Virus record (IMG/VR): IMGVR_UViG_3300047564_003030
Coordinates: 1 to 45,953 of that record
Strand: one strand, 5' to 3'
DNA: 45,953 bases
Origin: a virus
The position numbers and the translations under genes were made by a program. This document shows, piece by piece, positions 1 through 45,953 of the stretch; the stretch's first letter is position 1, and every line of letters starts with the position of its first letter. Below the pieces are notes generated by a model that did no database searches, was not told where the DNA came from, and saw only the letters and a list, made by a program, of their open reading frames with translations.

Positions 1-105
1 ATGCGTGCACTGATGATGACCAAGGCACCTCTTCCTAGGCTAGCAACCCCTAGGTCGGTAGCAATGCCTTATAATCAACCCAAACCAATACAGGAGCCAC
101 CATGA
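1..105 (+). CDS. Possible 3' part of a gene cut by the window edge
   Basis: The frame is open from base 1 and ends in a TGA that overlaps the next ATG in an ATGA junction, the coupling used throughout this block. From the ATG at base 1 it gives 34 residues, basic and proline-rich, with no recognisable domain. A TATAAT box lies inside it at 70-75, so the stretch may simply be a leader. Confidence 0.25.
   Translation: MRALMMTKAPLPRLATPRSVAMPYNQPKPIQEPP
70..75 (+). promoter_or_regulatory. Candidate host-type -10 box
   Basis: TATAAT lies 26 bases before the first clear gene. No good -35 hexamer is visible 16-18 bases upstream, so the call rests on the -10 alone. It fits an early block read by host RNA polymerase, because the phage-specific element is absent from 1-5909. 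Confidence 0.35.
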
Positions 106-320
106 GCTATATATCAAATGCAATAATCGACAATGCAGTCGATTTAATTATCAACACTAGGGATTTTTGTGGCGACGAAAAACAGGCCGTCAAAGATTTT
201 TGCAGTGACGAGCGCATCGCCGACTGGCAAAAGGTATGGCGCATCGCCAATTTCAGGGCTAACGCCCAGTGGAACCGGTATCAAAAAGATGCCGGCGTTA
301 ATCCAAAATATACATTTTAA
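102..320 (+). CDS. Small early hypothetical protein, 72 aa
   Basis: Starts at ATG 102 behind AGGAG (92-96). The product is soluble, with no signal peptide or membrane segment, and has two cysteines and several Trp/Arg residues in its C-terminal half. I recognise no family. It opens the rightward series of tiny genes that runs to 5909, the usual place for host-takeover proteins in lytic phages; that role is inferred from position only. Confidence 0.75.
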   Translation: MSYISNAIIDNAVDLIINTRDFCGDEKQAVKDFCSDERIADWQKVWRIANFRANAQWNRYQKDAGVNPKYTF

Positions 321-331
321 TCGGGGGCAAC

Positions 332-730
332 ATGAACTTTCAATACATCTGCAATAACCCACGCACAATCGAGGCAGAGTCCCGAGACTGCGTGGTTCGG
401 GCGCTATCGCTCGCATTCAACCGCGCCTATCCCGAGGTGCACGAGGTATGCGCCAAGGCAGGGCGCAAGCCACGCCGTGGCATGATGCGAGCCCAAACCG
501 ACAAGGCAATCCAAATGCTCAGCGCCAACAAGGACGCCAAGCTCGAGCGATACAGTCGGGGCAACCGGTGCACACTGGCAACGTTTGCCAAGCACAACCC
601 CAAGGGTAACTTTATCGTGATCAAGAGCGGACACGCCGTGGCGCTGATTGACGGCGTGTACCACGACAACGGCAACACCGAGGCAGGTCTGCCACGCTCG
701 ATCGTGCAGGCGTGTTTTAGGGCTAAGTAA
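332..730 (+). CDS. Papain-like cysteine peptidase-fold protein
   Basis: 132 aa. The layout matches small phage proteins with a papain-like fold: a Cys in RDCVVRAL near residue 20 at the start of a helix, a His in GHAVALIDG at about 101, and YHDN at 110-113 that could supply the third catalytic residue. Families of this kind are peptidases or inactive relatives. Whether this one cleaves a protein, and whether the target is host or phage, cannot be told. Second gene of the early block; the start at 332 follows a GGGGGC stretch. A hairpin follows at 734-758. Confidence 0.6.
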   Translation: MNFQYICNNPRTIEAESRDCVVRALSLAFNRAYPEVHEVCAKAGRKPRRGMMRAQTDKAIQMLSANKDAKLERYSRGNRCTLATFAKHNPKGNFIVIKSGHAVALIDGVYHDNGNTEAGLPRSIVQACFRAK

Positions 731-733
731 AAT

Positions 734-758
734 CAGTGGCTCGTTCTATGAGCCACTG
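734..758. other. 9-bp perfect RNA hairpin between early genes
   Basis: CAGTGGCTC and GAGCCACTG form a perfect 9-bp stem around a 7-base loop, starting four bases after the stop of the 332-730 gene. No T-tract follows, so it is a poor intrinsic terminator. It may be a processing or 3'-end protection hairpin. A TATAAT box follows at 765-770. Confidence 0.6.
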
Positions 759-764
759 ACCCAG

Positions 765-770
765 TATAAT
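765..770 (+). promoter_or_regulatory. Candidate host-type -10 box
   Basis: TATAAT in the 62-base gap before the gene at 793, directly after a hairpin. The expected -35 position falls inside the hairpin and matches consensus poorly. The isolated gap and perfect -10 make a second early promoter possible. Confidence 0.35.
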
Positions 771-792
771 AATCACATCAACAGGAGATAAT

Positions 793-990
793 ATGAGCTA
801 CGATAAAGATTGCGCTAAGATTTGGAACCAACCACGCGCCGAAAATCCAAAGTATCGAATCACTAGGATCGGCTATCGTCTCGATAAGTTTATCGTGATG
901 GCAGATCACGGCGGGTGGTCTAGCAGTGTCAGCCGTTCGTTCGACACTGAGGCAGAGGCAAAACAATTTATAGAGGGGTTAACAAAATGA
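793..990 (+). CDS. Small early hypothetical protein, 65 aa
   Basis: ATG 793 follows AGGAG (783-787). The C-terminus carries DTEAEAKQFIEGL, an amphipathic helix typical of small phage alpha/beta proteins. No catalytic motif seen. Its stop overlaps the next start by four bases. Confidence 0.75.
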   Translation: MSYDKDCAKIWNQPRAENPKYRITRIGYRLDKFIVMADHGGWSSSVSRSFDTEAEAKQFIEGLTK

Positions 991-1229
991 AAGCACTACA
1001 AGCATATATTAATCGCATGAACAAACGCGCGCTTTATCCTGTCAGTCTCGATAGCGCAGAAGATCGTAAGCGCATCGCGCGCCGTATTGACAGCGAGTTG
1101 AGCCCCGAGAACCTCACCATGGACGGCGAGCTCTCACGCTCTGAGGTAAACCGCAGGTATAATAATTTAATCCGAGTCGCTGAGCAGTTACAGAAACTTG
1201 ATCCATCAATTCAATTTTGGGAGGTGTAA
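987..1229 (+). CDS. Small early hypothetical protein, 80 aa
   Basis: ATGA overlap with the preceding gene. Predicted mostly helical and charged, with a basic N-terminal half (RKRIARR). No recognised family. Position suggests translational coupling in the early operon. Confidence 0.7.
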   Translation: MKALQAYINRMNKRALYPVSLDSAEDRKRIARRIDSELSPENLTMDGELSRSEVNRRYNNLIRVAEQLQKLDPSIQFWEV

Positions 1230-1230
1230 T

Positions 1231-1497
1231 ATGGCAAACTTACAATTCGGCGTGCGTGAGCTAGCAAAAAAGTTCTACCACGACTATCAGGAAGAGCTCT
1301 TCAACGTGATCAACGACATCGAAGACCCAGTGCGTGCTCTCAGGTATTTGCAGGGCATCGCACGCTCTAATCAGTCGTCATGGTCGGGTGGCTTTAGCGC
1401 CACCAACATGGAAGAGCAAATCAAGCGTGAGCTCGCCATCGACATGATGGAGTATGTGATTAATAAGATGGAGTACTCAACAAAGGAGGCAGTATGA
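1231..1497 (+). CDS. Small early hypothetical protein, 88 aa
   Basis: The ATG at 1231 is chosen over an upstream in-frame start because GGGAGG sits about six bases before it. Soluble, helical and acidic. The middle has a Ser/Gly-rich turn (QSSWSGGFSA). Function unknown. Ends in an ATGA overlap with the next gene. Confidence 0.7.
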   Translation: MANLQFGVRELAKKFYHDYQEELFNVINDIEDPVRALRYLQGIARSNQSSWSGGFSATNMEEQIKRELAIDMMEYVINKMEYSTKEAV

Positions 1498-1721
1498 TCA
1501 GTTTAAAATCATTGATCGACACCACGATCAAGGTGCGCTACGAGCCTGAGTATCAGGCCGGTATCACGGACGCAGAGGCACTAGGCGCTATGATATCGAG
1601 TTATTTTAAGTGGGATGGCGCTCAGATATTAGATGCGCTACAATACGCACTGGAGGACGCTAATTTTCACAGCGTCAACGAACAGATCAACGCAATAAGG
1701 GAAAGGGAAGACCTATTATGA
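1494..1721 (+). CDS. Small early hypothetical protein, 75 aa
   Basis: Coupled to the previous gene by ATGA overlap and preceded by AAGGAGG inside that gene. The product is acidic and helical, with no known domain. Confidence 0.7.
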   Translation: MISLKSLIDTTIKVRYEPEYQAGITDAEALGAMISSYFKWDGAQILDALQYALEDANFHSVNEQINAIREREDLL

Positions 1722-1879
1722 TGAACCTAGATAAGATTATTGAAGAGGCACAAAAGCTAGGCTACACGTTTACCATGGAAGAGGCACAGGACGTGATAGA
1801 CACCAAGCCATCGTGGTTTACAGAAGACGAGACGGAGGCAGACGCTGTCGCCGATTACATAGACGCATTTGGGGGATGA
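1718..1879 (+). CDS. Small early acidic protein, 53 aa
   Basis: Starts at the ATG of an ATGATG doublet that overlaps the preceding TGA. Strongly acidic, ending YIDAFGG. No known domain. Small acidic proteins are common among phage inhibitors of host enzymes, but nothing here identifies a target. Confidence 0.6.
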   Translation: MMNLDKIIEEAQKLGYTFTMEEAQDVIDTKPSWFTEDETEADAVADYIDAFGG

Positions 1880-1880
1880 T

Positions 1881-2150
1881 ATGACACGCAAGCACAGACT
1901 AGCATTTAACGCACTCAAAAAGATCAACGCGCCGGTATACGAGCGCTATGACATCAAGAACTTTCAGATCAGCGCCGAGCATAACTTTGACCCGAAGTAC
2001 GGCGACACATTGTGGGCGGACTATTACGACGGGCACACGATCGGATCAGATTGGGAGTTTGGTGTCAACCCACTGATCACCAACACGTTACATAAATACG
2101 GACTCTACGCAGAGTGGATTAACGCAGGCGAACTGGGAGTGTACGAATGA
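1881..2150 (+). CDS. Small early hypothetical protein, 89 aa
   Basis: ATG 1881 is preferred to an in-frame TTG at 1869 because it lies behind GGGGGATGAT and begins just after the previous stop. Rich in Tyr, Trp and Asp, with no membrane segment. Function unknown. Confidence 0.7.
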   Translation: MTRKHRLAFNALKKINAPVYERYDIKNFQISAEHNFDPKYGDTLWADYYDGHTIGSDWEFGVNPLITNTLHKYGLYAEWINAGELGVYE

Positions 2151-2311
2151 CCGACATTTTTATAGCAGATAGCGACCAACCATTTACCTGCCCCTACGAT
2201 GGGGCAAGGACGGAGGCAGTTAGCAACAATGGCTTTATATATGTAGAAAGGTGCACGTGTTGCAGTCGCACCATTAACTTTGAATTTGACGATGAGGAGA
2301 TTACAGAATGA
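2147..2311 (+). CDS. Small Cys-rich, zinc-ribbon-like protein, 54 aa
   Basis: ATGA overlaps join it to both neighbours. The sequence has FTCPYDG followed about 20 residues later by RCTCCSRT, four Cys in two knuckles as in a small zinc ribbon. Metal binding is inferred from spacing. It could bind nucleic acid or protein. Confidence 0.6.
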   Translation: MTDIFIADSDQPFTCPYDGARTEAVSNNGFIYVERCTCCSRTINFEFDDEEITE

Positions 2312-2544
2312 ACAGACTAATTAAGGCAGTAGAAATTTTAAAAGATCGTTACAAGCACGAGATCTACAAGGACGGCGACTGGTCTTACAATTTGTGGTCG
2401 TGGACTGTCACCATCGCAGTAAACGAAGAGGACGACAATTGGTACGACGTCGTGGCGTATCGTGCTAAGAACAATACAACCGATTGGTCGGACTATGTAG
2501 TCCTGCCATCTTATCCAGTACAATGGGAGTTAACTTATGAGTAA
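2308..2544 (+). CDS. Small early hypothetical protein, 78 aa
   Basis: Aromatic-rich (six Trp) and acidic, coupled by overlaps on both sides. Looks like a compact beta-rich protein. No family recognised. Confidence 0.7.
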   Translation: MNRLIKAVEILKDRYKHEIYKDGDWSYNLWSWTVTIAVNEEDDNWYDVVAYRAKNNTTDWSDYVVLPSYPVQWELTYE

Positions 2545-2719
2545 ATATATTGTGACGTACGTACGTGAATCGTACTATTCAATCGTAATTGACGCCGAAG
2601 ATATCGACAAGGCGCGCGAAAAAGCATGGGATGTAAGTCTTTCAGATTTAGAGCATGATTATGACAGTGGCGTGTTTAAAATTAACAGTGTAGTACCACA
2701 AATAGGAGTAACAAAATGA
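2537..2719 (+). CDS. Small early hypothetical protein, 60 aa
   Basis: Overlaps the previous gene by eight bases, with GGGAG upstream of its ATG. The pattern of two strands, then AEDIDKAREKAW, then a strand matches a common small phage alpha/beta fold of unknown role. Confidence 0.7.
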   Translation: MSKYIVTYVRESYYSIVIDAEDIDKAREKAWDVSLSDLEHDYDSGVFKINSVVPQIGVTK

Positions 2720-3024
2720 CATTCACATTAGAAGACGTAAACAATATCGAGTTTGACGAAGAGATCAGCGAGGCAGATTACTACGCCTCCATACAGCGAG
2801 CAATCAACGGCGGTATGTGGTCACTTCAAGGGTCGTATGGTCGCACCATGATGGAGGCAATCGAGGCAGGCAAGTGCCTGCTCGGACTCAAGGGTGCCAG
2901 TGACTACTGGGGCAACACCATCCCGTCACGCCTCCAAGTACAGGACGGCACCAAGGGATCGTGGGAGTACGTCAAGCAACACAACGGCGTAGTATGGGCA
3001 AACAAAATGGCAGGAGTGAAATAA
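2716..3024 (+). CDS. Early hypothetical protein, 102 aa
   Basis: ATGA overlap with the preceding gene. The acidic N-terminal part is followed by a Gly-rich middle and a basic, aromatic C-terminus. No recognised motif. Confidence 0.7.
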   Translation: MTFTLEDVNNIEFDEEISEADYYASIQRAINGGMWSLQGSYGRTMMEAIEAGKCLLGLKGASDYWGNTIPSRLQVQDGTKGSWEYVKQHNGVVWANKMAGVK

Positions 3025-3025
3025 C

Positions 3026-3136
3026 ATGACAGCAGAGCAATTGTATGACCTATTGGAAGAGGCAGGCATCGAGTTTGACGTTGTAGAAATATTCGAGGGA
3101 CTGCGCACGATTAACGTTGTTGTAGAGGAGGAATAA
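3026..3136 (+). CDS. Mini-protein, 36 aa, acidic
   Basis: ATG 3026 follows CAGGAG with close spacing, and its TAA shares a base with the next ATG (TAATG). Ends in VVVEEE. Codon usage matches the neighbours. Too short to assign. Confidence 0.55.
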   Translation: MTAEQLYDLLEEAGIEFDVVEIFEGLRTINVVVEEE

Positions 3137-3324
3137 TGGACAAGCTAACTAAAAATCAATTGGCGCTACTGAGCGATATCTTAACGCAATACTGTGAGGA
3201 CTGCGACACGTCGAGCACCACGGCGCACCTAGTCGACAACATATGGCATAAAATTGCTGTAATGCACGGGCTCATCGACGACGAGCACACCACGCCTAAA
3301 TTTGAACCTGCGGAGGAGGAATAA
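3136..3324 (+). CDS. Small early hypothetical protein, 62 aa
   Basis: TAATG coupled, with GAGGAGG (3125-3131) as ribosome site. Has a CEDCD pair and two His residues, which might bind metal, but no family is recognised. Confidence 0.65.
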   Translation: MDKLTKNQLALLSDILTQYCEDCDTSSTTAHLVDNIWHKIAVMHGLIDDEHTTPKFEPAEEE

Positions 3325-3326
3325 CC

Positions 3327-3533
3327 ATGGCATTCTATTACTTTGGCGACATGGAGTTTGGCGACTTTGTAAAGGGCGACGATTACTATCCAGTGGCGCT
3401 CATTCGTGCAGTGCACGACACCCGTGAGTTTGCCACCGAGGAAGAGGCGGACGACTACATGGTCGAGCAGGGGTTTAGTGGGTATGTAAACGCCGACTCT
3501 AAAAATATTGAGATATACTTTGCAAAGAAATAA
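3327..3533 (+). CDS. Small early hypothetical protein, 68 aa
   Basis: Follows GGAGGAGGAAT. Starts with an aromatic strand and carries FATEEEADDYMVEQG, the same strand-helix style as the 793 gene. Function unknown. Confidence 0.7.
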   Translation: MAFYYFGDMEFGDFVKGDDYYPVALIRAVHDTREFATEEEADDYMVEQGFSGYVNADSKNIEIYFAKK

Positions 3534-3548
3534 AAAGGTCTGTATAAT
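3520..3548 (+). promoter_or_regulatory. Candidate sigma70-type promoter
   Basis: TTGCAA (3520-3525) and TATAAT (3543-3548) are 17 bases apart, with TG directly before the -10. It sits in the 36-base gap before the gene at 3570 and is the best host-type promoter in the early block. It would transcribe the segment that includes the sigma factor gene. Confidence 0.5.
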
Positions 3549-3569
3549 ATTACTTTTAACGGAGGAATT

Positions 3570-3878
3570 ATGAACACAATCAACGTACCATCATTTAACG
3601 AAGTCCCTGCATTCACCGACGACTTAGTCGACCAGTTGGGCGCAGTCAAGCAGGCCATCGACGAGCTCGAGGCCACAGCACGTAAGTTCAAGGCCGAGCT
3701 CATCAAGCGTGGCGTGGGCACCTACGAGGGCTCTAAGTTCTTCGCCGAGGTGCAACACTACGATCGCGCCACGATCAGCCCAACCCTCGTGCGCAAGCTC
3801 AGCAACGACGAGTTTGTCAAGCAGGTCACCGAGGTCAAGGCAATCGACGCAGTAGTAGTCAAAGCACTGGGGGTGTAG
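3570..3878 (+). CDS. Coiled-coil early protein, 102 aa
   Basis: Starts behind CGGAGGAATT. Residues 20-48 form a likely coiled coil, then a strand-rich segment and a helical C-terminus. It is the first gene after the best host-type promoter. No family recognised. Confidence 0.7.
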   Translation: MNTINVPSFNEVPAFTDDLVDQLGAVKQAIDELEATARKFKAELIKRGVGTYEGSKFFAEVQHYDRATISPTLVRKLSNDEFVKQVTEVKAIDAVVVKALGV

Positions 3879-3879
3879 C

Positions 3880-4029
3880 ATGAAACTGACAGTGATTGGC
3901 GCCAGTACCGAGGGCAGTATTTTTGCCTTTGGACTGTACGAGACAGTGAAAAAAGCAGAGGAACGAATCGAGAGCCTGCAAGAAAAGCACCCGAGCATTT
4001 CGTTCTTTTGGGTTAAGATAAACAAATAG
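3880..4029 (+). CDS. Small hypothetical protein, 49 aa
   Basis: ATG directly follows the previous stop. Pattern strand-helix-strand, ending SFFWVKINK. The neighbour at 4039 has its own GGGAGG site. Function unknown. Confidence 0.6.
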   Translation: MKLTVIGASTEGSIFAFGLYETVKKAEERIESLQEKHPSISFFWVKINK

Positions 4030-4038
4030 GGAGGGCAT

Positions 4039-4236
4039 ATGAAGATCGGCGACGTACTACACAACGGCGCCACTGTGCTCCAGTTCAGCGACAACGCGAT
4101 ACTGGCGACGTGGCGCAGTAAGGTAACGCCATTCGTAACGTGGCGTTACTTTGAGAACGATCCTAGGTCAACGTCATGGGGTCACTACTTTAGCAACCTA
4201 GAGGACGCAGTAAAGGACTACGAGGAGAGAAAATGA
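4039..4236 (+). CDS. Small hypothetical protein, 65 aa
   Basis: GGGAGG sits six bases before ATG. Predicted beta-rich with a helical C-terminus, similar in style to small KOW- or Tudor-like phage proteins but without a diagnostic motif. Confidence 0.7.
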   Translation: MKIGDVLHNGATVLQFSDNAILATWRSKVTPFVTWRYFENDPRSTSWGHYFSNLEDAVKDYEERK

Positions 4237-4412
4237 GTAACTACAAGTACATCCTGATCGACGAGTTTGGAGGGGCTATGCGCAAGTTTGCGAGTAAGTT
4301 GGAGGCTACCCCCTACCTTACCGACGGGACGCGCCTAGAGCCCCTGCCAAAGGCTCCAAAAACGACTCTATACCAACAGGCAATGCTTACACTAGGGGAG
4401 GCACCATTTTGA
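4233..4412 (+). CDS. Small hypothetical protein, 59 aa
   Basis: ATGA overlap with the gene at 4039, and GAGGAG just upstream. Basic centre with a Pro-rich stretch (LEPLPKAPK). Function unknown. Confidence 0.6.
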   Translation: MSNYKYILIDEFGGAMRKFASKLEATPYLTDGTRLEPLPKAPKTTLYQQAMLTLGEAPF

Positions 4413-4570
4413 AAATTGTCGCATACTTTATCTTATTACTGGCGTCGTACAGCCTATCCATTGAGTTTTCGTGGGAGTACCTGACGTGGTTTATTGTCGG
4501 GCTAATCATATTGATACCATACCGAGACCTACTGTCTCACCACCTAGGGAAATTACATGAAAGAAAATGA
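4409..4570 (+). CDS. Small two-helix membrane protein, 53 aa
   Basis: Read from a TTG at 4409 that overlaps the preceding TGA and has GGGGAGG at proper distance. Two hydrophobic stretches, roughly residues 3-17 and 27-38, are followed by a polar tail. Overlaps the sigma gene by 14 bases, so translation is probably coupled. An early inner-membrane role is inferred. Confidence 0.5.
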   Translation: MKIVAYFILLLASYSLSIEFSWEYLTWFIVGLIILIPYRDLLSHHLGKLHERK

Positions 4571-5129
4571 CATACTGAGCGACTACCTCAAGTCACTGTA
4601 CGGCATCGAGCCGTTGACAGTGGAGGAAGAGCACGAGCTAGCGGGTAAGATTGCCAAGGGTGACGAGCGTGCGCTAGAGAAGTTGATCAAGCACAACCTG
4701 CGCTTTGTGGTCTACGTCGTCCGTAAGATGACGGCGTGGAACCACGGCAAGGTGCCAGTGGAGGACATGGTCGCGATGGGTAACGAGGCACTGTTTACAG
4801 CAGGTCGCAGGTGGGTGCCTAAGAACAACGCACGCTTTGCCACATACGCCAAGACGTTTATTGAGAAGGGCGTACGGCGTGACCTAGACAACACGGCAAA
4901 CATCATACGGCTACCGATCAATATCATGGAGCAGGTAAAGAAATTGAACTACACCGAGCGCTCGCTATCCCAAGTACTGGGACGCAAACCCAAGACGAAC
5001 GAGATAGCCACGCTCATGGGCGTGACAGAGAGCAAGGTGCACCAGTTGCAGGGATACATCGCACGTGAGCCAGTCTCACTTGACCACATCAACCAAGAGA
5101 AGTTTACCGAGGAGCACTTAGATGATTGA
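4557..5129 (+). CDS. Phage sigma-70 family factor lacking region 4
   Basis: 190 aa. Residues 8-60 resemble sigma region 1.2/2.1 (SDYLKSLYG, then NLRFVVYVVRKM). Residues 66-112 match regions 2.2-2.4 (VEDMVAMGNEALFTA, RFATYAKTFIEKGVRRDLDN), the core-binding and -10-reading part. IIRLP (116-120) opens a region 3-like segment to about 165. The protein then ends in a short acidic tail, with no region 4 helix-turn-helix, so it cannot read a normal -35 alone. It lies at the end of the early block that uses TATAAT boxes, while later operons carry TTTGCATTAGTA. The likely job is to redirect host RNA polymerase to that element, perhaps with the region 4-like protein at 12792. Family assignment is firm; promoter specificity is inferred. 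Confidence 0.88.
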   Translation: MKENDILSDYLKSLYGIEPLTVEEEHELAGKIAKGDERALEKLIKHNLRFVVYVVRKMTAWNHGKVPVEDMVAMGNEALFTAGRRWVPKNNARFATYAKTFIEKGVRRDLDNTANIIRLPINIMEQVKKLNYTERSLSQVLGRKPKTNEIATLMGVTESKVHQLQGYIAREPVSLDHINQEKFTEEHLDD

Positions 5130-5469
5130 ACTAAACGAAATACAACAGAAGGCATACGCACGCTTTATCAAGGCACGCGACCGAGTCGGACTGGGCGCCG
5201 TCAAGCCAAACAAAAACTACAGTTGGGTGCCACTATCCGACTACTCGGCGTGCGTGGACGTCGCAGGCATGAACCACCCCCTATTCGTACAGAACGACGA
5301 GTGGCTCGAGTACAAGGAGGCATTCTCGGCGTGGCTAGCAGTTGAGCCTGAGTTCAGAGACAAGGAACGTATGCGCATGAGCAGGGGCGACTACGGCGCG
5401 CAGGACAGTTGGGAAGAGCGTGGCAACAAGGTCACGGACATAGTCAACAAGATCAAGGAGGAAAAATGA
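5122..5469 (+). CDS. Early hypothetical protein, 115 aa
   Basis: Overlaps the sigma gene by eight bases. Charged, helical protein with several Trp/Tyr and a basic C-terminal half. No recognised domain. Coupling suggests co-expression with the sigma factor. Confidence 0.7.
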   Translation: MIELNEIQQKAYARFIKARDRVGLGAVKPNKNYSWVPLSDYSACVDVAGMNHPLFVQNDEWLEYKEAFSAWLAVEPEFRDKERMRMSRGDYGAQDSWEERGNKVTDIVNKIKEEK

Positions 5470-5660
5470 GGGTGATACCAACGGACGTATTTGACGACGC
5501 CGGCAACCTCGAAAAGGTCGAGTTTTACGACGAGCTCGGTGGCTTTCAGTTTCAGGCTATGTGGGACCCATCCGACGAGCAAACGGCAGACAACCGCCGA
5601 GAGTTCAGGGAGTGGGCCGAGACCATGGCAAAGCGCATGGACTACGAGGTAGCTAAGTGA
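5466..5660 (+). CDS. Small acidic protein, 64 aa
   Basis: The ATG at 5466 overlaps the preceding TGA and follows AAGGAGG. Acidic, with a beta-like N-terminus and helical C-terminus. Function unknown. Confidence 0.65.
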   Translation: MRVIPTDVFDDAGNLEKVEFYDELGGFQFQAMWDPSDEQTADNRREFREWAETMAKRMDYEVAK

Positions 5661-5815
5661 GACGGGGGGACGACTACGGCGAGAAGATACGGCGTAAGTT
5701 CATCGAGTACGACCCCAAAATAGACAAGATAAGGCGCAGGGAGAACCTGCTCCTGCTAATCTTGATCCTGTACCTTGGCGGGCACGTGATTTATGCTCTA
5801 TTTTTCACATTGTGA
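5657..5815 (+). CDS. Small membrane-anchored protein, 52 aa
   Basis: GTG start overlapping the previous TGA. Residues 1-30 are strongly charged and basic. Residues 31-50 are one hydrophobic helix (LLLLILILYL onward), so it is probably a single-pass inner-membrane protein with a cytoplasmic basic head. Its last codons and stop form the left part of the palindrome at 5803-5818. Confidence 0.55.
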   Translation: MRRGDDYGEKIRRKFIEYDPKIDKIRRRENLLLLILILYLGGHVIYALFFTL

Positions 5816-5818
5816 AAT
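5803..5818. promoter_or_regulatory. Palindromic operator-like site, copy 1
   Basis: TTTCACATTGTGAAA is a perfect inverted repeat of seven bases around a central T; here the flanks are T and T. A second copy lies at 5984-6000. Two identical palindromes around a gene-poor stretch just before the primase gene suggest a dimeric DNA-binding protein site. The binding protein is unknown. Confidence 0.6.
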
Positions 5819-5909
5819 GAAACGAGCTAAGTCATTGATCTTCGACGGGCTCGCGGTACTTGCGGGGGTACTTTTACTATTTTTATATTTTTTTAAAAAA
5901 GAAAAATAA
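5817..5909 (+). CDS. Possible 30-aa membrane mini-protein
   Basis: ATG 5817 directly follows the stop at 5815. Three basic residues precede a hydrophobic helix (residues 10-25) and KKEK ends it. There is no clear ribosome site beyond coupling. The 3' end is the AT tract, so the open frame may be accidental. Confidence 0.35.
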   Translation: MKRAKSLIFDGLAVLAGVLLLFLYFFKKEK

Positions 5910-5910
5910 A
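5873..5910. other. AT-rich tract, possible unwinding element
   Basis: Almost pure A/T run on both sides of a TTTTTTT-AAAAAA switch. It lies between the two palindromes and before the tandem GC-rich repeats. This is the composition expected of a DNA unwinding element, though part may encode the end of the 5817 mini-protein. Confidence 0.35.
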
Positions 5911-5931
5911 GATAGAGGGTAAACTGGAATT

Positions 5932-5958
5932 AACCCCCGCAACCCCCGCATCCCCGTC
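5932..5958. repeat. Three tandem 9-bp units (AACCCCCGC)
   Basis: AACCCCCGC occurs twice in direct tandem (5932-5940, 5941-5949), followed by a degenerate third unit ATCCCCGTC. Short iterated units next to an AT tract and upstream of a primase-helicase gene look like origin iterons. Three units is few, so this is suggestive only. Confidence 0.4.
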
Positions 5959-5983
5959 AAACATCAAGGACTTACAGCAACTC

Positions 5984-6000
5984 ATTTCACATTGTGAAAT
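5984..6000. promoter_or_regulatory. Palindromic operator-like site, copy 2
   Basis: ATTTCACATTGTGAAAT is a perfect 17-bp palindrome with a one-base centre. It lies 15 bases upstream of the phage promoter element at 6016, so a bound protein could control the primase-helicase operon or mark an origin. Confidence 0.6.
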
Positions 6001-6015
6001 ATCAGCACCCAAAAA

Positions 6016-6027
6016 TTTGCATTAGTA
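6016..6027 (+). promoter_or_regulatory. Phage promoter element P1 (TTTGCATTAGTA)
   Basis: First of nine copies of the element. It stands 19 bases before the primase-helicase ATG, with AAAGGAAA between. No host-like -10 box lies at standard spacing downstream. Opens the DNA replication block. Confidence 0.8.
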
Positions 6028-6046
6028 AGTGTGAAGAAAGGAAACT

Positions 6047-8359
6047 ATGACAGATAAACCAATTTGTTTACCCGTGCAATTCGCCACGATACCACTGGAA
6101 TTGAAACGAATCCCTAGGTGGGTACTGTGGCGCCTTGTCGAGGTAGGCGACGAGGGCAACAAGCGGTGGTCTAAACTGCCAACGCAGGTAAGTGGACAAC
6201 CTGCCTCGTCAACCAACCCGACGACGTGGACAGACTTCCCGTCAGTCCAACACGCCTACGAGGAAGACCCCGAGAAGTTTGCCGGTATCGGCTTTGTATT
6301 CACCTCGGAAGACAACCTAATCGGCGTGGACTTAGACGACTGCTATGACTACATCGCAGAGCGTTTCACAAATGCTGCACTGCAACATATATCCGACGAG
6401 CTACTTGGATACCACGAGGTCTCACCATCGGGCACCGGCATCAAGATATTCACGCGCGCTGATTTAGCACACGCCCACGTCGACCACAGCCAAGGCCTAG
6501 AGATCTACCCACAGGGCAGGTTCTTCACAGTGACGGGGCACTACCTAGGTGGCACGATACCAACCGAGGCGCAGGATCTCTCGGCGTTCATACCCGAGCG
6601 TGCACTGCACGTGACCGGCGACGCATTCGCGGACTACGTGCCACCGGTCGAGGGCTACGACCTGCACCGAGTCGAGATGGAGCTACTATCCAAGCTCGAC
6701 CCTGACTGCGGGTACACAGACTGGATGGGCGTGGGATTCGCGCTCTTCCACCAGTTTGGTGGGGACGTCGAGGCCTGCGAGCTGTGGGATCGTTGGAGCT
6801 CGCAATCCGGCAAGTACGCATCAACCGGCATGAATAGCTGTGAGAGTAAGTGGCGCACGTTCAAGAGTGGTGGCGCGACTCTACGGAGCATCATCTTCAA
6901 GGTAAATCAGAAAGAGAGGGCGGATGCGCTCGCTCGGGGCGAGATAGTACTCGACTCGGGCGCGATGAATCACGCACGCACCTTTCTCGACGCGCTCTAC
7001 TCCAGCGAGGAGGGCTACCGGCTAGTGCACTACGCGGAAGACTTTTTCATACACGCCGGCACGCACTACGAGATCATCGAGGAGGCAACGATACGCTCGA
7101 AGTTATACGCGTTCCTTGATAAGTGTAAGAAACCGGCCAAGGGCGGTGCCTTGGCGCCGTTTAACCCATCGCCTGCCAGTGTGTCGGCCTCTATGGACGC
7201 GATTAAGTCGATCGTGCACCTGCCTAATCACGCAAACACCAAGCCACCGATTTGGTTTGAAGAGTATCAGGCAAATAAGCCCGACGCGTCGAAGTTGATC
7301 AGCGTCAAGAATGGCCTCTTTCACCTAGAGGATAAGATCTTACTGCCACACTCGCTTGGGTTTTTTACACAGCACTCGCTACCATTTAAGTACGACCAAG
7401 GCGCGACCTGCCCACAGTGGGACGCGTTCTTACAGTCGATATGGGAAGACGATCAGGAGTCGATCGACGCACTGCAGGAGATCTTCGGCTACATCCTGTC
7501 GGGAGACACGAGACAGCAGAAGTTTTTTAACGTAATTGGTCCGCGACGTAGCGGTAAGGGCACGATCAACAAGGTGCTCGTATCACTATTCGGACAGCAC
7601 AACACTGTCGCGCCACAATTGGAGGAGCTCTGTGATACATTTGGCTTACAACCATGGCTTGGAAAACCCCTTGCCTCATTTACTGACGCTCGTGCACCTG
7701 AGCGTAATCGTAGCGCTGTCGTTAGCCAGTTGTTGCGTATTGTGGGTGGTGATACTGTCACCGTTAATCGCAAAAATAAAGAGGCATGGTCGGGCTATCT
7801 ACCAACGCGTATCATCGTATACTCGAACGAGGCGTTGCAATTAACAGAGAACAGTAACGCGCTCACCGGTCGTATGTTGGTGCTACGCATGACCAAGTCA
7901 TTCTATGACAACGAGGACACCGACCTGTTTAATAAGCTATCCGGCGAGTTGGCCGGTATCTTTAACTGGGCGATGGCCGGACTTGATCGCAGGCTTGCAC
8001 GTGGTGGTCACTTCGTACAACCACAGTCAGGGCGTCAGTTGTTGCTGTTGATGGAGCAGTTGGGCAACCCACTGAACTCATTCGTGGAGGACACGTTTGT
8101 GTTTGACCCAGTGTCGCAGGTTAAGAAGGACGACGTGTTCCTATGTTGGAAGAGGTGGGCGCTTAAACGTAGCCTACCACCTGGCTCGGAGATGTCATTC
8201 AAGCGCAGGTTCTTGGCCGCGACACAGGAGAAACGCATCGAGGCGGGCGAGAGCCGGTCAGAAGGTAGCCGTACCCCGATCTACTTGGGGCTACGATTTA
8301 ACACATCGGCCGGCGAGTACTTAAAAACAGTTGAGACATTTGAAACGGAAGGGTATTGA
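6047..8359 (+). CDS. Primase-polymerase / superfamily 3 helicase
   Basis: 770 aa. The N-terminal part is an archaeo-eukaryotic primase-like module: GVDLDDC (about 93-99) gives the metal-binding acidic residues, SPSGTGIKIF (126-135) the second motif, and EIYPQGRFFTVTGH the third. A PriCT-2-like segment follows at about 205-275 (DWMGVGFAL to SKWRTFK). The C-terminal half is a D5/SF3-type helicase with Walker A GPRRSGKGT near 498-506, a following acidic strand (LASFTDARAPERNR) and an arginine-containing motif (NALTGRMLVL). It should synthesise primers and unwind DNA at the replication fork. It sits behind promoter P1 and the palindrome/iteron region, which supports that region as an origin. Confidence 0.88.
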   Translation: MTDKPICLPVQFATIPLELKRIPRWVLWRLVEVGDEGNKRWSKLPTQVSGQPASSTNPTTWTDFPSVQHAYEEDPEKFAGIGFVFTSEDNLIGVDLDDCYDYIAERFTNAALQHISDELLGYHEVSPSGTGIKIFTRADLAHAHVDHSQGLEIYPQGRFFTVTGHYLGGTIPTEAQDLSAFIPERALHVTGDAFADYVPPVEGYDLHRVEMELLSKLDPDCGYTDWMGVGFALFHQFGGDVEACELWDRWSSQSGKYASTGMNSCESKWRTFKSGGATLRSIIFKVNQKERADALARGEIVLDSGAMNHARTFLDALYSSEEGYRLVHYAEDFFIHAGTHYEIIEEATIRSKLYAFLDKCKKPAKGGALAPFNPSPASVSASMDAIKSIVHLPNHANTKPPIWFEEYQANKPDASKLISVKNGLFHLEDKILLPHSLGFFTQHSLPFKYDQGATCPQWDAFLQSIWEDDQESIDALQEIFGYILSGDTRQQKFFNVIGPRRSGKGTINKVLVSLFGQHNTVAPQLEELCDTFGLQPWLGKPLASFTDARAPERNRSAVVSQLLRIVGGDTVTVNRKNKEAWSGYLPTRIIVYSNEALQLTENSNALTGRMLVLRMTKSFYDNEDTDLFNKLSGELAGIFNWAMAGLDRRLARGGHFVQPQSGRQLLLLMEQLGNPLNSFVEDTFVFDPVSQVKKDDVFLCWKRWALKRSLPPGSEMSFKRRFLAATQEKRIEAGESRSEGSRTPIYLGLRFNTSAGEYLKTVETFETEGY

Positions 8360-8505
8360 TGGACAACAAAGATGAGTTGATGTTTTTTGCAGGGCTCGCA
8401 TTGATGGGCCTAGTTGCGCGCGGGGAGGCACCAAGCTCCGCGTCTCAGCAGGCGTGGCAGTACGCTGAGTTTATGATGGCACACAAGCCCGATGCGGAAG
8501 TTTAA
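8359..8505 (+). CDS. Small conserved-type phage protein, 48 aa
   Basis: Overlaps the primase stop by one base (TGATG). A hydrophobic helix (MFFAGLALMGLVA) is followed by a polar segment and a second helix (AWQYAEFMMAHK). Proteins with this hydrophobic-then-amphipathic layout are frequent in phage replication blocks; their role is unknown to me. Confidence 0.6.
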   Translation: MDNKDELMFFAGLALMGLVARGEAPSSASQQAWQYAEFMMAHKPDAEV

Positions 8506-8740
8506 CTTTAGGAGGACCACCCTGCGCACTGGCTTTACTGAAATCTTTGGCGGGGTGGGTAACCGACGCATTGTGTTTATTAACAAAACCGATAAGCCAA
8601 GCCATTACAAGCGCACCAAGATGCAGATGTACCGCAGGGCCTCGCAGGGGTGGCGCAATCAAACTTACGCTCGCCTGTGTGCACTAAAGATATACGTAAG
8701 ATTTGGCAAACGTAAACCATCGAGGAGGTTTGGGTTATGA
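8492..8740 (+). CDS. Small very basic protein, 82 aa
   Basis: Overlaps the preceding gene by 14 bases. About a quarter of residues are Arg/Lys, spread over the whole length, suggesting nucleic acid binding. No known fold recognised. Coupled by ATGA to the next gene. Confidence 0.55.
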   Translation: MRKFNFRRTTLRTGFTEIFGGVGNRRIVFINKTDKPSHYKRTKMQMYRRASQGWRNQTYARLCALKIYVRFGKRKPSRRFGL

Positions 8741-9069
8741 ACACACCGGACAGGTGGGTAATAGTTGAGGTAATAGCTGGTGACACGCACCTCTACCGCG
8801 TGTTTGGTTGTTGGTATGGTGGCTACGCTGGATCAGACTCGTGGCAGATGAATAGTGGTATTGTGGGCGTAGATGTAGAAAAGCAGTACTACGACTTTCA
8901 TGGCGCCTCGGGGTCTGTGTACCGGTGCTACAAACATAATTACGGCACACACATGTACGGCACATCGGTGCTTAATAATTTGATCGCCAAGGCAAAGGAG
9001 CAGGGCACCACGATCAACATCATGCCGGAAGAAACAAACTGGAAGGAGTTAGTATGTACCACACAGTGA
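8737..9069 (+). CDS. Hypothetical protein, 110 aa
   Basis: ATGA overlap, GAGGAGG upstream. Beta-rich and unusually full of Gly, Tyr and Trp in the middle (FGCWYGGYAGSDSW). Resembles small phage proteins of unknown function. Confidence 0.65.
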   Translation: MNTPDRWVIVEVIAGDTHLYRVFGCWYGGYAGSDSWQMNSGIVGVDVEKQYYDFHGASGSVYRCYKHNYGTHMYGTSVLNNLIAKAKEQGTTINIMPEETNWKELVCTTQ

Positions 9070-9230
9070 AAGAGTACGAAGACGCAGTAAACCGTAAACC
9101 AATGACCGACGAAGAGATCCGCGTAATGATTATCAACATGAATAAGACCAACCAAATGTGGAGCATGCGCGACTTTGTCAGAACAGTTGAAGAACATCAT
9201 GGGATAAAAAATGAAACGCAAAATGATTGA
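9054..9230 (+). CDS. Small hypothetical protein, 58 aa
   Basis: AAGGAG lies just upstream of ATG 9054 inside the preceding gene. Contains MTDEEIR followed about 20 residues later by FVRTVEEHHGIK. The neighbour at 9443 has the same two elements (LTDQEID, FARAIERRHGIK), so the two share a small helical module. Confidence 0.6.
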   Translation: MYHTVKEYEDAVNRKPMTDEEIRVMIINMNKTNQMWSMRDFVRTVEEHHGIKNETQND

Positions 9231-9450
9231 CCCGCCAAGCGGCTGGAAGTATGGATTTCCAAAAGAGATACCCGAGCACGTCGACAACACTGTGCAGTGG
9301 CTAATTGAGAACGGCTACCCCGAGTCGGAAGTTAAGCGACTGGGCGAAAACTTTTATGTACGAGGCTGGTGGGAGGAAAAACACGAGTACGAGATATGCA
9401 GTTTAGAAAAGGCCGAAGAGTTTGCAAAGAAGAGGAAACTGAATGAATAA
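9211..9450 (+). CDS. Hypothetical protein, 79 aa
   Basis: Overlaps the 9054 gene by 20 bases. Charged, with PPSGWKYGFP near the N-terminus and a helical C-terminus (LEKAEEFAKKRK). Function unknown. Confidence 0.65.
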   Translation: MKRKMIDPPSGWKYGFPKEIPEHVDNTVQWLIENGYPESEVKRLGENFYVRGWWEEKHEYEICSLEKAEEFAKKRKLNE

Positions 9451-9691
9451 ACCAGTAAAGACATACACCGGGGGCAAGCCAAATTATGTAGCAGAGGCGC
9501 CGTACCAACCCGGCTATGAGGACGCCGTAGTCACGGAGCCAAGACCATTTTTATCCGGAATCTACAAGTCAAAACCCCTTACAGATCAAGAGATTGACGA
9601 TATTTCGGACGGGGTTTCTCATTACATTGATACATACGCAGGCAGACGTGAGTTTGCCCGCGCGATAGAGCGGAGGCACGGAATTAAATGA
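9443..9691 (+). CDS. Hypothetical protein, 82 aa
   Basis: Overlaps the previous gene by eight bases. The N-terminal half is Pro/Tyr-rich and disordered-looking. The C-terminal half carries LTDQEID and FARAIERRHGIK, a helical module shared with the 9054 product. Possibly a small adaptor; no known function. Confidence 0.65.
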   Translation: MNKPVKTYTGGKPNYVAEAPYQPGYEDAVVTEPRPFLSGIYKSKPLTDQEIDDISDGVSHYIDTYAGRREFARAIERRHGIK

Positions 9692-9879
9692 AACGTAAAA
9701 AAGAAGAGTTTAGATTTACCATCAAGACACTCAGCGAGAACGAGGACGGCTCGGCTAATTGTGAGGTCGACATGGACGACTACACCAAGGGCAAGCTGAT
9801 CGAGATCGGCGTCATAGCGATTTTAAAAGAGCACATCGCACAGGAGAAAATGAAACATGCAAAAGAAGCCGCCGTTTAA
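9688..9879 (+). CDS. Small hypothetical protein, 63 aa
   Basis: ATGA overlap. A basic start is followed by strands and a long charged C-terminal helix. Overlaps the next gene by 23 bases. No family recognised. Confidence 0.6.
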   Translation: MKRKKEEFRFTIKTLSENEDGSANCEVDMDDYTKGKLIEIGVIAILKEHIAQEKMKHAKEAAV

Positions 9880-10090
9880 GGTAGTGTTTGAAGAGGGCGT
9901 GTTTGATGATCTCGCAGAGGACGCAGATCTAACACAAGAAGAGCTCGACGCGTTTATCGCGGGCATCTTTGAGTTGGCCGAAAGCGGAGAGATCTTTGAC
10001 TACTCCACGCCAATCGAAGAGTTATCCGAAGAGGAGCAGGCGGAGATTATCAGCATGCTTGAATACAAACAAAAGAAGACGAGGCACTAA
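9857..10090 (+). CDS. Small strongly acidic protein, 77 aa
   Basis: ATG 9857 overlaps the preceding gene by 23 bases. Residues 10-65 are dominated by Asp and Glu in helical pattern, then a basic tail KQKKTRH. Candidate DNA mimic or adaptor by composition only. Confidence 0.6.
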   Translation: MQKKPPFKVVFEEGVFDDLAEDADLTQEELDAFIAGIFELAESGEIFDYSTPIEELSEEEQAEIISMLEYKQKKTRH

Positions 10091-10341
10091 TGAACACAAG
10101 ACGCGAAGAATTATCAGAGCAGTACCCAGACCTATTGGTGATGGACCCCGACTACCTCGACTCCGCCATCATGGGCGTGGTGACACGCATTGGATTAGAG
10201 GCGGTTTGTTACAGCACCGACAAGGTAATACGTTTATTGATGGAGCACGACGGCATGACAGAGGAAGAGGCCATCGAGTACATGGAGTTCAACATGAAGG
10301 GGGCCTGGGTGGGTGAGACCACGCCAGTGTTTTTAGAATGA
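10090..10341 (+). CDS. Conserved-type phage protein, 83 aa
   Basis: TAATG coupled. Ends with YMEFNMKGAWVGETTPVFLE, a C-terminal signature I know from many phage hypothetical proteins (EY.EFN..GA.VGE.TP.F). Function unknown. Ends in an ATGA overlap with the metallopeptidase-like gene. Confidence 0.7.
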   Translation: MNTRREELSEQYPDLLVMDPDYLDSAIMGVVTRIGLEAVCYSTDKVIRLLMEHDGMTEEEAIEYMEFNMKGAWVGETTPVFLE

Positions 10342-10859
10342 AAAAATACGACTACTACAAACTAGACGTTGGCTTTTATCCCGATGTGATGAAGGTATGC
10401 TTTTCAAATACTGTATTCCAGCAGATCCTAAAAGACCACAAGGTTACGATGAAGGCCGAGGCCTTGGACATTGGCGTAGCAGAGACGCACCTAATCGGCG
10501 ACGGACAGGACGCGTTGGTGATCCTAGTGTTTAACTTAGAGGCACTCACCGACGGCATCGACGAGGTAGTCGGCGCTATCGCGCACGAGGTCAGCCACGC
10601 AATTGATCATTTGGCCGAGTACATCGGCGAAGATGATGGCATCAAGGGGGAGACGCGCGCCTATCTTAGCGAGTCACTGGTACGACAATTGTTTAAGATA
10701 ACGATGGCGGAGAAAAATAATAATGCTAGAAAAGCAGATCGAAAAATATCTCGTAAAAAGGGTAACACAAAGCAAGGGGCTAACGTTCAAGTGGATATCC
10801 ACAGTGGCGGGGGTGCCGGATCGGCTAGTGTTTCTGAACAATCAGGTCCACTTGGTTGA
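10338..10859 (+). CDS. HEXXH zinc peptidase-like protein with overlapping tail
   Basis: 173 aa. AIAHEVSHAID (81-90) is a gluzincin-type HEXXH motif, and GETRAYLSES about 20 residues later may give the third ligand. Substrate unknown. The fold appears complete by about residue 128. From there to residue 173 the frame runs through the first 137 bases of the VRR-NUC gene and gives a Lys/Gly/Ser-rich tail. Either the tail is real overprinted sequence or a stop was lost by frameshift around the AAAAATAATAATG run (10712-10725). Confidence 0.6.
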   Translation: MKKYDYYKLDVGFYPDVMKVCFSNTVFQQILKDHKVTMKAEALDIGVAETHLIGDGQDALVILVFNLEALTDGIDEVVGAIAHEVSHAIDHLAEYIGEDDGIKGETRAYLSESLVRQLFKITMAEKNNNARKADRKISRKKGNTKQGANVQVDIHSGGGAGSASVSEQSGPLG

Positions 10860-10995
10860 GCTAAAGACAGCAGACGGAAAGCTATCGGCCCGGCAGATCT
10901 TAGTATTTGACCAGCTCGGCGAGGCCGGCTTTCCGGTGTACATACTACGATCATACGAAGACATTGAGGAGTTCATCCGTGACGCGACCACCTAA
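10723..10995 (+). CDS. VRR-NUC family nuclease
   Basis: 90 aa, normal length for stand-alone phage VRR-NUC proteins. It shows the PD-(D/E)XK core: VPDRLV (D33), VELK (E46, K48) and a Gln in ARQ at 58. These enzymes cut branched or flap DNA and usually accompany phage SNF2 helicases, as here. Starts inside the metallopeptidase-like frame. The following HNH gene starts with GTG at 10979 inside it. Confidence 0.85.
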   Translation: MLEKQIEKYLVKRVTQSKGLTFKWISTVAGVPDRLVFLNNQVHLVELKTADGKLSARQILVFDQLGEAGFPVYILRSYEDIEEFIRDATT

Positions 10996-11932
10996 ACCAA
11001 CCGACTACAAACACGGCGATATCCACCATCCGACCGGTAGAATTTTTATTGGCTATTTTTGGCAAAGTAATTATTGGTACCCAAAACTATACCACAGCAA
11101 AACGAAAGAAGACGCCCACATTGAGATAATGTATAAAAACGCGCTTCACCGGGCCCGTCGAGATAATCTACCGTTTGATATTGACATTGAGTACCTTAAG
11201 TCAATTAAGACAGACAGGTGCCCCATATTTGATATGGAGCTATCATGGGGCAAAATTGGAGAAGGTCACGCAAATACAGAAAATGCGCCGTCGTTGGATA
11301 AAATAAAGTCTGAGTATGGCTACGTCAAGGGTAACGTCTGTATTATTAGTAACCTAGCAAACAAAATAAAACAAAACGTAAGCTACAAAGAACTATACAA
11401 AATTGCGGATTGGTTATACGAAAAATATAAGGAAGTGGAAAAAAATGTTAGACCGGAACAGCTTACACCAATACCAAAAAAATCTAATCGAGCAGGCCAA
11501 GACAATTCCCAGCTTGGGTTTGTTTTTACCGCCGGGCCTTGGGAAAACAGCGACGACGCTAACGATTATCGCGGAGCAACTCAAGGGGAAAACTCTTATC
11601 GTAGCGCCAAAGAGGGTAGCGGAGACAGTATGGGACACGGAGGCAAAGAAATGGGAACACCTGCAACACCTAAAGATAGCAAAGATACTCGGGACACCGG
11701 CTCAACGGTTGACAGCGTTGAAGAGTTCTTCGAACGTGTACGTAGTCAATCTCGAGAACTTGATCTGGTTGTTGGATCAACCAAAGATGCAATTCAACAA
11801 TCTGATAATCGACGAGTCGAGTCGCTTCAAAGATCCTTCGACGAAAAGATTCAAGAGCTTGAAAAAACACTTAAAGAGCTTCGAGAGGCGCATTATCCTG
11901 ACAGGCACCCCTACCCCCCAAGGGATAGGTGA
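10979..11932 (+). CDS. HNH-type endonuclease with 162-codon overlap into the helicase gene
   Basis: GTG 10979 is chosen because GAGGAG lies just upstream. Residues 1-155 are an HNH-like protein: RCPIFDMEL, then ENAPSLDKI and YGYVKGNVCIISNLANKIK, the SLDRI/GYV.GNV pattern of phage HNH enzymes. This part is AT-rich compared with the flanks, as expected of a transferred homing-type nuclease. From 11445 the frame continues for 488 bases inside the SNF2 helicase gene in another frame, giving a low-complexity charged extension ending in a coiled coil. The natural C-terminus is probably near residue 155. Confidence 0.65.
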   Translation: MTRPPKPTDYKHGDIHHPTGRIFIGYFWQSNYWYPKLYHSKTKEDAHIEIMYKNALHRARRDNLPFDIDIEYLKSIKTDRCPIFDMELSWGKIGEGHANTENAPSLDKIKSEYGYVKGNVCIISNLANKIKQNVSYKELYKIADWLYEKYKEVEKNVRPEQLTPIPKKSNRAGQDNSQLGFVFTAGPWENSDDANDYRGATQGENSYRSAKEGSGDSMGHGGKEMGTPATPKDSKDTRDTGSTVDSVEEFFERVRSQSRELDLVVGSTKDAIQQSDNRRVESLQRSFDEKIQELEKTLKELREAHYPDRHPYPPRDR

Positions 11933-12785
11933 TCTCTGGTCCCAGGTAGGTATATTGGACCTAGGGAGCCGTTTAGAGACGTCCCTGACCCGGTTCAGAG
12001 ATAAGTACATGGAGCCGGACCAATTTAACCGCCATACACGCGTGGTATATAGCTGGAGGATAAAGCAGGGCATGGACAAGGTTATCCAGGACAAGATCGC
12101 AGATATTTGTTTTAGTCTAAAGGCCGAGGATTATTTGACACTACCAAAATTAACCGAACTGTATCACAAGGTAGACATAACCACGGCAGAGCGTAAACAA
12201 TACGACACACTTAAAAAGGACATGGTCGCCAACATTGGATCGGAGACAATCACCGCGCCAACGGCCGCGGCCCTAGCCGGTAAGCTATTGCAGTTCACAT
12301 CCGGCGCAGTCTACGCAGAGGATGGATCGTGGCAGGAAGTCCACCGCGCCAAGCTGGAGTACCTCGAGTCGATTATGGAGGAATCCTCGGCGCCCACGCT
12401 GGTGTTCTATCACTTCAAGCACTCACTGCAACGGATCCAGGATCAATTCCCCCACGCAGTGGTACTAGACGATAACAACATCCAGGCATGGCGCGATGGT
12501 AAGATCCGTATGCTATTAGCCCACCCGCAGTCTGGTGGCATTGGCTTGAACTTACAGTGCAACGTAGGTGAGACGGCGCAGACCGTCTGGTATGACCTAC
12601 CCTGGAGCAGTGAGAATTATATCCAGGCAAACGCACGGATCTACCGCCAAGGCCAAGAGAAACCCGTCATTATCCACCACCTAGCCGTGTCTAACAGCAT
12701 CGACGAGCAGGTAATTAAGGTATTGGACGGAAAAATAAATTTGCAGGATGCCCTGCTGAACGCCCTAAATTTTGCATTAGTATAG
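11445..12785 (+). CDS. SNF2-family DNA helicase/translocase
   Basis: 446 aa starting at ATG 11445, preferred to an in-frame TTG at 11403. Motif I is PPGLGKTATTL (GLGKT at 31-35), motif II IIDESS (121-126) in place of DEXH, motif III LTGTP (152-156), and the C-terminal lobe has GGIGLNLQ and ARIYRQGQ. Compact phage SNF2 proteins like this accompany VRR-NUC and family A polymerase genes and probably remodel forks or replication intermediates. Its last codons are built from phage promoter P2, so the gene end and the promoter are the same DNA. Confidence 0.88.
   Translation: MLDRNSLHQYQKNLIEQAKTIPSLGLFLPPGLGKTATTLTIIAEQLKGKTLIVAPKRVAETVWDTEAKKWEHLQHLKIAKILGTPAQRLTALKSSSNVYVVNLENLIWLLDQPKMQFNNLIIDESSRFKDPSTKRFKSLKKHLKSFERRIILTGTPTPQGIGDLWSQVGILDLGSRLETSLTRFRDKYMEPDQFNRHTRVVYSWRIKQGMDKVIQDKIADICFSLKAEDYLTLPKLTELYHKVDITTAERKQYDTLKKDMVANIGSETITAPTAAALAGKLLQFTSGAVYAEDGSWQEVHRAKLEYLESIMEESSAPTLVFYHFKHSLQRIQDQFPHAVVLDDNNIQAWRDGKIRMLLAHPQSGGIGLNLQCNVGETAQTVWYDLPWSSENYIQANARIYRQGQEKPVIIHHLAVSNSIDEQVIKVLDGKINLQDALLNALNFALV
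12771..12782 (+). promoter_or_regulatory. Phage promoter element P2, inside the helicase gene end
   Basis: TTTGCATTAGTA encodes the last residues of the SNF2 helicase and ends three bases before the end of its stop codon. The next ATG, of the sigma region 4-like gene, is only nine bases downstream, so a transcript begun here would have almost no leader. Confidence 0.75.
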
Positions 12786-12791
12786 TTACGT

Positions 12792-13103
12792 ATGAAGAAA
12801 ATCACAATATACAAAGTTAGCGCAACAGCCCCGCGACTCAGCGATGAGGACCCGGACCCAATCGAGCAAGACGAGAGCGAGGGCATATCCTCGAACATTA
12901 TCGAGGGGTGGCTACCCTGGGACCCGGAAGATATCTCAGACATACGTCGACTGATATCAGATAAGTTGCCACCCAAGCAACAGTTTATTATCGAGTCATT
13001 TTTAGACGGGTTAACGTACACAGACGTTTGTGTGACAGAGAAATACTGGCGCTATCATTTTGCTAAGGGCATCGAACTTATCAGGAAGGAATTAAAGCTA
13101 TGA
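12792..13103 (+). CDS. Sigma region 4-like helix-turn-helix protein
   Basis: 103 aa. Residues 1-45 are acidic and Pro-rich. Residues 50-102 resemble sigma-70 region 4: ISDKLPPKQQFIIESFLDG, then LTYTDV as the turn, then a helix VTEKYWRYHFAKGIELIRK in the recognition position. The phage sigma protein at 4557 lacks exactly this region, so the two could act as a split factor, or this one could be a co-activator bound to the polymerase flap. It lies directly behind promoter P2, suggesting auto-stimulation. It could instead be an unrelated small HTH regulator. Family call moderate; partnership inferred. Confidence 0.55.
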   Translation: MKKITIYKVSATAPRLSDEDPDPIEQDESEGISSNIIEGWLPWDPEDISDIRRLISDKLPPKQQFIIESFLDGLTYTDVCVTEKYWRYHFAKGIELIRKELKL

Positions 13104-13300
13104 GCCACTTTATTGTAGAGTATTTATACAAGGACAAGTACATGATGGAGACGCTAATGGGCGTCGAAGACATTGACCTGAGCCACAGTCGGTTTGAGAA
13201 GTTGATGGGCGTCTGGCAGTGCGAGACAATGGACGAGGTAACTACGATGCAAACACACCTAAGGGAGATGAGACGTGAACGATCCAGTAAACAAGCCTAA
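13100..13300 (+). CDS. Small hypothetical protein, 66 aa
   Basis: ATGA overlap with the sigma region 4-like gene, AAGGA upstream. Strand then helices, Met-rich, basic C-terminus. Overlaps the DUF3310 gene by 26 bases. Function unknown. Confidence 0.6.
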   Translation: MSHFIVEYLYKDKYMMETLMGVEDIDLSHSRFEKLMGVWQCETMDEVTTMQTHLREMRRERSSKQA

Positions 13301-13478
13301 GCACTACACGGCACACCCCAGTGGTGTGGAGTGCATACAGATCACCGAGCACATGGGCTTTTGTTTGGGTAACGCAGTGAAATACATTTGGCGCGCCGAC
13401 CTTAAGAATGATGCAGTGGAAGATCTACGTAAGGCACGGTGGTACATTGACAGAGAAATAGAACGGAGATTAAAATGA
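13275..13478 (+). CDS. DUF3310 protein (SaV-like)
   Basis: 67 aa from a GTG start. The opening VNKPKHYTAHPSGVECI, a central KYIWRA and the closing DLRKARWYIDREI are the signatures of DUF3310. The family occurs widely in phages and overlaps the nucleotide-kinase family of T7 gp1.7, so a role in nucleotide metabolism is possible. GGGAGATGAGACGTG gives its ribosome site. Confidence 0.8.
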   Translation: MNDPVNKPKHYTAHPSGVECIQITEHMGFCLGNAVKYIWRADLKNDAVEDLRKARWYIDREIERRLK

Positions 13479-13633
13479 TTATAGGCATTGGAACGGCACT
13501 AATGATTACCGGCATATTGGCATACAGCGTGGTAGATAATTTTAAACCAGAATGCGAGCCCTGGAAACGAATAGTTATCAATTGCATTATCACGCTTGGC
13601 GCGACGTTAACGCTCATGGGGTACCTACTATGA
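13475..13633 (+). CDS. Small two-helix membrane protein, 52 aa
   Basis: ATGA overlap, CGGAG upstream. Hydrophobic helices at about 2-20 and 33-51 are joined by a short polar loop containing Cys and Pro. Size and topology allow a pinholin or an unrelated inner-membrane protein. It is far from the lysis genes, so holin is not favoured. Confidence 0.55.
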   Translation: MIIGIGTALMITGILAYSVVDNFKPECEPWKRIVINCIITLGATLTLMGYLL

Positions 13634-13872
13634 TACAGGGGCTAACCATCACGGTAGACTGGGACACGGCCGATGCAATTATGGAGGCACACCTACTAGA
13701 CACGTATCACTCGCTAAACGACAACATAAAGGTTTTAAAGTCTAAGAAGAAACTAAAAGACTTTGAACAAGAAGACCTAGAGCAGTTTGAACGCGTGTTA
13801 AAAAACATTGAGGCCGTCGGCGAGTGGTATGTATATGACTTTGACAAAAAGAAACGGAAGAAAAAGAAATGA
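13630..13872 (+). CDS. Hypothetical protein with Lys-rich tail, 80 aa
   Basis: Start at ATG 13630 by ATGA overlap. Helical middle likely to form a coiled coil. The end is nearly all Lys and Arg, suggesting nucleic acid contact. No family recognised. Confidence 0.65.
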   Translation: MIQGLTITVDWDTADAIMEAHLLDTYHSLNDNIKVLKSKKKLKDFEQEDLEQFERVLKNIEAVGEWYVYDFDKKKRKKKK

Positions 13873-14162
13873 ACCTATGGAGCGAGTACGATCGGTTTGA
13901 CCTGGAGCAAGACATTATGAAATGCGCCCAAGTCGAAGACTACCTAGACGAGTTCTTACGGCAGTACTTAGACAAGGCCGAGCACATGACAGAGGACGAC
14001 GTGTACAACTACATCAGTGGAATTAAGTACGCGTCAAAACTTCAGAACCAAAGACTGTGGGATGGATTTGAGCAGATGGTGCACAACGGCCACTTTGTAC
14101 AGTTAGCTAAGTATAAGCCAGATGTGGACGTAGAACTTAAAATAAAAAAAGGTAAAAAATGA
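13869..14162 (+). CDS. Hypothetical protein, 97 aa
   Basis: ATGA overlap. Helical and acidic with a short basic tail (KIKKGKK). No motif recognised. Confidence 0.65.
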   Translation: MNLWSEYDRFDLEQDIMKCAQVEDYLDEFLRQYLDKAEHMTEDDVYNYISGIKYASKLQNQRLWDGFEQMVHNGHFVQLAKYKPDVDVELKIKKGKK

Positions 14163-14365
14163 GTAAAGACCTATTAGATGATTTTAACGTGACGCTAGAG
14201 TTTTCTGTAAAGGACATCAACACGCTGTTAAATGTGTTGGCGCAGTCACCGTTTATTCAAGTTGTTAACATTATTAACGCAATTCAAATACAAGCAGGTC
14301 CCCAGGTTGAGCAGGCAAAGAAAAACCTAGAGGCCGTTGAGAAGGCGCAAAAAGATGAAACTTAA
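14159..14365 (+). CDS. Small helical protein, 68 aa
   Basis: ATGA overlap. A strand near the N-terminus (VTLEFSVKDINTLLNVL), then helices. Resembles a common small phage protein of unknown function. Overlaps the next gene by 11 bases. Confidence 0.65.
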   Translation: MSKDLLDDFNVTLEFSVKDINTLLNVLAQSPFIQVVNIINAIQIQAGPQVEQAKKNLEAVEKAQKDET

Positions 14366-14567
14366 AGATTTGTTGGACCGGGCTGGTATCCGTAACGATA
14401 TAGACAAGGCACTGGAGGACAAAGAAGCGGCCAAGGAGAAGCAGATCCAGGAGATGGCCGGGGCAGTGACCCGCCTAATCATCAACGAGTCAATTAAGGA
14501 GGCCAAAGCTCGCGCTGCAGAGCGTGACAGGCTATTAATTAACCCAGATGGGGCGGAAAAGAAGTAG
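14355..14567 (+). CDS. Small helical charged protein, 70 aa
   Basis: ATG 14355 is preferred to an in-frame TTG at 14337. Almost entirely helical with alternating charge. Last gene before promoter P3. Function unknown. Confidence 0.6.
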   Translation: MKLKDLLDRAGIRNDIDKALEDKEAAKEKQIQEMAGAVTRLIINESIKEAKARAAERDRLLINPDGAEKK

Positions 14568-14569
14568 AT

Positions 14570-14581
14570 TTTGCATTAGTA
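14570..14581 (+). promoter_or_regulatory. Phage promoter element P3
   Basis: Exact TTTGCATTAGTA, starting three bases after the stop of the 14355 gene. The 73-base leader to the next ATG holds a TCGGG/CCCGA hairpin (14602-14616) and a short TTATTTT. It would transcribe the structured-RNA and small-terminase segment. Confidence 0.8.
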
Positions 14582-14654
14582 GATATAGGGCTAGTAAGCT
14601 GTCGGGAGACACCCGAACGCCTTATTTTACATACACAAACACAGGAGATTTACA

Positions 14655-14912
14655 ATGAACCCATTTGAATTACGCTATGACTTACTCAAGACCTCCAAGG
14701 AGTTCTTAACCGAGCAATACAACGCCCAGTTAAAGGCGTGGGAAGTGGCAGACGAGGCAGGTAAAAAACTGCTCGAGAACGCGCCCAAGTTCCCCACAAT
14801 GCACGAGATCATTGACAACGCCGTGGAGATGAACAAGTTCATCAGCACCACGATCGAGGCTCAATTGGTTGACGGCGTTAAGCGCTTTAACCGCATCACG
14901 GCAGTATTTTAG
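14655..14912 (+). CDS. Conserved-type small phage protein, 85 aa
   Basis: ACAGGAG lies nine bases before ATG. NPFELRYDLLK, a long helix with Trp, FPTMHEIIDNA and MNKFI match a small protein family I know from T4-like and cyanophage genomes, where its role is unknown. First gene under promoter P3, and followed by a long inverted repeat. Confidence 0.65.
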   Translation: MNPFELRYDLLKTSKEFLTEQYNAQLKAWEVADEAGKKLLENAPKFPTMHEIIDNAVEMNKFISTTIEAQLVDGVKRFNRITAVF

Positions 14913-14920
14913 TATTGGTT

Positions 14921-14963
14921 GCGACTTTTTTGAACCACTTTACAAAAAAGTCGCGACTTTTTT
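14921..14963 (+). terminator. Long inverted repeat, probable terminator
   Basis: GCGACTTTTTTG (14921-14932) pairs perfectly over 12 bases with CAAAAAAGTCGC (14943-14954) around a 10-base loop, then GACTTTTTT follows. GCGACTTTTTT therefore also occurs as a direct repeat (14921, 14953). Stem plus T-run suits an intrinsic terminator for the gene at 14655. The A/T-heavy stem is unusual, so an RNA processing signal is possible. Confidence 0.6.
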
Positions 14964-14967
14964 ACAA

Positions 14968-15049
14968 TGGGGTAGGTAAAGTTTTGACGAGGGGCCAAGG
15001 CTAATATGCAACCCAGCGGACCACGGGGCAGTACCGTGCTACTCCACCA
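14968..15049 (+). ncRNA. tRNA-like structured RNA, element 1
   Basis: TGGGGTAG (14968-14975) pairs with CTACTCCA (15039-15046), eight pairs with one G-U, and is followed at once by CCA, as in a mature tRNA acceptor end. Inside are GTTTTG/CAAGGC (14981-15001, 9-base loop) and CACGG/CCGTG (15022-15038) with a 7-base loop that abuts the outer stem exactly as a T arm does. There is no anticodon arm, and the T-like loop GGCAGTA is not the canonical one, so it is not an ordinary tRNA. A related element lies at 15676-15728. The stretch 14913-15129 has no gene. Confidence 0.45.
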
Positions 15050-15068
15050 ATTAATCATCGCGTCCATC

Positions 15069-15102
15069 GCTCTATACTTAACCTACCGGTTAGGTTTAGA
15101 GC
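15069..15102 (+). other. Strong hairpin upstream of the 49-aa gene
   Basis: AACCTA (15080-15085) pairs with TAGGTT (15091-15096) around CCGGT, and outside it GCTCTA (15069-15074) pairs with TAGAGC (15097-15102), leaving a five-base bulge. No T-run follows, so it is more likely a leader structure than a terminator. It ends 27 bases before the next ATG, which has a poor ribosome site. Confidence 0.5.
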
Positions 15103-15129
15103 TTTGGTGCATAACTTATGGGATATTAT

Positions 15130-15279
15130 ATGGCAACTAAACCTGGCCTATACGCCAACATCCAAAAAAAGCGTGAACGTATCAAGGCCGGAAGCGGCGA
15201 GAAGATGCGCAAGCCTGGTGACCCTGGCGCGCCCACATCCAAGGCATTTAAAGACTCTGCAAAGACAGCTAAAAAATAA
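15130..15279 (+). CDS. Small basic conserved phage protein, 49 aa
   Basis: ATG 15130 has only a weak GGGA before it. The sequence (ATKPGLYANIQKKRERIKAG to the SAKTAKK end) is of a type I recognise from many environmental phages, always small, basic and Gly/Lys-rich; its function is unknown to me. Its stop overlaps the start of the terminase small subunit-like gene (TAATG). Confidence 0.75.
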   Translation: MATKPGLYANIQKKRERIKAGSGEKMRKPGDPGAPTSKAFKDSAKTAKK

Positions 15280-15668
15280 TGGCAACTAAAAAAGCAAACC
15301 CGTCCAAGTACGATCCAGCCATGTGCGATCGCATGATCGAGCTGGGTAAGCTAGGCGCGTCTCAAAAGATGATCTGGTCCGACCTAAGCATTTCAAAGGG
15401 CACCGCGGAGACCTGGAAGAAGAAGTATCCAGAGTTTGCCGAAGCCCTGGACCTATCCCTGGTCCACGCACAGGCGTACTGGGAGCGCGAGCTACTGGCA
15501 AACGTCGACAACAAGGCATACAACAGCCGGCTGGCCGAGATTGCCCTACGTGGCCAGTTCCAGCAGGATTACAGAGAGACGCGGGACACTAAAATAGAGG
15601 CGAAGATCGAGGCGAAGATCGACTTTAATAAAGAGATAGCAGATTTGATTAACGCATTAAAGCAGTAA
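15279..15668 (+). CDS. Terminase small subunit-like protein
   Basis: 129 aa. The N-terminal half follows the small terminase HTH pattern: YDPAMCDRMIELGKLGAS, a turn, SISKGTAETWKKKYPEF, then LVHAQAYWERELLA. The C-terminal half is a charged helix region (repeated KIEAK) as in oligomerising small terminases. It would select genome DNA for packaging. No large terminase is adjacent; the gene stands alone in the replication arm on the opposite strand from the virion genes. A plain HTH regulator is the alternative. Confidence 0.7.
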   Translation: MATKKANPSKYDPAMCDRMIELGKLGASQKMIWSDLSISKGTAETWKKKYPEFAEALDLSLVHAQAYWERELLANVDNKAYNSRLAEIALRGQFQQDYRETRDTKIEAKIEAKIDFNKEIADLINALKQ

Positions 15669-15675
15669 CCATCAA

Positions 15676-15728
15676 TGGACGAACGGGGTAGCTCCCCTGC
15701 CGGTGCCTGATCACTGGCTAGTCCACCA
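15676..15728 (+). ncRNA. tRNA-like structured RNA, element 2
   Basis: Outer stem TGGAC/GTCCA (15676-15680, 15721-15725) followed by CCA. Inner hairpins are GGGG/CCCC (15685-15697) and GCCGGTG/CACTGGC (15699-15718, one G-U). It shares CAATGG at the 5' side and CTA-TCCACCAA at the 3' side with element 1, while the outer stem bases differ yet still pair. It ends 20 bases before the HNH gene start, so it could be part of that gene's mobile unit or leader. Confidence 0.4.
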
Positions 15729-15748
15729 ACTTACTATCAGGAGTATCA

Positions 15749-16180
15749 ATGAAGAAATGCACCAAATGTGGCATTGAAAAGCCACTATCTGAGTATTACA
15801 AAGACAAATCACATAAAGATGGGCTTGCATATAAATGTAAGCCTTGCGCAAACACGGCAATCGCCACCTGGAAAAGAAATAATCCAGAACAACATAAAAT
15901 ACACCAAAAAAGACGAGATTTAAAAAGCAAATATAACATTTCTATGGAGAAATTTAACGAAATGTTATTGGTTCAAAACAACAAATGTAAAATTTGTAAT
16001 ACAGAGTTTAAAACTGAAAAAGGGACGCATATTGATCATTGCCACACAACAGGAAACATAAGGGGACTTCTTTGTGCGAATTGTAACGTACTTTTGGGCA
16101 TGTCAAAAGACTCTATTGATATTTTAAAATCCGCCCAAATATACCTTAAAAAATATAATTCAAAATTAAAGGAAAAGTAG
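15749..16180 (+). CDS. HNH endonuclease VII-type nuclease
   Basis: 143 aa. Two CxxC pairs at the start (CTKC, CKPC), CKIC and later LCANC frame THIDHCHTTGNIRGLLC, the recombination endonuclease VII core that binds zinc and cuts DNA. Such genes are frequent free-standing homing nucleases in phages. The gene is clearly more AT-rich than its neighbours, supporting recent transfer. Ribosome site CAGGAG; promoter P4 follows its stop. Confidence 0.85.
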   Translation: MKKCTKCGIEKPLSEYYKDKSHKDGLAYKCKPCANTAIATWKRNNPEQHKIHQKRRDLKSKYNISMEKFNEMLLVQNNKCKICNTEFKTEKGTHIDHCHTTGNIRGLLCANCNVLLGMSKDSIDILKSAQIYLKKYNSKLKEK

Positions 16181-16187
16181 CTCAAAA

Positions 16188-16199
16188 TTTGCATTAGTA
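16188..16199 (+). promoter_or_regulatory. Phage promoter element P4
   Basis: Exact TTTGCATTAGTA directly after the HNH gene and 31 bases before the DUF2800 start. It restores transcription of the recombination genes downstream of the mobile HNH insertion. Confidence 0.8.
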
Positions 16200-16230
16200 G
16201 TAATAGACTAAACTGAATTGAAAGAATAAG

Positions 16231-17364
16231 ATGACCGCACACGCTCTTTTATCTGCCTCCGGGTCTAAACGATGGCTAACATGTACGCCAAGCGCCAGAC
16301 TAGAGGCAACACTCCCCGAACCAAAGAAAAATTCAGATGCGTTTGATTTTAGCCAGGAGGGCACCACTGCCCACACACTAGCTGAGATAAAGCTCCGCCA
16401 ACATTTTCAACAAATTGGAACCGAGGAATATGAAACAGAATACAACGCAGTTAAAAGCACACCCTACTACAACGACGATTTCGAGGCTAACGTCGATAAT
16501 TACGTTCTATATGTGCGTAGCCAAATCGGTGAGGGTGATACCCCGCTCTTTGAGCAGCGTGTGGACTTCTCTGACTGGGTGCCTGATGGATTTGGTACGG
16601 CCGATGTGGTTATACTTTCTAAGCACACCATTCGCGTCATCGACCTCAAGTTTGGAAAGGGTGTGCCTGTCTCGGCGATCGATAACACCCAGCTACGACT
16701 ATATGCGTTGGGTGCTTATGCCAAGTTTAAAGAAGAGTATCCGGACATCAAAGAGGTATCCTACACGATCCACCAGCCTCGCCTGGACAGTATCAGTACT
16801 GACGGCACCACCGTTAATAAACTCATAGACTGGGCCAATTACTTTGTAAAGCCCAAGGCTAAGAAAGCGTGGAGTGGGTCTGGTGAATTTATTCCAGGCG
16901 ACCATTGTCAGTTCTGTCGTGCAAAGGCACAGTGCCGCGCCCGCTCTGATTTCAATACAGAGCTAGCCAAGCAAGAGTTTAAAGATCCGCCACTGCTAGA
17001 TGACGAGGAACTAGCCAACGTGCTAGCCAAGGCGCAGGACCTACGGACCTGGGTAGCGGACGTTGAAGAGTACGCACTCGATAAAGCAGTCAACGAGAAC
17101 AAACTACCGAACGGATTTAAGTTATCGACCACGGTAACGCACCGCAAAATCACCGACCAGCTACTAGCGGTTGAGGTATTAAAAGAAAAGGGCGTGCCAG
17201 AAGAACAGCTCTGGGAGGCACCAAAGCTCAAGTCAATCGCGACACTAGAAAAGCTAAGACCAAAGGGCCAGGTTGTGGCGTGGCTAGGCGAGCTAGTGCA
17301 GCGACCAGAGGGATCGCCCAAACTGGTCCGCGTCCAAGAGACCGCGTCGGAGGACTTTAAATGA
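16231..17364 (+). CDS. DUF2800 PD-(D/E)XK nuclease (Cas4/RecB-like)
   Basis: 377 aa. The N-terminus (SASGSKRWLTCTPSARLE) and EGTTAHTLAE are typical of DUF2800. GFGTADVVI and RVIDLKFGKG (about 119-145) carry the nuclease D and D-x-K residues. A Cys cluster near 223-236 (HCQFCRAKAQC), with a Cys early in the protein, can form a Cas4-like iron-sulfur site. These exonucleases partner with the DUF2815 protein in phage replication and recombination, here encoded 600 bases downstream. AAAGAATAAG precedes the ATG. Confidence 0.85.
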   Translation: MTAHALLSASGSKRWLTCTPSARLEATLPEPKKNSDAFDFSQEGTTAHTLAEIKLRQHFQQIGTEEYETEYNAVKSTPYYNDDFEANVDNYVLYVRSQIGEGDTPLFEQRVDFSDWVPDGFGTADVVILSKHTIRVIDLKFGKGVPVSAIDNTQLRLYALGAYAKFKEEYPDIKEVSYTIHQPRLDSISTDGTTVNKLIDWANYFVKPKAKKAWSGSGEFIPGDHCQFCRAKAQCRARSDFNTELAKQEFKDPPLLDDEELANVLAKAQDLRTWVADVEEYALDKAVNENKLPNGFKLSTTVTHRKITDQLLAVEVLKEKGVPEEQLWEAPKLKSIATLEKLRPKGQVVAWLGELVQRPEGSPKLVRVQETASEDFK

Positions 17365-17504
17365 GCACATGGCTAATAGCTGCAATGGGCTGCGTGTATT
17401 TTATCGTGGCGATCGATCAATTTTTGAAGGGCGGCGTTGGTACGGGCATCATGTTTATAGGTTACGCAATTGGCAACGCGGGGCTCGTACTGGTCGCAAA
17501 ATAA
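17361..17504 (+). CDS. Small membrane protein, 47 aa
   Basis: ATGA overlap with the DUF2800 gene. Two hydrophobic helices (about 3-20 and 28-45), the second Gly-rich. No function known. Confidence 0.55.
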   Translation: MSTWLIAAMGCVYFIVAIDQFLKGGVGTGIMFIGYAIGNAGLVLVAK

Positions 17505-17505
17505 T

Positions 17506-17763
17506 ATGAAGGAAAAATTTTACGGTGCGGAGTTTGATATCCCGGACCTAATGATTGATAAGTATATTAAAGACTTTGATGGATTATCTGGACGTGGTCT
17601 TAGGCATGAGGTCAATATGCTCCGCGACTCAATCGGTAATATATTTGACGTGGTGGCAGAAGATCCCGAGATGCTACACGAGCCAGAGTACTTAGTTGAT
17701 TTTATCCAGGCAATGGCGATGAAGAAGGCGATGGAGAAACATGGGATATTCTACGACGCATGA
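17506..17763 (+). CDS. Hypothetical protein, 85 aa
   Basis: ATG 17506 chosen because it lies one base after the previous stop; an upstream TTG would read through the membrane protein gene. Acidic and helical, no family recognised. Overlaps the next gene. Confidence 0.6.
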   Translation: MKEKFYGAEFDIPDLMIDKYIKDFDGLSGRGLRHEVNMLRDSIGNIFDVVAEDPEMLHEPEYLVDFIQAMAMKKAMEKHGIFYDA

Positions 17764-17887
17764 AGAGAAGTTATCACAAGAAGAGCTGTCAAAGATCCAA
17801 GACACCCAAGAGCAAACACTTGCGGACTACTACAGAAGACGGTTGCAATATTGGGATTATCGTATTGTGAAAAATATAAGTGAATAA
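17741..17887 (+). CDS. Small charged protein, 48 aa
   Basis: ATG 17741 opens a helical, charged product (LSQEELSKIQ to RRRLQYWDYR). It overlaps the preceding gene by 23 bases. An alternative ATG at 17760 in another frame gives 36 basic residues and is less protein-like. Promoter P5 follows its stop. Confidence 0.5.
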   Translation: MGYSTTHEEKLSQEELSKIQDTQEQTLADYYRRRLQYWDYRIVKNISE

Positions 17888-17888
17888 G

Positions 17889-17900
17889 TTTGCATTAGTA
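17889..17900 (+). promoter_or_regulatory. Phage promoter element P5
   Basis: Exact TTTGCATTAGTA, 67 bases before the DUF2815 start. The leader contains a hairpin at 17920-17946. Confidence 0.8.
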
Positions 17901-17919
17901 TATTTAGCAGAGGGTAGAC

Positions 17920-17946
17920 GAACTGGCCCCTATTGAAGTCCAGTTC
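17920..17946 (+). other. Leader hairpin of the DUF2815 transcript
   Basis: GAACTGG (17920-17926) pairs with CCAGTTC (17940-17946) around a 13-base loop, just downstream of P5 and 21 bases before the start codon. No T-run. Likely a 5' stabilising or translational control hairpin. Confidence 0.5.
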
Positions 17947-17967
17947 TACAGTTATAAAGGAATCAAC

Positions 17968-18489
17968 ATGGCACAAGCCACTACTAAAGTAAAAGTTGTA
18001 ACCGGTAAAGTTCGTTTCTCATATGCGAACGTATTCCAACCCGCCTCCTCAATCGAGGGTGGCACACCGAAGTACTCCGTATCAATCATCATCCCCAAGT
18101 CTGACAAGGACACCATCGCACGTCTCCAGAAAGCATTTGAAGAGACCAAGGCCGCGGCGTCTGCATACTTCGGTGGCGCGGTACCCAAGAACTTAAAGGG
18201 TGGCCTGCGTGATGGCGACGCGGAGAAGGACGACCCAGCGTACGCTAACAGCTACTTTATCAACGCAAACTCGGCACAAAAGCCTGGCGTTGTTGACGCC
18301 GACTTGAACCCGATCATTGACACAAGTGAGTTCTATAGCGGGTGTTATGGTCGCGCATCAATCACGTTCTACCCATACAATGCTCAGGGTTCTAAGGGCA
18401 TCGCATGTGGTTTGAACAATGTTCAAAAACTAGAAGACGGCGAGAAGTTAGGCGGCAGTACTACCGCAGCAGCAGACTTTGCCGTATAA
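17968..18489 (+). CDS. DUF2815 ssDNA-binding protein
   Basis: 173 aa. VRFSYANVFQP, PKYSVSIIIPKSDKDT, LRDGD and the FYSGCYGRASITFYPY core are characteristic of DUF2815, an OB-fold single-strand DNA-binding family used in phage replication and recombination. Good AAAGGAA site. It has its own promoter (P5), as expected of a protein needed in bulk, and is followed eight bases later by rubrerythrin. Confidence 0.85.
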   Translation: MAQATTKVKVVTGKVRFSYANVFQPASSIEGGTPKYSVSIIIPKSDKDTIARLQKAFEETKAAASAYFGGAVPKNLKGGLRDGDAEKDDPAYANSYFINANSAQKPGVVDADLNPIIDTSEFYSGCYGRASITFYPYNAQGSKGIACGLNNVQKLEDGEKLGGSTTAAADFAV

Positions 18490-18496
18490 GGAAAAT

Positions 18497-18934
18497 ATGC
18501 CACAACAAGTAAAAGGAACAAGGACTGAACAGTCCTTAAAAGAAGCATTTGCCGGCGAATCCAAAGCTAATCGTCGTTACCTCTACTTTGCAAACCTTGC
18601 AGACGTAGCAGGCGCCAACGATGTAGCCTCGGTATTTCGCTCAACGGCGGAAGGTGAGACGGGCCACGCCCACGGTCATATGGAGTATTTGATTGCCGGC
18701 GGTAGTGGTGATCCTGAGACTGGCTTGCCCGCCAAAACCGTTGAAGAGGCATTGAAGTCGGCTATCGCTGGTGAGACACACGAGTACAGCGATATGTATC
18801 CCGGCATGGCCAAGGTCGCACGCGACGAAGGCTTTGAAGAGATCGCCGACTGGTTTGAGACGTTGGCAAAGGCTGAACGCAGCCACGCCAATAAGTTTAC
18901 TAAGACGCTTAACGCATACTTAGAAAACGCTTAA
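18497..18934 (+). CDS. Rubrerythrin-family diiron protein
   Basis: 145 aa from ATG 18497 (AAGGAA upstream). A complete four-helix ferritin-like domain carries the diiron ligands: E21 (AGES), E54/H57 (EGETGH), E93 (AGETHEY) and E127/H130 (AERSH). There is no C-terminal rubredoxin domain, so it is the short erythrin form. Bacterial relatives reduce peroxide or handle iron in the cytoplasm. It is co-transcribed with the ssDNA-binding protein and precedes a B12-dependent ribonucleotide reductase, so it may protect radical or iron chemistry during replication. Family call is firm; the role is inferred. Confidence 0.88.
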
Positions 18935-18950
18935 GTAGTATAGTAGCGCG

Positions 18951-18985
18951 AGGGAGTGTCCGTAGAAACTGCGGCCTCCCTTTTT
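18951..18985 (+). terminator. Intrinsic terminator after rubrerythrin
   Basis: AGGGAG (18951-18956) pairs with CTCCCT (18976-18981), an inner CCG/CGG (18960-18974) extends the fold, and a T-run ends it. It lies 16 bases after the rubrerythrin stop and 30 bases before the reductase start, so it may attenuate rather than block reductase expression. Confidence 0.65.
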
Positions 18986-19015
18986 CATCAACCCATACAA
19001 CATAGAGAACAATAA

Positions 19016-20890
19016 ATGGATCAGTACCAAGAATACATTGCCGCCAGTAGATACGCCCGCTTTCAAGATGACAAGCAACGCCGAGAGACCTGGGCGGAGA
19101 CAGTAGATCGCTACGTAGACTATATTTTTAGTAGAACACCGGCGATAAAAGATAAAACAGAATTACGAAATGAAATTTTTGATGCTATCCATAACCTAGA
19201 TTTGATGCCGTCCATGCGCGCCATGATGACGGCAGGAAAGAGTGCTGATCGTGATAACACCTGTGTCTATAATTGCTCGTATCTCCCGGTGGATGACCCC
19301 AAGTCGTTCGATGAGGCAATGTTCATATTGCTCTGCGGTACAGGAGTCGGATTTTCGGTGGAGGCTAAGTACATATCCAATCTGCCAGAAGTGCCTGAAA
19401 AACTATTTGACTCCGAGCACACCATCGTCGTCCACGACTCCAAAGAAGGATGGGCAAAATCACTCCGCCTGCTCATTGCACATCTCTACGCAGGCGAGAT
19501 CCCTAAGTGGGACGTCTCTTCCATCCGACCTGCCGGAGCAAGACTCAAAACATTTGGCGGAAGAGCTTCAGGGCCGGAACCATTAGTCGACCTGTTTAAG
19601 TTTGCGGTCAACACGTTTAAGCACGCGGCCGGCCGTCGTCTGCACTCGTTAGAGTGCCACGACCTGATGTGTAAAATTGGTGAGGTAGTTGTCGTGGGTG
19701 GCGTGCGCCGCTCGGCAATGATCTCGTTGTCTGACCTTGACGATGAAAGGATCCGTCATGCTAAAGCTGGACCCTGGTGGGAGACTGCACCTCACCGTGC
19801 GCTCGCCAATAATAGCGCGGTGTATAATGAGACTCCTACCGTTGGAAAGTTTATGGAAGAGTGGCTATCTCTATACAATTCACACAGCGGAGAGCGTGGC
19901 ATATTTAACCGTGAGGCTGCCAAGAATACCGTTGCTAAGTACGGACACCGTGATCCTAACTTTGAGTTCGGAACTAACCCCTGCTCAGAAATTATTCTTC
20001 GGCCCTACCAATTTTGTAACCTTACGGAGGCAGTGGTAAGACATGACGACACTGAGGAAACGCTTCTTAGAAAAGTACGAATCGCTTCGATTCTTGGCAC
20101 AATCCAGGCCACTTTTACAAAGTTTCCGTATCTGCGCAAAGTGTGGCAGCGTAACACCGAGGAAGAGAGATTGTTGGGAGTGTCGCTTACAGGCATTTAC
20201 GACAACCCTCTACTAACAACACAGGGAGATAAATTAAATGAGTTACTATCACGACTTCGAGAGGAGGCTCGAAGAGCCAATGAGGAATACGCAGCTCTGC
20301 TCGGAATACCTAAGAGTGCTGCGATCACTTGCGTTAAACCATCCGGAACCGTCAGCCAACTTGTTGATAGCGCATCTGGAATACACCCAAGACATAGTAA
20401 GTTCTATATCCGCAGAGTTAGAGGCGATAAAAAAGACCCTCTTACACAGTTCTTAATTCAACAAGGGATCCCCAATGAGCCATGTGTTTACAAACCTGAT
20501 CAAACGATTGTGTTCAGTTTTCCGCAAAAAGCCCCAGCAGGAATCACAAGATCCGACGTCACACCAATGGATCATCTCGCCCTATGGCTTACATTTCAAC
20601 GACACTGGTGTGAGCATAAACCCAGCGTCACGATCTCCGTCGAAGAAAAAGACTGGCCAACAGTCGGCGCGTGGACCTGGGAAAACTTCAGCGAAATCTC
20701 AGGGGTCTCGTACCTCCCGTACGACGGCGGCACCTACCGCCAAGCCCCGTACGAAGAGTGCACCGAAGAAGAGTACAACGAGCTCAAAGCCAAGGTCCCA
20801 ACGATCAACTGGAACGAGTTCAAAGAAGTCACAGACAACGTCGAGGGCGCGCAACAGCTAGCATGTAGCGCGGGATCGTGTGAGATCTGA
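19016..20890 (+). CDS. Class II (adenosylcobalamin-dependent) ribonucleotide reductase, monomeric type
   Basis: 624 aa. The N-terminal MPSMRAMMTAG and CVYNCSYLPVD give the first active-site cysteine. GTGVGFSVE and VGGVRRSA belong to the barrel. NPCSEIILRPYQFCNL (about 321-336) carries the thiyl-radical Cys. The C-terminal CSAGSCEI supplies the redox pair. No separate beta subunit or activase gene is near, which fits the B12-dependent class. It makes deoxynucleotides for phage DNA synthesis whether or not oxygen is present, but needs host cobalamin. Shorter than the Lactobacillus enzyme but with all key cysteines. Confidence 0.88.
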   Translation: MDQYQEYIAASRYARFQDDKQRRETWAETVDRYVDYIFSRTPAIKDKTELRNEIFDAIHNLDLMPSMRAMMTAGKSADRDNTCVYNCSYLPVDDPKSFDEAMFILLCGTGVGFSVEAKYISNLPEVPEKLFDSEHTIVVHDSKEGWAKSLRLLIAHLYAGEIPKWDVSSIRPAGARLKTFGGRASGPEPLVDLFKFAVNTFKHAAGRRLHSLECHDLMCKIGEVVVVGGVRRSAMISLSDLDDERIRHAKAGPWWETAPHRALANNSAVYNETPTVGKFMEEWLSLYNSHSGERGIFNREAAKNTVAKYGHRDPNFEFGTNPCSEIILRPYQFCNLTEAVVRHDDTEETLLRKVRIASILGTIQATFTKFPYLRKVWQRNTEEERLLGVSLTGIYDNPLLTTQGDKLNELLSRLREEARRANEEYAALLGIPKSAAITCVKPSGTVSQLVDSASGIHPRHSKFYIRRVRGDKKDPLTQFLIQQGIPNEPCVYKPDQTIVFSFPQKAPAGITRSDVTPMDHLALWLTFQRHWCEHKPSVTISVEEKDWPTVGAWTWENFSEISGVSYLPYDGGTYRQAPYEECTEEEYNELKAKVPTINWNEFKEVTDNVEGAQQLACSAGSCEI

Positions 20891-20903
20891 GCCTTGGAAG
20901 TGC

Positions 20904-20945
20904 CCACCGCTCAATTTGTTTAACTGGAGCATCGCCTGGCGGTGG
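20904..20945 (+). other. Hairpin in the gap after the reductase
   Basis: CCACCGC (20904-20910) pairs with GCGGTGG (20939-20945) around a 28-base loop. It is followed by ATTTCACATGGTGGTGAT, whose left half matches the operator-like palindromes at 5803 and 5984. The gap 20891-21043 holds no gene. Confidence 0.35.
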
Positions 20946-20973
20946 CGTAAGTAATTTCACATGGTGGTGATTT

Positions 20974-20999
20974 GGGGAGCTTCGGCTCCCCTCTTTTTT
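20974..20999 (+). terminator. Intrinsic terminator fused to promoter P6
   Basis: GGGGAGC-TTCG-GCTCCCC is a perfect 7-bp stem with a UUCG tetraloop followed by TCTTTTTT. The last T residues are also the first bases of promoter element P6. Confidence 0.85.
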
Positions 21000-21008
21000 G
21001 CATTAGTA
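20997..21008 (+). promoter_or_regulatory. Phage promoter element P6
   Basis: Exact TTTGCATTAGTA overlapping the T-run of the terminator. The leader has a small CCGA/TCGG hairpin (21015-21026). Drives the DNA polymerase gene. Confidence 0.8.
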
Positions 21009-21043
21009 TAATTGCCGATACGTCGGACAGCCTAAGGAGCGCT

Positions 21044-22966
21044 ATGATATATTCGATTGACTTTGAGACACGCAGTAAGGCAGACCTGCCAGAGGTAGGC
21101 CTTGACAACTACGCCAACCATGAAACCACAGAAGTCCTGTGTATTGCGTTTGGCACCCAACCTGACAATGTAATTGTCGCTCTACCGCTTTCTTGGAAAG
21201 CGCTTCAACCACTAAATACCCTTTTAGAGCATGTACGCAACGGCGGCAAAATAGCAGCCTGGAACGCCATGTTTGAGTACGCGATCTGGAACTGTGTATG
21301 CGTACCTAAGTACGGGTGGCCACGACTAAAGCTCGAGCAGTGTATTGACACCATGGCCGTAGCCGCGGCCAATAACATACCACAGGGCTTGGATGAGGCC
21401 GGCGCCTTTATGGACGCCCAGTACCAGAAAGACCCCATTGGCAAGAGGCTTATTCAAAAGCTCTGTAAACCCAATAGCAAGGGTGGCTTTAATGACGACC
21501 CCGAGCTATTAAAGCAGCTCTTTGATTACTGTGCCCAAGACGTACGCACGGAGATGGCCCTAGGAGCCGTTTTAAGGCCCCTAGAAGACGTCGAACAGGC
21601 AGTCTGGACCCTCACCCAGCGGATCAATACAAGAGGCGTTCCTGTGGACCCTAGGGAGCTCCAAAATGCCGTCCTGGCAGTCCAAAGGGCGCAGGCAGCC
21701 ATAGACCGGGAATGTCTCGAGTTGACCGGCTGTAAGCCAAGCGAGCGTCAAAAGCTCTTAGATTGGCTCAACGCCCAGGGCGCCGGGTTGGACGACCTGA
21801 CCGCCGAGACCGTCTCAAAAATGCTGCAGTGCAGCATTCACACGCGCGTAAAAAAAGCGCTGGAGCTAAGACAGGATGGTAGCCAAACTAGCGTGGCTAA
21901 GTACGCTAAAATGTTGGAGGTACAAAGAGATGGCAGGATCAGAAATACGCTTGTCTATCACGGGGCTAGCACTGGGCGTTGGGCTTCTCGTGGTGGACTT
22001 AACCTACAGAATATCGCTCGGCCTAATCTATCCGATGAAGAAATTGAGAGATGTATACCTCGAGTTTTTGATCAGGCGACTGGTAGCATGGGAGAGCTAT
22101 CCTCTCTTGTTCGAAGTGGAATCAAGGCGCCGGATGGAAAAACCTTTGTGGACGTTGATTTCTCGTCTATTGAGAACCGAGTAGGTGTCTGGCTAGCCGG
22201 ACAAAAAGATAAGATCGAGATGTTTAGAAAGGGATTAGATGAGTACAAGACATTCGCCTCCACCTCCCTATACAGAGTCCCGTATGATGCGGTTACGAAG
22301 GATCAAAGACAGGTTGCTAAGTCGGCAGTTTTGGGCGCGATGTTTGGTCAGGGCGCTAAGGGCCTAGTCAAATACGCGGATGGGATGGGGGTTAAGCTCA
22401 CGGAGGCGCAGGCAAAGAATGCGGTAGATAACTACCGTGGCTCGTACGTAATGGTCAAGGAGCTATGGGGGGCGTGCGAGAGCGCGGCGATCCAGGCCGT
22501 GGAGAACCCAGGGTCGCCGTTCGCAGCGGGCGCTAAGATTATATTGAAGTGCGCGAAGGGTGCGCTATGGATGCGCCTACCGAGTGGCAGGCTTATCTGT
22601 TGGCAGAGGCCACAGCTCGAGTTGCTCACCACACCCTGGGGGAGTGAAAAGCTCGGCGTTACGGTCCACAGCCAGAACACCTACAGCCGGCAATGGACTA
22701 GGAACGCCATCATCGGCAGTAGTATCTTCCAGTCCGCGGTACAGGGCACCGCTCGGGACTTTCTTGCCGTGGCTATGCTTAACCTTGATAAAGCCGGTTA
22801 CGAAGTGATTAACAGCGTGCATGATGAAGTCTTACTCCTCGTTGAAGAACAAAACGGGGAGTCCGCAATGGCCGACGTAATCAAGATGATGACTACGCCA
22901 CCGTCGTGGGCTCCCGATTTTCCTCTCGCAGCGGAGGGCTGGCACGGCAAGCGCTACCGTAAGTAA
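21044..22966 (+). CDS. Family A DNA polymerase with 3'-5' exonuclease domain
   Basis: 640 aa from ATG 21044 (AAGGAG upstream); an earlier in-frame TTG at 20972 would lie in the terminator and is rejected. The exonuclease part has SIDFETRS, AAWNAMFE and YCAQDVRTE. Polymerase motif A is VDVDFSSIENR, motif B RQVAKSAVLGAMFGQG, motif C NSVHDEVLL. In motif B the position of E. coli Pol I Phe762 is Leu and that of Tyr766 is Phe. It is the replicative polymerase of this phage. The stop codon abuts the stop of the convergent minus-strand gene. Confidence 0.92.
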   Translation: MIYSIDFETRSKADLPEVGLDNYANHETTEVLCIAFGTQPDNVIVALPLSWKALQPLNTLLEHVRNGGKIAAWNAMFEYAIWNCVCVPKYGWPRLKLEQCIDTMAVAAANNIPQGLDEAGAFMDAQYQKDPIGKRLIQKLCKPNSKGGFNDDPELLKQLFDYCAQDVRTEMALGAVLRPLEDVEQAVWTLTQRINTRGVPVDPRELQNAVLAVQRAQAAIDRECLELTGCKPSERQKLLDWLNAQGAGLDDLTAETVSKMLQCSIHTRVKKALELRQDGSQTSVAKYAKMLEVQRDGRIRNTLVYHGASTGRWASRGGLNLQNIARPNLSDEEIERCIPRVFDQATGSMGELSSLVRSGIKAPDGKTFVDVDFSSIENRVGVWLAGQKDKIEMFRKGLDEYKTFASTSLYRVPYDAVTKDQRQVAKSAVLGAMFGQGAKGLVKYADGMGVKLTEAQAKNAVDNYRGSYVMVKELWGACESAAIQAVENPGSPFAAGAKIILKCAKGALWMRLPSGRLICWQRPQLELLTTPWGSEKLGVTVHSQNTYSRQWTRNAIIGSSIFQSAVQGTARDFLAVAMLNLDKAGYEVINSVHDEVLLLVEEQNGESAMADVIKMMTTPPSWAPDFPLAAEGWHGKRYRK

Positions 22967-23854
22967 TTACTTAGGTATGGAATAGTAGCGGTCTCCAATT
23001 TTTACAATCTTGGAGCCGCGCTCTTTCTCAGCCTGTTCGGCCTTGTCAAATGTCTCGTGTGCCTTGCCCTTTAGTATTACGTAGGCATCCCTTGGCAAAT
23101 CTCTTAGCATGCGCTCATCGTCCGATGTCGGCGCGACAGATCCCCAGTGACCCAAATCTTCTCCGGTACCAGTCGGGCCCATGCCGTATGCCATGGCTGT
23201 CTGGTAATCATAACCGGCGCCCTCTGGGCTAAATACACTACCACCCTCGGCCTTCATAAAGTCTGGCGACTTGGCGTCTTCGGGGTTGTACTTGGCAAAC
23301 TTGCCACGAATCTTTGACGGGTCTAACACGCCAACGTTTTGGTATCCAGACTCGTTAACGTCAAATGTCTTAATGCCACTCTCGCGTAGGTGCTGTAAAA
23401 ATGCCGGAGACTCCATGGTGGTCCAGTTAGAGTGTGGGTCCTCTATCCTGGATTTAAACTGGCGCGCCATCTTGGGATCGTCGGCGTATTTCTTAGCCAC
23501 GTAGGCCTCGATTAATAGGCGCCCCTCCGGTGACATTGGATCAAAATGATTTGCCATGTCCACGCTAACTGGATACATCGTGGAGCCTTTATTGTAACTA
23601 CCAAGCGGGATTGCCTCGCCGGTCTTTAGGCTAATGTATGGCCCCTTACCTGCGGTAAAACTATCGGCAAACTTAGGGCTCTTGGTTACAAATGTAACAC
23701 CAGGTGTAACAAAGTCAACATCGCGCACGGTTGACTTCATTGGGTCAAATGCTTTGATATTTGGGTTTGGGCTGCCGTGATAAAATCCGGTGGTAAACCT
23801 TTTCTTAAACTCTTCTACGGCTGCCTTCATTTGTGCAGGTGTTGGCTTTGGCAT
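22967..23854 (-). CDS. Putative ADP-ribosyltransferase (ART-PolyVal-like), last gene of the ejection cluster
   Basis: 295 aa. FYHGSPNPNIKAFDP (about 24-38) is the His-containing first motif of ADP-ribosyltransferases of the polyvalent-protein type. VTPGVTFVTKSPKFADSF gives the Ser/Thr-strand equivalent, YPVSVDMANHFDP and LRESGIKTFDV follow, and VGVLDPSKIRGKF is the typical closing segment. Such domains are often carried into the host with phage DNA to modify host proteins. The C-terminus has the virion-style AEGGSVFSPEG. It abuts the 954-aa gene and is last in the operon. Activity is inferred. Confidence 0.65.
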   Translation of the reverse strand: MPKPTPAQMKAAVEEFKKRFTTGFYHGSPNPNIKAFDPMKSTVRDVDFVTPGVTFVTKSPKFADSFTAGKGPYISLKTGEAIPLGSYNKGSTMYPVSVDMANHFDPMSPEGRLLIEAYVAKKYADDPKMARQFKSRIEDPHSNWTTMESPAFLQHLRESGIKTFDVNESGYQNVGVLDPSKIRGKFAKYNPEDAKSPDFMKAEGGSVFSPEGAGYDYQTAMAYGMGPTGTGEDLGHWGSVAPTSDDERMLRDLPRDAYVILKGKAHETFDKAEQAEKERGSKIVKIGDRYYSIPK

Positions 23855-26719
23855 TTAGCACTTCCACTTACGTAACGCTTTGTTGATACGTGAATCTGGA
23901 TCGTTTGCTGTTTTGCTAGAGGTTAGCTTCTTCTTCATCCCGCCCATCCTGGCGCAGAATGATTTCTTACGTGAGCCACCCTCTGGCTGTGGTGCCTTTA
24001 GCTCGCCGCCAGTCTCGCGCTTGTACGATGCGCGCCCCAGTGCGTTCAAGCCACCCGATGGGCTTTTGCCCTCTGACCTTTGCCATGCTGGTGTTGTAGA
24101 GCCGCCTTTTTTAAATGTCTTACCGGGAAAATCTTCTAATAACAAACGGGGGTCGTTCCAGTCGGTTGTCTCAATATCTTTTTTAGGCACAATAACTAAC
24201 GGACCAGATTGTAATTTTTCACCAGACGTCCAAATGGGGCGATCGGTTGCCTTGTCATAGAACTGCGAGCCAACGCGTGGGTCCATACCGATCTGGGTAT
24301 AGTTGGGATCTTTTAACATCTCGGCCATCATGCGGCGAACTTCGGCGTCACCGGTGCCAACGTTGGTGCCCTTCATCATAGCAAACGGAGATTTTGCTGA
24401 ACCAATTTGTACACCCATAGGTGTAAGCGCTTGCTCTTTAGTGCCAAGACCAACACGATACGCTTGATTTGGTTTGGAGCTAAATGTTACGTCCGATAAA
24501 TGTCCAGTTCTGTTGTAGCTAAATGGTTTACCTTTAACATCGTGCACAGTGTCCACATAAACGGACGGGTCTTTTTCATAGGCCCGTATATCTAAACGAT
24601 TACCAGTTTGCATACCCACCGGCACATCTACAAATGCTTTAGGTCTCTGTTGGGTTGTTAACGCATTAATAACTTGCTCATCGGTATAATATGGTGGCAA
24701 CTCGTTCCATTGCCTAATTGGCAAATACTGACGTGTTACGGCCATCTGCTGCTGTTTGGTGATGTTGCCCTTTAGGTACTCTTCTAAGGCCTCGGCTATT
24801 TTTTTGTATTGGCTAATCGAGTACTTGGCAACCTTTGGCAACACGCCGGCCTTACCGCCGCCATCAAAGTTCTGTACGGGGCCGCCTTCGGCATGACCAG
24901 ACCGTTGTAATTCCTTGATCCACTCCTCGGTCATTTTTTGTCGTGGGTACACGCGCTGTAACGCGCCCTCGGGCTTGTACCCAAGTGTGTGCTCAAAATA
25001 TCCCGGCTGTGGTAACGCGCCAGATTTTAACGGGGCAGTTCTGCCCGTATCTTTGCGCCACTGTCTCTGAAAATCCATAAGCGCCAATTCACTCGGCGTT
25101 GGTGTATAGGTCACGCCTAAATCTTTGCCGAGTAGTTGGTATGGATACGCCGCGTTTAGGTCTGGACGTGGAACGTTTTCAACGTCGCCGGTTAAACTAA
25201 ACGCACGTGGGCCCACCGAAAATGTTTTGGCCCCGGCAACTGTGGGGTCCATCGTGTCGGCCAGTATTTGATTGTAGGGAATAATTTGTGCCTTACGGCC
25301 GCCAATATCTACGCCACCAAATCCGTGGGTCGCGATGAGTCCACGATTTTGAAATGTGTTAGCAAGCTCTTTAACTTGCTCTTTGTCTGCGATGTCAAAT
25401 TTGGGGATGGGTTCAAACCCTTGAGCTTTACCACGAATAGCACCGCCAGATTGGATGTAGTCGTTAATCTTTGCACGTAGTTCGGGGGTTAACTTGCTAG
25501 GGTCTTTGTAAAACTCTTCCATCATGCGGTCAAATACTATCTTATTTGACTGGTGCATGGTGTCCTTGCCCAAGATAGGTGTGAAAATTTGATTTTCTGC
25601 CCCACCAAATCGCGGGTCTCTTGCAAGATTTGAAATCATGGAGGCGGTGCTTTGGTTACCAGACCCCCACGCACGTCCCTTATATTGTGGCAACGCTAAC
25701 TGGTTTGCCGAATAACTTGGCCCACCAACCATGCCCATACGGTCGGCCTGCGTTGGCACCAAGTACTGGTCTATATAATTTTGGGCCCAGTCAGATAATT
25801 TTTTTGTGGCCTGCCCGCCGTATTCATGCGCGGCCTTTGCCACCTTTCCCCCGGCCAAATGGGCCAGCCCTCCCTTTTTCATGGGGACGGGCATTTGTTC
25901 TTCTTGCTGTGGCTGTGCCGCGGCAGGTTGTTGTGACTTGCGTTTTAAATAGTCAAGGTATTGGTTTAATCCCTCGGCGCCGGCGCTAATTGCCGCGCCA
26001 CCATACCGAGCGGCGGGGTGTGGGAAAAATGACGCGCCAGCTCCCAGCGTGCCAATTGCGCTTAGTCCGCCACCAACAACGTCGCCCTGTCTTAGGCGGT
26101 TGTATGCGTCAGCGCCCTGGTATCCAGCGGCGCCACCAGCCAATGCGCGGCCAAGCCATGGCACGACGCCAGACTGTGTAGCGCCACCTAAGAATTGGCC
26201 CGCAGCTTTAACAGGGCCGGGGATGGCCTGACGCAATTGAGACATTGCGGATGGTGTTGCCGCGGGTGCGGGGGGTTGTGCGCGGGTGAACCCAGGATAT
26301 TTTTTATGTAGCTCGGCCTCTCTACGAACGCGTTTAGCGGCCTCGTTTTGGGCCTGGCCATAGTTTTCCCAGTTCTGAACGCTTTGCTCGATGGTAACGC
26401 CGCGTGGGTTAAATGGTGTGCCGGCCGCCCTAGCGGCTGGGGCCGTAGTTGTTGGAGCCTTGCCAGCTTGAACGGCCTCAACGCCCTTGTTTACAATCGG
26501 CCCAACTACTTCACCAGCAATTGCTCCGCCGATAGTTGGGGTTAATACGTTAATAAGGTCTGCGTCGCTCACTTGTTTTACTGACGTCTCACCACTAGGA
26601 ACGTTTTGTTGGGCTTCCAGTGTGCGAATGTAGTCAGCAATTTGTTGTGCGTCTTCTTTGTTGCCGGCCGCATCGGCCTGCATCAACGCATCATAGGCTC
26701 GCTCTAACTCTTTATCCAT
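23855..26719 (-). CDS. Large multidomain virion/ejection protein with DUF6321-like C-terminus
   Basis: 954 aa. The first 100 residues are charged, 100-260 are Ala/Gly/Pro-rich with hydrophobic stretches typical of ejected proteins, and KKGGLAHLAGGKV begins a second part. A middle segment (PGYFEHTLGYK, RVYPRQKMTEEWI) recurs in large phage polyvalent proteins. The last 80 residues (TPAWQRSEGKSPSGGLNA, GRASYKRETGG) match DUF6321, usually a separate small protein, so this is a fusion. TAATG junction with the upstream gene. Probably packaged and injected with the DNA; not shown by the sequence. Confidence 0.65.
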   Translation of the reverse strand: MDKELERAYDALMQADAAGNKEDAQQIADYIRTLEAQQNVPSGETSVKQVSDADLINVLTPTIGGAIAGEVVGPIVNKGVEAVQAGKAPTTTAPAARAAGTPFNPRGVTIEQSVQNWENYGQAQNEAAKRVRREAELHKKYPGFTRAQPPAPAATPSAMSQLRQAIPGPVKAAGQFLGGATQSGVVPWLGRALAGGAAGYQGADAYNRLRQGDVVGGGLSAIGTLGAGASFFPHPAARYGGAAISAGAEGLNQYLDYLKRKSQQPAAAQPQQEEQMPVPMKKGGLAHLAGGKVAKAAHEYGGQATKKLSDWAQNYIDQYLVPTQADRMGMVGGPSYSANQLALPQYKGRAWGSGNQSTASMISNLARDPRFGGAENQIFTPILGKDTMHQSNKIVFDRMMEEFYKDPSKLTPELRAKINDYIQSGGAIRGKAQGFEPIPKFDIADKEQVKELANTFQNRGLIATHGFGGVDIGGRKAQIIPYNQILADTMDPTVAGAKTFSVGPRAFSLTGDVENVPRPDLNAAYPYQLLGKDLGVTYTPTPSELALMDFQRQWRKDTGRTAPLKSGALPQPGYFEHTLGYKPEGALQRVYPRQKMTEEWIKELQRSGHAEGGPVQNFDGGGKAGVLPKVAKYSISQYKKIAEALEEYLKGNITKQQQMAVTRQYLPIRQWNELPPYYTDEQVINALTTQQRPKAFVDVPVGMQTGNRLDIRAYEKDPSVYVDTVHDVKGKPFSYNRTGHLSDVTFSSKPNQAYRVGLGTKEQALTPMGVQIGSAKSPFAMMKGTNVGTGDAEVRRMMAEMLKDPNYTQIGMDPRVGSQFYDKATDRPIWTSGEKLQSGPLVIVPKKDIETTDWNDPRLLLEDFPGKTFKKGGSTTPAWQRSEGKSPSGGLNALGRASYKRETGGELKAPQPEGGSRKKSFCARMGGMKKKLTSSKTANDPDSRINKALRKWKC

Positions 26720-28545
26720 TATGGTTTTGTCCTAGGAGGATATTTATTCAACAATGAAGCGCCGGGGTGTTTAGGAGCCGCTGCGGCACCCTTGATCTGA
26801 ACTTCGGAATCTAAAATTGCGCGTAATTCTTTTTCATATGCCGCAACTTTATTTTCGTATTCTTTTGATGTCCTAAACGCGTCAAAGTCTAATGGCTCGC
26901 CGGGCTTCTTGGTGCCGCGATACATTTTGCCTAATTCAGTATCTAGGTTCGCCCTGGCAACTAACATACGCTGGCGTTTAACTAATAGCTCGGGGGTATC
27001 TGCCAACGATCCGGCAATACGCTCAAACATTGAACGCTCAAAGTCAGAGACGGAGCCCTGGCCCTGCGATAGCTTAGATGCCTCGAGTGCACCCTTTGCC
27101 AAGTTCTGTGCAATCTCACGACGTGCGTTAATTGCTTTTTGGCTAGTTCCTGGCATACTTAATATTAATGCGTCTTCGATTGTCTTGATACCGACGGCAC
27201 CAGATGGAGTATTTAAACCATCACGAATAATAGTTAATAGTGCGTTACCAACACCTTCCTTAGCTAGAATACCTGTCGCTTCCGGATTGTCTAATACTAA
27301 TTTTTCTACGCGCTCTGCAGATGTCTTACGCTCAGAAACAGAGGCCGGCTCAGTCGCTGTCTCAAATGAGAGCTGTGCCTTCTGAACGTTCTCTGCCGCG
27401 CCCTTAGCTTGTTGTTCACGGAAGGTAGATTTTACTTTACTCTCGGCGTCCATTTGCTCTGGCGTAGGTCTTGGGCCCTTTGCTGCCGTCGTGGTGGGCG
27501 TTACAGCCGCCGGTGCGGCTGGTGCCTTCTGACCAGACTCAAACTCGGTGATTGCCTCGTTTACACGCTTACGTGCCTCTTCTGTGTTTGGAATTGGCGC
27601 GGTTGGCTCGATGCCTAGCTTACCGGCAATAAACTTGGCGTAGTTGGCGGTAGACTCTGGGCTATTACCTGGAGCAGTTGCCGGCGACCAAGTCTCGGCT
27701 AACATGGCCGGGGTGATAATGTTGACGTCACCAAAGCGCTGCTTAACCGCCGGGCTTTGACCACTTAGCTTTATCTTAGTGTCTTCGTCGAGCGCCTTTT
27801 GTCCGGCTTCTAATGTGTCAAACTTTAAGAACTCGCCGGTCTTAGGATCTTTTAAATTACCTGGGTTGTTGTTGCGCATGCTTACCGGCTGGCCAGATTT
27901 ATCTGCTGGCGCGCTCTTTAATGCTTGCTGAGTCTCGGGAGCATCTTTGTATAGGTTTGGATTGGCACGATACTCACGCACTGAAATAACTTTGCGGGTA
28001 AATGAGCCATCTGGATTTTCAACAACAACCGGCACCTTGGGAACATCCATCTCAGGGTTGGCGGATACCTCTGCCTGTTTTTGTGCCCAGGCGTTAAATA
28101 TTTTTTTATACTCTTCGTCTGTTTCAGCATTTGCCAAAGCACGTTTAATCTCTGGTGGAATCTGCATACCACCAATATTATCGCCGCCCAATTCACTTGT
28201 TTTGCGGGCTTCAAATCGTTTTTGTCGTTCTTGGGCCGCCCTAACGCTAGCTATTTGGCTGCGCATGTTAAGCAGCTCTTGTGACTCGCGCATCTTTTGT
28301 TCGTCGCGTGCCAAAACATTTCGCGTGGGGTCAATGGCGGCGTATGCCAGCGCATCTTTTAATCCGCTGGTAAATAAATTTAGTGGGCTCTCGCGCTCGT
28401 CGATGATGCGCTGCATGTTAGCCAAGATGCTTTCTGTTTGCGTTGGGTCTAACGCAACATTTCCGGGAATAGAAAACCCACCCTTACTCTTTGGTGGGGT
28501 TACTACCGGGCCCAGACCGCCTTGAACTTGAGTTTCTTCAGCCAT
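26719..28545 (-). CDS. Internal virion / ejection protein with lysozyme-like segment
   Basis: 608 aa from the ATG at 28545; a TTG at 28557 just after the previous stop would add four residues. Near the middle, VSMRNNNPGNLKDPKTGEF and FDTLEAGQKALDED match the NNNPGNL peptidoglycan-hydrolase-like segment of phage ejection proteins. Flanks are Ala/Pro linkers and long helices. It would help the injection apparatus cross the cell wall. Neighbours are other ejection candidates in a tight minus-strand operon. Confidence 0.65.
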   Translation of the reverse strand: MAEETQVQGGLGPVVTPPKSKGGFSIPGNVALDPTQTESILANMQRIIDERESPLNLFTSGLKDALAYAAIDPTRNVLARDEQKMRESQELLNMRSQIASVRAAQERQKRFEARKTSELGGDNIGGMQIPPEIKRALANAETDEEYKKIFNAWAQKQAEVSANPEMDVPKVPVVVENPDGSFTRKVISVREYRANPNLYKDAPETQQALKSAPADKSGQPVSMRNNNPGNLKDPKTGEFLKFDTLEAGQKALDEDTKIKLSGQSPAVKQRFGDVNIITPAMLAETWSPATAPGNSPESTANYAKFIAGKLGIEPTAPIPNTEEARKRVNEAITEFESGQKAPAAPAAVTPTTTAAKGPRPTPEQMDAESKVKSTFREQQAKGAAENVQKAQLSFETATEPASVSERKTSAERVEKLVLDNPEATGILAKEGVGNALLTIIRDGLNTPSGAVGIKTIEDALILSMPGTSQKAINARREIAQNLAKGALEASKLSQGQGSVSDFERSMFERIAGSLADTPELLVKRQRMLVARANLDTELGKMYRGTKKPGEPLDFDAFRTSKEYENKVAAYEKELRAILDSEVQIKGAAAAPKHPGASLLNKYPPRTKP

Positions 28546-28557
28546 GTTTTTTATCAA

Positions 28558-29550
28558 TCAATCAAATGAAAAGTAATCAGACCAATCAGGATAATCTGTT
28601 GGGGGCACAAATGTATCAAGGGCGGGAACGCCGCCACCATAATTAAATATGTCGTACAGTTGTTGTTCTGTTATGCCGTCTAGATCAACATCACCTGGAT
28701 CAACACCCTGTGCTGCCGCAATTTGATTTAGTTGTTCGGGTGTAAATGAGCTACTGCCACCTAAAAACTTGCCAATATCTTTAAATGCGGTTGATAGTCC
28801 ACCCTTAACGCCTAGATTTTCTAGTAGTTTATTAGCACCAGCCGCGCCACCACCTAATGCGCTGGCGATTGATGTGATTTGGCTAAGTGGTGACATCTGC
28901 ACGTCGCTGGTTACCGTGGTTGGCACAGTCACGCCGGCCAGTATCTTACCTAGGTTAGCGACGTTAGTAAACGGTGCCAATTGCTGGGCCTGCCCAACGT
29001 TCATCGCGTTACTGATTCCCTGCTGTGCCACGTTACCTAAATTAGCCGCGCCGGTAACGCCGGTTGCTTGGTTCTTTAAGAACGCGTCCATTTGATTAGC
29101 AAACAGTTGTGCCTGTGCGTCAGCCTTTGCCTTATTGACCGCGGTCTCGCCACGCAGGCTACCGAAGTTACCGGAGGCAATTGAGGACCCCAGTACCGGC
29201 GCCGTAATGTTTGGTAGTAATTGCTCAAGCTGTTGGTTTTGCGCTTGAAATAAACCGCCCATGGGGGTTGAAATGTTGGGAGTTACTTGACCGGTTGGAG
29301 AAGTGATCCAAGGGTTGGCCGCGCCAGATGAAATGCTTTGGAGAGTGTTTTGAGCTTGTGTAAATGGATTAGAGGCGCCGGGTTGTAGTGTGTTAATTGC
29401 GCCCTGTGCCACCGTGCCACTTAACTGAGGCGCGGCCCCATAGGCGGTGGTTGCCTGGTTGACTAGGTTCTGTTGGGCGGTGTCATACCACGACGGCATC
29501 GTGGTTTGTTGCACGCCCTTGTTGGCTATAAAATTGGAAAGTCCTGCCAT
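28558..29550 (-). CDS. Probable internal virion protein
   Basis: 330 aa, rich in Ala, Gln, Asn and Gly with few charges, and a helical heptad-like middle (VNKAKADAQAQLFANQMDAF). This composition is typical of podovirus internal/ejection proteins. The C-terminus is acidic and aromatic. Short gaps to both neighbours. No enzymatic motif seen. Confidence 0.6.
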   Translation of the reverse strand: MAGLSNFIANKGVQQTTMPSWYDTAQQNLVNQATTAYGAAPQLSGTVAQGAINTLQPGASNPFTQAQNTLQSISSGAANPWITSPTGQVTPNISTPMGGLFQAQNQQLEQLLPNITAPVLGSSIASGNFGSLRGETAVNKAKADAQAQLFANQMDAFLKNQATGVTGAANLGNVAQQGISNAMNVGQAQQLAPFTNVANLGKILAGVTVPTTVTSDVQMSPLSQITSIASALGGGAAGANKLLENLGVKGGLSTAFKDIGKFLGGSSSFTPEQLNQIAAAQGVDPGDVDLDGITEQQLYDIFNYGGGVPALDTFVPPTDYPDWSDYFSFD

Positions 29551-29552
29551 AA

Positions 29553-31103
29553 TTATCTCGCTTTACGTTTTGCTTCTAACAAATAACCAAGTGGGCCCTT
29601 ACTATCTGGGGGAAGTTCACGTGAGTCTGCGTTACGTTTATGTTCACGAATCACCTGTAAAAATTCATCTAGTAGATGGGCCCCGCTGTCGTTACTTCCG
29701 TTACCAAGGCTAGACACAACATCCGCCGGTATTACAAACTCGCCATTCGCCAGCATGGCCGGCACGTCATCGCTTGTACCATCACCGTCGCCCTTTACGT
29801 ATCTATTTTGTAGGCCACCCTCACTAAAGAACTCTGGGTTGTGTCCCTCAATAGATCCACCATCGGCGTATGTGGCGGGTGCGTTCCAATATTTTTGTAA
29901 ACCAAAGTCAGACTTACCTCGGATTAGATTTGGTCTTAATTTTGCCAGTCCGGTTACAGTGTCTTGGTAGTTAGTGTCTTTGTATGAATCTACTTCACCC
30001 GCCTCAGCATAGTTTTGTATATAACCACCCTTGGCGGCATTAACCGGCGACAGTGGTGAATTAAATTGGTCTATGTTTAGGTCGATGGGCTGGCCACGAA
30101 CAATTCCAGCGGTTAGGTTTGGTATACCAAAATTTGATAAACCCCCCAGGTCTGATGTGGTTGTTGGTGTTGTGTATTGACTCAAACCCGGAACATTTCT
30201 TGCAACCATCGTCCCGCCAACACCGCTTAGCATATTATATACTTGGCGCGCCCTGTTGGCCGCCTTTAGTGCTTCTTGTGCGCTTGGTAGCGATGGGTCG
30301 CCACGATCCCACGACGTTGGACTGCCTGATTCGACATCAGTATTTCTGGCCTGCTCTTGGACATCCTGCACTTCGTATTGTGAATCGCCGGGGTATTGTG
30401 CTAAGCCACCCTCGTCTATTGGTTCATTTAATAAATACTCACCGTCGGGTGTGTCAACGTATGGGGCATCGAGATCAATGTCAGCATTTAAGCTAGGCAA
30501 ACCACCTTGATCTATCACATCATTTAATAAATACTCCCCATCTGGCATGTCCACATACGGTGCATCAAGGTTCATGTCAGCACTTAAAATAGAGTCAGCG
30601 CCTGCACCAGCGGCGCCAGCGGCATTTGCATAACCCTCAGCGCCGGCGGTAATGTCGGCGTCCCAATTTGGGACACCACTATCAGATAGCCCGCCCTTGC
30701 CAATATAAGAACCAGCGGCGGCCAAAGCCGCGCTCTTTAAAATGTCTTCCGGGTCTCTACCTTGTATGGCCCCAGAGGTCGCGCTTGTTGCGGCAGCTAA
30801 TGCGGCGGCCTGCCCAGCGGTTAATGCCGCTCCTGTAACCATGGGAGCCGCATAAGGGACGGCAACAGATGCAACGGTTGTCCAACCACCAGGAATTGTG
30901 TCACCTACAAATTCATCGACGTCTGCTAGTACATCGCCTGCGCCTTGAACCACATCGCTTACCACATCGCCTACGGAACTGACAGCATTCTCTACTATTT
31001 CAACTGGATTCCAAGAACCGCCACCACCATACAATTTTATATGGCGATTGCCGCAGTGCTCAAAGGCACCAAGCGGTAGCATTGTCTCGAGGTTATATCT
31101 CAT
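29553..31103 (-). CDS. Virion-associated protein with tandem repeats and KGG motifs
   Basis: 516 aa. An Ala-rich hydrophobic region (about 70-140) may insert in membrane. Two tandem 32-residue repeats centre on LDAPYVD-PDGEYLLN. Later come KGGYIQNYAEAG, YADGGSIEG, FSEGGLQNRY and then DDVPAMLANGEFVIPADVV, a segment common in phage tail or ejection proteins. ATGA overlap with the 31100 gene. Likely part of the ejected or distal tail machinery. Confidence 0.6.
   Translation of the reverse strand: MRYNLETMLPLGAFEHCGNRHIKLYGGGGSWNPVEIVENAVSSVGDVVSDVVQGAGDVLADVDEFVGDTIPGGWTTVASVAVPYAAPMVTGAALTAGQAAALAAATSATSGAIQGRDPEDILKSAALAAAGSYIGKGGLSDSGVPNWDADITAGAEGYANAAGAAGAGADSILSADMNLDAPYVDMPDGEYLLNDVIDQGGLPSLNADIDLDAPYVDTPDGEYLLNEPIDEGGLAQYPGDSQYEVQDVQEQARNTDVESGSPTSWDRGDPSLPSAQEALKAANRARQVYNMLSGVGGTMVARNVPGLSQYTTPTTTSDLGGLSNFGIPNLTAGIVRGQPIDLNIDQFNSPLSPVNAAKGGYIQNYAEAGEVDSYKDTNYQDTVTGLAKLRPNLIRGKSDFGLQKYWNAPATYADGGSIEGHNPEFFSEGGLQNRYVKGDGDGTSDDVPAMLANGEFVIPADVVSSLGNGSNDSGAHLLDEFLQVIREHKRNADSRELPPDSKGPLGYLLEAKRKAR
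30393..30584 (-). repeat. Two tandem 96-bp in-frame repeats
   Basis: Units 30584-30489 and 30488-30393 encode closely similar 32-residue blocks (core DAPYVD-PDGEYLLN-ID-GGL). Base identity is high but not perfect, so the duplication is recent or under selection. Confidence 0.75.
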
Positions 31104-31462
31104 ACCCGCGCCATCCAGTTAAATTCGGGACGATCAGAGTCTTCAACGGGAACACCTAACCGTTTTAACATCTCTATAATTTCGGCATTATCGGCTTTCC
31201 CGTAAACTGCTTCGATGTCTGACGCTTTAATTTTATCTACGAAATACTTAATGGAACGAGCCAAGGTTAAGGGCGCGTCTTCTGTAAATAAATGCAGCTC
31301 CATAGCGTGGCCCTCGAGTTCTTTTAGGACAAGCACGGAGTCATTTTTTCTGAGCATGACGGCCACATTTGCTTCGAGATGTTTTCTCAAAGAAACAAGA
31401 ATTTGATTCGGATCAATGTTACGCTCTATGGCGTCGGCTGTAATAATCTCTGTTGGTGTCAT
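31100..31462 (-). CDS. Conserved-type phage protein, 120 aa
   Basis: Alpha/beta protein with LHLFTEDAPLTLARSIKYFVDKIKASDI and closing DRPEFNWMARV, a pattern I know from environmental phages next to ejection genes. The fold resembles a small acetyltransferase-like protein, but no acetyl-CoA motif is evident. ATGA overlaps on both sides. Confidence 0.65.
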   Translation of the reverse strand: MTPTEIITADAIERNIDPNQILVSLRKHLEANVAVMLRKNDSVLVLKELEGHAMELHLFTEDAPLTLARSIKYFVDKIKASDIEAVYGKADNAEIIEMLKRLGVPVEDSDRPEFNWMARV

Positions 31463-31608
31463 TTGTTTTTAGCTCGCTGCGCCAAAGCGTCTTGCACAAC
31501 CTTTGCAAATTCGCGGTTTATAGGGTCGGAGTCTTTTGCGTACTTAGCCAGGATAGCGTCGGCGAATGCTTTATCGTTTAGATATTTTAATGTCGGTTGG
31601 CCGTGCAT
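31459..31608 (-). CDS. Small protein, 49 aa, first gene under P7
   Basis: AAAGGAGG lies just before ATG 31608, one of the best ribosome sites in the window. Helical, charged product from MHGQPTLKYLND to QRAKNK. Its TGA overlaps the next ATG. Function unknown. Confidence 0.65.
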   Translation of the reverse strand: MHGQPTLKYLNDKAFADAILAKYAKDSDPINREFAKVVQDALAQRAKNK

Positions 31609-31639
31609 ATCGCCTCCTTTGGTTAAATGCTTCTACTTA

Positions 31640-31651
31640 TACTAATGCAAG
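31640..31651 (-). promoter_or_regulatory. Phage promoter element P7
   Basis: Minus-strand CTTGCATTAGTA, identical to the other copies except the first base, 31 bases before the ATG at 31608. It would transcribe the ejection operon down to 22967. Confidence 0.8.
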
Positions 31652-31660
31652 AATCTTGCA
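31646..31660. promoter_or_regulatory. 15-bp palindrome overlapping P7
   Basis: TGCAAGAATCTTGCA is a perfect 7-bp inverted repeat with a one-base centre. Half of it is the TTGCA of P7. It could be an operator or a chance product of a second TTGCA. No other promoter copy has it. Confidence 0.4.
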
Positions 31661-31674
31661 TTTGTCGCCCTAAA

Positions 31675-31926
31675 TCAAGTAGTTGGGCCGTTTAAAATAA
31701 AGCTAAGGGCCGAGGCCCACTCTTGCCAGGTCTCAAACGCCTCTGGGTCTGGGACCGGGTAGCTCTCAAATGTGGTGAGCTGGCTAATGTTTTTAGCGAC
31801 CAGCTTCCAGTTATTCTCGGTGTCATACATGATCGGCTCTTCGCTAAAGTAGTGCAGGAAGTTACCGTTCCAATCCTCCCAGGACATATACTCTGGGTTG
31901 ATCGGGAAGAATGTTTGGATACTCAC
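31675..31926 (-). CDS. Conserved-type small virion-cluster protein, 83 aa
   Basis: YMSWEDWNGNFLHYFSEEPI and FETWQEWASALSFILNG are features of a small protein I know from podovirus structural clusters, where it follows the nozzle gene. Role unknown. Overlaps the nozzle gene by four bases and is last in the P8 operon. Confidence 0.65.
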   Translation of the reverse strand: MSIQTFFPINPEYMSWEDWNGNFLHYFSEEPIMYDTENNWKLVAKNISQLTTFESYPVPDPEAFETWQEWASALSFILNGPTT

Positions 31927-34058
31927 GGACGCTCGTCGCCGTACTCTGCCGTAATCAGCAGGCGGCCCATCTCAAAGTTACCGTCAAGTACGTTGGACTC
32001 AAACTTAAGGCGTACTTCACGGTGCTCCACGCGCAAATCAATTTTGCCGGTGTCTGGGTCAAAGTAAAACGGTCCAGAGGTTTCCGTATCTCCGCGGGCA
32101 AACTTACGGCCAAGGATAGTCATCGCCATTGTGCCGGACTGTACAAAGTCTGGCTCAATACGTCGTAAGTGCATGCGTCGGTTTACGCCGGTGGCACTAT
32201 CTTGGGACGGTATACCACCAACCCAGCTAATGTCACAGGTTGTGATGCTAGATGTAATCGCAAACTCTTGGTTAAACGTGACAGCGTTTGTGCCAAACTC
32301 ATGCTGCCAGAGTGGATATCCACCCTCAATGTAATAGATATAATCGCCAGCTACTTGAACAGGATCAAAGTTTTCTTCTACGGTGATTAAAGTCACACCC
32401 TCTGGGTTTGTGGCGGTAATTGCCGAGGTAAACATAAAGACACTTGTCGTAATTTTATATACCGTGGGAGTGCCTGTGTTTGTTAATGATATATAGTCGC
32501 CGGCACCAAAGGTAGCCGTCACGTCGCCATTAATATACACCTGGTTATTGTTTGGTGGTGACTCACTGGGTGGCTCATCAATTACCTCAAACGGCACGCT
32601 AAATGTGTTAATGTCTTCCCAGCCGGCCCAGATTGGTGTTGGGAACACCTCGGTGGTATAACCACACGACCTACGCGACCCTGGCGCGCTACCAGCGTCG
32701 TACCAGATCTTATCCTTGACGTTAAAAATAATTGCGTCGGTACACTCGGTAGCGTCGCCACGTGGATAAAAGAACCAGATCTCATTATACCGAGGTACTT
32801 TAGTGGCCCATACCTTTTGGCGCTGTACGAAGTTGAGGTTGTCAAATAGCCAGTTTACGTTCTTATCATTTGGCAGTACAGAGACCGCACCGTTGTATTG
32901 GTAGAAACGGTCGACACCCATCCAGTAAAATATACCATCCATCTCAACAAAGCACGAGGATGATATGGTAGAGATCTGGCTAGAAATAATATCATAGCGC
33001 CAGTACAGCGGGGTAGTTCCAGTAAACGAGACACGGATCAAACTATCGGTTGCCCAGAACAATCCAGATGGTGAGTTAGTACCACCACGCACCGGTATGC
33101 CCTTAACGATCTTAGACGAGGCCATGTTGACCTGGTTAGATGTTGGGCCATTCCAGTCGGTGATCGTTTGCTGATTGTATGTGGTTAAGTCTGCGTTTGT
33201 GTCAACGTTGTTGTTAGCAATAAAACCATCCGACCCATACACAAACGTGTAGGGATACAACACGCAAACACCACCATCTACTACGATTGGACGATAGGTT
33301 GGGTTTTGACCACCCGTATCAGCCAGTCCATAAAAATTCCACTCGTTCAATGAGTCTGGTAACAGTCCACCAGTTAATACCTGAGTCTGTATGGCGTTGT
33401 CAATGTTTACCAAGTTACGGCCGGGGTGTGCTAATACCTGTAGTGACCCACCAGCTGGCGAGTACTGTAAGTCAAACTGCCACAACAAAGTTGGATCTGG
33501 CGTAAACGTTACGTCATACAATGACACTGTTGTTGGTGTTCCTGCAATACTAGCGGCCGTTACAGTAACCGTTGTATTTGGTGCTAAATACGTTGCACTT
33601 ACCACTGTAGTTGAAGTAGTAATGTCGTCGTCAAATATAACCGTCATTGCGGCGGGAAACGCTGCTGTTACGTCGCCAGCAATTACAAAGGTGCTAGTTG
33701 TATTTGATACCAACGTAAACGGTGAGTAGCCGGGTAAAATATTTACAGTAAGCGGACCACTGCCAACGCCAAACGTAGTGCCTGTTGTAAATGCTTCTAA
33801 ACCATACTGATTGCCAACAAAAATATAGTTAACTCCGTTAAAGGAGTTAGATATCATGCCGCGTGGGATGCCGTTAAATGTTGCAAACAGCTCACGGTAG
33901 CCGCCCATTTTTCTGGGCGTGCCACGTTGAAAACGGCACCATTCTCCGTCACTAAACTCCCGTGACTCAAATATTGTGCCGTCTCGTTTTATGCCCGGCT
34001 GTACGCCAAGCGTGTAGACCAGATTATACTGATCTGGTAGCTTGTTTTCTCCAGCCAT
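31923..34058 (-). CDS. Tail nozzle/hub-like protein
   Basis: 711 aa, beta-rich, with few charges. The N-terminus (GIKRDGTIFESREFSDGEWCRFQRG, quoted only in part: SREFSDGEWCRFQRG, PRKMGGYRELF, GIPRGMISN) is the kind found in podovirus nozzle or DNA-stabilisation proteins, and the rest looks like a beta-propeller with a fibre-like insert (about 100-200). It follows two adaptor-like genes in the order expected of a short-tail connector. Homology beyond this is not certain. Confidence 0.5.
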   Translation of the reverse strand: MAGENKLPDQYNLVYTLGVQPGIKRDGTIFESREFSDGEWCRFQRGTPRKMGGYRELFATFNGIPRGMISNSFNGVNYIFVGNQYGLEAFTTGTTFGVGSGPLTVNILPGYSPFTLVSNTTSTFVIAGDVTAAFPAAMTVIFDDDITTSTTVVSATYLAPNTTVTVTAASIAGTPTTVSLYDVTFTPDPTLLWQFDLQYSPAGGSLQVLAHPGRNLVNIDNAIQTQVLTGGLLPDSLNEWNFYGLADTGGQNPTYRPIVVDGGVCVLYPYTFVYGSDGFIANNNVDTNADLTTYNQQTITDWNGPTSNQVNMASSKIVKGIPVRGGTNSPSGLFWATDSLIRVSFTGTTPLYWRYDIISSQISTISSSCFVEMDGIFYWMGVDRFYQYNGAVSVLPNDKNVNWLFDNLNFVQRQKVWATKVPRYNEIWFFYPRGDATECTDAIIFNVKDKIWYDAGSAPGSRRSCGYTTEVFPTPIWAGWEDINTFSVPFEVIDEPPSESPPNNNQVYINGDVTATFGAGDYISLTNTGTPTVYKITTSVFMFTSAITATNPEGVTLITVEENFDPVQVAGDYIYYIEGGYPLWQHEFGTNAVTFNQEFAITSSITTCDISWVGGIPSQDSATGVNRRMHLRRIEPDFVQSGTMAMTILGRKFARGDTETSGPFYFDPDTGKIDLRVEHREVRLKFESNVLDGNFEMGRLLITAEYGDERP

Positions 34059-35320
34059 TAGAACGTCCCGCCACCAATTAATCCTGCGTTAAATGTTGCT
34101 GGTGTGGATACCTGTGGGTCTAATGTGTTAGTGTTATCAATATCTAACATTAATACGGAGTTGGCAGAAAACCCTAAATTATTGGTACCAACCAAATACA
34201 TACCAGTGTTTGTATCACTTGTAAAAGAAAAAGATGGTGCCGCGGCAGAGCCGTTGTCTGCGTAGTAAACGCCAACAGTTGTCTGGCTAATAACATATAG
34301 CTGGTTACCATCACTAAGCGCCAAAATAACACCACCATTACTTAATGCAATAGGTGTCTGTAAGCTACCAGAGATTTGGAACGTTACATTGTATCCCGCC
34401 TGTCCCGTATTGTTTACCAACACATACAACTGAGTTGTCGCTGGTAGGGTGACATCCAAGTCAACCGCACGGGTGCCGGCTAATGCAACATAAGTCTGGA
34501 TAATTGGTGCGTATGATACTAAACTAAATGTGTTACCAACAATTGAGTCCACATCGTATGTGGCGGATGTGAATGTTACATTTGATGGTACAGATAAACC
34601 AACGGTAAAGAAGTTACCAGAGGATTCTTGGAAGACAATAAAGCCAGACTCTGCGGGGTTAACGGTGATAGTGGCTAAACTGTCAATTGTTGACGTACCC
34701 TGTGGCGTGATTGTAATCGCACCAGTTCCGTTATTTCTAAACGCAATATACCAACCAGTAGTTAAACTAGCCGCCGTTGGTAGTGTAAATGTGCCATTAC
34801 CACCCGTCCAGACAAATGTAGCGGCACGGCTTGCATCTGTAATTGATGGTGTTGACGATACCTCTACCACGTTTTGTGTGGTGTTTAATTTGCCAGATAG
34901 GGCAACTAAACCGTTTCCAGCTAACGAAGCGGCATCGGCGGATGATGTGCCAGCGCCAAAGGTTACATTTTGCCAGACACCAGCAGAAGTAGAGTTATCC
35001 GATAGATAAAAATATTTAGATACGCCAGCGGGGATCGACACAGATCCTGTACCAGCAAAGTCTTGTACAGTAAATGCTACGCCACCAAAGTTACGGATTA
35101 AAATATCGGCGCCAGTGGTTCCCTGGTTTGCCTCGGGTAACGAGATAACTAAACTAGAAGTAGACGGCGTGCAGTCGATAATACGAGCCGCTGGGACTTG
35201 TTGTGGGTTAACAACCGCTGGCCAGTAGAGCTGTACGTTTGCGCTAAAGTTAAGCTCGTAGTACGATACGTCGGTTGGCTGTACGACTGTGCCGGTAAAC
35301 GGTGATGTGTAGATTGGCAT
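34058..35320 (-). CDS. Tail fibre / virion decoration-like protein
   Basis: 420 aa of Thr/Ser/Gly/Asn-rich beta sequence. FSFTSDTNTGMYLVGTNNLG and MLDIDNTN near the C-terminus are a segment common in phage fibre and baseplate proteins. Located between adaptor and nozzle genes; overlaps the nozzle gene start by one base. Probably on the virion surface. Confidence 0.6.
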   Translation of the reverse strand: MPIYTSPFTGTVVQPTDVSYYELNFSANVQLYWPAVVNPQQVPAARIIDCTPSTSSLVISLPEANQGTTGADILIRNFGGVAFTVQDFAGTGSVSIPAGVSKYFYLSDNSTSAGVWQNVTFGAGTSSADAASLAGNGLVALSGKLNTTQNVVEVSSTPSITDASRAATFVWTGGNGTFTLPTAASLTTGWYIAFRNNGTGAITITPQGTSTIDSLATITVNPAESGFIVFQESSGNFFTVGLSVPSNVTFTSATYDVDSIVGNTFSLVSYAPIIQTYVALAGTRAVDLDVTLPATTQLYVLVNNTGQAGYNVTFQISGSLQTPIALSNGGVILALSDGNQLYVISQTTVGVYYADNGSAAAPSFSFTSDTNTGMYLVGTNNLGFSANSVLMLDIDNTNTLDPQVSTPATFNAGLIGGGTF

Positions 35321-35323
35321 ATA

Positions 35324-35944
35324 TTATGGTTCCTGGACCGTAGTATTTCGATCAATACGACGCGAGTTGTCTTCCTTCTTCAACGCGGCTAATGACTCGG
35401 TGTAGTATGCTTTCCAGACCGGCAGCTTATCCAACGCCTTTAGATAGCCCTGGGCTTGGAGTAGGGTGCCAAACAACATCGCCTGCGGGCACTCGCGCGT
35501 GAACAAGTTGGTCTGGTTAGATGTATCTAATGGCTGGATTAGGCTGTAGTAAATAATTTCTACTGGGTAGTCATCGTCTGGCTTTGGCGCAAAGTTCCAA
35601 TTGTTGTAGTCATACTCGCCGTAGTACTTTGGCTGTCCGTTGCTAGACTCTGATTGGTACTGGGCAATATAATCCTGTGAGCGCAACAATACCGGCGCGC
35701 CGTTAACCTTCATTGAAACGGTTTTGCGCCAGCGTGCTGGTTTAGCTAGCACGTCTTGGTTGGTTGCCAGTGTGGTCTCTACCACAGTTAACTGCAAGAG
35801 CGACTTTAACTCTGCCGCAATCGCTGCCTCGGCCAATCCAATTAGGCTGGGGATCTGTGCAACAAACCCGGCGTCGTCACGTTCCATGTAACGCTGGACG
35901 TCATCCACCAGGTTGTTGTAGGTCATTACGTATGCGCCGCTCAT
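35324..35944 (-). CDS. Head-tail adaptor-like protein
   Basis: 206 aa. MTYNNLVDDVQRYMERDD, then SLIGLAEAAIAAEL, a beta middle, and ECPQAMLFGTLLQAQGYLK match the phage adaptor family found next to connector genes of environmental podoviruses. ATGA overlap with the upstream gene. Role in joining portal and tail is by analogy. Confidence 0.6.
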   Translation of the reverse strand: MSGAYVMTYNNLVDDVQRYMERDDAGFVAQIPSLIGLAEAAIAAELKSLLQLTVVETTLATNQDVLAKPARWRKTVSMKVNGAPVLLRSQDYIAQYQSESSNGQPKYYGEYDYNNWNFAPKPDDDYPVEIIYYSLIQPLDTSNQTNLFTRECPQAMLFGTLLQAQGYLKALDKLPVWKAYYTESLAALKKEDNSRRIDRNTTVQEP

Positions 35945-37020
35945 CGTGTATAGTAGCTGTAGTTAGGTTGGAAGTAAATTGGCGACTTGTCGCGCTCTTC
36001 TTGTGCCGCGTCGTACTCTAGTTGGGTGGCCATCTTTTCTAGGTACTGCACGCGACCTAAATCAATTTGTGGTAACTGCAGCGCCAGCTTGTGTGACAGG
36101 CTGGCCTGGATCGAACCAATCCAACGGTTTGGTAGGTATAATTCATTTGTTAACGATCCAACGTCTGGCATCTGTGTCTCGACAATTAACTGAAACACCT
36201 GGTAGTTATTGTTTGGCACCGGCCACAGGTACATGCGCGGCTCGATCAAACGGTCGAACCAGTACTGCAGCGTGCGCTGGCTGGGGAATTGTTTATTGGG
36301 TAGGCTCCAGTAGTCATTACGGTTTAGTCTGGCCATCGGAATAACTTGCTGGCTCTGCGCAAACTGGATGGCACGCAACGAGAAGGTTGCGGTTGTAACC
36401 CTGTTCTTTAATCTAAAGAAGTAGAACTGCTGGGTGGCGTTGATGCTAAAGTAGGCCCACTCACGGTCGGCCAGTGTGGTGGACGGGAATGATTCCCACA
36501 CCGTCCAGTTTGTTCCGTCGTTGCTGACCTCAAAGTCTAACTGATAAGTTGCTGTTGTGCCGGGGCAGTACGCATTAAAGCCAACGTAAAACAGACGTGT
36601 CTGGTTGCTGTACGCCGCGCCAAAGAAGTTATTAGCCAATGAGCTGGTTGCAAAAAGATCTAATGTATCGTTTGCGTCTTGGTCAAACAGGTTAACCACG
36701 TTTGGGTTTGATGTTGGCAGTAAACCACTATACGATGGGTTGGTAATATAAACCCAGTTTGCCTCGCGCACGTCAATCGTGCTCTCTGGCAACGAAACCC
36801 ACTGCGCGTTTGTTGGAGCGCCGATGACTTTGTTTTCTAAGAGCCACAGGTTAACGCCACGGTTAGATAGGTTCTGTAAAATATAATACAGCGCCTGCTT
36901 ACCAGTGTCGATATACTCGGGCGTGATCTCTTCTGCCGTCTTACCAGCATCACGATACGCGTACGAGATCAACTGATCTACGTTGATCTTGGTCTGGTTA
37001 ATTGTACCAGAGTATGACAT
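35941..37020 (-). CDS. Tail accessory / connector protein
   Basis: 359 aa. A helical N-terminus (VDQLISYAYRDAGKTAEEI, QALYYILQNLSNRG) is followed by beta-sandwich-like sequence and a helical C-terminus (HKLALQLPQIDLGRVQYLE). This layout resembles P22 gp4-like accessory or tubular connector proteins. Aromatic-rich as in virion proteins. Confidence 0.6.
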   Translation of the reverse strand: MSYSGTINQTKINVDQLISYAYRDAGKTAEEITPEYIDTGKQALYYILQNLSNRGVNLWLLENKVIGAPTNAQWVSLPESTIDVREANWVYITNPSYSGLLPTSNPNVVNLFDQDANDTLDLFATSSLANNFFGAAYSNQTRLFYVGFNAYCPGTTATYQLDFEVSNDGTNWTVWESFPSTTLADREWAYFSINATQQFYFFRLKNRVTTATFSLRAIQFAQSQQVIPMARLNRNDYWSLPNKQFPSQRTLQYWFDRLIEPRMYLWPVPNNNYQVFQLIVETQMPDVGSLTNELYLPNRWIGSIQASLSHKLALQLPQIDLGRVQYLEKMATQLEYDAAQEERDKSPIYFQPNYSYYTR

Positions 37021-37023
37021 AAA

Positions 37024-37191
37024 TTAACGTCCCCTGCCGGATGCGCGTTTAGTTATTTGTTGTGGTAGGTTTGGCTTTGCCTTGCCGGCCTTGATAAACT
37101 CTTTGCCAACCTTCTTGGGGATACCAAGGGTTGACTTACCAGCCGCGGCTGCGTACATTGCCTTCTGTTGCTGCTTAGACTCTATTGGCAT
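37024..37191 (-). CDS. Small basic conserved phage protein, 55 aa
   Basis: [29 protein letters not shown] and a Lys/Arg-rich tail follow the pattern of small basic proteins found beside phage structural genes. Its function is unknown to me. Stop lies three bases before the connector gene start. Confidence 0.65.
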
Positions 37192-37192
37192 A

Positions 37193-38083
37193 TTAGCAGG
37201 CCTTTCCGCCGCGTTTTTTACCAGTCATTTTACGGTACTTTGCCTCGTAGCTGGATGGGTCTTTTTCAGCAATTCTTTTTTCTTGCTCGGCGGCTGCCTT
37301 GTTTTGCTCTGGTGTACCCATTACGTTTTCGTATAGTTTTTTACCGACGGCTTTAATATTGTCTACAATACCGCCGTCAGCATACTTTTTTACTTTACCG
37401 CCTTTTTTCATTTCTGAATATTTTTTTATTGTTTTTTTACTAACAGGCACATTTAAAGGATCTATTTTATTTACTTCTTCTTTTATCATTTCTTTTTGCT
37501 GGCTGGTGGTCGGTTTTCCTAACGTGCTTTCTCTTGCCACGTCATTTGATACCGATTTGCCAGCGTTATACTTTTTTACTTCACCACCTTTTTTAGCGTA
37601 GCCCATCTTGTTACGGACGTTGGTTGGGAGTTTGGCCAGGCCAGGGTTCTCTTCTGCGTCGACAGATTTTAACGAGCCACCCTCAGCACACTTTTTTACA
37701 TTGCCGCCCTTTTTGAAGGGGGTTGGTTCTGCCATCATAGCGGCGCTTGGGGCTGCTGCCTTTTTGGTTTTGGTGAGCTTAATCTTCTGGATGTCTTTAA
37801 TATCTGCGGCATCCTTCTTCATCTTGATAGAACCGCCGTCCTTATAGCGACCAACGCATCCGCCCTCTTTCTTCATGCGGCCGCCTTTTTTGAGCTTGGA
37901 CAGGTTAGTCTTCTCGCCCTCGTGTGATTGCTTGTCGTGCATGGCAAACGCCTTCTTGACGACCTTCTTGTCTTGTGCAATGTCTTCGCTCATCTCTGAC
38001 TTTTCAGAGTGGCGTGACTTATACTTAACAGCGCCGCCTTCTTTGAAGCACTGCATCTTGGGTGATGTTTTAAAGCCGTCCAT
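37193..38083 (-). CDS. Lys/Gly-rich KKGG-repeat protein
   Basis: 296 aa, about one quarter Lys, with at least six KKGG or EGG/DGG blocks ([61 protein letters not shown]). Very basic and probably unfolded between blocks. Could coat packaged DNA or decorate the capsid. First gene under promoter P8, with GAAGGAA before ATG. Similar GG blocks recur in the ejection-cluster proteins. Confidence 0.6.
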
Positions 38084-38114
38084 GTTAGTTCCTTCAGGTT
38101 AATGGTTCTATATC

Positions 38115-38126
38115 TACTAATGCAAA
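38115..38126 (-). promoter_or_regulatory. Phage promoter element P8
   Basis: Exact TTTGCATTAGTA on the minus strand, 31 bases before ATG 38083. It begins at the tail of the endolysin terminator, the same terminator-promoter fusion seen at 20974-21008. Drives the connector and fibre operon to 31675. Confidence 0.8.
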
Positions 38127-38146
38127 ATAAGGGGCCTTTACGCCCC
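38124..38146 (-). terminator. Terminator of the endolysin gene, fused to P8
   Basis: On the minus strand GGGGC-GTAAAG-GCCCC forms a 5-bp G/C stem (38146-38131) followed by TTATTTT. The endolysin stop codon lies within the loop, and the T-run runs into P8. Confidence 0.65.
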
Positions 38147-38671
38147 GGCCAAGAACAGCGAGCGCTCTATTTGTCTACGCTTTTTAAGGACCGGCGGGGT
38201 GCTCCAGTTAAGGAACGCGTCGCCTGCCTTGTGCACGTTGCCGTCGTTAAAGTGCTTAACTACCTCAGAGCGGGCCATGTTGTCTGGGCCAATGTTATGG
38301 CATAGGCTCATCAAGGCGTCGATCTGGTGCCTCTTAGGAGTGCTGTTTAAAGCCGATTCTAGGGCCGTAGAGCACTTTTCTAGGTCTCGGTGTAGGATAC
38401 CTATCACCTCGGCCTCAGAAAGCTCCCTATGGAGCAAATGGGCGTCCTTTTGGCGTATTAGGTGACCAATGCCGGTCGTCCACTTACCGCCGGCATCTTG
38501 GTAGGCGCGGTAGCGCTTTCCCTCAAAGTGTTCAATTAATTCAACGGTTGAGTCAGCAACCCACTGAAATGGGGTGCTGGCCATGGCCCATTTAGCTAGG
38601 GGGTCGTGAAAACACACGCCCCAGACAAGCGCAATCGCGCAGGCGTACACCGCCAGGTGATGTCGTAACAT
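38138..38671 (-). CDS. SAR-type GH24 endolysin (lysozyme)
   Basis: 177 aa. Residues 6-20 form a weak hydrophobic segment with Ala, Gly and Cys, consistent with a signal-anchor-release helix. The catalytic triad has T4-lysozyme spacing: E50 (HFEG), D59 and T65 (KWTTGIGH). It would cut the glycan strands of peptidoglycan once released from the membrane. GAGGAG precedes the ATG and the gene has its own promoter P9. A second lysis enzyme (M15) is directly upstream. Confidence 0.85.
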   Translation of the reverse strand: MLRHHLAVYACAIALVWGVCFHDPLAKWAMASTPFQWVADSTVELIEHFEGKRYRAYQDAGGKWTTGIGHLIRQKDAHLLHRELSEAEVIGILHRDLEKCSTALESALNSTPKRHQIDALMSLCHNIGPDNMARSEVVKHFNDGNVHKAGDAFLNWSTPPVLKKRRQIERSLFLAGA

Positions 38672-38696
38672 AGAGTCTCCTCGTTAGTTTGCTATA

Positions 38697-38708
38697 TACT
38701 AATGCAAA
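38697..38708 (-). promoter_or_regulatory. Phage promoter element P9
   Basis: Exact TTTGCATTAGTA on the minus strand, 25 bases before the endolysin ATG and just after the M15 stop. Gives the endolysin independent expression. Confidence 0.8.
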
Positions 38709-38714
38709 TTTATG

Positions 38715-39149
38715 CTAAGAAAAGGCTCTCGTGCCTGTTTTGTCGATAATAAGCGCCTGCTTACGGGGCGCGGTGTCTTTGGTGTTTGGCACGCTGATAT
38801 GCGTCCAGGAGCCAAACTCTTCAATGATCTGGTCAAATGGTATTCCTCCATCGATGCAGGCCTGTACGACCTGTTTGGGGGTCAATCCGGGGACTCTGAT
38901 ATCGGCGGCACAACCTATCCTATGCTGGCTAGTGTCCTTGCTACCGACAGAGTCGTTAACTGGTTTAGAGCGAAACGCTGAGTTTACAAGGATCGGCTTG
39001 TTAAGTAGCGATCTGACCTGTTCTAGTAACTCTGCGGTGCGTACTAGGTTAGCCGTCTCGGTGGCGTTTGGGGTGTTGTCCAGCCCCTTGCGTTGTGCCA
39101 CCTCGCTGGCGGTTAGTTCCTCTAGTGTAAAGTTAGGGCTTAGATTCAT
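38715..39149 (-). CDS. Peptidase M15-family protein
   Basis: 144 aa. FTLEELTASEVA at the start, FRSKPVN, and zinc ligands H76 (SQH), D83 (AAD) and H117 (WTH) are the M15 pattern of phage L-alanyl-D-glutamate or D-Ala-D-Ala peptidases. No signal peptide, so it would need the holin. It cuts the peptide part of the cell wall, complementing the GH24 enzyme. Overlaps the holin gene by 17 bases. Confidence 0.85.
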   Translation of the reverse strand: MNLSPNFTLEELTASEVAQRKGLDNTPNATETANLVRTAELLEQVRSLLNKPILVNSAFRSKPVNDSVGSKDTSQHRIGCAADIRVPGLTPKQVVQACIDGGIPFDQIIEEFGSWTHISVPNTKDTAPRKQALIIDKTGTRAFS

Positions 39150-39546
39150 TCTTGCCTTTCTTCATTTCCATTATCTTCTCCAGCGAGCGTCCGCCGAAAT
39201 AGAATGACATAATCAGCATGCCCCACTGGCCTAGGAGCTCAACGTAGTTGTTGTTGACCTCGATGTCTGCGGCGCTCATGGCGGCAAATACGGTATACAC
39301 GATCAGTATAAAGATCAGTGTCAAGGGGCGGATGTTCTTAGACAGCCACGAGTCGCTTGCCATGTCGGCCTGCTGGCGCTTGGTTAGCTCCTGTGCCTCG
39401 ATGTTGTCGGCGTTTAGCTCGGCCAACTTGCCCTCTTGCTGGAGCTTGATGAGCTCTTGTTGTGCCTTGGCCTTAGCCTCTGGGTCCGGGATCAGCTTAT
39501 CAATTATCTTGGTGCCGATGTCAAACAGTGCCGTGATCGGGAACAT
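39133..39546 (-). CDS. Holin of the 3TM type
   Basis: 137 aa. The N-terminal half is a charged helix (PEAKAKAQQELIKLQQEG). Then SWLSKNIRPLTLIFILIVYTV and GQWGMLIMSFYFGGRSLEKI give the signature of the GTA-like 3TM holin family. It would open the inner membrane for the M15 enzyme. Position between lysis genes agrees. Confidence 0.75.
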   Translation of the reverse strand: MFPITALFDIGTKIIDKLIPDPEAKAKAQQELIKLQQEGKLAELNADNIEAQELTKRQQADMASDSWLSKNIRPLTLIFILIVYTVFAAMSAADIEVNNNYVELLGQWGMLIMSFYFGGRSLEKIMEMKKGKNESKP

Positions 39547-39552
39547 TATTTC

Positions 39553-39996
39553 TTACCCCTTATGGCCCCACGTAAGGTACCAAGCAATGACACCAGCGAC
39601 GATAAAGCAGTAGAGCTGAACTCTTTTAATTTCGTGTAGGTCTTTGTTAAACAGCTTTTCATTTTCTTTTTTCTCCTTTAAGAGACGCGCCTTGATGACC
39701 TGTATGTCATCCCACGCCTTGGGGCCGTAGTTTCGTGTTACCTCGGCCTTCATCTTTTGCTCGAGGCGCTTGACTTCCTCGATGATTTTAAACTCGTCGA
39801 ATGCCTTTAAAATGGTCTGGTCGACGTGGACCTTTTGCGCCCTGATGCGCTCTTGGGCGCGTTGCTGGGCTAGGTCGGTTGCTTCTTTTTGTACGTTGGC
39901 GATGCTGGTAGACAACTCCTTGCTGACCCCGCGCGCGGAGTCAAGGGTGCTACCAAGAGATTTTGCTCCTTCTAAAAAGCCAAATTGGTCTGACAT
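39553..39996 (-). CDS. Lysis-cluster coiled-coil protein with C-terminal membrane anchor
   Basis: 147 aa. Residues 15-120 are a long charged coiled coil and residues 124-142 one hydrophobic helix (LYCFIVAGVIAWYLTW). Homologous-looking proteins sit beside lysis genes in environmental podoviruses. Spanin-like or holin-accessory roles are possible; neither is proven. Confidence 0.55.
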   Translation of the reverse strand: MSDQFGFLEGAKSLGSTLDSARGVSKELSTSIANVQKEATDLAQQRAQERIRAQKVHVDQTILKAFDEFKIIEEVKRLEQKMKAEVTRNYGPKAWDDIQVIKARLLKEKKENEKLFNKDLHEIKRVQLYCFIVAGVIAWYLTWGHKG

Positions 39997-40002
39997 TATT
40001 CA

Positions 40003-40173
40003 TTATTGTAGTTTTATGAGTAGGGCGATCATGGTCGCCACAATGAATCCCACCGACCCGACTAGGATCTGCTCGATGCGTTTTAGTCTTGCGTTGATGC
40101 CGGCGTATCGCTCGGCACAGACCGCCTCGTGGGCGGACAGGGCGGCTTCGTTTTTGTCTATTAGTTCACTCAT
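40003..40173 (-). CDS. Small lysis-cluster membrane protein, 56 aa
   Basis: A helical N-terminal part (KNEAALSAHEAVCAERYAGI, LKRIEQ) is followed by one hydrophobic helix (VGSVGFIVATMIALLI) and a one-residue polar tail. This coiled-coil-plus-TM layout resembles XhlA-like holin partners. No strong ribosome site is seen. Confidence 0.6.
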   Translation of the reverse strand: MSELIDKNEAALSAHEAVCAERYAGINARLKRIEQILVGSVGFIVATMIALLIKLQ

Positions 40174-40190
40174 GGTATATTTTATTTTTG

Positions 40191-40730
40191 TTAATGAATA
40201 CTACCCAAAAAAGTAAAAACCAGAACAATTCTTTGCTCATGCGGTTCGGCAAATGCTTGTGCATGACGCATTCCTGAAAAGACTACTGCTCTATTTTTTT
40301 TAGGATTTGACTGTTTTACAAAATTATCATTTTCATCATAAATTCTTGTAGGGGCATTTGTTTCGTTTAAATGATAAATAAAGTTGTAATGTGGAAAAAG
40401 ATGATCTACATGAATATCGCCACATTTATCGGGGTGGTAAATTGTATTGTTTACTGATCCTCTAAGGATAGTTTTTACTTCAACATTATTCTTAGAGCAA
40501 ACTTCTAAAAAAAAGTTTTTTGCGTAATCAAAATAAGGAGAGTTAATAATTCCACCTTCGGGCAAATCATCTTTATTCCTTTGCATTAAAGCATGAGAAT
40601 AATACATATACTTTTCTGAAGTTTGCCTATTATAAAACAACGGAAACTCATTAGACATCAAAAAATTTAAAAATTCTTGTTGCTCTTTAGTCGGTGAGTA
40701 ATCAAATTCTTTTAAACAAAAATCAGTCAT
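40191..40730 (-). CDS. 2-oxoglutarate/Fe(II) oxygenase-like protein
   Basis: 179 aa. HVDHLFPHYNFIYHLNE supplies H107-x-D109, and VVFSGMRHAQAF plus HEQRIVLVF supply the distal His (156) and the Arg (167) that would hold 2-oxoglutarate. Clearly AT-rich relative to the lysis genes. Overlaps its neighbour by eight bases. Substrate unknown; such genes occur in phage tail-fibre regions and may modify protein or glycan. Confidence 0.65.
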   Translation of the reverse strand: MTDFCLKEFDYSPTKEQQEFLNFLMSNEFPLFYNRQTSEKYMYYSHALMQRNKDDLPEGGIINSPYFDYAKNFFLEVCSKNNVEVKTILRGSVNNTIYHPDKCGDIHVDHLFPHYNFIYHLNETNAPTRIYDENDNFVKQSNPKKNRAVVFSGMRHAQAFAEPHEQRIVLVFTFLGSIH

Positions 40731-41277
40731 TTTGTGTCGTTATGTAATTAAACCATCCTGTAATAATATATTTTTCTTGTGTAGGAGAAACAACTCCTCT
40801 ATGCGTATATGTCCAATCAACCGGCCAAATAAGTGTTTTTCCTTTTTCTGCTTTTGTGATTAATTTTTGATGATAAAACTCAGTACCACCACCATCAGTT
40901 ACATCATTTAAATATGTCATAAATACTAAATGCCTATTATTTTGTGGAGTCAAGTCAGAAGTTCGTTCTGTGTGCCATTTTTTAAATCCCCCATTAGGCT
41001 CATACTTTTGAATGTTAGGTGGTTCTGTAATAACCCAAGGATTGTAGTTATTACAAAATGGGAATTTTTCTATGTATTCGTTTACTATTTTTTGTAAATG
41101 CTCACAATATTTAGTTAACAATTCCCCTTGCAATATACAGTCTGTTGAATCTTTAATATTTTTATCTACACCACGCCCAATACTTCCTTCATATTTTGGA
41201 CTTATTTTATAGTATTCAATAAGTTCGTCACAAAAACTTATATCTTTTAAAAAACTTTCATGTATAAAATTTTCCAT
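40723..41277 (-). CDS. Prolyl-hydroxylase-like 2-oxoglutarate/Fe(II) oxygenase
   Basis: 184 aa. KKWHTERTS gives H102-x-E104 (Glu in the usual Asp position), GGGTEFYHQ the jelly-roll turn, KGKTLIWPVDWTYTHRG the distal H159, and KYIITGWF the C-terminal strand with a basic residue for 2-oxoglutarate. AT-rich like its neighbour; starts directly at the stop of the 41277 gene. Substrate unknown. Confidence 0.75.
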   Translation of the reverse strand: MENFIHESFLKDISFCDELIEYYKISPKYEGSIGRGVDKNIKDSTDCILQGELLTKYCEHLQKIVNEYIEKFPFCNNYNPWVITEPPNIQKYEPNGGFKKWHTERTSDLTPQNNRHLVFMTYLNDVTDGGGTEFYHQKLITKAEKGKTLIWPVDWTYTHRGVVSPTQEKYIITGWFNYITTQND

Positions 41278-41552
41278 TAACCCTCAGTTGGTATTGGTGG
41301 TTTAGGCTCGTTAGTAGTTAAAACGCTACCATTCCAAGTAAAGCCAATAGTACCTGCACCTAACTGTTCTACAAGTACCCAATCAGTAATTTTAGAATCA
41401 ACTAAAACAGCGTTCCAAACCATAGCAGGAGTAGTTGCATCAACTACCTGAATAGACCCTGCGGGTGGTTGCCATGTGTCAGGATTACCATCCCAAAGAA
41501 CACTATTTGTTACGACATTAGATTCAATTATTAAATAATTTTGAGTAGTCAT
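41277..41552 (-). CDS. Small tail-fibre-associated protein, 91 aa
   Basis: Opens with TTQNYLIIESNVVTNSVLWDG, a beginning shared by small proteins that follow phage fibre genes, and ends Pro-rich. Possibly a fibre-tip or assembly protein. Follows the Gly-rich adhesin. Confidence 0.55.
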   Translation of the reverse strand: MTTQNYLIIESNVVTNSVLWDGNPDTWQPPAGSIQVVDATTPAMVWNAVLVDSKITDWVLVEQLGAGTIGFTWNGSVLTTNEPKPPIPTEG

Positions 41553-41561
41553 ATTTTCACC

Positions 41562-42428
41562 TTACCATTCAATCCAAACAAAACCTTGTGAGCCACTACC
41601 CCCTGCTTGAGCACCATTGCCCGGTCCGGGATTAGATCCGCCACCGCCTGCCCCATAACCCGAACCTGCACCATTAGTACCACCACCTTTACCAAATGTA
41701 CCGCAAGCCCCTAAAGTAATATTAGTACTCTCAGTAATATAACTATTTGCTACTGCACCACCTGCACCACCATATCTCCCTGCGGGTGGATCATCTCCTA
41801 TAAAATAACCATATCCACCACTACCCCCACCTATTGCCCATGCACAACCTGATGTGCCACCACCACCACCCCCACCTGTTTGATTATTGCTATTTGCCGC
41901 ACTTGCCCCACCACCACCTGATGCACTAACAGTAGTAATAGATTGTGTGCCTGATGAAACAGATGATGTTCCACCTGTATTACCATTTCCACCTGTGTTT
42001 CCTGACCCACCACTACCAACAGTAACAGATAAAGTATTTCCTGAAGTTAAGCCTGTTAAATATTGAGTACCATAGCCACCACCCCCACCACCACCTGCGG
42101 CTGAACGATTATATACACCATAAGAGTTAGCCCCACCACCAGCACCGCCACCACCTACAACAGTTACTTTAAGTGCAGATACACCTGTTGGAATGGTAAA
42201 TGTGCCTGATGAAGTAAAGACTTGGCCACGACCGCCTTGGGCTTCTGAGCCACCACTAGATGCGATTGTAATGCTTCCCGATCCGTTGGTTACGGTAATG
42301 CCTGAGCCTGCCGTAATAGTTCCGGGGGTGTAACCAGTGCCGTTGCCGATAGGGATTTGTCCGTTAGTTGGGGTTGCTGAAGCGGAGCCTGTTCCACCCA
42401 TCCCCGTTTGTACGATTGTCAATGCCAT
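41562..42428 (-). CDS. Glycine-rich tail adhesin
   Basis: 288 aa. Residues 1-80 are fibre-like (NGQIPIGNGTGYTPGTI, TAGSGITVTNGSGSI). The rest has ten or more poly-Gly blocks separated by short variable Ser/Asn/Tyr segments and ends GFVWIEW. This is the layout of polyglycine adhesin domains at fibre tips that bind the host receptor. Probably a host-range determinant. One-base overlap with the gene upstream. Confidence 0.7.
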   Translation of the reverse strand: MALTIVQTGMGGTGSASATPTNGQIPIGNGTGYTPGTITAGSGITVTNGSGSITIASSGGSEAQGGRGQVFTSSGTFTIPTGVSALKVTVVGGGGAGGGANSYGVYNRSAAGGGGGGGYGTQYLTGLTSGNTLSVTVGSGGSGNTGGNGNTGGTSSVSSGTQSITTVSASGGGGASAANSNNQTGGGGGGGTSGCAWAIGGGSGGYGYFIGDDPPAGRYGGAGGAVANSYITESTNITLGACGTFGKGGGTNGAGSGYGAGGGGSNPGPGNGAQAGGSGSQGFVWIEW

Positions 42429-42628
42429 TATGGAAGCTCCTTAATAAAATCGTCTGCCTGTTCTTGTGTCATCACATTCCCATCGGCATCTTGCAGTTCT
42501 GCACCAGCTAAGACTTCTTTTTTGAAGTTAGCGTAGTCGGTGTTGGCTGGGTCAAACGGGATGCTTGCATTGTCTGATAGACGAACAACCGATACCGCTT
42601 TTTCATTAAACGCAAATAGTTTATACAT
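42428..42628 (-). CDS. Small fibre-cassette protein, paralogue A
   Basis: 66 aa from ATG 42628, with GGAG eight bases upstream; an in-frame GTG at 42643 is less likely. IPFDPANTDYANFKKEVLAG, a DADGN turn and DFIKELP are shared with the partial gene at 45786-45953. Each copy follows a fibre gene, so it may be a fibre chaperone or accessory. Confidence 0.7.
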   Translation of the reverse strand: MYKLFAFNEKAVSVVRLSDNASIPFDPANTDYANFKKEVLAGAELQDADGNVMTQEQADDFIKELP

Positions 42629-42629
42629 T

Positions 42630-43691
42630 TTATAACTCCGCACTTAAAGATATCTTGTTGCTGTTTGAAAGTCTTGGAAACCAATACACTGTTCCAGTAC
42701 TTAAGCCTGAAAAATTTGACATGTCAAAAAATACACAACGAGTATCTCCAACAATTATGCTGACAGACGCAGAAGATTGTGTGTAGTCAGCAGAATATGT
42801 GTTACTGATATTTAAAACTCCAGTAGCCGCTACAGTTGGAGTCGTTCTCATTTCTCCAATTAACGCTCCAAACCCCCTAGACTGAGTAGAGCTTGCCGCT
42901 GCCCCATTAGCCATAGGTAAATATTGAAAATACCTCTGACACAAAGCCAATTCAGTTCCATAAGGTCTGTAATCAAAGCTAGTAGCTGTAGAGCCTACCT
43001 CTAGCTGAACTCCTGTGACATACCATGTTGCCCCGTTTGTGCCAACTACTGATACTGCACCTGTAGTTGCCCAGTATTGATTTCCTGACCAAGAGCCAGC
43101 AGTCCCGCTAAAGTCTGTGCCAACACCTAAACCAAAGTTAATGTAAAGTCCAACATTATTAGTTTTATTCCAGTCCCCGCTTGTATCACCAGCAATGGTT
43201 ACTGACTTTTGTTCCCAAGTATTTGCGGCTGAAATTGTGTAACTAAATGGATAAGACCTTGTATTGTTGTAATTTAATATTGCCGCACCAAAAGTACCTG
43301 TTAATGAACTACGCACCCAAAATGACAAAGTAACTGTCTTAGCGTTTGCTGTACCCCAACCTAAATCGGCAACATTGTAGCCTTCTATCTTATGCTCAAT
43401 TATGTAGTAACTATTGGCACTTAATGAAGTTGCGGCTAAAGATGTAGCACCCAAATAATTAGTAAACCCTACTGGTGGGGTTACAGAACCAGCATTTTGC
43501 TGAACAGAGTATTTAGAAGCAGAAGATTGAAAACATTGCCATCTATCTAATGTGTAATCTCCGCTTACTGGAGTAACACTAGCACCAGCATTACGCTGGT
43601 CAATCACCATCGCACCATTGATGACTCTATTTTTGAAACCCTGAGATACCCCTGTTGAGGCTTGTTGGGCTAAAGAGACTGCGTTTGTCAT
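42630..43691 (-). CDS. Tail fibre with carbohydrate-binding-like domain
   Basis: 353 aa. GFKNRVINGAMVIDQRNAG and YTLDRWQCF open a jelly-roll-like domain very common in environmental phage fibres. VTGVQLEVGSTATSFDYRPYG closes it, followed by a variable beta C-terminus. Likely binds surface glycan. Overlaps the 43688 gene by four bases. Confidence 0.75.
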   Translation of the reverse strand: MTNAVSLAQQASTGVSQGFKNRVINGAMVIDQRNAGASVTPVSGDYTLDRWQCFQSSASKYSVQQNAGSVTPPVGFTNYLGATSLAATSLSANSYYIIEHKIEGYNVADLGWGTANAKTVTLSFWVRSSLTGTFGAAILNYNNTRSYPFSYTISAANTWEQKSVTIAGDTSGDWNKTNNVGLYINFGLGVGTDFSGTAGSWSGNQYWATTGAVSVVGTNGATWYVTGVQLEVGSTATSFDYRPYGTELALCQRYFQYLPMANGAAASSTQSRGFGALIGEMRTTPTVAATGVLNISNTYSADYTQSSASVSIIVGDTRCVFFDMSNFSGLSTGTVYWFPRLSNSNKISLSAEL

Positions 43692-43954
43692 TCTGTTGCT
43701 CCTAATCTTTGGGCTTGTTCAGCCTTAAATGTTTCGTATGCTTGGCGAACTTCGGTTGTCCATGCCGCATTGCAAATGTCTTTAATCTTTTGTTCTTGGT
43801 CGCTAATGTCCATATCAGGAGTTAATACCCAACGATGAAATGTGCGGGATACAAACTCACCATCTCGTTCAATAATGGTAGCCTGACGGACTTGAATATT
43901 CCAATCATTTACGACTTCAATTTGGTCAATTTTTGTAGATTCTGTGAGTGCCAT
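43688..43954 (-). CDS. Small fibre-cassette protein, 88 aa
   Basis: STKIDQIEVVNDWNIQVRQA, then ERDGEFVSRTFHRWVLTP and a helical C-terminus, a type often found beside phage fibre genes. Possibly an assembly factor. Function unproven. Confidence 0.65.
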   Translation of the reverse strand: MALTESTKIDQIEVVNDWNIQVRQATIIERDGEFVSRTFHRWVLTPDMDISDQEQKIKDICNAAWTTEVRQAYETFKAEQAQRLGATE

Positions 43955-43963
43955 TTTTTATCC

Positions 43964-45034
43964 TTATGCTGATGTAAAGTAACAAAATTGCCAAGGTCCA
44001 ATTTGGGTATTGTTGTTAACTATTGAATAATCAGAATTTGTTGTTCCAGTATTATTGCTAGACCATACTCTAGCAGATGTACTACCAATATTTACATAAG
44101 CACCCAATGCAAAATTATTTGCTGGCAAAGTCACAGCACCATAATAAAAATTATGTGCCGAATAACTTGCTGTTTCGTTTGTAACTGTAAATGGAAATCC
44201 TTGAATTTCTACATCTCCAGTCCAAGAACCTTTGTTTGTTAAAACAAGATATCCAGTTAGCAAAACAAATCTACCAATTTTTACATACCGACCACTTTGA
44301 AGTGAATATGCTTGAGAACCTATTGAACCGCCTGTCCCAACAATAGTTGGTGTCCAAGTTCCTTCTTCATAATCATCTAGCGTATTAGCGTCTGTGCTTG
44401 CTGATTGAGTAGCTGGAAATGTAATACCAGCACCTGATGCGGCTGGAGTGGCTCCGCCCACGCCAAGGGTTGTTGTAACCGATGGGGTTACTAAAGATAA
44501 ACTAGAAGATAAATATGCGGAGTTTACCGCACCAGCCACCGCTGGAATCGCATTGAGCACGCTCGACACGAAGAACGACTCGGTGACCACCAAGTCGCCC
44601 GAAGATGCTGGGTTGGCTAGTACGACCGTCGTGCCACTGGTCGCTGTGTAGTCAGATGTTCCCAGCAACGCTCCGTTGCGATAGACGTTGATGTAGCCGG
44701 CCGTGTAGCTTGGTACCGAGAAACTTGTCTGCCCTGCCGTTGCGGTGAACTCGGTGACCGTGCGGTAGGCAGTAGTTGCCACGCCACTGGCAGGGATGCC
44801 TAGGAAGCGTACCGAGATGTTGCCCGTGCCCGATGGGGGTGCGGCGGAGAACGTGAGGGTGGTCCCGCTGACGGAGTAGGTCGTCGGGTCTTGTAAGACG
44901 CCAGAGACGGAGACAAGGATCGAGCTAGTCGTTGCGGGTGCTACAGATAACGTAAAGGCGGTCTGTGACCCAGTACCATTAAACTGGTCTGTTATGAACG
45001 CCGCGGTGGTTGGTTGTGCGCCTATGTATGACAT
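43964..45034 (-). CDS. Tail fibre, composition-mosaic
   Basis: 356 aa. The N-terminal half (SYIGAQPTTAAFITDQFNGT, YINVYRNGALLG, VVTESFFV) is the conserved fibre stem module of many phages. The C-terminal half begins near DDYEEGTWTPTI and is a variable receptor-binding-like part. The DNA coding for the first half is GC-rich and the second half AT-rich, with the change near 44470, indicating swap of the distal part. Confidence 0.75.
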   Translation of the reverse strand: MSYIGAQPTTAAFITDQFNGTGSQTAFTLSVAPATTSSILVSVSGVLQDPTTYSVSGTTLTFSAAPPSGTGNISVRFLGIPASGVATTAYRTVTEFTATAGQTSFSVPSYTAGYINVYRNGALLGTSDYTATSGTTVVLANPASSGDLVVTESFFVSSVLNAIPAVAGAVNSAYLSSSLSLVTPSVTTTLGVGGATPAASGAGITFPATQSASTDANTLDDYEEGTWTPTIVGTGGSIGSQAYSLQSGRYVKIGRFVLLTGYLVLTNKGSWTGDVEIQGFPFTVTNETASYSAHNFYYGAVTLPANNFALGAYVNIGSTSARVWSSNNTGTTNSDYSIVNNNTQIGPWQFCYFTSA

Positions 45035-45037
45035 AAG

Positions 45038-45298
45038 TTATTCCTTCGGGAAACGGTCTTTTACTGCTTGAATCTGGGCTTTCCATGCGTCTATGCCATC
45101 ATGGAAGATGGTGTCAAACTGGTCGGCATATGAGGGGTAAGCTGCTGCTCTTTGTGCTTTGTACTCATTTGCTTTGACGTAGGCTTCTACGGCTACTTTG
45201 TCGTATTGGACTTCGTTACCGTTAGCATCGTAAGCGACATCGCCACGAACAGTTACTACGGATGGGTTAAGAGCAAAAATAGCATCATTAGTTCTCAT
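45038..45298 (-). CDS. Small fibre-cassette protein, 86 aa
   Basis: VTVRGDVAYDANGNEVQYD and YPSYADQFDTIFHDGIDAWK match a small helical protein that follows fibre genes in many environmental phages and is thought to be an assembly chaperone. ATGA overlap with the upstream gene. Confidence 0.65.
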   Translation of the reverse strand: MRTNDAIFALNPSVVTVRGDVAYDANGNEVQYDKVAVEAYVKANEYKAQRAAAYPSYADQFDTIFHDGIDAWKAQIQAVKDRFPKE

Positions 45299-45786
45299 GC
45301 CGCAATCTCCAATAAAGTAATTGTTGATGTAGACCCATCACTATTTACGCTAACAGAAGCAGCTACTGCTTGCTCGTTACCGAACTGAGTTTTATATGTT
45401 GTTGCTGAAGTTGTCGCTGGAGAATCTACATACGCAGAGGATACTCCACCAATCCAGTTGTAAGTACTTGATTCTGTATAACCACCATAGCCTTGGATTT
45501 TTATTAAAACAGTAGAGTTTCGCAATAATTGAATTTTTGCACCCGCCCCATTAGCACCCGGACCTTTTGAAATACCATTTTGACCAACTAACACAAGAAT
45601 TTTACTTGTAGCCGATGTGGGTGTAATAGTGGCACTTAGCCCCGAATCAATATAGGTTGTTCCTGAAGTGGTAACACTAGTTGAAGTTGAGCCAGTAACC
45701 ACTTGCAACACAGAACCCGCTGGCAACTTAGCTGCACTCGGAACCCCGCTTGCCAAAGAAGCATTTTGTATTGTACTTACTGGCAT
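45295..45786 (-). CDS. Fibre or virion surface protein, 163 aa
   Basis: Starts PVSTIQNASLASGVPSAAKL, then a beta-sandwich-like region rich in Ser/Thr/Gly (TYIDSGLSATITPTSATSKI) found in phage fibre and cell-attachment proteins. Overlaps its neighbours at both ends. Probable minor fibre. Confidence 0.65.
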   Translation of the reverse strand: MPVSTIQNASLASGVPSAAKLPAGSVLQVVTGSTSTSVTTSGTTYIDSGLSATITPTSATSKILVLVGQNGISKGPGANGAGAKIQLLRNSTVLIKIQGYGGYTESSTYNWIGGVSSAYVDSPATTSATTYKTQFGNEQAVAASVSVNSDGSTSTITLLEIAA

Positions 45787-45953
45787 TATGGTAACTCCTT
45801 AATAAAGTCTTTTGCCTGTTCTGCGGTCATGGTATTGCCGTCTGCATCCTCCAACTGCGCCTTGTCTTCGAGGATGGCGGTCTTGAAGTTAGCGTAGTCT
45901 GTGTTGGCTGGGTCAAATGGGATACTTGCCCCGTCTAAAGACCTTTTAACAAT
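45786..45953 (-). CDS. Small fibre-cassette protein, paralogue B (cut by window end)
   Basis: 55 residues of the C-terminal part are present: SIPFDPANTDYANFK, DADGN, EQAKDFIKELP. It is a paralogue of the gene at 42428. The start lies beyond the window. TAATG overlap with the gene at 45295. Confidence 0.7.
   Translation of the reverse strand: MVKRSLDGASIPFDPANTDYANFKTAILEDKAQLEDADGNTMTAEQAKDFIKELP

Follow-up and report, generated by a model that had tools for sequence, protein, structure and literature searches.

Does a phage sigma factor that ends before region 4 find its missing part in a second protein, encoded about 8 kb away? To our knowledge, few sigma factors are split, and in the best-known example from phages, T4 gp55/gp33, the second protein is not related to sigma region 4. 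The locus that raises the question lies in a virus record from IMG/VR, 45,953 bases long, the whole of which was analysed and is called the window here. Replication and nucleotide-metabolism genes occupy the plus strand up to position 22,966, and beyond it structural and lysis genes occupy the minus strand. A sequence-only reading had proposed a two-part sigma factor, formed by the products of genes at 4557 and 12792. The features concerned are as follows.

4557-5129, plus strand: sigma-70-like protein with regions 1.2, 2 and 3 only, 190 aa (Pfam, SigA profile match)
5122-5469, plus strand: 115-aa protein with no family name, overlapping the sigma stop codon and located beside sigma in the full relatives compared
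12792-13103, plus strand: sigma region 4-like protein, 103 aa (AF2 models, PDB fold matches, Pfam r4_2 in relatives)
12924-13094, plus strand: region-4 helix-turn-helix (HTH) of the 12792 product, aa 45-101 (AF2 model)

Pfam analysis of the 4557 product detected region 1.2 at aa 5-37 (24.6 bits, cut-off 22), region 2 at aa 43-108 (24.6 bits, cut-off 24) and region 3 at aa 125-177 (39.6 bits, cut-off 25.3), while the sole region 4 match was trivial (E 0.15) and fell inside region 3. When a profile of 14 sigma relatives was searched against the PDB, the best matches were bacterial SigA proteins (E 9e-29). The SigA alignment of the 4557 product reaches the motif 'EPVSLD' of region 3.2, after which 14 residues are left, and the chain ends inside that region. 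Among 95 related ORFs from IMG/VR, all are 184-190 aa long apart from one fragment, and none contains region 4. Pfam and the SigA alignment thus agree with the earlier claim that the protein has regions 2 and 3 and stops before region 4; as judged from its sequence, it keeps the parts for core binding and for reading of the -10 region (1.2-3). The neighbouring 115-aa protein matched no family in a Pfam search and may possibly be an accessory factor.

The 12792 product has an acidic, mostly disordered N-terminus, followed by a domain that AlphaFold models with pLDDT of 89-96 over aa 51-100, and its C-terminus is the last HTH helix. Foldseek searches of the model against the PDB returned top matches that are nearly all sigma region 4 domains, with individually modest E values of 0.2-1, and the viral structure library also gave sigma proteins. 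VIA placed the model on 3vfz_A with Z 8.6 and rmsd 2.0 over 57 residues, the Z being middling for a helical domain. The Pfam Sigma70_r4_2 match of the protein itself is below threshold (11.7 bits, cut-off 25.7, E 0.2); 10 of 45 diverse relatives match this family at E up to 0.1 (best 4.7e-5), and in a smaller alignment of eight members, four hit a phage sigma PHROG, the best at 9e-5. In an hhalign comparison, the protein scored 24.8 with a set of 36 bacterial and phage sigma sequences covering region 3.2-4, and none of 200 column shuffles exceeded 19.7. When PDB sequences were searched with a profile of the region-4 protein, no sigma came up; only folds and Pfam gave sigma matches. The sequence-only reading had staked itself on a region 4-like HTH behind an acidic N-terminus; composition agrees with the latter, and the predicted fold, the Pfam matches of relatives and hhalign all show similarity to region 4, so that the C-terminal domain models as sigma region 4.

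The same fold is found in LuxR/NarL-type HTHs, which stand lower in the fold lists. The 12792 product could then be an independent HTH regulator, a late activator or repressor of LuxR or ArpU/RinA type with a region 4 fold by chance, leaving the 4557 product alone to act on polymerase. Response-regulator HTHs are indeed among the fold matches, and small, mostly unannotated proteins follow the VRR-NUC/helicase module in cultured phages, but sigma region 4 domains dominate the top matches in both structure libraries, and we consider this explanation improbable. Descent of the 12792 protein from a known late regulator was unsupported, as the post-helicase gene in two Gram-positive phages gave no sigma region 4 match. 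The N-terminal motif PRLSDED.D..E.DD was also considered as a displaced sigma finger (region 3.2) and rejected, with a profile score of 10.1 against shuffled controls of up to 14.0.

The hhalign alignment further shows a shortened HTH turn, TYTDVC----VTEKYWRYHF versus TLEEVGKQFDVTRERIRQIE, leaving the HTH about 4 residues short. The sigma70 residues that read the -35 element, R584, E585 and Q589, align with E83, K84 and Y88, so the residues for TTGACA are replaced; together with the shortened HTH, this suggests that the 12792 product may not bind DNA as sigma region 4 does. The most conserved part of the protein is the helix EK.WRYH, with E83 K84. W86 R87. H89 invariant in 45 sequences, a conservation that is somewhat overstated because the relatives were found partly with this motif.

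A candidate promoter for the pair is the nearly invariant 12-mer TTTGCATTAGTA, present in eight exact copies in the window, versus 0.007 expected under a third-order Markov model, and in one further copy with one mismatch.

6016-6027, plus strand: element before the primase/helicase gene (6047), exact; same place in most relatives
12771-12782, plus strand: element P2, in the last codons of the helicase gene (11403-12785) and 9 bases before the ATG of the region-4 gene, exact
14570-14581, plus strand: element before the gene at 14655, exact
16188-16199, plus strand: element before the exonuclease gene (16231), exact; same place in most relatives
17889-17900, plus strand: element before the DUF2815 RNA and the SSB gene (17968), exact
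20997-21008, plus strand: element before DNA polymerase A, directly after a terminator-like hairpin, exact
31640-31651, minus strand: element with one mismatch in the late region (sequence match)
38115-38126, minus strand: element before the late gene 37193-38083, exact; also at the corresponding place in the relative G005
38697-38708, minus strand: element before the endolysin-like gene 38138-38671 (PHROG endolysin), exact; also at the corresponding place in G005

The P2 copy confirms that the 12792 gene sits nine bases behind the element, as had been claimed. All nine copies run with the genes, on the plus strand in the plus-strand half and on the minus strand in the minus-strand half, and elements occur at orthologous places before the primase and exonuclease genes in many lineages. 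Natural variants are TTTGCATTAGTA, TTTGCATTATTA, TTTGCATTAATA and TTTGCGTATTAGTA.

Alignment of 49 sites filtered for similarity revealed no -35 signal, with at most 0.17 bit at 4 to 18 bases upstream of the element. Outside the core, only an A/T-rich flank and, weakly, a TA at positions 17-18 carry information. A weak conservation about 19-24 bases upstream stems from one orthologous site, the 14570 element, with GGGCG; many orthologues of this site have GGGCG some 20 bases ahead of the element, and no other upstream conservation of this kind was seen. A hairpin-like leader follows that element at 14570-14655. The element of the exonuclease gene often abuts a terminator hairpin, and the hairpin sequences are unrelated between lineages, which indicates that the upstream DNA is unconstrained. 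If T17 and A18 are taken as -1 and +1, T-15 and G-14 fall in the extended -10 register and ATTAGT occupies -12 to -7. The best register of TTTGCATTAGTA would accordingly read TTTGC-ATTAGT as an extended -10, with the start predicted about 7 bases further on.

A long, nearly invariant 12-mer could also be an operator for a DNA-binding regulator, or a promoter for a single-subunit phage RNA polymerase. We regard either as very improbable: the element is not palindromic and its orientation is fixed, the weak TA lies at the expected initiator place, the form of the element changes with sigma region 3.0 (see below), and no RNA polymerase gene, single-subunit or other, was recognised among the large ORFs of the window that were tested. 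Nor was a second conserved operator seen beside the elements at the 49 filtered sites, which also speaks against the 12792 product as an independent HTH regulator. The primase element is flanked, upstream of 6016, by palindromes of the type TTTCACATTGTGAAA or, in other lineages, by one around ACTTTTAGTTATATAACTAAAAG; in some clades (L021, L022 and others) such palindromes also flank a TGTGGTATAAT promoter of the sigma gene, and they are likely an early operator.

The form of the element was compared with sigma region 3.0 across the relatives. Sigmas with RIPIKVREE are accompanied by TTTGCGTATTAGTA before the primase gene, and also at P2 and before the exonuclease gene where these sites are present in the contig. 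Sigmas of the RLPxNxxE type are accompanied without exception, whenever the primase element is present, by TTTGCATTA(G/T)T, the form without the GT insert (TTTGCATTAGT or TTTGCATTATT). The changed residues align with H455-E458 of sigma70, the residues that touch the extended -10. Since this is largely one clade split, and about thirty other sigma positions also separate the two clades, phylogeny is a confounder, and the joint change of element form and region 3.0 residues is suggestive only. Contig L125/L159, record IMGVR_UViG_3300031759_000166, combines a sigma and primase element of the RLPxNxxE type (A type, natural sequence RLPINIME) with the P2, exonuclease element and region-4 protein of the RIPIKVREE clade (B type); it is either a natural recombinant or a chimeric assembly, and this mixture is a point against the two-part sigma.

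A scan of IMG/VR viral contigs yielded 103 sigma relatives and 448 region-4 relatives, of which 80 each were kept. Gene order is constant in the relatives: sigma, the 115-aa protein and primase, then VRR-NUC, helicase and the region-4 protein, then exonuclease, SSB, RNR and polymerase. We examined 120 loci in which the contig covers the end of the helicase gene and continues for at least 400 bases, many of them near-identical and not all independent. The region-4 gene follows within 3 kb of the helicase end in 116 of these loci, and the other four contigs end within 1.5 kb. Contigs with only one partner are, as far as checked, incomplete. The two parts therefore appear as separate genes conserved together in a large family of uncultured, mostly metagenomic phages, and the constant company of the 12792 protein with a sigma lacking exactly region 4 is a further point against an unrelated HTH regulator. 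The proposal of a two-part sigma gains from the absence of region 4 in every sigma relative, from the region-4 fold and from this co-occurrence, but not from specific co-divergence: in a distance-tree (mirror-tree) test, sigma and region-4 protein co-diverged no more than other genes do (partial r 0.08, p 0.15).

Several variations on this arrangement were observed. In about a third of the loci (L061, L065, L086 and others), roughly 1.4 kb of inserted sequence separates P2 from the region-4 gene, and a second, divergent region-4 gene lies just upstream of sigma in three contigs (L027:7610-7948, L098:1061-1366 and L189:9036-9269). In cultured phages, window positions 1-25000 had no nucleotide match and the 12792 product no protein match. 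In the genome collection, the region-4 protein has a single relative, L195:7669-7971, whose contig belongs to a MAG with the label uncultured beta proteobacterium; this hints only weakly at a host, and we name none.

The sequence-only reading had the sigma gene transcribed early from host promoters, with the second part amplifying itself through P2. Consistent with the first claim, the 400 bp ahead of the sigma gene are free of the element in all 69 distinct contexts, and TGTGGTATAAT-like host promoters lie upstream of it in some clades. For the second, the P2 element is found at the helicase end in 95 of the 120 loci, in the variant used elsewhere in the given clade, but is absent in clades around L020, L021, L022, L147, L164 and L173, and some clades also lack the primase element. 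Self-amplification would therefore be common, not universal. From the spacing, the region-4 message in many lineages is predicted to start at the A of AUG or within about 4 bases of it, and would thus be leaderless or nearly so.

We consider it fairly likely that an early subunit with sigma regions 1.2-3 redirects the host polymerase to an extended -10-like promoter, and that a separate, feedback-controlled region 4-like subunit joins it. The two would sit on one holoenzyme, and the pair probably steers host RNA polymerase to a single-element promoter before replication, structural and lysis genes. The 4557 product would be made early from host promoters and displace the host sigma on host RNA polymerase, then open promoters at TTTGCATTAGTA with basal activity of its own, which the logic of P2 requires unless read-through supplies the 12792 product. 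The first transcripts, by read-through into the 12792 gene and by transcription from P2, would provide the region 4-like subunit, which may occupy the vacant beta-flap site, exclude host region 4 and stabilise upstream DNA without reading a -35 sequence. The outcome would be strong transcription of replication, structural and lysis genes, with -35-dependent host promoters losing polymerase. P2 would act as positive feedback on the 12792 gene, often through a (nearly) leaderless message. If the region-4 protein were strictly needed, P2 could not start by itself without read-through or basal activity, so an enhancer or stabiliser is more likely than an absolute requirement.

An alternative, which we find unlikely but take seriously, is that the 4557 product alone is the complete specificity factor and the 12792 product stands outside promoter recognition, as a gp33-like coactivator or shut-off protein on the beta flap, or as a block of host region 4 like that imposed by AsiA, which blocks host sigma region 4. 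No -35 element is there to be read, the -35-reading residues are replaced and the HTH is shortened, and the 12792 product is usually made after sigma, all of which suits such a role. T4 gp33 itself binds the flap at late promoters that lack a -35 element and represses basal activity (PMC2988020, PMC7892883). Against it, the near-invariant recognition helix (E83 K84. W86 R87. H89) suggests a specific contact. The fold matches are to sigma region 4 and not to gp33, but absence from such lists is no proof; the C-terminus, which in gp33 binds the clamp, is here the last HTH helix. This alternative differs from the two-subunit explanation only in whether the 12792 product is a working sigma subunit. 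We hold more tentatively to the fullest form of the two-subunit explanation, which we rate as somewhat less likely than not: that sigma70 has been split between regions 3.2 and 4 into differently timed halves, that the half homologous to region 4 is feedback-controlled and often leaderless, and that its HTH, once a -35 reader, has been remodelled to contact polymerase, sigma or non-specific DNA where an extended -10 promoter lacks a -35 element.

Among known systems, SigO-RsoA (YvrI-YvrHa) of Bacillus subtilis is a true split sigma, whose sigma2 and sigma4 domains come as two proteins working jointly (PMC8103513). The phage pair resembles it in having region-2/3 and region-4 parts in separate, co-occurring genes. 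SigO-RsoA is bacterial, encoded in one operon (yvrI-yvrHa), and joins a sigma4 protein to a sigma2 protein, whereas the pair described here is from a phage, is divided into regions 1.2-3 and 4, has about 8 kb between its differently controlled genes, and lacks a -35 element. No other true region split was named in the open-licence literature searched, in which a published description of the phage family could be missed. The term 'split sigma' has also been applied to T4 gp55/gp33 (PMC2988020), although gp33 and sigma4 are structurally unrelated (PMC7892883). With gp55 and gp33 (plus gp45) the present pair shares a region-2 sigma without region 4, promoters without a -35 element and a second small protein, here proposed, on the beta flap; it differs in that gp33 works through the sliding clamp, while the second protein here models as sigma4 and the sigma keeps regions 1.2 and 3. 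No sliding clamp gene was recognised among the window proteins scanned.

SPO1 gp34 and gp33 are likewise two small proteins, annotated as sigma factor and sigma accessory. They were rejected as a homologous pair: gp34 has region 2 and a weak region-4 match of its own, and gp33, which belongs to Pfam Phage_Gene33, shows no similarity to the 12792 product (hhalign score 10.7, one aligned column). In phiEco32, whose sigma is gp36, one motif, tAATGTATAtA, is common to middle and late promoters and lies 6-8 nt ahead of the start (PMC4281155); this is also a phage sigma with one short promoter motif, but a single protein with another motif. The sigma of the related phage SU10 is annotated as an ECF sigma, and a survey of jumbo phages describes phage sigma factors that are 'minimal', having no more than an HTH (PMC7824862).

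If the two-subunit explanation is right in its fullest form, this would be the first phage split sigma with a true region-4 homologue as its second half. The phage family, with its co-varying element variants and apparent recombinant, makes the role of region 4 without a -35 element testable, as well as how sigma and promoters change together. The promoter motif also allows annotation of transcription units in these uncultured phages. An Rfam DUF2815 RNA (75 bits; 17911-17970, plus strand) lies between the 17889 element and the Enc34-type SSB gene, directly after the element, so that an element-driven SSB message would begin with this RNA. In the same replication cluster, a rubrerythrin/ferritin-like protein (18479-18934, plus strand; Pfam E 5e-25) adjoins the class II ribonucleotide reductase.
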